Virus record (IMG/VR): IMGVR_UViG_3300028025_003846
Span: 1 to 32,294 of that record
Origin: a virus
Reading direction: 5' to 3' (one strand)
Length of the DNA stretch: 32,294 bases
The translations under genes and the position numbers were made by a program. The notes under the pieces are model-generated. The model did not search any database, had not been told where the DNA came from, and was given only the letters and a program-made list of their open reading frames with translations. Positions 1 to 32,294 of the stretch are shown in pieces (the first letter of the stretch is position 1; the number at the start of each line of letters is the position of its first letter).

Positions 1-151
1 TTACGCAACCAATCATTTCTTCACCATCGAAAAGTCCATAGGCAAACATCGTAGATGCGCGACGGTGAAGATAGTGGCTCTCGACCACCATCTCATTTGC
101 GTCTTTCGACGCTATGGGTTTGATTGTGTAATCAATCACTCTTGTCTTCAT
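1..151 (-). CDS. Mom-like DNA modification protein, N-terminal part (cut by window edge)
   Basis: The minus strand is open from an ATG at 151 to the left edge, about 50 codons. The visible residues carry an HYLHRR motif around residue 27 followed by FAYGLFDGEEMIGCV. This is the layout of the N-terminus of phage Mu Mom-type proteins (GNAT-like fold), which modify adenines in phage DNA to evade restriction. The catalytic C-terminal half lies outside the window, so the assignment rests on about 50 residues. The start overlaps the end of the small zinc-binding gene at 132-284, as expected for one operon. A second Mom-like gene sits at 1832-2374. A different GNAT acetyltransferase is the main alternative. 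Confidence 0.55.
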   Translation of the reverse strand, partial: MKTRVIDYTIKPIASKDANEMVVESHYLHRRASTMFAYGLFDGEEMIGCV

Positions 152-284
152 CTTCTTGCTTATGACATATCGGGCAATAGCATAGCCAAACTTTGTCGTA
201 ATACTTTATTTCTTTTTTACAGTTGGGGTGATGCCCAGTCATACAAAATCCGCAAAGGCGACTTCCCTCTACCGAAGATGCCAC
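132..284 (-). CDS. Small cysteine-rich zinc-binding protein (50 aa)
   Basis: Starts with GTG at 284 behind a good AAGGAG ribosome binding site and ends with TGA at 132-134. The protein has a C-x2-C-x3-HH-x3-C pattern followed by C-x-C-x2-CH, which fits a compact zinc-binding fold, then an acidic lysine-containing tail. Short proteins with a CGxCxTGxHxxC core are familiar as hypothetical proteins in actinobacteria and their phages. It overlaps the glycosyltransferase end by 16 bp and the next gene's start by 20 bp, so it is translationally coupled to both. The function is unknown; a nucleic-acid or protein adaptor role is only a guess. Confidence 0.7.
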   Translation of the reverse strand: MASSVEGSRLCGFCMTGHHPNCKKEIKYYDKVWLCYCPICHKQEDEDKSD

Positions 285-937
285 ACACTCTCCTTGTGGT
301 GGTCAACCTTGATAGTTGGGTCGAGCATAATTTTCATACCTGCTCGTCTCGCGTTCATACACCAAGAGTAGTCCTCACCGATATCCAAGGTGATTCTTTT
401 CTCTGGGTGGTCAATTCTTTCGATTCGGAACCAAGGTCTTTGCATACGCTCGAAGACGCCAGACTTCATCGAGATGAATCCGAATCCAACTCCGAAGACT
501 TCGATTGGTTCATCGACCATAAAGAAATCTAATTCTTTACAGTTGATTGGGCTGATACCGTCAGGGGCAAATCTAGAAACAGAAACTGACATATCTCCAA
601 TCTGTGTGTAATACATACCACTAATGATTTCGTGCTCACTTGTGATTAGTTTTTCAAACGCCTCAGGTCCCCACGAGATATCTGAATCAATCCAAACAAC
701 TCTGTCGTAGGTGTACTTACCTGAACCAATCTCATTGGTATCCCAGTTGGCGTGCTGTTCGTCAATCGCTGTCATTTCTCTAGCGTGAGACACAAGTGAA
801 GACGCACAGTTGATGAACTTGTAGGTTAGACCGCGAGCGGTTAGCCACTTGGTAGTTTCGATTAGCGCACCAACATAGGTGTTGTGTAGCAATCTGCCTG
901 GCGTGGCAATCACAATGTTGTAGTGTGGCTTACTCAA
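269..937 (-). CDS. Glycosyltransferase family 2-like protein (GT-A fold)
   Basis: 222 residues beginning with TTG at 937. The N-terminus (YNIVIATPGR) resembles a GT-A Rossmann-like first strand. A DSD motif at about 84-86 in VWIDSDISWG is the expected metal and nucleotide-sugar binding site. A late GEDYSW segment resembles the catalytic-base region of GT2 enzymes. No membrane segment is seen, so it should be cytoplasmic. It lies among Mom-like genes, so phage DNA bases or virion proteins are possible acceptors, but the sequence does not tell which. It overlaps the preceding gene by 8 bp. A second, different glycosyltransferase lies at 16140-16841. Confidence 0.72.
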   Translation of the reverse strand: MSKPHYNIVIATPGRLLHNTYVGALIETTKWLTARGLTYKFINCASSLVSHAREMTAIDEQHANWDTNEIGSGKYTYDRVVWIDSDISWGPEAFEKLITSEHEIISGMYYTQIGDMSVSVSRFAPDGISPINCKELDFFMVDEPIEVFGVGFGFISMKSGVFERMQRPWFRIERIDHPEKRITLDIGEDYSWCMNARRAGMKIMLDPTIKVDHHKESVWHLR

Positions 938-1244
938 ATGGGTCTCCCATCGCTTTATCTGAACTTCGCTGAGTCCACTCGTCTACGAACTTCATAAACT
1001 TTTTGGTATTGACTTGCTGAATCTTATTGAAATCTTTCGGGTCAACAAGGCACAACTCTACCAGTCCAAACATCTGAATCAACTTGTCGTTGTTGTCAGC
1101 AAGCATAAAGTTCATCATCTTCTCAATCGGGATTTCCGACATCGAAGTGATTTGTATCTCTTCATCGCCTAGGGGAACGAAGACGATAGCGACATTATCG
1201 AACGCTGCGTCTACAAGTTCTTCAAAGAATTCAGGGTCTTCCAT
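930..1244 (-). CDS. Hypothetical protein, possibly tail assembly chaperone-like
   Basis: 104 residues from the ATG at 1244, which overlaps the upstream stop codon as TAATG; an in-frame TTG at 1253 is a weaker alternative. The protein is acidic and mostly helical. Its C-terminal half (LVELCLVDP, then KFMKFVDEWTQRSS) faintly resembles the C-terminal part of actinophage tail assembly chaperones. There is no tape-measure gene nearby and no visible slippery frameshift site, so this stays a weak resemblance. It is in the same minus-strand operon as the glycosyltransferase and the 184-residue protein upstream. Confidence 0.6.
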   Translation of the reverse strand: MEDPEFFEELVDAAFDNVAIVFVPLGDEEIQITSMSEIPIEKMMNFMLADNNDKLIQMFGLVELCLVDPKDFNKIQQVNTKKFMKFVDEWTQRSSDKAMGDPFE

Positions 1245-1798
1245 TAGTCCCAACCTCTACAACCGTCATAGGTATCATCGTACTGGCGATATGGAATTAG
1301 AGTCCACATACCAAAGTACTTTTTGTTTTCTGAGTCCCAGTCGTGAAGTTTTAGGCAACTGCCACACATTGCTTGACGAGGGGTACTTTCAGTGACCCCA
1401 GCGAGTCTAAACTCTTGCTCAATCTTCATAGCAGTCTCAGCGAATTGATAGCGTGCTTGCTCAAGAGTCTCAAAAGAGTTCTTTTCGTATCCACCGACAA
1501 GACCAGAGTTCTTGGCATCCCAATTGGTCTTGTAGCAAATCTTCCAAGGTCTTGGCTTTGGGTCAATCTCATAGTTGTCGGAAGAGCGTGGTCTGGAGTC
1601 AATGTCAAATCCAATGACCATACGGAACCCACCGATTTGGTTAGGGAACATATGCCACCCGCCAACTTCCCACTCCCACTTGGCGTCATACTCTTGAATC
1701 TGTAGTTCGTTGTAGGCTTGAAATTCTTGAACGAGTTCTTCGTCAGTCCAAAGTTTCTTGGCTATGCCAAGTTTCTTCTCTAAGGGTGTTGGTCCCAT
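1244..1798 (-). CDS. Hypothetical protein with central Trp/Gly-rich region
   Basis: 184 residues from the ATG at 1798, chosen because AGGAG at 1805-1809 sits six bases upstream. A longer start at 1816 lies only four bases from a TATAAA element and has no ribosome binding site. The N-terminus is helical (PLEKKLGIAKKLWTDEELVQEF). The middle contains WEWEVGGWHMFPNQIGGF, and a CGSCLKLHD cysteine pair is near residue 150. I do not recognise the family. It ends overlapping the next gene's ATG. The tryptophan-rich centre suggests a folded globular domain, and the CxxC pair could bind a metal. Confidence 0.65.
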   Translation of the reverse strand: MGPTPLEKKLGIAKKLWTDEELVQEFQAYNELQIQEYDAKWEWEVGGWHMFPNQIGGFRMVIGFDIDSRPRSSDNYEIDPKPRPWKICYKTNWDAKNSGLVGGYEKNSFETLEQARYQFAETAMKIEQEFRLAGVTESTPRQAMCGSCLKLHDWDSENKKYFGMWTLIPYRQYDDTYDGCRGWD

Positions 1799-1831
1799 TT
1801 TCATCTCCTGTGTCATTTTGTTTATACCAGT

Positions 1832-2374
1832 TTATAGACTCTCTTCGGTTTTGTCAACCTCTTCATAATCTTTCAACTTGTATTCCCATCTTATCTTTGG
1901 GGCTAGGCTCTGCTCTTTATTTCGCTTTCGTGTTGTTGTAGTCCACGCTAGTCCTTGGCTCAATGAAGCCTCAACCCAGTTATCTGCTTTGTAGATTGTT
2001 CCCAGATGAACCTCTGTGTCCTGATAGGAAATCAACATAGCGATAGTCGGCTTGTTAGCCACAATCCATCGACGCATAAATCTGAGCATATGAGTTGCTG
2101 TGTTCTTAGGACAACCATCGCTGATTGCCATTCGTCTCAACTCAAGCATCTGCTTTCCATACTTGAACCTATTCTGAGCAACTGGACTACTCCAGATTCC
2201 AACAGCGACATACTCACCGTTCTCGTCTTTGGCTCCGAAACAAACATAGGCAGTGTTGCGAACAACATTGCTCCAATGTATGTAAGGTAATCGACTGTGC
2301 CACTTGTCATTTAGTTCACAGGCTAACTTCGCCTTGATTACTTCATAGACAAGTTCTTTTGGACTATCGACCAC
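1832..2374 (-). CDS. Mom-like DNA modification protein (GNAT-type)
   Basis: 180 residues with a GTG start at 2374 overlapping the upstream gene by 11 bp. Segments in order match the Mom family: a strand region ending VAVGIWSSPVA (56-66), LELRRMAI (77-84), a PKNTATHML helix (89-97), and SYQDTEVHLGTIYKADNW (116-133). The last is equivalent to the ADxxxGHxGTxYQAxxF signature of Mu Mom and relatives. Mom proteins replace the exocyclic amine of adenine with a bulky group and protect phage DNA from restriction enzymes. The C-terminal basic stretch TTTRKRNKEQ could contact DNA. Substrate and product cannot be read from sequence. An unrelated GNAT acetyltransferase is the alternative. Confidence 0.68.
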   Translation of the reverse strand: MVDSPKELVYEVIKAKLACELNDKWHSRLPYIHWSNVVRNTAYVCFGAKDENGEYVAVGIWSSPVAQNRFKYGKQMLELRRMAISDGCPKNTATHMLRFMRRWIVANKPTIAMLISYQDTEVHLGTIYKADNWVEASLSQGLAWTTTTRKRNKEQSLAPKIRWEYKLKDYEEVDKTEESL

Positions 2375-2831
2375 TTCGGCAGTCTCGACATAGCAACTTG
2401 TCGAAACCAGTTGCCTCGTTAGAAATCTGACCAGTCTGAGTTACTGGACAAGGAACAACTGGAACTTCTGCTCCACACTTGTCGCACTTGACTTCGATAA
2501 CCCACTCGACAGAACCACCAGTTGTAGTTACTGAAACGATTCCCTGAGTCAAAGCGTGTAGACCAGCACTACCGTGAGTCTTCTTCATAAAGGCTCTTGA
2601 GTTGCTTGTCTCAATGACTGGTCTTGGTGTCTTACAAGGACAGGTCTGTTTCTGAGCATTACATTTGTAAACTCCTCGACCCTCGATAAAAGCGTGATAG
2701 CCCATCGCGTGTCCACAGATACAAATTCGCCCATCTCTGTTTCCAGTCTGAGCAATCTTGTCTGATACTTCTTTTGCTTCGTCTTCACTCAAATCTAGAA
2801 AGTCGAAGACGGACTTTGAATTATTTTCCAT
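2364..2831 (-). CDS. Cysteine-rich zinc-binding protein
   Basis: 155 residues from the ATG at 2831. There are two cysteine clusters. Residues about 37-67 hold CICGHAMGYH followed by CNAQKQTCPC, and the C-terminus holds KCDKCG then CRDC. This suggests two small zinc-binding modules on either side of a Gly/Thr-rich middle. The start lies six bases behind a TAGGGT -10-like element (2838-2843), with no ribosome binding site, so the mRNA is probably leaderless. It is the first gene of the leftward operon that includes the Mom-like genes. The function is unknown; a nucleic-acid-binding role is an inference. Confidence 0.68.
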   Translation of the reverse strand: MENNSKSVFDFLDLSEDEAKEVSDKIAQTGNRDGRICICGHAMGYHAFIEGRGVYKCNAQKQTCPCKTPRPVIETSNSRAFMKKTHGSAGLHALTQGIVSVTTTGGSVEWVIEVKCDKCGAEVPVVPCPVTQTGQISNEATGFDKLLCRDCRSGR

Positions 2832-2843
2832 ACCAAAACCCTA
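2832..2843 (-). promoter_or_regulatory. Putative leaderless promoter -10 for the Mom operon
   Basis: On the minus strand TAGGGT (2838-2843) is followed by TTTGGT and then the ATG at 2831. This is a TANNNT hexamer placed so that transcription would start at or next to the start codon. The same TTTGGT spacer precedes the plus-strand gene at 25402. No convincing -35 was found. Confidence 0.4.
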
Positions 2844-2979
2844 TCACAAAATCTCTACCTAATCCTATTCAACGACACTCAATTACTTATCTGATTTATC
2901 TATTCATTGGATTGTGTTTACTGCCACCCATGAGAGCACCTCTTAACGCGTATAGGGAATTCAATTCAATGAATCATTG

Positions 2980-3201
2980 AATACTATTGAGTACTGGATA
3001 CTATCAAGAAACTTTTTTGAAAAACTGCTTTTGCTGACAGTATCCGAGAATTTCACTTTTTACCCTGCTATCCGAAATCTTTTTTGAAAACTTGTAAAAG
3101 CCGATAGTATGTTGACATTTGTATTTGTACCAGTACCCTAGATAAAGTCAAGATACTATCACCAAACATATTTCTAAAAAAGGTCAAAACTCGATAGTAT
3201 C
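2980..3201. repeat. Array of GATANTATC palindromes (operator or iteron region)
   Basis: This gene-free control region contains GATACTATC at 2997-3005 and 3152-3160, GATAGTATC at 3193-3201, near matches GATAGTATG (3103-3111) and GACAGTATC (3036-3044), and weaker copies near 3064-3072 and 2981. The core GATA-N-TATC is an odd-centred palindrome. The copies form three units of about 48-50 bp, each with a left GATACTATC-like and a right GATAGTATC-like arm around an A/T-rich centre. The first two units share a CTTTTTTGAAAA stretch (about 3011 and 3080). In unit three the arms are complementary over 10 bp. Binding sites for a repressor, or replication iterons, are the likely explanations. Confidence 0.65.
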
Positions 3202-3206
3202 TATGC

Positions 3207-3235
3207 TTGACAATCACAAAAAACTGGTGTTCAAT
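3207..3235 (+). promoter_or_regulatory. Putative promoter for the rightward operon
   Basis: TTGACA at 3207-3212, a 17-base spacer, TTCAAT at 3230-3235, then six bases to an ATG at 3242. This would give a leaderless transcript starting at the ATG. It directly adjoins the GATANTATC array, so the array could control it. Confidence 0.5.
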
Positions 3236-3241
3236 AGAACT

Positions 3242-3658
3242 ATGAATGAACTTGTAATGCGACTCGCAGACTCCTATTTTCTCAAAAGAATCGAGGAAGT
3301 CGATGGTCATATGATTTGGCACGGACCTTTCAAAAGAGAAGTCACCCACAACAAACCTGTGATTAGAAGGTCTAAGCCGACCAACCAAACACGCTCTGCG
3401 TCTCGCTATGCGTGGGAATTGGTCTACCCAGAACTAGCCGAAAACAGAAAACTTCGCTACACCTGTGGCAATGATATGTGTGTCGCACCAGAACACCAAG
3501 AAGTGATTCAGGACATCTGTCCTAGAGGGCACGCAATTACTGACTCCAACAAATACCTCAACAAACTGACCAATGGTTTCATCACTTATACCTGTCGTGT
3601 TTGCGTAACAACCGCTCACAAGGCTAAAAGACGGGCTGCCACACTTCAGGTAAAATAG
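3242..3658 (+). CDS. HNH-like protein with degenerate catalytic motif
   Basis: 138 residues from the ATG at 3242, preferred because a TTGACA-17-TTCAAT promoter sits six bases upstream. An ATG at 3203 would give 151 residues but has no ribosome binding site. The middle (HMIWHGP, then SRYAWELVYPEL, then YTCGNDMCVAPEHQ) follows the layout of phage HNH endonucleases (WxG ... AHRxxWEL ... HxCDNxxCVNPEHL). However, the AHR histidine is Ser, the HxC histidine is Tyr and the NPEH asparagine is Ala. A second module with CPRGH and CRVC plus a basic tail follows. It probably binds DNA with little or no cleavage. Being first behind the palindrome array, it could be an autoregulator. Confidence 0.65.
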   Translation: MNELVMRLADSYFLKRIEEVDGHMIWHGPFKREVTHNKPVIRRSKPTNQTRSASRYAWELVYPELAENRKLRYTCGNDMCVAPEHQEVIQDICPRGHAITDSNKYLNKLTNGFITYTCRVCVTTAHKAKRRAATLQVK

Positions 3659-3662
3659 AGGA

Positions 3663-3899
3663 GTGGCAGGTTTAGATGAATACAATTTGTTGGTAGAGGC
3701 GAATCTTCGTCGTCTACGACTTGCTACTGCGGTTGTCAATGAAGTCCACGATAATTTGATTGACCCTCTTTACCCACACTCAAAGGCTGACTTACTTCTT
3801 CAAGCAGAGGCTCTTCTAGAGTCTTCTTTCGCGTTGCTAGACGATGTTAGAGAGATAGTGTGGGCAAACCAATTCGGAGAACCAACTCCAAATAGTTAG
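3663..3899 (+). CDS. Small helical hypothetical protein
   Basis: 78 residues from GTG at 3663, preceded by TAGAGGA as a ribosome binding site. The sequence is acidic and almost wholly helical, with leucine-rich heptad-like spacing (LLVEANLRRLRLATAVV and LLLQAEALLESSFALL), so a helical bundle or short coiled coil is likely. It sits between the HNH-like gene and the giant coiled-coil protein, spaced by 4 and 11 bp, and so belongs to the same operon. No family is recognised. Confidence 0.6.
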   Translation: MAGLDEYNLLVEANLRRLRLATAVVNEVHDNLIDPLYPHSKADLLLQAEALLESSFALLDDVREIVWANQFGEPTPNS

Positions 3900-3910
3900 G
3901 AACCAGCAAA

Positions 3911-6900
3911 GTGCTACGCCCTCAAAAGGGCGAGGGAGAGCGCTCAAAACTCAATAGCAAAAAGAGAAAAGCACCACAGATTATTCTGACGGTGCTCATC
4001 TTCTCTACCCCACTCTGTATGGCACAGAGTGCGTTAGGTGCTACTTCTTCTTTTGGACTACAGTCTGAATTATCGCTACAACAGCAGCAACAACAAAAGG
4101 CGTCGCTACGCCCAGTAGGAAACTACCCCAATCAAAACCGTCAAACGAAATTTGCATCTTCAACTCCTATAATCTCTCAGGCAGACATTTCTGCGCTGGA
4201 GTCCAGACTATCACAATATAAGTCAACTTTGGCAACCCTGAAGTCTAAACCTGCCAGAAATCCATCTCTTCAAGCAACTGTCAACCAGCAGATAGCCACA
4301 GTAAACCAACAAATCTCTGACCTTGAAGAACTTATTGCCGAAGCCAAGAGAGACCTAGCGGAATACACGGCGGCTCAGAAGACCCTATCTATAGCATTAG
4401 AACGCTATACAGAAGCCCAAAAGAACACACAGGCTCTCTCCGAGAAGGTGTCCACCTATCAGCAAGAGTATGAGACCAATACTGATGTTTATAATAGAGC
4501 CACTCAAGAGTACGACTCCTCTCTTGCGACTCTCAACACAATCAAGGCTGAACTACAAGCAGCCGAAGACGCTCTGCTATCTGCTGACGCGTCTCTGACT
4601 ACTCAAATAGCAATCACCAATGACGCCCTCACCGACCTCAACAACGCTAAAGCACTAACAGCACAAGCAGGGTCTTCAGTAGGTCTAGCAGAAGAAGCAC
4701 TCATCTCTGCCACACAGAACTTGTCAAACGCTTCTTCAAACAAATCACAAGCACAAGCACAGTACGACACAGCCCTTAGCAACTTACAAGAGGCAGAGTC
4801 AGCGTTCACTACAGCACAGGCTAATCTTCAAGCAGCGCAGAACGCTTATGATACCAATCTGATACCAGACCCTAACTGGACACCACCTACTTATCAAAAA
4901 GAAAACATACGCACCATCACAAACACCAGACAAGTAGAAGTCAAGACCCTTGTTCCAACCACAACTACCTCTTTCCAAGAGCAGGTAATCCCAAACCTAC
5001 TGCCTAACCCAACACTAACCACCACAGATGGTTGGAGCGGAGTTTACTGGGGGTGGCAAGGCTCACAGCCCGGTATGTACGATGGAGAGATTACCTTCTC
5101 TTATATGGACCAAACAGTCAGCCAAGGTCTTTATTCTGGACCTTTCAACAACGCAACTCTTACTTTATCTGCCGACTGGTTCAGCGACTGGACTGCGGAC
5201 AGTTACTCAATGACTGTCACAGCAGAGGACATCAACCGAAACCCAGTCGGAACTGCTACATACACCAACACAAGAACAGCACACGACTGGATAAATAGAA
5301 GTGTAACCCTCACAGCCACAGGACCTGTTTCTTACATCACCGTTTCATTCTCTGGAATAGACCACGGTTTTTGGTATGGAATGTATGGACCTCGTATGAA
5401 AAATCCAGTACTACAAGTTACTCACGGAGAGTATGTAACTGAAACAACCTACGAAGAAGTCATCACTTACGAGGAAGAAACTTACTACACCTACGAGACT
5501 TACTACACCACTGAACTTGTTCAGCCACAAACAGGTCTAACAGTTAGGGTCTACAACCAACTACCTACATCTAACCCCCAGCGTTCCGACACAGCCTATA
5601 ACTTATGTAAGACCACCACACTTACCAGCATCAATCACAACTGGGGTGGCGGAGACATCTTGGGCTGTGGCTCTGACCGAGTAATGCTTCACTACACGGG
5701 CTACCTCACACCAACTGAGAACATTACTTCCCTTAGAGGCTTGGCAGATGATGGCTTCTATCTAGATGTCAATGGCGTCAATGCCATCAACAACTGGGCC
5801 CTAAAAGGCTGTAGTGGAAACTGGAACCCTGTCTCATTAGAAGCAGGTAAAACTTACGAGATTGACGCTTGGTTCTTTGAGTGGGGTGGCGGTGCTTGTT
5901 CTATCCTCAACTATCAATCAGCCAATGGCGAGGGTGTGGTTCCAGAAGCGTGGTACACAAACGCTATCTCTGCCCCACTCATCAAGAACCCTGCCCTACT
6001 TCCAGCACTTGAAGAAGCCCAAGCAACTTATGACTTAGCACTATCTAATAAGCAGTCATCAGGCTTGACTTTAGTGGAGAAAGATTCTGAACTAAATAAC
6101 GCTATTACCGACTATGACTTAGCACTAAGTAATAAACAGGCTGCTTCCGAAGAACTTTCTTCATCTCAATCTGTATTGGACAGCGCAATTACTATCCAGT
6201 CAGACAGCCAGACTTTATATAATACGGAACTGGCTAAGCAAGAAACCTTGGAAGCAACGAAGGTAGATGCCCGGAATAGCGTAAGCACTGTTACACAGAA
6301 AGTTACAACAGCACAGACTGACCTAGATGTCAAAACCCAATCAGTCGCTACAGCCCAGTCAGTAAAAGAGACCACTTTCCAAACTCTGTCCGTTGAGCAA
6401 GCAAACCTTGAAGAAGCAGTTGAAGGTGAGTCTGTAGCATTAGCCACTAAGTCAGAAGCGGAAGACACCCTGACAGTAAAGCAACAACTTGCTTCTACTT
6501 CTATCGAGACTGCTTCCTCTAAAGCAGAAGTCATCTCTTTCGCAGAGGTAGAGACCACAATCGAAACTCCAGCAGAAGAGGGTTCAAAAGAAATCCCAGC
6601 AGAACTGTCTGCCGAGAATCTTATGGAAGTCAACCTAGAAGAAGTAGACCCAACTGAACTTACCGAGGCACAAGCAGAGCAACTGGTAGAGGCAGCCCTC
6701 GAAACTTTCCTCACAGCAGAAGAGGGTAGCCCAGAGTATGAACAGGCTCTTGATGCTCTTTACCTTGCTGCGGAGCAAGATGACATTGAACTCTCACCAG
6801 AACTCGCTGCTATCCCAGGTCTTGCTGGAGCAGTAGAAGTTCTGAACTTCCTTGGCAACGCTGGAGCAGATATGTCTCCAAAGGTTCGTGAAGAGTCAGA

Positions 6901-7030
6901 AAAGATTGTGGTCACCGCCGTTGTCGCAGCAGGTGTCGCAGTTCAAGCAGCAGCAGGTGCTGCCACAAGCGCAGCCGTTTCAGCAGGTGGCTCCACAGGC
7001 TCAAGCGGTTCAAGAAGAATAGGAAAGTAA
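3911..7030 (+). CDS. Large exported coiled-coil protein with CBM-like and PA14-like domains
   Basis: 1039 residues from GTG at 3911. The basic N-terminus and hydrophobic stretch IILTVLIFSTPLCMA ending ALGA at about 44 look like a signal peptide. Residues about 86-315 are Ala/Gln-rich coiled coil. About 360-505 (LLPNPTL ... GWSGVYWGW, many aromatics) resemble a carbohydrate-binding jelly roll. A Tyr/Glu/Thr-rich linker follows. About 539-665 resemble PA14 (LRGLADDGFYLDVNG and EIDAWFFEWGGGA). A second coiled coil with repeated YDLALSNKQ units spans about 696-873. An acidic segment and a hydrophobic Ala-rich tail (about 999-1025) end it. A surface or virion adhesin that binds host glycans is an inference. 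It shares an operon with the lysis genes. Confidence 0.72.
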   Translation: MLRPQKGEGERSKLNSKKRKAPQIILTVLIFSTPLCMAQSALGATSSFGLQSELSLQQQQQQKASLRPVGNYPNQNRQTKFASSTPIISQADISALESRLSQYKSTLATLKSKPARNPSLQATVNQQIATVNQQISDLEELIAEAKRDLAEYTAAQKTLSIALERYTEAQKNTQALSEKVSTYQQEYETNTDVYNRATQEYDSSLATLNTIKAELQAAEDALLSADASLTTQIAITNDALTDLNNAKALTAQAGSSVGLAEEALISATQNLSNASSNKSQAQAQYDTALSNLQEAESAFTTAQANLQAAQNAYDTNLIPDPNWTPPTYQKENIRTITNTRQVEVKTLVPTTTTSFQEQVIPNLLPNPTLTTTDGWSGVYWGWQGSQPGMYDGEITFSYMDQTVSQGLYSGPFNNATLTLSADWFSDWTADSYSMTVTAEDINRNPVGTATYTNTRTAHDWINRSVTLTATGPVSYITVSFSGIDHGFWYGMYGPRMKNPVLQVTHGEYVTETTYEEVITYEEETYYTYETYYTTELVQPQTGLTVRVYNQLPTSNPQRSDTAYNLCKTTTLTSINHNWGGGDILGCGSDRVMLHYTGYLTPTENITSLRGLADDGFYLDVNGVNAINNWALKGCSGNWNPVSLEAGKTYEIDAWFFEWGGGACSILNYQSANGEGVVPEAWYTNAISAPLIKNPALLPALEEAQATYDLALSNKQSSGLTLVEKDSELNNAITDYDLALSNKQAASEELSSSQSVLDSAITIQSDSQTLYNTELAKQETLEATKVDARNSVSTVTQKVTTAQTDLDVKTQSVATAQSVKETTFQTLSVEQANLEEAVEGESVALATKSEAEDTLTVKQQLASTSIETASSKAEVISFAEVETTIETPAEEGSKEIPAELSAENLMEVNLEEVDPTELTEAQAEQLVEAALETFLTAEEGSPEYEQALDALYLAAEQDDIELSPELAAIPGLAGAVEVLNFLGNAGADMSPKVREESEKIVVTAVVAAGVAVQAAAGAATSAAVSAGGSTGSSGSRRIGK

Positions 7031-7032
7031 GT

Positions 7033-7449
7033 ATGTACGAATACAGAGTCAAGAGTGTCTTGGCAGTAGTTGACGGAGACACTATCGATGTCGACATTGA
7101 CTTAGGCTTTGACATTTCAATCACCAAGCGAGTTCGTCTTGCTGGCATTGACACCCCAGAGTCTCGCACAACAGATAAGGCAGAAAAGGTTCTTGGTCTT
7201 GAAGTCAAAGAACTTCTCAAGAAGAAACTAAAGGCTACCACAGTCATCGTTATCAGAACAGAGAAGCCAGACTCATCAGAGAAGTATGGTCGCGTTCTGG
7301 GCTGGCTATACCTTGACGGAGATGGACAGTCCGTCAATCACGCACTTATCGCAGGTGGTTATGCGTGGGGGTATATGGGAGACACAAAAGTAAAAGACTT
7401 TGAGGAACTAAAAGCCAAACGAGCACTTGCTCAGAAAGAAGAAAAGTAA
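7033..7449 (+). CDS. Staphylococcal nuclease-like (thermonuclease, SNase) protein
   Basis: 138 residues, about the size of a single SNase domain, with no signal peptide. The catalytic set is visible: VVDGDT with D16, RVRLAGIDTPE with R35, D40, T41 and E43, and EKYGRVLGW with R87. These match the calcium ligands and catalytic arginines of the family almost number for number. It should hydrolyse DNA or RNA in a calcium-dependent way. In this phage it might degrade host DNA or trim phage DNA; its place between the adhesin-like gene and the holin-like genes does not settle which. It begins three bases after the upstream stop. Confidence 0.88.
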   Translation: MYEYRVKSVLAVVDGDTIDVDIDLGFDISITKRVRLAGIDTPESRTTDKAEKVLGLEVKELLKKKLKATTVIVIRTEKPDSSEKYGRVLGWLYLDGDGQSVNHALIAGGYAWGYMGDTKVKDFEELKAKRALAQKEEK

Positions 7450-7664
7450 TGAAAGACAAACTAATGCTAATCATCACCATAGGCATACTTGCGTTCATAA
7501 GCGTAGTAGTTATTGGTGAATATGTAGCAATGCTGGCAGCCCAGCAAATTACGGGAGAAGCAGTAGCAACCAACCCAGAAGCAATCGCTCTGGTACAAAA
7601 CGCCCTCGTTGGTCTAATCGGTATTATCGGTGGATACTTCGCTGGCAAGAAAGAAGATAAATAA
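7449..7664 (+). CDS. Holin-like small membrane protein
   Basis: 71 residues; the ATG overlaps the nuclease stop as TAATG. There are two membrane segments, about 5-30 (LMLIITIGILAFISVVVIGEYVAML) and about 48-65 (ALVGLIGIIGGYFAG), joined by a short loop, with a charged KKEDK tail. This is the topology of small class II holins. The next gene also encodes a two-segment membrane protein and the endolysin lies downstream in the same operon, which supports a lysis role. Which of the two is the holin and which an antiholin or accessory protein cannot be told from sequence. Confidence 0.65.
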   Translation: MKDKLMLIITIGILAFISVVVIGEYVAMLAAQQITGEAVATNPEAIALVQNALVGLIGIIGGYFAGKKEDK

Positions 7665-7900
7665 TGAAGAACTTCCTAAAAGGTCTATTCAAAGACATCA
7701 TCGACCAATCGTGGACATTGCTTGGTATGGCTGTCGCGTGGCTAGTGCTTGAGGGTTCTGCTAAAGACCTGACAGCCAACCTAATCCTCATTACTCTATG
7801 CGTTTGGGTACTAACTTTCCCGCTTCGCTACGAGAAGCCAGAAGAGGAAGAAGCACCTAAGAAGAAGCCAACTCCTCGCAAGAAAGCGGAGAAGAAGTAG
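7664..7900 (+). CDS. Second holin-like or lysis accessory membrane protein
   Basis: 78 residues, with the start overlapping the previous stop as TAATG. Two hydrophobic helices lie at about 17-31 and 38-54 (SWTLLGMAVAWLVL and LILITLCVWVLTF). They are followed by a highly charged tail of Glu, Lys and Pro (EEEEAPKKKPTPRKK). Pairs of adjacent small membrane proteins ahead of an endolysin are common in actinophages. It may be a second holin or a regulator of the first. Confidence 0.6.
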   Translation: MKNFLKGLFKDIIDQSWTLLGMAVAWLVLEGSAKDLTANLILITLCVWVLTFPLRYEKPEEEEAPKKKPTPRKKAEKK

Positions 7901-8100
7901 TGAAACGCTTTATCACCTACCTCGGACATTTTTATAGTCTGAAGCATAAGGACCTAGTCCCACTGGCTTTGGAGTCTTGGCGTGAGTACATCAAGGGTAA
8001 AAAACGCATCTACGATATGGATGTCTGCTTGGCTTTTCAGCGAGGCTACATCTCTGCGTACCGCCACGAATACGCTATGTCAAAAATCAACAATCGCTAA
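7900..8100 (+). CDS. Small basic hypothetical protein
   Basis: 66 residues from a GTG at 7900 that overlaps the preceding TAG. The protein is basic and aromatic (many Tyr, Lys, Arg and His) and predicted helical, with no membrane segment. The family is not recognised. It is the last gene of the tightly overlapping run that began at 7449. The next gene has its own putative promoter, so this one probably ends the translationally coupled block. Confidence 0.55.
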   Translation: MKRFITYLGHFYSLKHKDLVPLALESWREYIKGKKRIYDMDVCLAFQRGYISAYRHEYAMSKINNR

Positions 8101-8106
8101 AAGTCT

Positions 8107-8118
8107 TACAATAAAACT
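8107..8118 (+). promoter_or_regulatory. Putative leaderless promoter -10
   Basis: TACAAT at 8107-8112, then six bases (AAAACT), then the ATG at 8119. No ribosome binding site precedes that ATG, so a leaderless transcript is likely. No clear -35 is visible. Confidence 0.45.
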
Positions 8119-9495
8119 ATGCCTAATTTGAACCCAGAAGAGCGCGACCTCGCCAACTCGTTGTTGCTGCTTGCTCAGAAGTATGGCAAGTTCAACGAAG
8201 ACGAAAGCGGAATCTGGGCTGGCTATGAGTCAGGCGAGGCTAACGAAGTCGCTGCCATTGGCGTCAAGTGTGGAAACTGCGTCTTATATAGAGGTGGCTC
8301 TGAGTGTGCCATCATCGACTTCGAGGTAGAGCCAGAGGGTAAGTGTCGCTTTGCGGTTATCCCAGACGGTGTTGTATCCCCAGAGAATAAAACAGTGGAG
8401 AAGATTTTCTCTAAGCCACCTTACCTATACCAAGATGAACTCAAGGAAAAGGTAGAGGAGATGGGCGACCACTACACCAGAGAATCTGTAGACATCGCTG
8501 ACCTAGTTCCAACTCAAGATTACTTAGACCCAGAAAACATCAAGAACTCAAGACCAGCAATGAAACCAATCATTGTCTATGTCGATGAAGAGGGTTTCAA
8601 AGTAGTAGACGGGCATCACAGATGTGCCTCTAAAGTTCTGGCTGGTGAAAAGACTATCGACGCAAAGGTCTATAGAGGTCCAGTTGTAGCCACAGCAGGT
8701 TCTAAGCCAGCACCGAAGAAAGACCAAGTAAAAGGCTCTGACAAGAACAAAGAGGGTTCCGCTTCAGATGGCAAAGGAATTACTTTCACCGCCGAGATTA
8801 CTAAGGCTCTCGAAAAGAAAGTTGCTGAGCACAACGAGAAAGCAAAGAACGGTCGCAAGGTTACGCTAGCAAAACTTAAGGCTGTCTATCGTCGCGGAGC
8901 AGGTGCGTTCTCAACTTCTCACCGCCCAGACCAAAACAGAAACTCTTGGGCTATGGCTCGCGTCAACGCTTTCCTAAAGTTAGTTCGCTCTGGTAAACCT
9001 AACAACCCTAAGTATGTCCAAGACAATGACTTACTTCCTAAACTTCACCCTCGCAGTAAAGAAACTGCCTCAATGAATCCATTAGTGGCGTCGATGGTAT
9101 TCGCTCTAGACGACGACTCCTGCCCACCAGCCACCCAAGACATTGCTGTAAACCTTGCTAACAGAGAAAAGGCTATCGAGACTGCTGGCTATGGACCACT
9201 AAACCCTAAAGAACCTAACGAAGAGTTCTGGTCTGAGAAAGCCAAGCGCTGGTCATTACCAGTGGTCGATGCTAAGAAGAGCGTGTGCGGAAACTGCGTA
9301 ATGTTTATTCGCACACCAAAGATGCTTGATTGTATTGAAAGCGGAATCACCGCTGGAGATTCAAGCCAAGAAAACGCGTGGGATGCTATCGACAAAGCCG
9401 AACTCGGCTATTGCGAAGCGTTCGACTTCAAATGCGCCGCCTCAAGAACCTGTTCGGCTTGGGTTGTTGGCGGACCGATTACAGAGGAAAAATAA
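8119..9495 (+). CDS. ParB/Srx-like domain protein with duplicated cysteine motifs
   Basis: 458 residues. Residues about 49-80 have KCGNCVLY ... C ... GKCRF. About 120-185 look like a ParB/sulfiredoxin-type fold (DIADLVPTQDYLDP then KVVDGHHRCASKVLAGE). About 235-320 hold a block with VYRRGAGAFSTSHRP and WAMARVNAFLKLVRSGKP, seen in uncharacterised large phage proteins. A second cysteine module with CGNC and CEAF ends the protein. No membrane segment is seen. The ParB-like GHHR loop could bind nucleotide. Related pieces occur in phage head-associated polyproteins, so a virion role is possible. The gene starts at a leaderless-type promoter and ends two bases before the endolysin. Confidence 0.62.
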   Translation: MPNLNPEERDLANSLLLLAQKYGKFNEDESGIWAGYESGEANEVAAIGVKCGNCVLYRGGSECAIIDFEVEPEGKCRFAVIPDGVVSPENKTVEKIFSKPPYLYQDELKEKVEEMGDHYTRESVDIADLVPTQDYLDPENIKNSRPAMKPIIVYVDEEGFKVVDGHHRCASKVLAGEKTIDAKVYRGPVVATAGSKPAPKKDQVKGSDKNKEGSASDGKGITFTAEITKALEKKVAEHNEKAKNGRKVTLAKLKAVYRRGAGAFSTSHRPDQNRNSWAMARVNAFLKLVRSGKPNNPKYVQDNDLLPKLHPRSKETASMNPLVASMVFALDDDSCPPATQDIAVNLANREKAIETAGYGPLNPKEPNEEFWSEKAKRWSLPVVDAKKSVCGNCVMFIRTPKMLDCIESGITAGDSSQENAWDAIDKAELGYCEAFDFKCAASRTCSAWVVGGPITEEK

Positions 9496-9497
9496 GA

Positions 9498-10352
9498 ATG
9501 GCAAAATCACAATGGCCAGTAGATGGCGTACCAAACAAAGCGTGGAAAGTTACTAGCCCTTTCGGGTATAGAATCCACCCAATCAAGAAGACCAAGAAGC
9601 ACCACAACGGTGTAGACATCTGGCAGGGTGGCGACACCACTTACCTAGAGGCTTGGGCAGATGGCAAGGTTATCAAGGTAATCCCTAACGACAGCCCGAC
9701 ATCAGGCGGACACTCAATCATTGTTCAGTCAACTGTTATGGGAAAGAAAGTTACTTGGACTTACTTCCATATGGTCAAGGGTTCAATCAAGGTCAAGGCT
9801 GGTCAGAAGATTGAGGCTGGCACAGTAGTTGGCAAGATGGGTATGACTGGTTTCGCAACTGGTAAGCACCTACACTGGGAAATCTGGGCAGGACACATCA
9901 AGTCTCAGCCGTTGGCTGGTTTCGCAACTGGTAAGGGCTACTACAACCCAATTGATTTCTGTAAGGCTGTAATGGCTTTTGAGAAAGCAAATGTCGAAGC
10001 ACACAAGGAGACTTCAGAGAAAGCACCTGTTACTGTTGCCCCTACTCACTCAGTAGATGACATCCCAACCGTTGCTGTTCCTACCGAAGCAAAGGTTGTA
10101 AAGGTTGCTCCAGAAGTTGCTAAGGCTCCAGCAGTTGCTAAGCCAGCAGTTGCTAAGGTTGCTTACCCAGGGCACTACCTAAAGGTTGGTGCTAAAGACC
10201 CAGAGGTCAAGTACCTACAGACCAAACTAAAAGTTGCCACCACTGGAATCTTTGACATCAAAACTGAGCAAGCAGTAAAGGTTCTTCAGAAGAAGCACGG
10301 TCTATTGGTTGACGGAATCGTCGGTCCAAAGACTTGGGCGAAACTAGGCTAA
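9498..10352 (+). CDS. Endolysin: M23 peptidase plus peptidoglycan-binding domain
   Basis: 284 residues from the ATG at 9498, which has GAGGAAA just upstream; a longer in-frame start at 9378 would run inside the previous gene. Residues about 19-155 are a LytM/M23 zinc endopeptidase with H36-x3-D40 (HNGVD), H91 and H124-x-H126 (HLHWE). A Pro/Ala/Lys/Val-rich linker (about 165-215) follows. A C-terminal PG_binding_1 domain (LKVGAKDPEVKYLQTKL ... VDGIVGPKTW) completes it. It should cut peptidoglycan cross-bridges at the end of infection. It lacks a signal peptide, so it needs a holin; two candidates lie upstream. A terminator follows 18 bases after the stop. Confidence 0.93.
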   Translation: MAKSQWPVDGVPNKAWKVTSPFGYRIHPIKKTKKHHNGVDIWQGGDTTYLEAWADGKVIKVIPNDSPTSGGHSIIVQSTVMGKKVTWTYFHMVKGSIKVKAGQKIEAGTVVGKMGMTGFATGKHLHWEIWAGHIKSQPLAGFATGKGYYNPIDFCKAVMAFEKANVEAHKETSEKAPVTVAPTHSVDDIPTVAVPTEAKVVKVAPEVAKAPAVAKPAVAKVAYPGHYLKVGAKDPEVKYLQTKLKVATTGIFDIKTEQAVKVLQKKHGLLVDGIVGPKTWAKLG

Positions 10353-10368
10353 TCCCGACAAGGATAGA

Positions 10369-10405
10369 AAAGAACCCCCTGCTAACGCGGGGGGCTTCTT
10401 TTTCT
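10369..10405 (+). terminator. Rho-independent terminator after the endolysin
   Basis: GAACCCCC and GGGGGGCTTC form a GC-rich stem around a short TGCTAACGC loop, followed by a run of T with one C. It ends the rightward operon that starts near 3242. Confidence 0.85.
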
Positions 10406-10444
10406 TAAAAAGAAAATCCCCCGAACCGAAGTCCGAGGGATTTT
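10406..10444 (-). terminator. Terminator for the leftward operon
   Basis: AAAATCCC (10413-10420) and GGGATTTT (10437-10444) form a stem of at least eight pairs, extended by further CG pairs. Read on the minus strand it is followed by TTTTCTTTTT. It lies downstream of the minus-strand genes ending at 10546 and back to back with the endolysin terminator. Confidence 0.7.
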
Positions 10445-10465
10445 CCCGAAAGGAGACGAGCAACT

Positions 10466-10513
10466 ATGAACAACTACTCGTGTAGTTGGAATGGGGGAAA
10501 ACCAACTACCTAA
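10466..10513 (+). CDS. Possible 15-codon micro-ORF overlapping a hairpin
   Basis: ATG at 10466 with an AAAGGAG ribosome binding site ending at 10455, a 15-residue reading frame rich in Asn, Tyr, Thr and Gly, and TAA at 10511. Codons 2 to 8 lie in a perfect 7-bp hairpin, CAACTAC-TCGT-GTAGTTG (10471-10488). CAACTACC recurs at 10503. It could be a leader peptide, a remnant, or chance. No gene follows on the plus strand, which weakens an attenuator reading. No function is proposed. Confidence 0.25.
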   Translation: MNNYSCSWNGGKPTT

Positions 10514-10545
10514 GAAGACTAACACACATTTGTCCCCGTTTACAA

Positions 10546-10884
10546 CTAACTAATCAAATATTTTTGAAGTTCTGGATTGTCGCGTAAAACAATTAGCAAA
10601 CCCTCTTCGTAAATACCAATAAAGTAATGCTCCCAAACCTCGAAGTCGTCTTTCTTATTTGGCTTTACAGATGTATCAAATACCATACCCAAAGCGTGGA
10701 GAACCTCGTGTAGCAAAGTAGTTCTCTGTCTGCTAGGGGCAAGTGAGTTATCAATTACGATAAGGTTCTCAGTGTCTAAGGTGTAGCCCATATTACCATC
10801 GTTGAGCATACCGTCGTCGCGTCTATTCCTTAGGACTACCTCAAATACTTGAGTTCCTATTACGACTTGGCTTGGCATCTCCAT
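10546..10884 (-). CDS. Zincin-like metallopeptidase-family protein
   Basis: 112 residues. An HExxH motif (LLHEVLHALG, about residues 58-67) gives the zinc-binding histidines and catalytic glutamate. A conserved strand (NLIVIDNSLAPSRQRTTLLHE) precedes it, as in small phage zincins related to ImmA/SprT-like proteins. The third ligand may be a residue in the EVWEHYF helix. The start codon lies six bases after TAAAAT (10891-10896) with no ribosome binding site, so it is probably leaderless and has its own promoter. It is the last minus-strand gene before the terminator at 10406-10444. The substrate is unknown; cleavage of host regulators is a guess. Confidence 0.75.
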   Translation of the reverse strand: MEMPSQVVIGTQVFEVVLRNRRDDGMLNDGNMGYTLDTENLIVIDNSLAPSRQRTTLLHEVLHALGMVFDTSVKPNKKDDFEVWEHYFIGIYEEGLLIVLRDNPELQKYLIS

Positions 10885-10896
10885 AGCCTAATTTTA
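10885..10896 (-). promoter_or_regulatory. Putative leaderless promoter -10 for the metallopeptidase
   Basis: Minus strand TAAAAT (10891-10896), spacer TAGGCT, then ATG at 10884. The spacing is the same as at 8107, 3230 and 25390. Confidence 0.45.
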
Positions 10897-10901
10897 CCCT
10901 A

Positions 10902-11213
10902 CTAATAGAGAGTGTCTTGTACTATATCAACTATCTCGTTATGCCCTACCAGAGCCTCTAACTCAGTGGAGTAGCGTCTACAAAGTCCATTATTGCGACC
11001 GCCAAAGACCATAGTCTCAAAGATAACTGGCTCCTCAGTTGGCACAAAACTCTGGTTCATACCTACCCAAATCGTGGCTACAGAAATCTTCTCTCCATTG
11101 GCTAAGGTCTCAAAAACTCCAACGCGCTGGTACTCAATGTCAGCAACTTTTTCCTGCCACTCTCCTTGAGTAATCTCTTTTCCATCTCTATCAAAGTATT
11201 TGTTGCGTAGCAT
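10902..11213 (-). CDS. Conserved actinophage-type hypothetical protein
   Basis: 103 residues if the ATG at 11213 is used. An upstream ATG at 11261 would add 16 residues and overlap the kinase gene by 71 bp, and neither start has a strong ribosome binding site. The sequence has the familiar layout of a short phage and actinobacterial protein: YFDRDGKEITQGEW near the start, VSVATIWVGMNQSF in the middle, then IFETMVFGG and a final RRYSTELEALVGHNEIV. The product is soluble and its role is unknown. It follows the dNMP kinase fusion in the same operon. Confidence 0.72.
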   Translation of the reverse strand: MLRNKYFDRDGKEITQGEWQEKVADIEYQRVGVFETLANGEKISVATIWVGMNQSFVPTEEPVIFETMVFGGRNNGLCRRYSTELEALVGHNEIVDIVQDTLY

Positions 11214-12078
11214 TTGCGTAAAGCCCTTCAATACTTCCGTTATTTTCAATCTTTCCATCAAAGTTATACCCGTCTAGTGCGTGCTCCGAGGCGTGCTCGT
11301 TAGCAGCGAACACTCCATTTCTCTCTACTCTAAATACTTTTCCGCCAAGTTCACGGATTGCGTCTGCTTCGTTTGGATATCTCACATCTGAGATTACAAC
11401 TTTACTTCCATCTTCAATGGAGTTCAAAGCGTAGTCCACCCAAAAGTTCTCGTCAAACATCTCGCGACCAACTTCAGTGCCAAAGCGTTGTAGTAGTCCA
11501 CGAATGTCTGGGCTACGCTCCTTGAGACCCTCCCAACCATAAACATCTACACCAACACGCAAAGCGGTGTTGACCACTTCGTTTACAGTAATGCGTGGGT
11601 TCAAGCGATACATCGCTTCTTTCATAGGAGCAGAGAAAGATACTTTCGTATATCCCTCGTTCTCTACCAAGTAATCAGCGACAGTATCTTTCCCACTTCT
11701 CGCCCACCCGCTCAACCCAAGAACAGTTACTCGCGGTGTCAGTTCTCCATCTTTGAGAACATAGATTGGTAGTCCTAATGCTTTCGCAATATGAACTTCA
11801 AGTAGAGCGCCTTTAGACCTGCGCCAATTAGGGAGAACACAAAGAGCGTCGACATTAAGAACATTAGGCAAATCCCGACGCATATAATAACTCCAAGGGT
11901 TATTAGGTTTATCGGGAGTTCCAGCCATTGCCAGAGCCTCTTCCAATGTTTCACCATCGTTGTGTGCTGGGTTGATAACTTCATACCCCAACTCCTTTAG
12001 TTTCTCTTCTGTTTCAAAAAACAAGGGGAAATTGAAATTTTCAACTCCACTCATTGGACCAGCAATGTAAATCTTCAT
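11191..12078 (-). CDS. DUF4406-dNMP kinase fusion protein
   Basis: 295 residues with two domains. Residues 1-112 match DUF4406 (nucleoside 2-deoxyribosyltransferase-like): IAGPMSG at 5-11, VINPAH, VDALCVLPNWRRSKGALLEV with E94, and LPIYVL. Residues 117-295 are a phage deoxynucleoside monophosphate kinase: a P-loop GLSGWARSGKDT at 121-132, an LLQRFGTEVGREMF segment and a VVISDVRYPNEADAI strand-helix. The kinase raises dNMPs to dNDPs for DNA synthesis. The N-terminal domain could act on nucleosides or nucleotides, perhaps in salvage or in handling modified bases. The fusion is unusual; these domains are normally separate. No stop or frameshift interrupts it. Confidence 0.85.
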   Translation of the reverse strand: MKIYIAGPMSGVENFNFPLFFETEEKLKELGYEVINPAHNDGETLEEALAMAGTPDKPNNPWSYYMRRDLPNVLNVDALCVLPNWRRSKGALLEVHIAKALGLPIYVLKDGELTPRVTVLGLSGWARSGKDTVADYLVENEGYTKVSFSAPMKEAMYRLNPRITVNEVVNTALRVGVDVYGWEGLKERSPDIRGLLQRFGTEVGREMFDENFWVDYALNSIEDGSKVVISDVRYPNEADAIRELGGKVFRVERNGVFAANEHASEHALDGYNFDGKIENNGSIEGLYANATQQIL

Positions 12079-12212
12079 TCGTCAACCATCTTTTGTAGGG
12101 ATTCAATCTTATCGGCTATGGCATCAATTCGCTCTCTAAGTACTTTTAGAGTGATGTCCATAATTTCAAGACGCTCTGATACCGCGTCTAATTGTTCGTC
12201 AATGTCTTTCAC
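12075..12212 (-). CDS. Short coiled-coil protein (45 aa)
   Basis: GTG start at 12212 and a TGA overlapping the next gene's ATG (ATGA). The 45 residues are a continuous heptad-like amphipathic helix (VSERLEIMDITLKVLRERI, then IADKIESLQKMV), so a coiled-coil oligomer is likely. It overlaps the membrane-protein gene upstream by 14 bp. The function is unknown; a partner of the adjacent membrane protein is possible. Confidence 0.6.
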   Translation of the reverse strand: MKDIDEQLDAVSERLEIMDITLKVLRERIDAIADKIESLQKMVDE

Positions 12213-12369
12213 AGTTAGTTATCGCTTCGTGTTCTGTTTGGTATCTGTCCCAGCAGTTTTCTACTTGACCTACTCCAGCAAAAAAGAACCCATAAATCAA
12301 GGTTCCTAGCATTAGAACTACAATCCCAGCAAATACCAGAATCTCTTTTTTACTCACTTTGTCGTTCAT
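12199..12369 (-). CDS. Small single-pass membrane protein (56 aa)
   Basis: Starts with ATG at 12369, overlapping the preceding stop, and ends at 12199. A lysine-rich N-terminus leads into one membrane helix at about 10-33 (LVFAGIVVLMLGTLIYGFFFAGV). A short tail with NCWDRYQTEHEAITNCE follows, in which two cysteines could form a disulfide outside the membrane. Short proteins with an NCWDxY...NCE tail are familiar in actinophages but have no known role. Confidence 0.6.
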   Translation of the reverse strand: MNDKVSKKEILVFAGIVVLMLGTLIYGFFFAGVGQVENCWDRYQTEHEAITNCERH

Positions 12370-12749
12370 TAGATGGGACCATACTTGACACCATACTGGC
12401 GGTGGTCAACTTTGAATAACAGACCTTTATATCCTAGGTTGCTAATGATTTCATCAATCTTGGAAATCATTTCATCGCGGAATTCTGGAGTAGCAAGTCC
12501 ATAATATTCTGGTTGACCGAAGTCTTCATTTAGCACATCTTCTGTCCAAGCACCTGTGGCTTTTTCAACTGATAGGTTCAAGGTAACTCGGTCCGACAAA
12601 CGGAAACAGGCATACCACCAACCTTCTCTATGGTCAGTGAACCCTAATTCCCTCATTTTTTCTTCAGAACTAATGCGCCTCATAGCAGTGTCACACCTGA
12701 AACATTCATCATTTGAGCACTTATTAATAGTGCCAATGTCTTTCATCAT
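12369..12749 (-). CDS. Hypothetical protein
   Basis: 126 residues from ATG at 12749, overlapping the upstream gene by 4 bp. It has an N-terminal cysteine group (KCSNDECFRC) that may bind zinc, then a mixed alpha/beta sequence with several aromatic residues (REGWWYACFRL, QPEYYGLATPEFRDEMISKI) and no membrane segment. The family is not recognised. The tight coupling on both sides argues that it is a true gene. Confidence 0.6.
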   Translation of the reverse strand: MMKDIGTINKCSNDECFRCDTAMRRISSEEKMRELGFTDHREGWWYACFRLSDRVTLNLSVEKATGAWTEDVLNEDFGQPEYYGLATPEFRDEMISKIDEIISNLGYKGLLFKVDHRQYGVKYGPI

Positions 12750-12916
12750 TTTTTATCCTTTTTGTCGTTTTCCACTTCTAAAGTATCACTCAGGGAGATA
12801 CTTTCCAAGCGTTTTTGCTTGATTGGCTCAAGAATATATCTGGCACAACAGCCATCACACTCGTGCCTATTATAGATATGTACTAAGTCGTGCCTACAGG
12901 TTTTTGACTCACTCAT
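12746..12916 (-). CDS. Small His/Cys-rich protein
   Basis: 56 residues from the ATG at 12916, preceded by GAAGAGAAAAAAG; a longer start at 12946 is less likely. Residues 1-26 contain CRHDLVHIYNRHECDGCC, a compact group of Cys and His that would suit one zinc ion. A charged tail rich in Lys, Glu and Asp follows. It overlaps neighbours by 8 and 4 bp. The role is unknown. Confidence 0.58.
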   Translation of the reverse strand: MSESKTCRHDLVHIYNRHECDGCCARYILEPIKQKRLESISLSDTLEVENDKKDKK

Positions 12917-13106
12917 CTTTTTTCTCTTCAGGGAGTGTTCCGTCAATGAATCTCAACAGGTCTTCCGAGTTAAAGGAATCCCTATAAATAAAGACTCCCT
13001 CATCAAATTCCAAAGCACGGCGGTTATCTACCACCCAGTCGCGGATTCGCTTACGCTCTTCCGCTATCCCATCTTTCTTCCCATAGTCGTAGGCTTCAAT
13101 GCTCAT
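12909..13106 (-). CDS. Small hypothetical protein of the YxxGxxxGxAEERxRI family
   Basis: 65 residues. The N-terminal helix YDYGKKDGIAEERKRIRDWV has glycines spaced by four followed by an AEER-like charged stretch. The same pattern appears in the proteins at 13112, 17341 and 17588, so the four look like paralogues. A DGVFIYRDSFNSEDLLRFIDG stretch follows, then a charged tail. The ATG is preceded by AGGATTAGGGCAA, an acceptable ribosome binding site. The function is unknown. Confidence 0.6.
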   Translation of the reverse strand: MSIEAYDYGKKDGIAEERKRIRDWVVDNRRALEFDEGVFIYRDSFNSEDLLRFIDGTLPEEKKDE

Positions 13107-13111
13107 TTGCC

Positions 13112-13369
13112 CTAATCCTTTTCGATTTTTTCGATTAGTTCCCTCAACACCTTTGGAGTTCTTATTCCTGCCATTTTTTCCGAGTCTACTATGGCTTCCT
13201 TAAGGATGTCGATGACCTTGCTTTTCTGCTCAGCAACCCCAAGTTCACAGCCCATATTGAACGCAGCGTCTAACGCGTCGTTCACTCCGACTAGCATATT
13301 TCTCTGCTTATCTAATGCGTTAGCAGTTGCCCTAGATAGCGGACTCTTTAGTTCTTCTTCAGTTTCCAA
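13112..13369 (-). CDS. Small hypothetical protein, second member of the GxAEE family
   Basis: About 85 residues if the TTG at 13369 is used, which overlaps the membrane-protein gene by 11 bp; a TTG at 13411 would lengthen it. The core ALDAAFNMGCELGVAEQKSKVIDILKEAI carries the spaced glycines and AE(E/Q) stretch of the neighbouring small proteins. The rest is helical and charged. The start is uncertain because neither candidate has a clear ribosome binding site. The role is unknown. Confidence 0.5.
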   Translation of the reverse strand: METEEELKSPLSRATANALDKQRNMLVGVNDALDAAFNMGCELGVAEQKSKVIDILKEAIVDSEKMAGIRTPKVLRELIEKIEKD

Positions 13370-13589
13370 TGTAGAACCACAACCCAAAGAAGATAACTGC
13401 CCAAGTAGCAATAACGGCGGCGCTCAGTCCAGCAGTGAAGTAGTTCACTTTTCTCTGAGACGGTGGCACAGTTCTGGTTACCAACTTCATAGCCAACCCA
13501 ACTGATACTGCCACGAAAGATAAGTAGAAGAACAGACCGGGTAGCGACAGAGAGCCGACACCTAAGTCGATTACGCCATAACTATCCAT
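13359..13589 (-). CDS. Small two-pass membrane protein
   Basis: 76 residues from the ATG at 13589, which overlaps the GroES stop by 8 bp; an earlier start at 13622 is less likely. Membrane helices lie at about 16-36 (LPGLFFYLSFVAVSVGLAMKLV) and about 51-73 (AGLSAAVIATWAVIFFGLWFYI). A short basic loop (TRTVPPSQRK) lies between them. It is made in the same transcript as GroES and ThyX. It could be a holin-like or superinfection-exclusion type protein; nothing in the sequence decides. Confidence 0.6.
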   Translation of the reverse strand: MDSYGVIDLGVGSLSLPGLFFYLSFVAVSVGLAMKLVTRTVPPSQRKVNYFTAGLSAAVIATWAVIFFGLWFYIGN

Positions 13590-13881
13590 TAGTGGACACC
13601 ACAGCAAACAGGTCAGCCACATTCATCAAGATGTACGACTTACCGTCATACTCAACCTTTGTGCCTGTGTATTGTGAGTAGATAACTCGGTCTCCGACCT
13701 CGACACCGATAGGGTTTAGGTCTCCCTTAGGATTACGCTTACCCTCACCAACAGCAATAACGATTGCTTCTTGTGGCGGGTTCTGCGCTGAGTCAGGGAT
13801 AATCAATCCGCCAGCAGTCTTCTCTTCTGCCTTTAGTGGCTCGATTAGTACTCTGTCAAAGAGTGGTTTGATAATTGTCAT
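13582..13881 (-). CDS. groES: GroES co-chaperonin
   Basis: 99 residues, the normal length. It begins IKPLFDRVLIEPLKAEEKTAGGLIIPDSAQ, the conserved first strand followed by the mobile loop (about 16-34) that binds GroEL. It continues with EAIVIAVGEG and GDRVIYSQYTGTKVEYDGKSYILM, the roof and core barrel. GroES caps GroEL during protein folding. No groEL is present in the window, so it must work with the host GroEL, as T4 gp31 does, perhaps for capsid folding. It overlaps thyX by one base and the membrane-protein gene by 8 bp. Confidence 0.95.
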   Translation of the reverse strand: MTIIKPLFDRVLIEPLKAEEKTAGGLIIPDSAQNPPQEAIVIAVGEGKRNPKGDLNPIGVEVGDRVIYSQYTGTKVEYDGKSYILMNVADLFAVVSTNG

Positions 13882-14576
13882 TATGGTGTTACCCTTCCGT
13901 TTTTGTTGAAGCAGTCATAGGTGATAGGCATACGCTCAGCAAAGACGGCTTCCATCTGCTCAGCAACCATCTCGATTTCCCGCTGAGGGAAAGATGGGAA
14001 TAGGTTCTCTGCCCTGTCGGTGCGAAGAGACAAGAAGTTCATAAGGCTACGGGCGTTCATAGTTACAAACATAGACGAGTAGATGTTTACTGGCAATACT
14101 CCACGAGCAACCTCACGAGCAACACCAGCGTCTAGCATCTTCTGATACTCCTCATAGGAACTCTTGTTAGCCTCGTAGGTAGAGCGATAGACAGTAGTCA
14201 AATGACTAAGGTCTCCAAGTTCAAAGGTGTAAGCACCAGGCTTACCTTTCTGAATCAACTTGCGTTCAAGACCTGGCACATAGAAAACAGGGTCTAGTTG
14301 CTTGTAGCGAGCAGACTCTTCGTTATAACTCGCAATCCTGTGTCTCTGGAACTCACGGAACACAAAGATAGGAGCCTCAATATAAAAGGTAAATGCGTTG
14401 TGCTCAAACGGACTTCCGTGTCTGTCTCGCATTAGATAGTTGATTAGACCAGCATCCTTACTGGCGTCGACACTTTCGGTTTTGGTAGATACGCGAGCAG
14501 CCAGTACAACTGCGTCGTCGCTACCCATACATTGGACAAGTTCTACTGTCATATCGGAGCGATACTTTAGACCCAT
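13881..14576 (-). CDS. thyX: Flavin-dependent thymidylate synthase ThyX
   Basis: 231 residues. The ThyX signature RHR-x7-S is present as RHRIASYNEES (78-88), followed by ARY. Other expected parts are an N-terminal VLAARVSTK segment, an FEHNAFTFYIEAPIFVFREFQRHR strand-helix, and RSLMNFLSLR near the C-terminus for dUMP and FAD binding. It converts dUMP to dTMP using methylenetetrahydrofolate and reduced FAD. It forms a nucleotide-supply group with the dNMP kinase and the class II ribonucleotide reductase. The ATG overlaps the methyltransferase stop as TAATG. Confidence 0.96.
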   Translation of the reverse strand: MGLKYRSDMTVELVQCMGSDDAVVLAARVSTKTESVDASKDAGLINYLMRDRHGSPFEHNAFTFYIEAPIFVFREFQRHRIASYNEESARYKQLDPVFYVPGLERKLIQKGKPGAYTFELGDLSHLTTVYRSTYEANKSSYEEYQKMLDAGVAREVARGVLPVNIYSSMFVTMNARSLMNFLSLRTDRAENLFPSFPQREIEMVAEQMEAVFAERMPITYDCFNKNGRVTP

Positions 14577-16135
14577 TAGAAAAGACTTCCGTTCTTTTTA
14601 TCGATTTCGTGCTCAAGGCGACCCTTGATAATTGGGAGATACTCGTCTGTCATTTCAACTCCAACAAACTTCATACCTTTACGGATAGCAGCCTTACCTG
14701 TAGAGCCACTTCCAGTAAACGGGTCAAGCACAACTCCACCAACAGGACACACCAGTTCTACTAGGTATTCCATTAGGGATGTCGGCTTCACCGTCGGGTG
14801 GTGATTTGCTTGTGGCTTAGTAGTGAACTTGTCTTCCACCGAACCTGGAGCATTACCAGCAGACTCGTCAGACTTTCCGTTGTAGACCTTGCCCTTTTCA
14901 TCGAGATTGTCTAGACCCTCGTTGCGGTCTTTCTTATTTGCCTTAGCGACATAGAAGAATCTAGATGCTCCACCAGAATCACCCATCTGGCGTTGTCCAC
15001 CCTCAGTCTCTTGACCAGAGGCGAACGAAGTATTTACTGATTGACCTCTCTTAGCAGGGTATGTTCCACCAGGTCGGATTCCAGATTGCTCATCTAGTTC
15101 CTTTACAGGACAGCCGTCTACACATTCATATAGGACCGTCGACACTTTCTGTTCTGTACTTTCGTAGTCAGGTCGTTCTTTCTGACCGAAGCCTGTCCAC
15201 TCCTCAGTTTTGTTTATCGCATAAGACTCTTCTACTACGCCGATTTCTACGCAGTCTTCGCCGTGCGTGAAGATTAGGTTTGCTGGAAAGCGACCAGTCT
15301 TGAAGTTGTCATACTCAATACGCTCTGCCCCAGAGACTTGTCCGAAACTCAACTTGTCAATGCCAATGGCTTCTTTAGACTTTGCCCCAACATCGCGTAG
15401 GTCTGGCATAGTTCCGCCACCCATAGTGTCAGTCCCAATTCGGGACTTATCGATGTTGATGCCACCAGTTCCCCACTTCAAAACATTGAGCGACACATTT
15501 TTCTCTGAGAGTGGCTTACGCCCAACAATGATTGGTTCAAGTGCTGGCTTTAGTGCTGTACCCCAACCCTCCCATTGCTTAGCAGCGTCGGTGCTTGGTG
15601 CGGTGATGAAATCTGTTTTGCCGACAGTTCCACTCTCATAAAGAGTGTTTTCTTTAGTGGCGTTCTCTCGACTGTTTGGATTACGACCAAGCACTTCACG
15701 CTCAGCCCCAGCCATCTTGTCTAGTGCCTTACTGATGTCTAGAGATTTTGGAAATCCCGAACCATAAATCCAAGAGATAGAATCGCGAATCTCGAAGCCA
15801 GCCATACGAACTGACAGTCCCATAAGGTCTTGCGTGCGTGTGCCAGCGAATACCAAGATGTGTCCACCTGGCTTTAGTACTCGGAAACACTCATCCCACA
15901 CAGCAGGTGGTGGTACGAAAGCATCCCACTGCTTACCCATAAAACCTTTACCAGCAGGGATATGTTCTCGGTCTCCCTCAATCCACATCTTGAGTGCGGA
16001 CATAATGTAGTCAGGGTCAGAGTTTCCCAAGCCATAAGGCGGGTCAGTAACGATAGCGTCTATCGAATTGTCTGGCAGATTCTTTAGTTCCTCAAGGCAG
16101 TTTCCGTGATAGACCACAGCCTCGGTGGTGTCCAT
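14576..16135 (-). CDS. DNA methyltransferase, N4-cytosine/N6-adenine beta class
   Basis: 519 residues from ATG at 16135; a TTG at 16147 is also possible and would overlap the glycosyltransferase. The catalytic motif IV TDPPYG lies near the N-terminus (about 31-34) and the AdoMet-binding DPFTGSGSTGKAAI motif near the C-terminus. That order defines the beta class. A long middle region (about 150-420) holds the presumed target-recognition domain. It transfers a methyl group to N6 of adenine or N4 of cytosine. The recognition site cannot be read. No partner restriction gene is visible, so it is probably an orphan enzyme protecting phage DNA. Confidence 0.92.
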   Translation of the reverse strand: MDTTEAVVYHGNCLEELKNLPDNSIDAIVTDPPYGLGNSDPDYIMSALKMWIEGDREHIPAGKGFMGKQWDAFVPPPAVWDECFRVLKPGGHILVFAGTRTQDLMGLSVRMAGFEIRDSISWIYGSGFPKSLDISKALDKMAGAEREVLGRNPNSRENATKENTLYESGTVGKTDFITAPSTDAAKQWEGWGTALKPALEPIIVGRKPLSEKNVSLNVLKWGTGGINIDKSRIGTDTMGGGTMPDLRDVGAKSKEAIGIDKLSFGQVSGAERIEYDNFKTGRFPANLIFTHGEDCVEIGVVEESYAINKTEEWTGFGQKERPDYESTEQKVSTVLYECVDGCPVKELDEQSGIRPGGTYPAKRGQSVNTSFASGQETEGGQRQMGDSGGASRFFYVAKANKKDRNEGLDNLDEKGKVYNGKSDESAGNAPGSVEDKFTTKPQANHHPTVKPTSLMEYLVELVCPVGGVVLDPFTGSGSTGKAAIRKGMKFVGVEMTDEYLPIIKGRLEHEIDKKNGSLF

Positions 16136-16139
16136 ATAT

Positions 16140-16841
16140 TTAGTCAAGCGTCTGTCTCTTCCTAGGCGAGCGGACTCTATTTCCGCTGACCATTTTTAGC
16201 ATCTCTTCTTTATTCGATATCGCCTTGTATTGGTCGTATCTTTCTTGATTCTTCAAATACGAGTCTATCGTGTAGTCCCTCGTAGAGTGGGAAAAACTCA
16301 GGACAATGGTATTTATTCTATGAATCTTTCTACCATATATTTTCTTATATGCTCTCAGTAAAGCATTGTCTTCATACCCCCACCCAACGAATCGCTCATC
16401 CCAACCATTTAGTTGGTGGAACACCTCAACTGGGAACACCCATAGCCCACCTGGAGTATTCTGTAGCACTAACTGTTCAAAGTCCTTATGCTTTATCTCA
16501 CCGCCAGCAAGTATTTCTTCGCTTTCTTTATCGCTAAGTCGGACATATCCCTTAGTCATACTTGCCACCCCAAATGTCGCCAACTCAAAAGCCTTTTCCA
16601 ACTTAGGTCTGTCGGTGATAATCGTGTCAGCATCTATAACCATAAGGATGTCGACACCATCGTTTATGGCGTCTAAGCACCCACGATTTCTTGCCTCAGA
16701 TACATTGAACTGCTGTCCAACGCTGTCGCTTATATAGATAGGGATGTCGACGAACTCGGTTTTCAACCAGTTATGGACATACTCGAAAGACCGTTCTCTC
16801 TCGGAGTTCAGCCTAAGTGGTACTACTATTCCTATTTTCAT
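16140..16841 (-). CDS. Glycosyltransferase, GT2/galactosyltransferase-like
   Basis: 233 residues. IGIVVPLRLNSERERSFEYV at the N-terminus, VSEARNRG (about 47-54), DAD (70-72) and NGWDERFVGWGYED (about 145-158) match GT-A enzymes with the GWGxED motif of family 7-type galactosyltransferases. A basic tail (RVRSPRKRQ) ends it. The acceptor is unknown; modified DNA or virion glycans are possible. The ATG lies two bases after the 3' end of the tRNA-Arg gene. GAGGGG of the tRNA acceptor strand is the only plausible ribosome binding site. It precedes the methyltransferase by four bases or overlaps it. Confidence 0.82.
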   Translation of the reverse strand: MKIGIVVPLRLNSERERSFEYVHNWLKTEFVDIPIYISDSVGQQFNVSEARNRGCLDAINDGVDILMVIDADTIITDRPKLEKAFELATFGVASMTKGYVRLSDKESEEILAGGEIKHKDFEQLVLQNTPGGLWVFPVEVFHQLNGWDERFVGWGYEDNALLRAYKKIYGRKIHRINTIVLSFSHSTRDYTIDSYLKNQERYDQYKAISNKEEMLKMVSGNRVRSPRKRQTLD

Positions 16842-16843
16842 TG

Positions 16844-16916
16844 TCCCCTCGGTAAGAATCGAACTTACGACAAACGGATTAGAAGGCCGCTACTCTATCC
16901 ACTGAGTTACGAGGGG
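16844..16916 (-). tRNA. tRNA-Arg (anticodon TCT)
   Basis: 73 nt on the minus strand. The acceptor CCCCTCG pairs fully with CGAGGGG. The D arm is ACTC/GAGT, the anticodon loop is CTTCTAA with TCT, and the T arm is GTAAG-TTCGATT-CTTAC. The pair closing the anticodon loop is a C/T mismatch. CCA is not encoded. It reads AGA. Its 3' end lies two bases from the start codon of the glycosyltransferase gene. Confidence 0.88.
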
Positions 16917-16921
16917 TTTGG

Positions 16922-16993
16922 AGCCTCAGGTCAGGATTGAACTGACGACCTACCGCTTACAAGGCGGTTGCGCTACCACTGCGCCACTGAGGC
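16922..16993 (-). tRNA. tRNA-Thr (anticodon TGT)
   Basis: 72 nt. The acceptor GCCTCAG pairs with CTGAGGC. The D arm is GCGC/GCGC, the anticodon arm ACCGC-CTTGTAA-GCGGT is perfect, and the T arm is GTCAG-TTCAATC-CTGAC. The discriminator is T and CCA is encoded right after it (16919-16921). It reads ACA codons. Confidence 0.95.
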
Positions 16994-16998
16994 CAGAC

Positions 16999-17154
16999 CT
17001 ATTTTTTAGTTATCGGACTGATGGTAAAGACTTTTACTCCCCTTATTGCTTCTATGCGAGCCTGGCGTTTCCCCATACCCATCTTCACTAGGAGCGCATA
17101 GCCTTTTTTTATTGGCAGGGTCTCCCAATGGTCGTATGTCTCGACTTCGCGCAT
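16999..17154 (-). CDS. Small basic protein (51 aa)
   Basis: ATG at 17154 overlaps the TGA of the zinc-ribbon gene (TGATG), and TAG is at 16999, five bases before the tRNA-Thr. It begins MREVETYDHWETLPIKKGYALLV, then has MGKRQARIEAIRGVKVFTI, a mix of strand and basic helix that could bind nucleic acid. It has not been recognised before by me. It lies between two tRNA genes in one transcript. Confidence 0.55.
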   Translation of the reverse strand: MREVETYDHWETLPIKKGYALLVKMGMGKRQARIEAIRGVKVFTISPITKK

Positions 17155-17261
17155 CAACGGCCTTTCTCAGCGTCGCGTCTTTCTTTGTAGCACTTAGGGC
17201 AATAACTTCCCTTGAATCTAATTCTATGCTTGCGACAGGGATAACCTAGGTTGATTCTCAT
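17154..17261 (-). CDS. Mini zinc-ribbon protein (35 aa)
   Basis: ATG at 17261, four bases downstream of the tRNA-Gln gene on the same strand. The sequence is strongly basic and carries CRKHR near the start and YCPKCYKERR later. C9, H12, C21 and C24 could bind one zinc ion. Such tiny C-x2-H...C-x2-C proteins are frequent in phage tRNA regions. The role is unknown. Confidence 0.55.
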   Translation of the reverse strand: MRINLGYPCRKHRIRFKGSYCPKCYKERRDAEKGR

Positions 17262-17265
17262 CTTG

Positions 17266-17336
17266 CTCCCCGACCAGGACTCGAACCTAGAAAGCCGACT
17301 CCAAAGGTCGGAGTGTTGCCATTACACCATCGGGGA
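17266..17336 (-). tRNA. tRNA-Gln (anticodon TTG)
   Basis: 71 nt. The acceptor TCCCCGA pairs with TCGGGGA. The D arm is GTGT/ACAC, the anticodon arm CCGAC-CTTTGGA-GTCGG reads TTG, and the T arm is CTAGG-TTCGAGT-CCTGG with one wobble pair. The discriminator is G; CCA is not encoded. It reads CAA. Confidence 0.92.
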
Positions 17337-17340
17337 CTAA

Positions 17341-17634
17341 TCACAGTTCTTCTCTACTTCCTACAGCAAGCATAAGCAGGTCAATCTGCTCAATTGTGTC
17401 AGCACAGTATCCCTCCCACTGGCTTTCTTCAATAGTAAGAAGTCTGGCACGCTCGTTAGTCAGTATCTCTAGGACACGCTCACGCTCTGCGTTAGTTCCA
17501 ACAAGTGTGGCTAGTCTTTCGGCTAACTTGTAGCCAACACCAACCCCATCTTCCCAACCTTGCTCATAAGCAGGATTGGTGAACCACCTAAACGCTCGGC
17601 TGGTGGCCAGCCTCTTCACTAGCGTCTCTAGCAT
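17341..17634 (-). CDS. Small hypothetical protein of the GxxxG-AERERV family
   Basis: 97 residues from the ATG at 17634, supported by AGGAG five to six bases upstream. The start lies inside the upstream gene (47 bp overlap). The core AYEQGWEDGVGVGYKLAERLATLVGTNAERERVLEIL shows spaced glycines and an AERERV helix, as in the proteins at 12909, 13112 and 17588. The C-terminal part is helical (TIEQIDLLMLAV). The function is unknown. It ends four bases before tRNA-Gln. Confidence 0.62.
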   Translation of the reverse strand: MLETLVKRLATSRAFRWFTNPAYEQGWEDGVGVGYKLAERLATLVGTNAERERVLEILTNERARLLTIEESQWEGYCADTIEQIDLLMLAVGSREEL

Positions 17635-17929
17635 CTCTCTCCTCTAGTTCCTTGAGCACCCATTGGAGAGCACCGATGAAACCATCGTCTTGTGTTTTCC
17701 ATAGTAGTTCAGTCTTGATGATTTCGCGAATTGCTTCCCGTTCCTCAGCAACCCCAGTTTGTTTCCAAGAAACAGCGATTTCTTTGTAGTCGTACTTGTC
17801 TATTTCTACCTTAGGACCGTCGACGATTTCGCTTTGATGATTTAGGGCTTTGCTCACCGTCTCGGCGAATACCTGAGATTTGTAGCCTAGGCTGGCTAAG
17901 AGTTTTTCTGCAAACTTCTTTTCTTCCAT
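17588..17929 (-). CDS. Small hypothetical protein of the same AEERxxI family
   Basis: 113 residues, mostly helical and charged. Residues about 48-70 (YKEIAVSWKQTGVAEEREAIREII) match the AEER core seen in three other short proteins in this window. A GFIGALQWVLKELEERDAR helix follows. It starts inside the membrane-protein gene's 3' end (34 bp overlap) and carries the next gene's ribosome binding site in its own coding region. The function is unknown. Confidence 0.6.
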   Translation of the reverse strand: MEEKKFAEKLLASLGYKSQVFAETVSKALNHQSEIVDGPKVEIDKYDYKEIAVSWKQTGVAEEREAIREIIKTELLWKTQDDGFIGALQWVLKELEERDARDASEEAGHQPSV

Positions 17930-18060
17930 CTTCTTTCCAATTTCCTTTGGATTGCTTTTTCTGTGGGATTAGTGTATTTCTTTATATACATTATACCAAT
18001 ACCATTTATCAGTATGAATATCCCAAAGTAAGCGATAGATAGCCAACCTAATGTAGTCAT
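17896..18060 (-). CDS. Small single-pass membrane protein
   Basis: 54 residues from the ATG at 18060, chosen because AAGGAGACAAA lies right before it; a start at 18078 would swallow that site. One membrane helix lies at about 4-26 (LGWLSIAYFGIFILINGIGIMYI). A strongly basic tail (RKLERRWKKRSLQK) follows and should stay in the cytoplasm. It may anchor a partner to the membrane or bind nucleic acid. An AT-rich stretch with TATATAAC-like sequence just upstream (about 18081-18095) could be its promoter. Confidence 0.6.
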   Translation of the reverse strand: MTTLGWLSIAYFGIFILINGIGIMYIKKYTNPTEKAIQRKLERRWKKRSLQKNS

Positions 18061-18118
18061 TTTGTCTCCTTGTATCAAAAGTTATATAATAATGTATCGT
18101 TTTTCGTACAGAACTCTG

Positions 18119-18144
18119 GTATAAACCTAAACCTAAGTTTATAC
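18119..18144. repeat. GTATAAAC/GTTTATAC inverted repeat
   Basis: A perfect 8-bp inverted repeat, GTATAAAC (18119-18126) and GTTTATAC (18137-18144) with a 10-base loop, overlaps the stop codon of the 171-residue gene. GTTTATAC recurs at 1820-1827 in front of another minus-strand gene. It may be an operator or RNA hairpin; there is no T run, so it is not a classic terminator. Confidence 0.35.
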
Positions 18145-18654
18145 ATCTCTTAGGTGCGTAGGCTCTTTAAAGGATTTAAGTGATGACAGAGGATACCTCC
18201 AGCCACCGATAGACGGGTCAGCGAACTCTTCTTTCCCGATGACATCGTCTGCCATAACCCAGCCATGAATCTCTACCTCAGAGAAAAACTCCTCGTCTGG
18301 AACATAACAGCCAACGATTGCTTTGCCAGCATCTTTTCTCCAGATAGGAACTTCGCCACGGGTGCGAACAGTTCGGACTTCCATATTGCCGCCCACATCA
18401 GCCAAGTGCTTTCGGTGCGGGTGTAGGTAGTTAGCGTAGACGGGGTAGTTGAGCGAGGTGTTTGTTGCTTTGGCAACAGCCATCTCCGCGGTGATTGTTC
18501 TGGTGTTAGAGGTTAGGTCGTGTTGAAGCGAACCGTTCTTCTTCCCCTCAGCATAGTTAGGTCGGTCTTCACTGCCGAACTTCTCAAGCCAGAGTTCAGT
18601 AGCCATATTCGCGCATCGTCGAATTTCATCTTTTGTCATTTTTACTGTGAACAT
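18139..18654 (-). CDS. Conserved phage protein, possible PD-(D/E)XK-like fold
   Basis: 171 residues from the ATG at 18654, which stands six bases after a TACTAT hexamer. The order of motifs is ITAEMAVAKA, then DVGGNMEVRTVRTRG, then DAGKAIVGCYV and VEIHGWVMADDV. This follows a family of phage proteins in which E, D and ExR could be a PD-(D/E)XK-type active site. That reading is an inference; the family is usually annotated as hypothetical. It is preceded by the tRNA cluster terminator and seems to have its own promoter. Confidence 0.6.
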   Translation of the reverse strand: MFTVKMTKDEIRRCANMATELWLEKFGSEDRPNYAEGKKNGSLQHDLTSNTRTITAEMAVAKATNTSLNYPVYANYLHPHRKHLADVGGNMEVRTVRTRGEVPIWRKDAGKAIVGCYVPDEEFFSEVEIHGWVMADDVIGKEEFADPSIGGWRYPLSSLKSFKEPTHLRDV

Positions 18655-18666
18655 CTATACATAGTA
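18655..18666 (-). promoter_or_regulatory. Putative leaderless promoter -10 inside a GATACTATG box
   Basis: Minus strand GATACTATG followed by TATAG and the ATG at 18654. The hexamer TACTAT (18661-18666) lies six bases from the start codon. GATACTATG is also a half-changed copy of the palindrome found at 2997-3201, which links the two control regions. Confidence 0.4.
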
Positions 18667-18686
18667 TCACCCGACACTTAAAAGTA

Positions 18687-18795
<109 letters not shown>

Positions 18796-19029
18796 GGGTA
18801 CCACTCCAGATTGCTTTTGCCTGATGAGGCTCCAGCGTGGAGTGGTGTTGAGTAAGTGGATTGCGTTTTACCACTACTGCCTAGCCAGCGGTTCTCTGTG
18901 TACCGCTTTGAGCAGACATCCCGTTTGGTCGCTAAACCACTCCGCTAAGAGCCGAGACTGCATTTCTCCCCCACTGGCGGTGGGAGCGATTCTGCCATAC
19001 TCCAGAGCAACCGTCGCCACTCTGTTTGT

Positions 19030-19074
19030 GGGTTGCTGGGTCTTGAACCCAGTGTCTGCCTTGACAGACAACCC
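19030..19074 (-). ncRNA. tRNA-like two-arm element (possible tRNA remnant)
   Basis: GGGTTG at the 5' side pairs with CAACCC at the 3' side. Between them are one 4-5 bp hairpin (TCTG-TCAAGG-CAGA) and a perfect T arm, CTGGG-TTCAAGA-CCCAG. A normal tRNA has about 25 more bases here for the D arm and a full anticodon arm. It may be a deleted tRNA, or a minihelix recognised by tRNA enzymes. No CCA is encoded. Confidence 0.45.
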
Positions 19075-19315
19075 GCCCTCGCCTTTTCAGTTGAGAGGTC
19101 GTCTTTACTATCCAGTAAAGCCGATTATTTATAACAATAATCATAGACCATCATAAAGTCAAATTCAGTCGTGAACTGACTCGCTGCGCACACTTTTCTT
19201 TACTAGGGTGTTGAGTACTGGGATACCTAAGCATCTCTTCGTCTCACGGATTCTTTACTAGGTGGTGTCGCTAGGGACTGCCTAACTAATTGCACTTTGA
19301 AGTTATGACTCTTTG

Positions 19316-19344
19316 ATGGTACACAATGCCACTGACATTGTCAA
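19316..19344 (-). promoter_or_regulatory. Putative promoter within the RNA cluster
   Basis: On the minus strand TTGACA (19339-19344), a 17-base spacer and TACCAT (19316-19321). It lies just after tRNA-Asn and would drive the structured stretch and tRNA-Gly. Confidence 0.4.
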
Positions 19345-19354
19345 CTACCTTTTG

Positions 19355-19427
19355 CTGCCCCACCTGGACTCGAACCAGGAACCTCGGAATTAACAGTTCC
19401 TTGCGCTGCCAATTGCGCCATAGGGCA
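19355..19427 (-). tRNA. tRNA-Asn (anticodon GTT)
   Basis: 73 nt. The acceptor TGCCCTA pairs with TGGGGCA (one wobble). The D arm is GCGC/GCGC, the anticodon loop CTGTTAA has GTT with a GGAA/TTCC stem, and the T arm is CCTGG-TTCGAGT-CCAGG. The discriminator is G; CCA is not encoded. It reads AAC and AAT. Confidence 0.92.
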
Positions 19428-19551
19428 TTGGTTGACCTAGTACTGACTTCCACCAAGTTTGGACCTTGGCTTCAGAGGTTCCCACTCTTGCGAGTCGTCT
19501 CAAGTTTTCACTCTGCTGGTTGGTCGTGTGGACTCAGCAGTAAAGAGCCTT
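19428..19551 (-). other. Non-coding spacer between tmRNA and tRNA-Asn with hairpins
   Basis: On the minus strand this holds CTGCTG/CAGCAG, a GNRA-type hairpin ACTC-GCAA-GAGT, and CCAAG-GTCCAAA-CTTGG, which looks like a weak T arm, then CAGTA that could pair with TACTG at the 5' end. No complete tRNA can be drawn. It may be a strongly diverged tRNA or another structured RNA. Confidence 0.4.
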
Positions 19552-19849
19552 TGGTGGAGATGCGGGGAATCGAACCCCGGTCCTAACATAGTCTGTTTGT
19601 TCTTCTACACGCTTAGGCTTTACCAGCCACGGTACTGCGGGGTACTACGGGTACTGCGTGTTCTCTTTATTTGAGACCTAGATGCTCAGCGAGAACTACT
19701 GCTTTTCTAGGGGCTTCAAGCAACTATCAGGCTGCTAGAGCGAATGCGGAACGAGATTCAGCATTTATATTTTTTAGCGGGTTCAAGAGATACCGCCATC
19801 TCTGCGTGCTTCACCAAACTTCAGATGCCAGTCGAAACCAGTCATCCCC
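19552..19849 (-). ncRNA. ssrA: tmRNA (transfer-messenger RNA)
   Basis: The 5' end GGGGATGACTGGTTTCGACTG and the 3' end with T arm CCGGGG-TTCGATT-CCCCG, then CATCTCC, A and an encoded CCA, form the tRNA-like part; GGGGATG pairs with CATCTCC. The tag frame begins with a GCT resume codon at 19760-19762 and reads AESRSAFALAA, followed by TGA and TAG. It is about 298 nt, one piece, not permuted. tmRNA frees stalled ribosomes and tags the unfinished protein for ClpXP-type degradation. The tag ending FALAA resembles actinobacterial tags. A small basic protein gene lies just upstream. Confidence 0.96.
19724..19762 (-). other. tmRNA tag reading frame
   Basis: Eleven codons giving AESRSAFALAA from 19762 down to 19730, followed by two stop codons in a row, TGA and TAG. 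The C-terminal ALAA is the ClpX-recognised degron seen in most bacterial tags. The GCT resume codon gives the usual leading alanine. Confidence 0.92.
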
Positions 19850-19887
19850 ATTTGTCTCTATTTAGTTGTAAAGAAAGAATAGCACAC

Positions 19888-20028
19888 TTAGTTAGTTTTG
19901 GTAACTAGGCGACGCTTCTCTGGGTCCCAAACCTTAGGGCGCTTTTTGTACGCCTTTTTCTTTGAACTCAGTCTGTCGTCGTTAGCACCTTTTGCTGCTG
20001 GCTTACCGCCACCACTACCCTTTGCCAT
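19888..20028 (-). CDS. Small basic Gly/Lys-rich protein (46 aa)
   Basis: ATG at 20028 with a GTGAGGAAGAA ribosome binding site; TAA at 19888. The sequence starts MAKGSGGGKPAAKGANDDR, then SSKKKAYKKRPKVWDPEKRR. It is strongly basic and probably disordered, and would suit RNA or ribosome binding. It lies 38 bases upstream of the tmRNA on the same strand. A link to trans-translation (compare SmpB's basic tail) is only a suggestion; there is no SmpB fold. Confidence 0.6.
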   Translation of the reverse strand: MAKGSGGGKPAAKGANDDRLSSKKKAYKKRPKVWDPEKRRLVTKTN

Positions 20029-20099
20029 TTCTTCCTCACTCTAGATGATTGCTTATAAATGGTATCACAATATGTTCGCTGTGGGCTTATTGTATTGAT

Positions 20100-20129
20100 T
20101 TGCTATCTAATAAAACTTATGTCTATAAT
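20100..20129 (+). promoter_or_regulatory. Promoter for the helix-turn-helix gene
   Basis: TTGCTA (20100-20105), an 18-base spacer and a perfect TATAAT (20124-20129). The gene start at 20178 is about 48 bases further and has AAAGGAAAC before it, so this is a leadered transcript. Confidence 0.65.
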
Positions 20130-20177
20130 CAGGTATAAAGGTTTCAACCAAATGACAAATACAAAAGGAAACAACAG

Positions 20178-20642
20178 ATGAAGAACAACCAGTTAGTAGA
20201 AGTTTACGCTCCACTTCTGATTGACCTACTGCCACTAGCACGACAGGCATACGGGTCTAGAAACACCAAGTCGCCACAGCACGATGCTAGTCGTGAGTAC
20301 ACCCGCTTGCTAGTCGAGTACTACAACCAAGGTGGCTCACTCATCGCTATCGCTCAAGCAGTTGGCGTCACATACGCTGGCGTTCGCCGTCGTGTAACCA
20401 CCGCTGAGATTTCACCAGCGACTAAGCGTGTCCGTAGCAAGGCTACCCCAGAGCAACTAGCCGAAGCAGTAGCAAGAATCAAGACTGCTAAAGAGCAGAG
20501 CGTTGAGGATTATCACGAGGCTCTTCGCCACGAGTATGAAGACAATGGAATCTCGCTGACCAAGATTGCTAAGGCTCTTGGCTTGAGTTCCTCTAACCCT
20601 CTCTACTACGGAGTGGCACGGACCAAAATCAAAAAGGCATAG
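20178..20642 (+). CDS. DNA-binding protein with two helix-turn-helix motifs
   Basis: 154 residues. Two HTH-like segments are visible: residues about 51-73 (GGSLIAIAQAVGVTYAGVRRRV) and about 122-147 (NGISLTKIAKALGLSSSNPLYYGV). Each follows a helix of similar shape (YTRLLVEYYNQG and YHEALRHEYEDNG), so the protein looks like an internal duplication. It is basic and has no other domain. It is a lone plus-strand gene between minus-strand blocks, with its own sigma-70-like promoter and terminator, as expected for an independently expressed phage regulator. Its target sites are unknown. Confidence 0.75.
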   Translation: MKNNQLVEVYAPLLIDLLPLARQAYGSRNTKSPQHDASREYTRLLVEYYNQGGSLIAIAQAVGVTYAGVRRRVTTAEISPATKRVRSKATPEQLAEAVARIKTAKEQSVEDYHEALRHEYEDNGISLTKIAKALGLSSSNPLYYGVARTKIKKA

Positions 20643-20656
20643 AAGTCTTAAAAATG

Positions 20657-20686
20657 AAAACCCCCTGGCGCTAACTAGGGGGTTTT
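20657..20686. terminator. Bidirectional terminator
   Basis: AAAACCCCCT (20657-20666) and AGGGGGTTTT (20677-20686) form a perfect 10-bp stem with a 10-base loop; the arms supply T runs on both strands. It separates the HTH gene from the convergent minus-strand genes. Confidence 0.9.
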
Positions 20687-20744
20687 CTATTTAGTTATGG
20701 CAACTTGGTCGTACTCCTAGTTGTAAGGAAATACTAGCAGATTT

Positions 20745-21011
20745 TTACTCTGAGGCAGACTTTTTGCCACGAGCAACTTCAGCCTCAGCAGAAGATGCAA
20801 ATGCGATGTTGATTTCGTCTTCGTCTAGTACACCGTCTACAACATAAGCACGGGCTAGAGACTCAGCGACTTCCATAATTCCAACGAAAGCGGCGATTAG
20901 GGCTGACTGCCAGAGTTCAACGCCACCGATAGAACCAGCAGCAAGAACAGCACTGACTTTGAGGATTACAAGAGCGATAGTTCTCTTGAGGATTGTTTTT
21001 AGAATATTCAA
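20745..21011 (-). CDS. Holin-like or small membrane protein
   Basis: 88 residues starting with TTG at 21011 behind AGGGAGAA. It has a basic amphipathic N-terminus (ILKTILKRT) and two hydrophobic helices at about 12-28 and 33-48 (IALVILKVSAVLAAGSI and WQSALIAAFVGIMEVA). An acidic segment (VDGVLDEDEINIAF) and a basic end follow. The layout suits an actinophage holin or a membrane-bound accessory protein. It lies far from the endolysin, but actinophages can carry several such proteins. Confidence 0.6.
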   Translation of the reverse strand: MNILKTILKRTIALVILKVSAVLAAGSIGGVELWQSALIAAFVGIMEVAESLARAYVVDGVLDEDEINIAFASSAEAEVARGKKSASE

Positions 21012-21069
21012 GGTTTCTCCCTGGGTAGATGTTAGTTAATAGACCTCTCTCCCAAGGGGTAATACTATT

Positions 21070-21390
21070 TTACCTCGAAATTTGAGTCGCTATTTCTTCG
21101 GCAGAGAGTCCCTTGATTTTTGCCTGTTTTCTCATTAGTTTTCTCTGTCCCTCGGTAGTTCCACCCCAAATACCGATTTCATTATGCTTTATAGCAAAAA
21201 TTAGGCAATCTACTCGATACTCGCATACACCACATATTTTCTTAGCCCCGCGTTCATCGTAGTAACTAGGCTTTTTATGTCCCTCGATATCCTGAGGGAA
21301 GAACAACTCAGGGTCTGTTTCAGCACAGACAGGAGTGCCAATCTCATCGTTCAGGAACGGTAATCCAAAATCAAAATCTGGAATTGACAC
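21070..21390 (-). CDS. whiB: WhiB-family iron-sulfur transcription regulator
   Basis: 106 residues, the normal WhiB size. Four cysteines bind a [4Fe-4S] cluster: C22 (VCAETDPELFFP), C53, C56 (KICGVCEY) and C62 (DCLIFA). The GIWGGTT turn (73-79) is the signature that contacts sigma factor region 4. A basic C-terminal tail (RKLMRKQAKIKG) would bind DNA. WhiB proteins occur only in actinobacteria and their phages, which points to the host. Phage WhiB proteins can shut off host genes or block superinfection; the target here is unknown. It is last in the nrdJ operon direction. Confidence 0.95.
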   Translation of the reverse strand: MSIPDFDFGLPFLNDEIGTPVCAETDPELFFPQDIEGHKKPSYYDERGAKKICGVCEYRVDCLIFAIKHNEIGIWGGTTEGQRKLMRKQAKIKGLSAEEIATQISR

Positions 21391-21409
21391 TTTACAACTT
21401 TCTCTTTAG

Positions 21410-21589
21410 TTATCCCCTATTAGAACTAAAGCCAGAGCCTTTGAACTGAATAGGTGGTGCTGAAAACACTCGCTTCAGTTTACCTTCACAACCATCAGCA
21501 GCGCAAGTCTGCTGCTTCTGCTCCTCGTTGATTCCACGAGTTTCGTTGTAAGGGGTGCCACACTCGGCACACACATATTCATAAGTCAT
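21410..21589 (-). CDS. FmdB-type zinc-ribbon protein
   Basis: 59 residues from the ATG at 21589, preceded by AGGACTGACA; a longer start at 21643 lies inside nrdH. MTYEYVCAECGTPYNETRGI and a CAADGCEG pair form the C-x2-C...C-x4-C zinc ribbon. The RVFSAPPIQFKGSGFSSNRG tail is typical of FmdB regulators. In many actinobacteria this small protein is of unknown function. Here it follows nrdH by overlap. Confidence 0.85.
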   Translation of the reverse strand: MTYEYVCAECGTPYNETRGINEEQKQQTCAADGCEGKLKRVFSAPPIQFKGSGFSSNRG

Positions 21590-21591
21590 TG

Positions 21592-21822
21592 TCAGTCCTG
21601 ATGTACCAATGTGTTTAGTTTGTCTAAGCGGAATCCCGACCAACTGTCATCTCCAACTACCACCACTGGAGCAGAGGCATAGCCTTTTTCTTCGATAAGA
21701 GCAAAGACCTCAGGGCTATCCTGAATCATCTTGGCTTCAAACTCGATGCCTTTGACAGTTAGGAATCGCTTGGTCTGCTCGCACGCTTGGCAGTTCGGGT
21801 TGCTATATACAATTACGGACAT
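21592..21822 (-). CDS. nrdH: NrdH-type glutaredoxin-like thioredoxin
   Basis: 76 residues. The redox motif C11-Q-A-C14 sits after VIVYSNPN. The cis-proline is in SAPVVVVG (P52), and the C-terminal SGFRLDKL (62-69) is the WSGFRPDKL-like signature of NrdH. NrdH uses NADPH through thioredoxin reductase to reduce ribonucleotide reductases. Here it is in the operon of a class II enzyme, which also needs dithiol reductants, so it is the probable electron donor. The gene lies 13 bases downstream of a small membrane-protein gene. Confidence 0.9.
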   Translation of the reverse strand: MSVIVYSNPNCQACEQTKRFLTVKGIEFEAKMIQDSPEVFALIEEKGYASAPVVVVGDDSWSGFRLDKLNTLVHQD

Positions 21823-21835
21823 TATTTTTCTTTCT

Positions 21836-21994
21836 CTAACAGCCAGTACAAATACGCCACAAATAAATGCCAGCAGGGATTAGGGCGTAGATAATCGTCA
21901 ACTGGGAAATCACTACTCCAGCAATGAATAGTACAGACTTAGCAGTCTTACTAATCTCAAGAGTTTTAGTTATAGGTCTAGTTATTACAGTCAT
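21836..21994 (-). CDS. Small membrane protein (52 aa)
   Basis: ATG at 21994 overlaps the stop of the DUF4430-type gene (TAATG); TAG is at 21836. A short basic N-terminus (TRPITKTLEISKTAKS) leads to a long hydrophobic segment at about 21-47 (VLFIAGVVISQLTIIYALIPAGIYLW). It may be one or two membrane passes. A cysteine pair (CTGC) ends the protein. Because it is translated with the cobalamin-related protein before it, a role at the membrane with that protein is possible but unproven. Confidence 0.58.
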   Translation of the reverse strand: MTVITRPITKTLEISKTAKSVLFIAGVVISQLTIIYALIPAGIYLWRICTGC

Positions 21995-22485
21995 TACTCT
22001 GGCCACTTCACTTCATCATTTACAGTGAACACCAAAGCAACAGAGTCGCCAGCATCTAGGTCAAGGTCTAAAATGCCTTTATCAGACCAACCCCACACCG
22101 CCGTTGAGCCAGAGCCACGCTTTACAAGCAAAGCCCAGTAAGCAAACTGAGCGGGCATATCAGTACATCTCTCGACATAACCCTCGTTATCCTTTACAGG
22201 AATAGCATCAACACCATTAGGAAAAGAGTTCACACGGCATACGATTTGTAGTCCGTACTTGTCTGTTCCTTGAATCGCAACAGAGTGCATATTGAAAGCA
22301 CTCATTGCATCGATACCGCCATCAACTTTGATACAGGCTTCAGATGTCTCACCGTTGTTTAGAACTCCGTAATCGACATAAACATTTACGCAGTCAATTT
22401 TTGGAGCAGTCAAAGTCTCTTTTACTAAGAAAGCAGAGACTAAGGCTACGGTGATGGCACTGGCAATTAGAATTTTATTTTTCAC
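21994..22485 (-). CDS. DUF4430-type, possibly cobalamin-binding, membrane-anchored protein
   Basis: 163 residues from GTG at 22485 with AGGAGCAAACC before it, overlapping the adenosyltransferase gene by 11 bp; a longer start at 22548 is unlikely. An N-terminal hydrophobic helix (ILIASAITVALVSAFLV) is a signal or anchor. The rest follows the DUF4430 layout: DCVNVYVDYG, a dal-like helix (GIDAMSAFNMHSV), YGLQIVCRVNSFP, QFAYWALLVKRG, VWGWSDKGI and DAGDSVALVF. DUF4430 is related to the C-terminal domain of transcobalamin and intrinsic factor. Four cysteines could form two disulfides outside the cell. Next to B12 genes, a cobalamin-capturing role is a reasoned inference. Confidence 0.68.
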   Translation of the reverse strand: MKNKILIASAITVALVSAFLVKETLTAPKIDCVNVYVDYGVLNNGETSEACIKVDGGIDAMSAFNMHSVAIQGTDKYGLQIVCRVNSFPNGVDAIPVKDNEGYVERCTDMPAQFAYWALLVKRGSGSTAVWGWSDKGILDLDLDAGDSVALVFTVNDEVKWPE

Positions 22486-23050
22486 GGTTTGCTCCTGGCA
22501 CCCAAAGCACATCGCCAATCTCACGATTAGCGTGGCGGGATAGTACAAATAAAAGGTCAGATAGTCGGTTTAGATATTTGGCAGTGGTGATGTTTACTCC
22601 CTCGCCAAATGAGTGAATAGCGTTCCAAGTTTGACGCTCTGCTCTGCGAACCACGGTTCTGGCTACATGAAGTTGCGCTGCTAAAGGAGTTCCGCTAGGC
22701 AACACAAAAGTTCTAAGCGTGCTCAGTGGCTCGTTGTATTGGTCGATTAGATTCTCTAGGCGAGTAACCTGCTCTTCTGTAACTCTTAGTGGTGGGTACT
22801 TAGGGTCGTCAACCACGGGGGTACAAAGGTCAGCCCCAACATCAAACATATCGTTTTGAATACGAAGTAAAACTTCTTTGATATCTGAATCAATATCCAT
22901 AGACAAGGCAACTCCAATGCTGGAGTTAGCCTCATCTACGGTTGAGAACGCTTCAAGTCTGGCATCGTTCTTAGAAGTACGACTCCCGTCTCCGAGAGAA
23001 GTAGTTCCTTGGTCGCCAGTCTTTGTATAGACGCTACTGATTACTACCAA
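22475..23050 (-). CDS. pduO: Cob(I)alamin adenosyltransferase, PduO type
   Basis: 191 residues from TTG at 23050, which directly follows the reductase stop. The PduO-type motifs are present: VYTKTGDQGTTSLGDG (7-22) for ATP binding, FSTVDEANSSIG (about 35-46), VVRRAERQT and a final NRLSDLLFVLSRHAN that lines the cobalamin pocket. It moves the adenosyl group of ATP to reduced cobalamin to make coenzyme B12. Its partner is visible beside it: the upstream reductase needs that coenzyme. To my knowledge this gene is rarely noted in phages. Confidence 0.94.
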   Translation of the reverse strand: MVVISSVYTKTGDQGTTSLGDGSRTSKNDARLEAFSTVDEANSSIGVALSMDIDSDIKEVLLRIQNDMFDVGADLCTPVVDDPKYPPLRVTEEQVTRLENLIDQYNEPLSTLRTFVLPSGTPLAAQLHVARTVVRRAERQTWNAIHSFGEGVNITTAKYLNRLSDLLFVLSRHANREIGDVLWVPGANREK

Positions 23051-25090
23051 TTACTTCTGGTTCTCCACAATCAACTTGATTTCACAAGCGTCAGTGGTGC
23101 AATACTTCTCACCAATTGCGTCTAGACCGAGACCAGCGTAGATACCAGCAAAGTCAATAGGGAACAACTTGCCAGCCGCTTCTTCATACTCTTCCTTAGT
23201 AATTTGCGTGTACGGCATCTGCTTGTATGTGAAGTTTCCAGATGGCAAGAACGACACAGTCTTCAGGCTTCCGTCATACATATGAAGAACCTTTTCAATA
23301 TCTTTTGACTCAGTGTCAGGATTGAACGAGATTGTTACGGATACAGAGTTGTCCGACCAGTACCGCTGAGCAGTAGCAGCCAAGTTCATCTTCTCGTAAA
23401 TGCTTACATCTTTTTCAGCACGCTTTGCCTGTGCCTTGATTGGGAAGTAGACAACAGAAGTGTGCTCTGGGTTTTCAGATGCTGGCTCAACTGTGTAGTT
23501 AGCCATCTTGAATAGAGCCAACTGCGGGTCATCATTGCCGAAGCGGATAGCACGGTTGAAGTACTCGCCACCAGGAGACCAGTGGGCACCTGGAGATTCT
23601 CCAGCCAAGATAGATACAGTACCTGATGGCTTGACAGTTGTGGTCTTGATTGACTCACGAACACCTAGCCACTCAGAGTAAACCGAGTCATACTTCTTTA
23701 CTACCGAGTAACCGTCATCCATCCACTGACGCAGAACTGGAAGTCCCTTGTTGTCAGCGAAGTTAGCGATACCAGAGATAGAAGTACCAATACGACGGTT
23801 GCGTTGCATGATTGCGTTGGTCTCTTCCCAGTGGGTAGGAAGAAGCGTAACAGTCTTGGCGTAGAGGTAAGCAAACTTTAGCGTGCGCTTGAAGTCTTCT
23901 ACATCTGTGTGGCGGTTTAGGTAAGTCTCAACAAGAGTACACATTTCGTATGACTCAAGGCTTTGCTCAGCACAAGGGTTGTATCCAGCAATACGCCAGT
24001 CCTTGTTGTTGATTGGGTCAGCAAGGCGACCATACTGCTTAGACATATCTTCCCAGATAACGCCAGGCTCACCATTGCGGATGATTCCATCGATAATCTT
24101 CGAGAAGTCAGTTCCAACATTTACCATTACCGAGTTGTTAGACATCCAACCCCAACCAGGGTTTTCTTCATCATAAGAGTTGCGGTCTGGGAACGCCTCA
24201 GCGTTCTTCAGATTTAGGAAGTTGTCATCGTCAATGCGACCAATAAGAAGTTCAGCAGAACGACGAACATTTCCAGATACAACGCAACGACCAATCAAGT
24301 TACCGATATCGGCAATGTCAACGGTAGTAAGTAGTTCACCCTTACGACCTAGGAAGATTTGACGAATCTTGTTGTGAAGAGCGATAAGCGGGTCTGGACC
24401 AGAAGCAGTACCGCCAAAAGTTCTAATTGGAGTTCCATACGGGCGAATCTCGTCGTAGTTGAAATCCCAGTTCGGCTGGTCTGGCTTTAGGAATGAGTTG
24501 ATTAGAGCAACCGTTGATTCCTGCCAACCCTCACGAGTGTCGGGGATGTTGTATTCCTGAGGTTGACCAGGCTCATAAATCTCAAAGCCCTTGTCCGCAC
24601 CCTTGTCATCAAAGCCAACACCGACACCAAGCATAGACGCTTCCATAAGGAATGCAAAAGGCTTACCTGGGTTTGACTTAGTCATTTCCAAAGTAGACAC
24701 AAAAGCGCAGTTCTGTAGTGAAGCAGAGTTTTTCTGACGGTTTACTAGGTCAGTACCCATTTGGGATAGACCGCGACCCGGTGGAGACCACTTTAGGTCA
24801 AATAGGCGGTCAAAGAACTCTTTTGCTGAGGCAGCAGCCTTAGCATCTGACCACGGCAAACGCTGTTGCTTTGCGTAATCCTTTTGTAGCGAGTAAGTTC
24901 CGTTAGTTACACGCTCACAGACCTCAGCCCAAGTTTCCTTAGTGCCATCTTCTTTCTTGCGTGAGTATGTGCGTAGGAATGTAATCTCTCCCACAGAGTT
25001 GCCAGCGGCATCTTTGAAGCCAAATGGAGATTCTTTCTCCTTGTAACTGTTAACAAATTCTTTATTTAGTTCAAACGAGAAAAAAGACAA
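23051..25090 (-). CDS. nrdJ: Adenosylcobalamin-dependent ribonucleoside-triphosphate reductase (class II, monomeric)
   Basis: 679 residues from TTG at 25090 behind AGAGGTG. It resembles the monomeric Lactobacillus leichmannii RTPR (739 residues). C128 (LQNCAFVST) and C384 are the dithiol pair, and C373 in NPCAEQ with N371 and E375 forms the radical site. PSGTVSILAGESPGAHW is the phosphate and radical-domain loop. C664 and C669 (CTTDAC) are the C-terminal shuttle pair, with the same spacing as C731/C736. It makes dNTPs without oxygen or iron but needs coenzyme B12. No B12 riboswitch is seen in the 57 bases upstream. Confidence 0.96.
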   Translation of the reverse strand: MSFFSFELNKEFVNSYKEKESPFGFKDAAGNSVGEITFLRTYSRKKEDGTKETWAEVCERVTNGTYSLQKDYAKQQRLPWSDAKAAASAKEFFDRLFDLKWSPPGRGLSQMGTDLVNRQKNSASLQNCAFVSTLEMTKSNPGKPFAFLMEASMLGVGVGFDDKGADKGFEIYEPGQPQEYNIPDTREGWQESTVALINSFLKPDQPNWDFNYDEIRPYGTPIRTFGGTASGPDPLIALHNKIRQIFLGRKGELLTTVDIADIGNLIGRCVVSGNVRRSAELLIGRIDDDNFLNLKNAEAFPDRNSYDEENPGWGWMSNNSVMVNVGTDFSKIIDGIIRNGEPGVIWEDMSKQYGRLADPINNKDWRIAGYNPCAEQSLESYEMCTLVETYLNRHTDVEDFKRTLKFAYLYAKTVTLLPTHWEETNAIMQRNRRIGTSISGIANFADNKGLPVLRQWMDDGYSVVKKYDSVYSEWLGVRESIKTTTVKPSGTVSILAGESPGAHWSPGGEYFNRAIRFGNDDPQLALFKMANYTVEPASENPEHTSVVYFPIKAQAKRAEKDVSIYEKMNLAATAQRYWSDNSVSVTISFNPDTESKDIEKVLHMYDGSLKTVSFLPSGNFTYKQMPYTQITKEEYEEAAGKLFPIDFAGIYAGLGLDAIGEKYCTTDACEIKLIVENQK

Positions 25091-25124
25091 TTTTTACACC
25101 TCTATATGGTTGGGAAGAGATATC

Positions 25125-25130
25125 AGTATA
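25125..25130 (-). promoter_or_regulatory. Possible -10 for the nrdJ operon
   Basis: TATACT on the minus strand, about 35 bases before the TTG start of nrdJ, in an AT-rich 57-base gap. No strong -35 is seen; CATATA (25102-25107) is an alternative. Confidence 0.3.
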
Positions 25131-25147
25131 ACTTGAAAAAGAGAGTA

Positions 25148-25375
25148 TTACTCCGAATCAAGAAATAGTGAGTCTAAAATTTCTTTACAATTTGGACAGA
25201 CCCTAAGTTTTTCGGGGTTTCTAGAGGGTATGAAAACCTTGCCACATAGGGCTATTACTGGAGTTCCCATAATGTACCCCTCAGTGACCTTGGCAGCATC
25301 CGCATAATGAGCAAAGTGTTCCGAGTCGTCGGAATCTGTTTTTTGGGTATCTGGCTTCTCAAGTAAATCAAGCAT
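25148..25375 (-). CDS. DUF3039 protein
   Basis: 75 residues from ATG at 25375; a start at 25477 would run through the divergent gene. The DUF3039 pattern is clear: HFAHYADAAKVTEGYIMGTPVIALCGK (C44), then a PSRNPEKL loop and VCPNCKEI (C60, C63). C44 with C60 and C63 suggests a zinc site. The family is widespread in actinobacteria and has no assigned function. The start codon lies five bases after TAAAAT (25381-25386), so it is probably leaderless. It precedes nrdJ by 57 bases. Confidence 0.88.
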   Translation of the reverse strand: MLDLLEKPDTQKTDSDDSEHFAHYADAAKVTEGYIMGTPVIALCGKVFIPSRNPEKLRVCPNCKEILDSLFLDSE

Positions 25376-25401
25376 AGTTAATTTTAGCCTATACTTTTGG
25401 T
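25376..25401. promoter_or_regulatory. Overlapping divergent leaderless promoters
   Basis: Only 26 bases separate two divergent start codons. TATACT (25390-25395) plus TTTGGT precedes the plus-strand ATG at 25402. TAAAAT (25381-25386 on minus) plus TAACT precedes the minus-strand ATG at 25375. Neither start has a ribosome binding site, so both transcripts would begin at the start codons. Confidence 0.55.
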
Positions 25402-25605
25402 ATGGACACAAAGGTTGAAGTTCCCGACTATGTATTGACTGCCGAAGACCGCTGCGATGCTTGCAGAGCGCAAGCATATGTTTATGTCGTTTTAGAGTCT
25501 GGTGAACTCCTCTTCTGTCTCCACCATTGGAACGAAAATAAGAGTGCTCTAGAAGAGTCTGCTACTGAAGTAATAGACGAGAGCGCAAAACTTCTTCTTC
25601 GATAA
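25402..25605 (+). CDS. DUF7455-type small cysteine/histidine protein
   Basis: 67 residues. The pattern RCDACRAQAYVYVVLESGELLFCLHHWNEN gives C19, C22, C39 and HH, a likely zinc site. This is a common short actinobacterial protein (DUF7455 type) of unknown role. A helical acidic tail follows. It has no ribosome binding site and starts six bases after TATACT. It is a single-gene transcript, followed by a stem-loop at 25617. Confidence 0.82.
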   Translation: MDTKVEVPDYVLTAEDRCDACRAQAYVYVVLESGELLFCLHHWNENKSALEESATEVIDESAKLLLR

Positions 25606-25616
25606 CCAATAAAAAG

Positions 25617-25649
25617 CCAAATAAACCAACTAAACACTGGTTGATTTGG
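25617..25649 (+). terminator. Stem-loop, likely terminator
   Basis: CCAAAT and AACCA pair with TGGTT and ATTTGG to give an 11-bp AT-rich stem with one mismatch. It is followed by TCTTGCTC rather than a clean T run, so termination efficiency is uncertain. Confidence 0.5.
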
Positions 25650-25723
25650 TCTTGCTCTAAAGTCATAGGGGTAGTTTTATTGTAAAATAATAGGGATTAC
25701 ATCCTCTCCCGAACGGGGTTCCT

Positions 25724-26092
25724 ATGACTTGCGGAATCGCTGGACTTTACAACATCACCTGCCAGCAAGGTGCGACTTTTCAGCGGCAGTTGACTTGGAC
25801 TGACCCCGCTAGAGATGCCTATAACTTGACTGGCTACACAGCCCGTATGCAAGTTAGGTCAAATGTCACTTCCAACACCATAATTGCCACTCTATCTACA
25901 ACTGCTGGTAGTACAGGGACTATTACTTTAGGTGGAATCGCAGGGACAGTAGATTTACTAATTTCAGCCTCTAACACCGCATCTCTCACAGCAGGTCAAT
26001 ATGTTTACGACCTAGAGTTGGTGTCTGGCGGTGGAGTGGTAACTAGGTTGCTTGAGGGCAACTTCAAGGTGACAGCCGAGGTGACTCGCTAG
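25724..26092 (+). CDS. Virion protein, tail/baseplate type beta-sandwich
   Basis: 122 residues, first gene of the rightward structural run. The sequence is beta-rich: ITCQQGATFQRQLTWTD, then YTARMQVRSNVTS, then TITLGGIAGTVDLLISA and TAGQYVYDLELVSGGGVVTRLLEGNFKVTAEVTR. This is a recurrent small protein next to tail-fibre genes in phages, probably an Ig-like or BppU-N-terminal-type adaptor. About 74 bases before it lie stretches rich in A and T that may hold a promoter. The stop overlaps the next GTG (TAGTG). Confidence 0.75.
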   Translation: MTCGIAGLYNITCQQGATFQRQLTWTDPARDAYNLTGYTARMQVRSNVTSNTIIATLSTTAGSTGTITLGGIAGTVDLLISASNTASLTAGQYVYDLELVSGGGVVTRLLEGNFKVTAEVTR

Positions 26093-26991
26093 TGGCAATC
26101 GAAATCAATGACGAGAGACCTTTAGTAAAGGTAAATCCTCACGATGCAAACAAAGTCGTTATTCAAGAGGTAAACACCCAAGTAAAAGTTACAGGCTTTG
26201 GACCTCAAGGAGCCACAGGGCCAGCAGGAGAAGCGGGCGTTGCTGGCGAGCAAGGTGAGCCAGGCAGATTCACAGTTTCAGAGACCGCTCCAGCAAGTCC
26301 AACCGCAGGTGATGCTTGGTTCCGCTCCTCAACCGCACAACTTTATCTTTACTATGACGGCTACTGGGTCGAGACTTCCACAAGTTATGCAGGTCCTGTA
26401 GGGGATACTGGAGCAACTGGAGCAACTGGAGCAACTGGAGCAACTGGAGCAACTGGTGCTACAGGTGCACAAGGAATTCAGGGAATTCAGGGCATCCAAG
26501 GTATCCAAGGAGAAACTGGTGCTAGCGGAACTTCAGGACTAGAAACTTGGACTAGATATTCTCCAACCTTTACTGCCACAGGGCTAACTTTCACTGGAAC
26601 AGGTGCCACATACCCAACTTATAATTCTTATTATTTGAAGTCGGGCAGACTGGTCAGTTTTGTTATCGAGGTTGATTGCACTACCGTCACAAACTTTGGT
26701 ACTGGTCAGTACAAACTGCAACTACCTTTCACTCCAGCAGTTGGCTTTAACCACTTCAGCGGCTGGGCTTGGGCTGACCCAAACATCGACCCAGACACTG
26801 GAACTGGACACACCATCCTCAACTGCGACACCGCTGGCATCACGGCTGTGCTTGATTTGCATTACCTAAAGCAGTCTGGTGGAGCCAACTCTCCAATTAG
26901 AGAGGGTCTCTTTGTCCAAGGCACTCCCGTAACATTGACGACTATTAGCAAGATGTATGTGAACGGCACTTACATAGCGGCGGCGGTGTAG
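26092..26991 (+). CDS. Collagen-like tail fibre protein
   Basis: 299 residues from GTG at 26092. An N-terminal attachment part (VVIQEVNTQVKVTGFGPQG) is followed by Gly-x-y repeats in two blocks, about 36-58 (GATGPAGEAGVAGEQGEPG) and about 102-148 (GATGATG... then GIQGIQGIQ...). Between them is a PxxGDxWF segment (SETAPASPTAGDAWFRSSTAQLYLYYDGYW). The rest is a beta-rich C-terminal head with repeated Tyr, Thr and Asn that may bind the host. Collagen repeats trimerise phage fibres. The Gly-Ala-Thr block is encoded by a 9-bp tandem repeat. Confidence 0.85.
   Translation: MAIEINDERPLVKVNPHDANKVVIQEVNTQVKVTGFGPQGATGPAGEAGVAGEQGEPGRFTVSETAPASPTAGDAWFRSSTAQLYLYYDGYWVETSTSYAGPVGDTGATGATGATGATGATGATGAQGIQGIQGIQGIQGETGASGTSGLETWTRYSPTFTATGLTFTGTGATYPTYNSYYLKSGRLVSFVIEVDCTTVTNFGTGQYKLQLPFTPAVGFNHFSGWAWADPNIDPDTGTGHTILNCDTAGITAVLDLHYLKQSGGANSPIREGLFVQGTPVTLTTISKMYVNGTYIAAAV
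26410..26454 (+). repeat. 9-bp tandem repeat in the collagen-like gene
   Basis: GGAGCAACT repeated five times (Gly-Ala-Thr), followed by related GGTGCTACA units and, at about 26472-26507, four GG(A/C/T)AT(T/C)CA(G/A) units (Gly-Ile-Gln). Copy changes would keep the frame and alter fibre length. Confidence 0.9.
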
Positions 26992-26992
26992 T

Positions 26993-27679
26993 ATGCCAGC
27001 CGTAGACTTCCCCAACTCACCATCAGTAAACCAAACATTTTCAGTAGGCGAGCGCACTTGGAAGTGGACTGGAACCACTTGGGATGCCGTAGTCGGTCCA
27101 GTTGGCGTCGCTGCTGGTGGAACTCAAGGGCAAGTTCTCACCAAAGTAGGCAATACAAACTACACAACAACTTGGGCTAATACCGTATCTAGTGTCATCG
27201 GTGGTACTGGTCTAACTGGTGGGACAATCACCACAACTGGCACTTTGGCTGTGGATAGTGCTGTAATTCCATACCTAACCGCATCTCAAACTTTTACTGG
27301 CACCCAAACAATGGTTGCTGGCACAGCAAATACCGCAACTCTTATAGTAAAAGGTACTGGCGGGATAGCAAATGTCCTAGAAATCGTATCAACTGCCAAT
27401 ATCGTTGTGGCTGGAGTCAGTCAAACTGGTGCTCTGACTGCCAACAGCATCACAAGTAATTCCTTAGCACTAAGTAAACAAGCCACTTCTCCAGCATCTC
27501 CAGGTGCAAATACCGCAGTTCAGTTCGTAAAAGACGGAACCGATGCTGGGACACTAAAGATTTCTATCAAAGCAGGTGCTTCAGGTACTGAGTTTGTTTT
27601 GGTGGACAATATCCCGACAACAGCGGGAGCAGACACATCTACCCTTGGCGTAGCCAAAATCGAGGGTGGCTCAGCGTGA
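26993..27679 (+). CDS. Tail fibre protein
   Basis: 228 residues. It begins MPAVDFPNSPSVNQTFSVGERTWKWTGTTWDAV, a short motif seen at the N-terminus of many phage fibre and needle proteins. A Thr/Gly/Asn-rich beta-structural body with LTASQTFTGTQT and FVLVDN follows. No catalytic motif is seen. The ATG follows the collagen-like gene by one base. It ends with LGVAKIEGGSA, and a similar IDGGSA ends the next fibre, suggesting a shared tip or trimer end. Confidence 0.75.
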   Translation: MPAVDFPNSPSVNQTFSVGERTWKWTGTTWDAVVGPVGVAAGGTQGQVLTKVGNTNYTTTWANTVSSVIGGTGLTGGTITTTGTLAVDSAVIPYLTASQTFTGTQTMVAGTANTATLIVKGTGGIANVLEIVSTANIVVAGVSQTGALTANSITSNSLALSKQATSPASPGANTAVQFVKDGTDAGTLKISIKAGASGTEFVLVDNIPTTAGADTSTLGVAKIEGGSA

Positions 27680-27737
27680 TAAAATTTCTATAAAGGACCG
27701 CCCATCTTTTCCCTTAAATCTGTAAGGATTGCCCTCA

Positions 27738-29756
27738 ATGCCTGTATCAACTAAGATTCTTCACCGTAGAGATACGGCTGCTAACTGGACCTCTACTAAC
27801 CCGACGCTAGCCGCTGGTGAACTAGGCTTCGAGACCGATACGCTCAAGTTCAAGATTGGTAATGGGTCGACTGCTTGGACATCTCTTACTTATTCACAAG
27901 ACGCTTCTCTTCTTAGTGGTGCTGCCAGCCTTACGACTCTTAGTACCACTGGAAATGTTACTGTTGGCGGAAACCTGACTGTAAATGGTACAACTACCTC
28001 AATCAACTCCTCTACCGTTCAAGTAGACGACAAAAATATTGAACTTGGCTCGGTAATAGCAATCACTGGACTGAGTGCCTCAGGTGAGGCGGGAACTAAT
28101 AATATTTCCGTCGCTAGTACAACAGGTCTTATTGTTGGTCAGTCTGTAACAAGAACTGGTGGAACTCTTACTCTAGTAAACTCCGTAATCACTGCTATCA
28201 ACAGTTCGACTGATTTTACAGTTAGCAATAACGCGGGTGGCTCAGGTCCAGGTACTCTTACCCTGAACATCGGTGCACCTGACAACACCACCGCAGACGG
28301 TGCTGGTATTACCGTAAAAGGTTCTACCGACAAGACTTGGTCTTGGGTAAACTCCACCAGCGCTTGGACATCTTCTGAAGACATAAACCTTGCTTCTGGA
28401 AAAGTCTATGAAATCAACGGCACAACCGTTCTTTCTGGCACACAAGTTCTTGGTTTTGCTGTCGCTACTTCAAACACAGTGTCCACAATTGTTGCCCGTG
28501 ACGCATCTGGAAACTTTGCTGCTGGAACAATCACCGCATCTCTAACTGGTACCGCATCTCTTGCCACCAACATTTCTGCTGGAACTGCTGGACAACTTCT
28601 TTACCAATCTGGTGCTAACGCAACAGCAAAACTAGCCGTAACCGCAACTAACAACCAAGTCCTTTCCTACAACACCGCAACCGCTGCTCCTCAGTGGACA
28701 GCAATTACTGGTACTGGCAATGTTGTTTACAGCACAAGCCCTGTACTTACTACTCCAAACATTGGTACTCCGTCTTTCGCTAACCTTACAAGTGCCACTG
28801 GTCTCCCAGTATCAACAGGTATTTCTGGGCTAGGAACTGGAGTAGCGTCTGCTCTTGCTGTAAACACTGGCTCTGCTGGAGCGTTTGTTGTATTTGGTGG
28901 GGCACTTGGTACTCCATCTTCAGCCAACCTATCAAGCGCAACTGGTCTCCCAGTAAGCACTGGTATCTCTGGTCTTGGTACAAATGTTGCTACTTTCCTA
29001 GCAACTCCAACAAGTGCCAACTTCCTAACAACCGTAACTGGTGCTACTGGTAACGGTGGTGGAGTTGTATTTGCTAACAACGCGACTCTTGTTGCTCCAA
29101 CTCTTGGTGTTGCTTCAGCAACTAGCCTCAACAAAGTAACAGTAACCGCACCAGCAACCGCAGCAACTCTTACCCTTGCCGATGGCTCAACTCTTGCTAC
29201 AAGCGGTGCTTTTAGCGTTACTCTTACTGGAACAGCCACCACAAATGTGACTCTTCCAACCTCTGGAACACTTGCTACTCAGGCTTATGTCGGTTCGGCT
29301 ACAGTTGCTCAGGCTAACAACCTAACTGGAACTACACCAAACCTCATTCCTTACCAGTCAGCATCGAACACAACCACTTTCCTAGCAGCACCTGCTGGAA
29401 ACAACTATGTTCTATCGGCTAACACAACTGGTGCTCCTTACTGGGCAGCAGCCACCGCAACTGGTGTTACAAGCGTTTCTGCTGGAACAGGTATGTCGTT
29501 TACCACGATTACCTCCACTGGTTCAGTTTCGATTGACACCAGCGTAGTTCCTCGCTTCAACGCAACTGGAACATTTACTTCAACTCAGACTTTCCAAAAC
29601 GCATCAAATGCCTCTGCTGGTCTGATTGTAAAGAACCACGCTACTCAGCAAGCAAATGTGTTTGAAATTCAGTATGGTGGCAACACCACGCCGATGGTCT
29701 CTGTCAGCAACACTGGAACACTATTTGCGGTTACAATTGATGGTGGAAGCGCCTAA
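27738..29756 (+). CDS. Long tail fibre with Mtd-N-like attachment domain
   Basis: 672 residues from ATG at 27738 (AAGGA before it). Residues 1-60 (ILHRRDTAANWTSTNPTLAAGELGFETDTLKFKIGNGSTAWTSL) match the N-terminal domain of major tropism determinant and phage hyaluronidase-like fibres that binds the virion. A Thr/Ser/Ala/Gly-rich beta-fibre body follows. Repeated segments GTPSxANLxSATGLPVSTGISGLGT (about residues 338 and 390) are a unit common in metagenomic phage fibres. No enzyme motif is seen. The same N-terminal domain is encoded again at 30013, so two fibres may share one attachment point or result from duplication. Confidence 0.82.
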   Translation: MPVSTKILHRRDTAANWTSTNPTLAAGELGFETDTLKFKIGNGSTAWTSLTYSQDASLLSGAASLTTLSTTGNVTVGGNLTVNGTTTSINSSTVQVDDKNIELGSVIAITGLSASGEAGTNNISVASTTGLIVGQSVTRTGGTLTLVNSVITAINSSTDFTVSNNAGGSGPGTLTLNIGAPDNTTADGAGITVKGSTDKTWSWVNSTSAWTSSEDINLASGKVYEINGTTVLSGTQVLGFAVATSNTVSTIVARDASGNFAAGTITASLTGTASLATNISAGTAGQLLYQSGANATAKLAVTATNNQVLSYNTATAAPQWTAITGTGNVVYSTSPVLTTPNIGTPSFANLTSATGLPVSTGISGLGTGVASALAVNTGSAGAFVVFGGALGTPSSANLSSATGLPVSTGISGLGTNVATFLATPTSANFLTTVTGATGNGGGVVFANNATLVAPTLGVASATSLNKVTVTAPATAATLTLADGSTLATSGAFSVTLTGTATTNVTLPTSGTLATQAYVGSATVAQANNLTGTTPNLIPYQSASNTTTFLAAPAGNNYVLSANTTGAPYWAAATATGVTSVSAGTGMSFTTITSTGSVSIDTSVVPRFNATGTFTSTQTFQNASNASAGLIVKNHATQQANVFEIQYGGNTTPMVSVSNTGTLFAVTIDGGSA

Positions 29757-29775
29757 TAACTCCTGAGGATATAAA

Positions 29776-30009
29776 ATGACAGTTGACTTTGCATCTTTAC
29801 TACCAATTGAAGAGCGTCGAGAAGTGCTAACTAAGCGTATCCAGCAACTTGCCGCTGAGGGATACCAGCACCACATCAATCGCCTTGCTGCCCAACGCAA
29901 TAACAAACCAGAACTTGTCAATGAAGCAGACATCGCTATGCGTGAGTTGGCTACTGTAATTGAAACTTATCAGCAAGAATTGAACAACCTACCGCCAGCA
30001 AAGGGGTAG
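29776..30009 (+). CDS. Small helical protein between fibre genes
   Basis: 77 residues, with GAGGATATAAA before the ATG. The sequence is helical with coiled-coil character (IEERREVLTKRIQQLAAEGYQHHINRLAAQ and VIETYQQELNNL). It is placed exactly between two related fibre genes, so a fibre assembly chaperone or linker is a reasonable guess. It is conserved as a short uncharacterised protein beside fibres in other phages. Confidence 0.65.
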   Translation: MTVDFASLLPIEERREVLTKRIQQLAAEGYQHHINRLAAQRNNKPELVNEADIAMRELATVIETYQQELNNLPPAKG

Positions 30010-30012
30010 TAA

Positions 30013-31515
30013 ATGCCTGTATCTACTAAACTTCAAGTCCGTAGAGACACCGCAGCAAACTGGACTTCCACTAACCCAACTCTGGCTGCTGGTGAGATTG
30101 GTTTTGAAACTGACACCCTAAAGTTTAAAGTTGGTAATGCGTCTACCGCATGGACTTCTCTAAAGTACTCGCAAGATGCGTCACTTCTAAATGGAAATGC
30201 CAGCATCACTACTCTCACAACCACAGGCGACATAAACACTGCTGGAAAACTAAATGTCACCGCATCTGCTGGCGATGAGGGTGGAGAAATCTTCCTAGCC
30301 AAACCAGTAACTAATACAAGCATCAACACTGGCGTAACTATTGATGTCTACCAAGATAGACTTCGTTTCTTTGAGCAAGGAGGAAGTGCTAGAGGCTACT
30401 ACATCGACATTACTGGCGGTGGAGCAGGTGCGACCACCAACCTAGTTGGAGGTGGCTCTGCTTTTAACGGTGGAACAATCACCAATGCTTTGGTTGTGTC
30501 AAACACTAGCGGTGTAAACACAAGCGGTACATACACATCTACCATCGCTACTGGCACCGCACCGTTCACCGTATCTTCAACGACACAGGTTGCTAACTTA
30601 AATGTCGCTACTTCTGGTTCTGTAAACGCTACGGTCACAGGAACTAACTCCGCCAACCTTGTCTACGGAAGCATGGCTGACAATGACCAGTTCAGAATTC
30701 TTATTGGTGGAACTGCCACAAATGCTGGTTATGTAGAAATTGCAACCGCAGACGATGGCACTGAGCCAATCTATGTAAGACAGTACACTGGTGTATTTAC
30801 AACGCTGGCCAGAACCGCAACATTGCTCGATGGTTCTGGAAACACTACTTTTCCAGGAACAGTTTCTGGTACCAGACTTATTTCAAATGTGGCTACGGGT
30901 ACAGCCCCTTTCACAGTTTCATCTACAACTCAAGTGGCAAACCTGAACGCAGCGACTACTAGCATTTCAGTAAACCTAGGTGCTGGCGCTGCTGGCTCAG
31001 TGCCATACCAGTCCGCAGCAAACACCACTGCTTTCTTAGCAGCCCCAGCAACAAACAACTCGGTACTTACTTACAACACAAACACCAACGCACCAGAGTG
31101 GGATTCGCCACAACTGACAATGGCTGTTTTGATGGGATACACAAGCACTGTAACTGCTGCTGGAGTGACATCTCTCACTAACGCAAGCACTTATTATCAG
31201 CAGTTCACTGGTACTACCACCCAAACAGTGATACTTCCTAACACCGCAACTCTGGTACAAGGTTGGACTTTCCACATTGTCAACAACAGCACAGCCAATG
31301 TGACCACAAACACATTTAGCAATACTGCTACCGTTATTACTATTCCAGCAGGTACAACGGCAATGGTGACTTGCGTTGATATTGTCGCCAACACCGCAGC
31401 CGCTTGGGAAGTCGGTCTAACAGACTTCAGCAGTTATTTTGGTTCTGGCTCAGTGGTTCTCTCGCCATCTGATACCTCAGGCGCACTAAAATATTTAACA
31501 GAGAATTATAGATAA
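30013..31515 (+). CDS. Second long tail fibre with the same attachment domain
   Basis: 500 residues. Residues 1-60 (LQVRRDTAANWTSTNPTLAAGEIGFETDTLKFKVGNASTAWTSLKYSQDASLL) nearly repeat the N-terminus of the fibre at 27738. The body differs. It has GEIFLAKPVTNTSINTGVTIDVYQDRLRFFEQGG, typical of fibre receptor domains, and contains a duplicated TGTAPFTVSSTTQVANLN unit (at about 178 and 297). The end (YYQQFTGTTTQTVILPNT ... TAAWEVGLTDFSSYF) is a beta-rich tip domain. It probably forms an alternative or second fibre with different receptor contacts. Confidence 0.8.
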   Translation: MPVSTKLQVRRDTAANWTSTNPTLAAGEIGFETDTLKFKVGNASTAWTSLKYSQDASLLNGNASITTLTTTGDINTAGKLNVTASAGDEGGEIFLAKPVTNTSINTGVTIDVYQDRLRFFEQGGSARGYYIDITGGGAGATTNLVGGGSAFNGGTITNALVVSNTSGVNTSGTYTSTIATGTAPFTVSSTTQVANLNVATSGSVNATVTGTNSANLVYGSMADNDQFRILIGGTATNAGYVEIATADDGTEPIYVRQYTGVFTTLARTATLLDGSGNTTFPGTVSGTRLISNVATGTAPFTVSSTTQVANLNAATTSISVNLGAGAAGSVPYQSAANTTAFLAAPATNNSVLTYNTNTNAPEWDSPQLTMAVLMGYTSTVTAAGVTSLTNASTYYQQFTGTTTQTVILPNTATLVQGWTFHIVNNSTANVTTNTFSNTATVITIPAGTTAMVTCVDIVANTAAAWEVGLTDFSSYFGSGSVVLSPSDTSGALKYLTENYR

Positions 31516-31525
31516 GGAATAAACA

Positions 31526-31921
31526 ATGGCAGTCTCACCGCAATTTGCTTCTACACCGATTGTGAGCGGAATCACAACTGGAACAACGGCTAGCACTACT
31601 CCGTTTGGAACTCCGTCAGCACCAGCAACCGTATATACCGCACCATCCACTGGTGCTCGTATTGACGAGGTCACTATTCAAGGTCTAGGAACTACTTCTG
31701 CAAACCAAGTAATTCTTTATGTCCACAACGGAAGTACTTACTGGCCAATCAAAACACAGATGACCGTAGCCACTACCGCATCTGCCACAGTTCAAGCCGC
31801 TCAGTACACACTTACTTTCAACAACTTGGTACTAACTAACGCATCGTTCTCTTTGAGAGTGGCATTGTTCGGTGCTGACACAAGCGGTTATATGGTTACC
31901 GCATACGGCGGTTCATTCTAA
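31526..31921 (+). CDS. Virion-associated protein, fibre tip or tail
   Basis: 131 residues with GATAAGGAATAAACA before the ATG. The sequence is Thr/Ser/Ala-rich and beta-structured, with VTIQGLGTTSANQVILYVHNGSTYWPIKTQM and a final LRVALFGADTSGYMVTAYGGSF. Small proteins of this kind occur after fibre genes in phages of aquatic actinobacteria and others, and are classed as structural. No known enzyme signature is seen. Confidence 0.68.
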   Translation: MAVSPQFASTPIVSGITTGTTASTTPFGTPSAPATVYTAPSTGARIDEVTIQGLGTTSANQVILYVHNGSTYWPIKTQMTVATTASATVQAAQYTLTFNNLVLTNASFSLRVALFGADTSGYMVTAYGGSF

Positions 31922-31922
31922 T

Positions 31923-32294
31923 ATGAACAAGGGCACACTGAAAGGTACAGGTGGCTCGCTGACGGACATCAAACTTCAGCGTGTTATTTTGTCAACTGGT
32001 TTTGTAGACATTCCATCAAATGTCAGCATTGTTTTTGCTGTACTTGTCGGTGGCGGTGGGTCAGGCGGTAGCGCTTCTACTGGCACTGGTGGTGGCGGCG
32101 CTGGGGCAGTAGTCTCTGGCTGGGTTCCAGCATCCAACTTCGCAACTATTGGAGCGGGTGGCACAGCGTCAACTGCTGCCATTGGTGCCACTGGTGGAAT
32201 CACTTACTACGGAGGTCTTTTTGCCGTAGGTGGTGGTGGAGGTGGGACTTCAACCGCTGGAGTAGGCACTTCTTACGGCGGCGGTGGCGGTGGC
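31923..32294 (+). CDS. Glycine-rich tail fibre protein, N-terminal part (cut by window edge)
   Basis: ATG at 31923, one base after the previous stop; open to the right edge (124 codons). It starts MNKGTLKGTGGSLTDIKLQ, then IVFAVLVGGGGSGGS and long runs of Gly, Ser, Thr and Ala. Glycine-rich domains with VLVGGGGxGG motifs are found in tail tips and fibres that bind host receptors. The rest of the gene is outside the window. Confidence 0.78.
   Translation, partial: MNKGTLKGTGGSLTDIKLQRVILSTGFVDIPSNVSIVFAVLVGGGGSGGSASTGTGGGGAGAVVSGWVPASNFATIGAGGTASTAAIGATGGITYYGGLFAVGGGGGGTSTAGVGTSYGGGGGG

Follow-up and report, generated by a model that had tools for sequence, protein, structure and literature searches.

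The window, by which we mean the whole 32.3 kb stretch of DNA analysed here, is an IMG/VR virus record with phage genes for tail fibres, an endolysin, a methyltransferase, thymidylate synthase and ribonucleotide reductase. It also carries a cluster with five tRNAs and, starting 38 nt after a short ORF for a Lys-rich protein, a one-piece tmRNA (ssrA) gene (Table 1). The earlier note had claimed a tmRNA that is complete, encoded by a phage and distinct in its tag, located in a tRNA cluster beside a small basic protein gene, and this description was borne out. ARAGORN called the gene on the minus strand at exactly the same boundaries, and the covariance-model check that had been proposed gave an end-to-end match to Rfam RF00023 (model positions 1–374 of 374; 133 bits against a gathering threshold of 47; E 4e-52). 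The intact, complete tmRNA gene of a virus is thus confirmed at this locus.

Table 1. Features of the tmRNA locus and its surroundings in the window.
Feature	Position	Strand	Basis or remark
Intrinsic terminator, GCCCCGCTCCC-N9-GGGAGTGGGGC-TTTTACTTTT	18680..18721	minus	Found by eye; loop too long for terminator scan
tRNA-Gly(TCC)	18724..18795	minus	ARAGORN; last gene ahead of terminator
manA RNA (RF01745)	18845..19021	minus	Candidate; below cut-off in the window, above it in four relatives
tRNA-Asn(GTT)	19354..19427	minus	ARAGORN
Structured RNA of ~123 nt, undescribed	19428..19550	minus	Directly downstream of tmRNA; covariation
tmRNA (ssrA) gene, one-piece, 298 nt	19552..19849	minus	ARAGORN, Rfam RF00023, covariation
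T arm, 3' acceptor strand, discriminator A, encoded CCA	19552..19579	minus	Sequence
Shortened PK3-PK4 region	19612..19659	minus	PK3 absent; PK4 reduced to mini-pseudoknot or hairpin
Pseudoknot PK2 (CCUAGA/UCUAGG, CAG/CUG, GUUCUC/GAGAAC)	19660..19711	minus	Covariation
Tag reading frame	19724..19762	minus	GCT GAA TCT CGT TCC GCA TTC GCT CTA GCA GCC TGA TAG = AESRSAFALAA and two stops
Pseudoknot PK1 (GAGAU/AUCUC and GCGG/CCGC)	19777..19802	minus	Covariation in 14 tmRNAs
Gene for 46-aa Lys-rich protein	19888..20028	minus	Conserved neighbour upstream of tmRNA in relatives
WhiB-family gene	21070..21390	minus	PF02467, 52.8 bits; marker for actinobacterial host

The tRNA-like domain has the paired ends, perfect T arm and encoded CCA that had been read from the sequence by eye: the acceptor stem is paired at 7/7 positions, G3-U among them, the T arm at 5/5 with the loop TTCGATT, and the gene itself encodes CCA (19552-19554), as do nine of the 55 distinct tmRNAs compared. 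The G3-U70 pair, which gives alanine identity, is kept in all 55. Together with the full-model match, the tag frame and the elements H2, PK1 and PK2, this places the gene among one-piece tmRNAs (RF00023), of which it has neither PK3 nor a full PK4. We then relied on an alignment of 14 phage tmRNAs, a hand-written structure of 53 pairs, 500 shuffles and slid controls. The structure was kept in 98.0% of cells (helices 1 and 10 were paired throughout the aligned set), and paired cells fell to 37–52% in the slid controls. Since both sides had changed in 26 of the 53 pairs, a set that spans the acceptor, T arm, H2, PK1 and PK2, and none of the 500 shuffles reached the observed covariation score, the tmRNA stands far beyond chance.

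The tag frame, noted before as ending in ALAA with two stops, is read in the same way by ARAGORN. Using a fully degenerate codon pattern, we found the exact tag AESRSAFALAA in 39 viral contigs, and ARAGORN confirmed a tmRNA with this tag in every one of them (locus L080, cut near its end, was confirmed via locus L028 on the same contig). The 55 distinct tmRNAs carried AESRSAFALAA in 33 cases, ANSRSAFALAA in seven, ANTSAYALAA in six and seven rarer variants, written by 29 different DNA sequences. The 11-residue tags showed 13 extra synonymous codon types and nine extra amino acids; F7 and L9 were invariant among them, and the last residue was A in all tags. The tag thus appears, as far as these sequences tell, to be conserved under selection, and AESRSAFALAA is a phage-lineage tag common to dozens of related viruses. 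The exact pattern occurred in 0/84,980 bacterial and archaeal species genomes, a collection that may not include the host. The earlier suggestion that the tag might identify the host therefore failed: no searched species genome encodes it, so the tag cannot name the host. A looser pattern (A-x4/5-[A/D/E]FALAA after AAAT) gave 35 stretches in species genomes, and we rejected these as a host lead: of the 16 checked, two were real, both Dormiibacterota tmRNAs (ANKTNAFALAA), and none was actinobacterial.

The host phylum was indicated instead by WhiB, whose gene was present in 12/12 phage records tested, the window included, and in only one of 14 controls, Corynebacterium. On this ground, the host is very probably an actinobacterium. 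The window itself is a fragment from a group of large freshwater phages of ~125-137 kb. With the HTH gene (20178-20642) as a query, 29 viral loci were collected from contigs as long as 135 kb, and 21 of them had a tmRNA at the same place; several of the remaining eight stop at the contig end. The contigs of further relatives, which share the tag or the small upstream protein, reach ~154 kb. Among annotated genomes, the closest is that of Actinomycetia phage DSL-LC01 (129 kb, complete, metagenome-assembled, predicted Actinomycetia host), whose ribonucleotide reductase is 74% and HTH gene 46% identical to those of the window.

What might such a gene do during infection? We consider it probable that it encodes a functional tmRNA adding ribosome rescue capacity in actinobacterial infection. 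Neither SmpB nor ClpP genes were found in 15 phage records (some of them fragments), while control genomes were positive for both, so that the phage tmRNA would need host factors; ordinary trans-translation using them is the likely mechanism. Transcription, charging, use of SmpB, tagging and a benefit to the phage are steps that we infer from sequence. The tmRNA would be made together with the phage tRNAs and charged by the host alanyl-tRNA synthetase via G3-U70. Where a ribosome has stalled on broken mRNA, host SmpB and EF-Tu would then deliver the tmRNA; the ribosome would move to the internal frame, append AESRSAFALAA, terminate and be released, and the ALAA end would mark the fragment for host proteases of the ClpXP type. 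Rescue during mRNA decay, as the earlier note had supposed, is plausible; its other suggestion, replacement of the host tmRNA, is a conjecture. The phage would most likely gain extra rescue capacity along with its tRNAs, at a time when mRNA decays and the demand for translation is high.

A phage tmRNA could also be a competitor of the host's own for SmpB and for stalled ribosomes and mark proteins with another tag; these proteins would then meet a different protease or adaptor, or decay more slowly or faster, to the benefit of the phage. The conservation of the tag across diverse phages, its absence from the species genomes searched and the related tags of Streptomyces phages (AESNSAFALAA and ANSKFAFALAA) are what one might expect from such a change of fate. 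We nevertheless regard it as unlikely, as the C-terminal ALAA read by ClpX-type unfoldases has been retained.

Added rescue capacity does not appear to be indispensable. No tmRNA was found in L015, a relative of 132.6 kb, or in DSL-LC01; the tmRNA is therefore not essential to the lineage, which suggests an accessory gene. At the tmRNA site of L015, the interval from the HTH gene to manA is filled by other sequence. This phage has kept manA and tRNA-Gly, as well as the small Lys-rich protein elsewhere in its genome. Such a patchy distribution, along with serine recombinases in 9/13 records, would fit a host ssrA gene captured, for example, upon phage integration at ssrA, and retained without function. 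We find this quite improbable, the reading being already weakened by the many compensatory changes in the tmRNA and the mostly synonymous changes in the tag, both of which point to maintained function; moreover, the gene is complete and no mere 3' fragment. Integrase capture at ssrA as such was considered and rejected: no tyrosine integrase was found, and the serine recombinases, where present, lie several kb away from the tmRNA.

The pseudoknots deserve a separate comment, for here the expectation of conserved pairing held only in part: PK1 and PK2 covary, but with PK3 lost and PK4 reduced, the set in the window is incomplete. PK3 and PK4 are usual in tmRNAs and are not required in all. What remains of PK4 is either UACC/GGUA with GGC/GCC or a plain hairpin, and no stable alternative fold was found in the shortened region. 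The gap between PK2 and the conserved CCTAAGC is 42 nt in the window versus 63–96 nt in most relatives. L107 and L111 show a gap as short as this, their neighbours in the tree being long, and this topology (read from a tree without support values) suggests that the missing part may have been lost more than once in the group. Such shortening, recurrent in L107 and L111, could be taken to mean that the RNA binds SmpB or ribosomes without tagging, much as the TLD-only RNA of mycobacteriophage DS6A has been suggested to act as an inhibitor (PMC4131195), but this is hardly probable at all given that PK1, PK2, the tag frame and the resume region all remain intact and that the short forms, too, keep the tag.

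Phage tmRNAs are known yet uncommon, as the earlier note had stated: a survey counted them in 402 of 18,146 phage genomes (PMC9004378). Phage-borne ssrA has been described in mycobacteriophages Bxz1 and Wildcat and in Bacillus phage G, and a two-piece tmRNA in Melnitz (PMC4131195, PMC9004378). All four belong to other phage groups and hosts, and the tmRNA of Melnitz differs further in its permuted two-piece form with a glutamine riboswitch. Closer in kind are the Streptomyces BE1 phages (Boydwoodruffvirinae, e.g., Mildred21), likewise actinophages of ~130 kb with a tRNA array and a one-piece tmRNA, whose tag AESNSAFALAA is one residue off that of the window. However, their tmRNA is 267 nt long and only a 42-nt stretch of it aligns. 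DSL-LC01, in spite of its similarity, has no tmRNA to compare. Another actinobacterial mobile element, the Bifidobacterium megaplasmid pMP7017, also brings a tRNA array, a tmRNA and a manA motif close together (PMC10832533), but it is a plasmid, and its tmRNA is 397 nt long with the tag ANTVSSSRFTLAA. Phage tmRNA as such is already established, and the parts worth following here are the phage-lineage tag and the neighbouring ~123-nt RNA.

The small Lys-rich protein (MAKGKGGG..KKRPKVFDxxKRRLV) has 156 viral relatives, and its gene precedes almost all of the tmRNAs found. No homologue was detected in the phage collection or in Mildred21, which sets the BE1 phages apart from the window group. Starting from the protein, we found a tmRNA nearby in 53/80 loci; of the 27 loci without one, five run out within 0.9 kb. 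We rejected an obligate partnership with the tmRNA in view of these 27 loci and of the tmRNA-less records G009 and G004, which retain the protein; it is a conserved neighbour whose partnership with the tmRNA is unproven.

Downstream of the tmRNA, the block at 19428-19550 shares 92–97% identity with its counterparts in L011, L022 and L030, against 70–78% for the flanking sequence. The pattern of this ~123-nt RNA was found in 18 viral contigs; its carriers include the window, L022, L011, L030, L090, L094, L101, L107, L111 and L115. Its distance from the tmRNA varies, and L003 does without it. Among 15 sequences, 7/23 pairs changed on both sides and the covariation score was reached by 0/500 shuffles; in the same 15, further pair types were not above shuffles and helices 4-5 showed no compensatory change. 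The L101 member cleanly lacks one whole hairpin. Folding of the single sequence was no better than that of shuffles (z 0.53), so the case for this RNA is one of covariation. Searches of Rfam, the phage collection and plasmids gave no match to it.

The putative manA RNA of the window scores 47.8 bits against a gathering cut-off of 55.2, and its counterparts in L006, L011, L015 and L022 reach 59–66 bits. It is followed by tRNA-Gly and the terminator, with no ORF, and is therefore not a 5' UTR element, as a cis-regulatory role would have it. Judging by gene order, the Lys-rich gene, tmRNA, ~123-nt RNA, tRNA-Asn, manA RNA and tRNA-Gly, up to the terminator, likely form one transcript. It is tempting to go further and to suppose a phage-only tmRNA lineage, its tag kept for phage purposes, within a module for the takeover of translation that would comprise several noncoding RNAs, the ~123-nt RNA and the manA RNA outside any 5' UTR among them, rather than tRNAs plus a spare tmRNA. 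We put this forward only tentatively, and on balance we doubt it.

In any case, a tmRNA under selection across a large group of freshwater actinophages, with a tag that none of the searched species genomes encodes, opens a way to test if phages simply increase the supply of ribosome rescue or, in addition, change what becomes of tagged proteins. Likewise, what noncoding RNAs do in the tRNA clusters of phages is a question to which the ~123-nt RNA and a manA RNA located within a tRNA array, rather than in a leader, are relevant.

Three minor observations may be added, all on the minus strand. The ribonucleotide reductase gene is followed by one for a cobalamin adenosyltransferase (PF01923, 206 bits; 22475-25090 for the pair), which suggests a B12-dependent reductase served by a phage enzyme. 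A conserved noncoding stretch spans ~19150-19310 (GTTAGGCA..TCCCTAGC..CCTAGTAA..GTGAGA). Finally, a tRNA-like element at 19030-19074, with an acceptor, one hairpin and a T arm and without a D arm, is conserved, compensatory changes included, in L008, L011 and L022 and has a variable loop.
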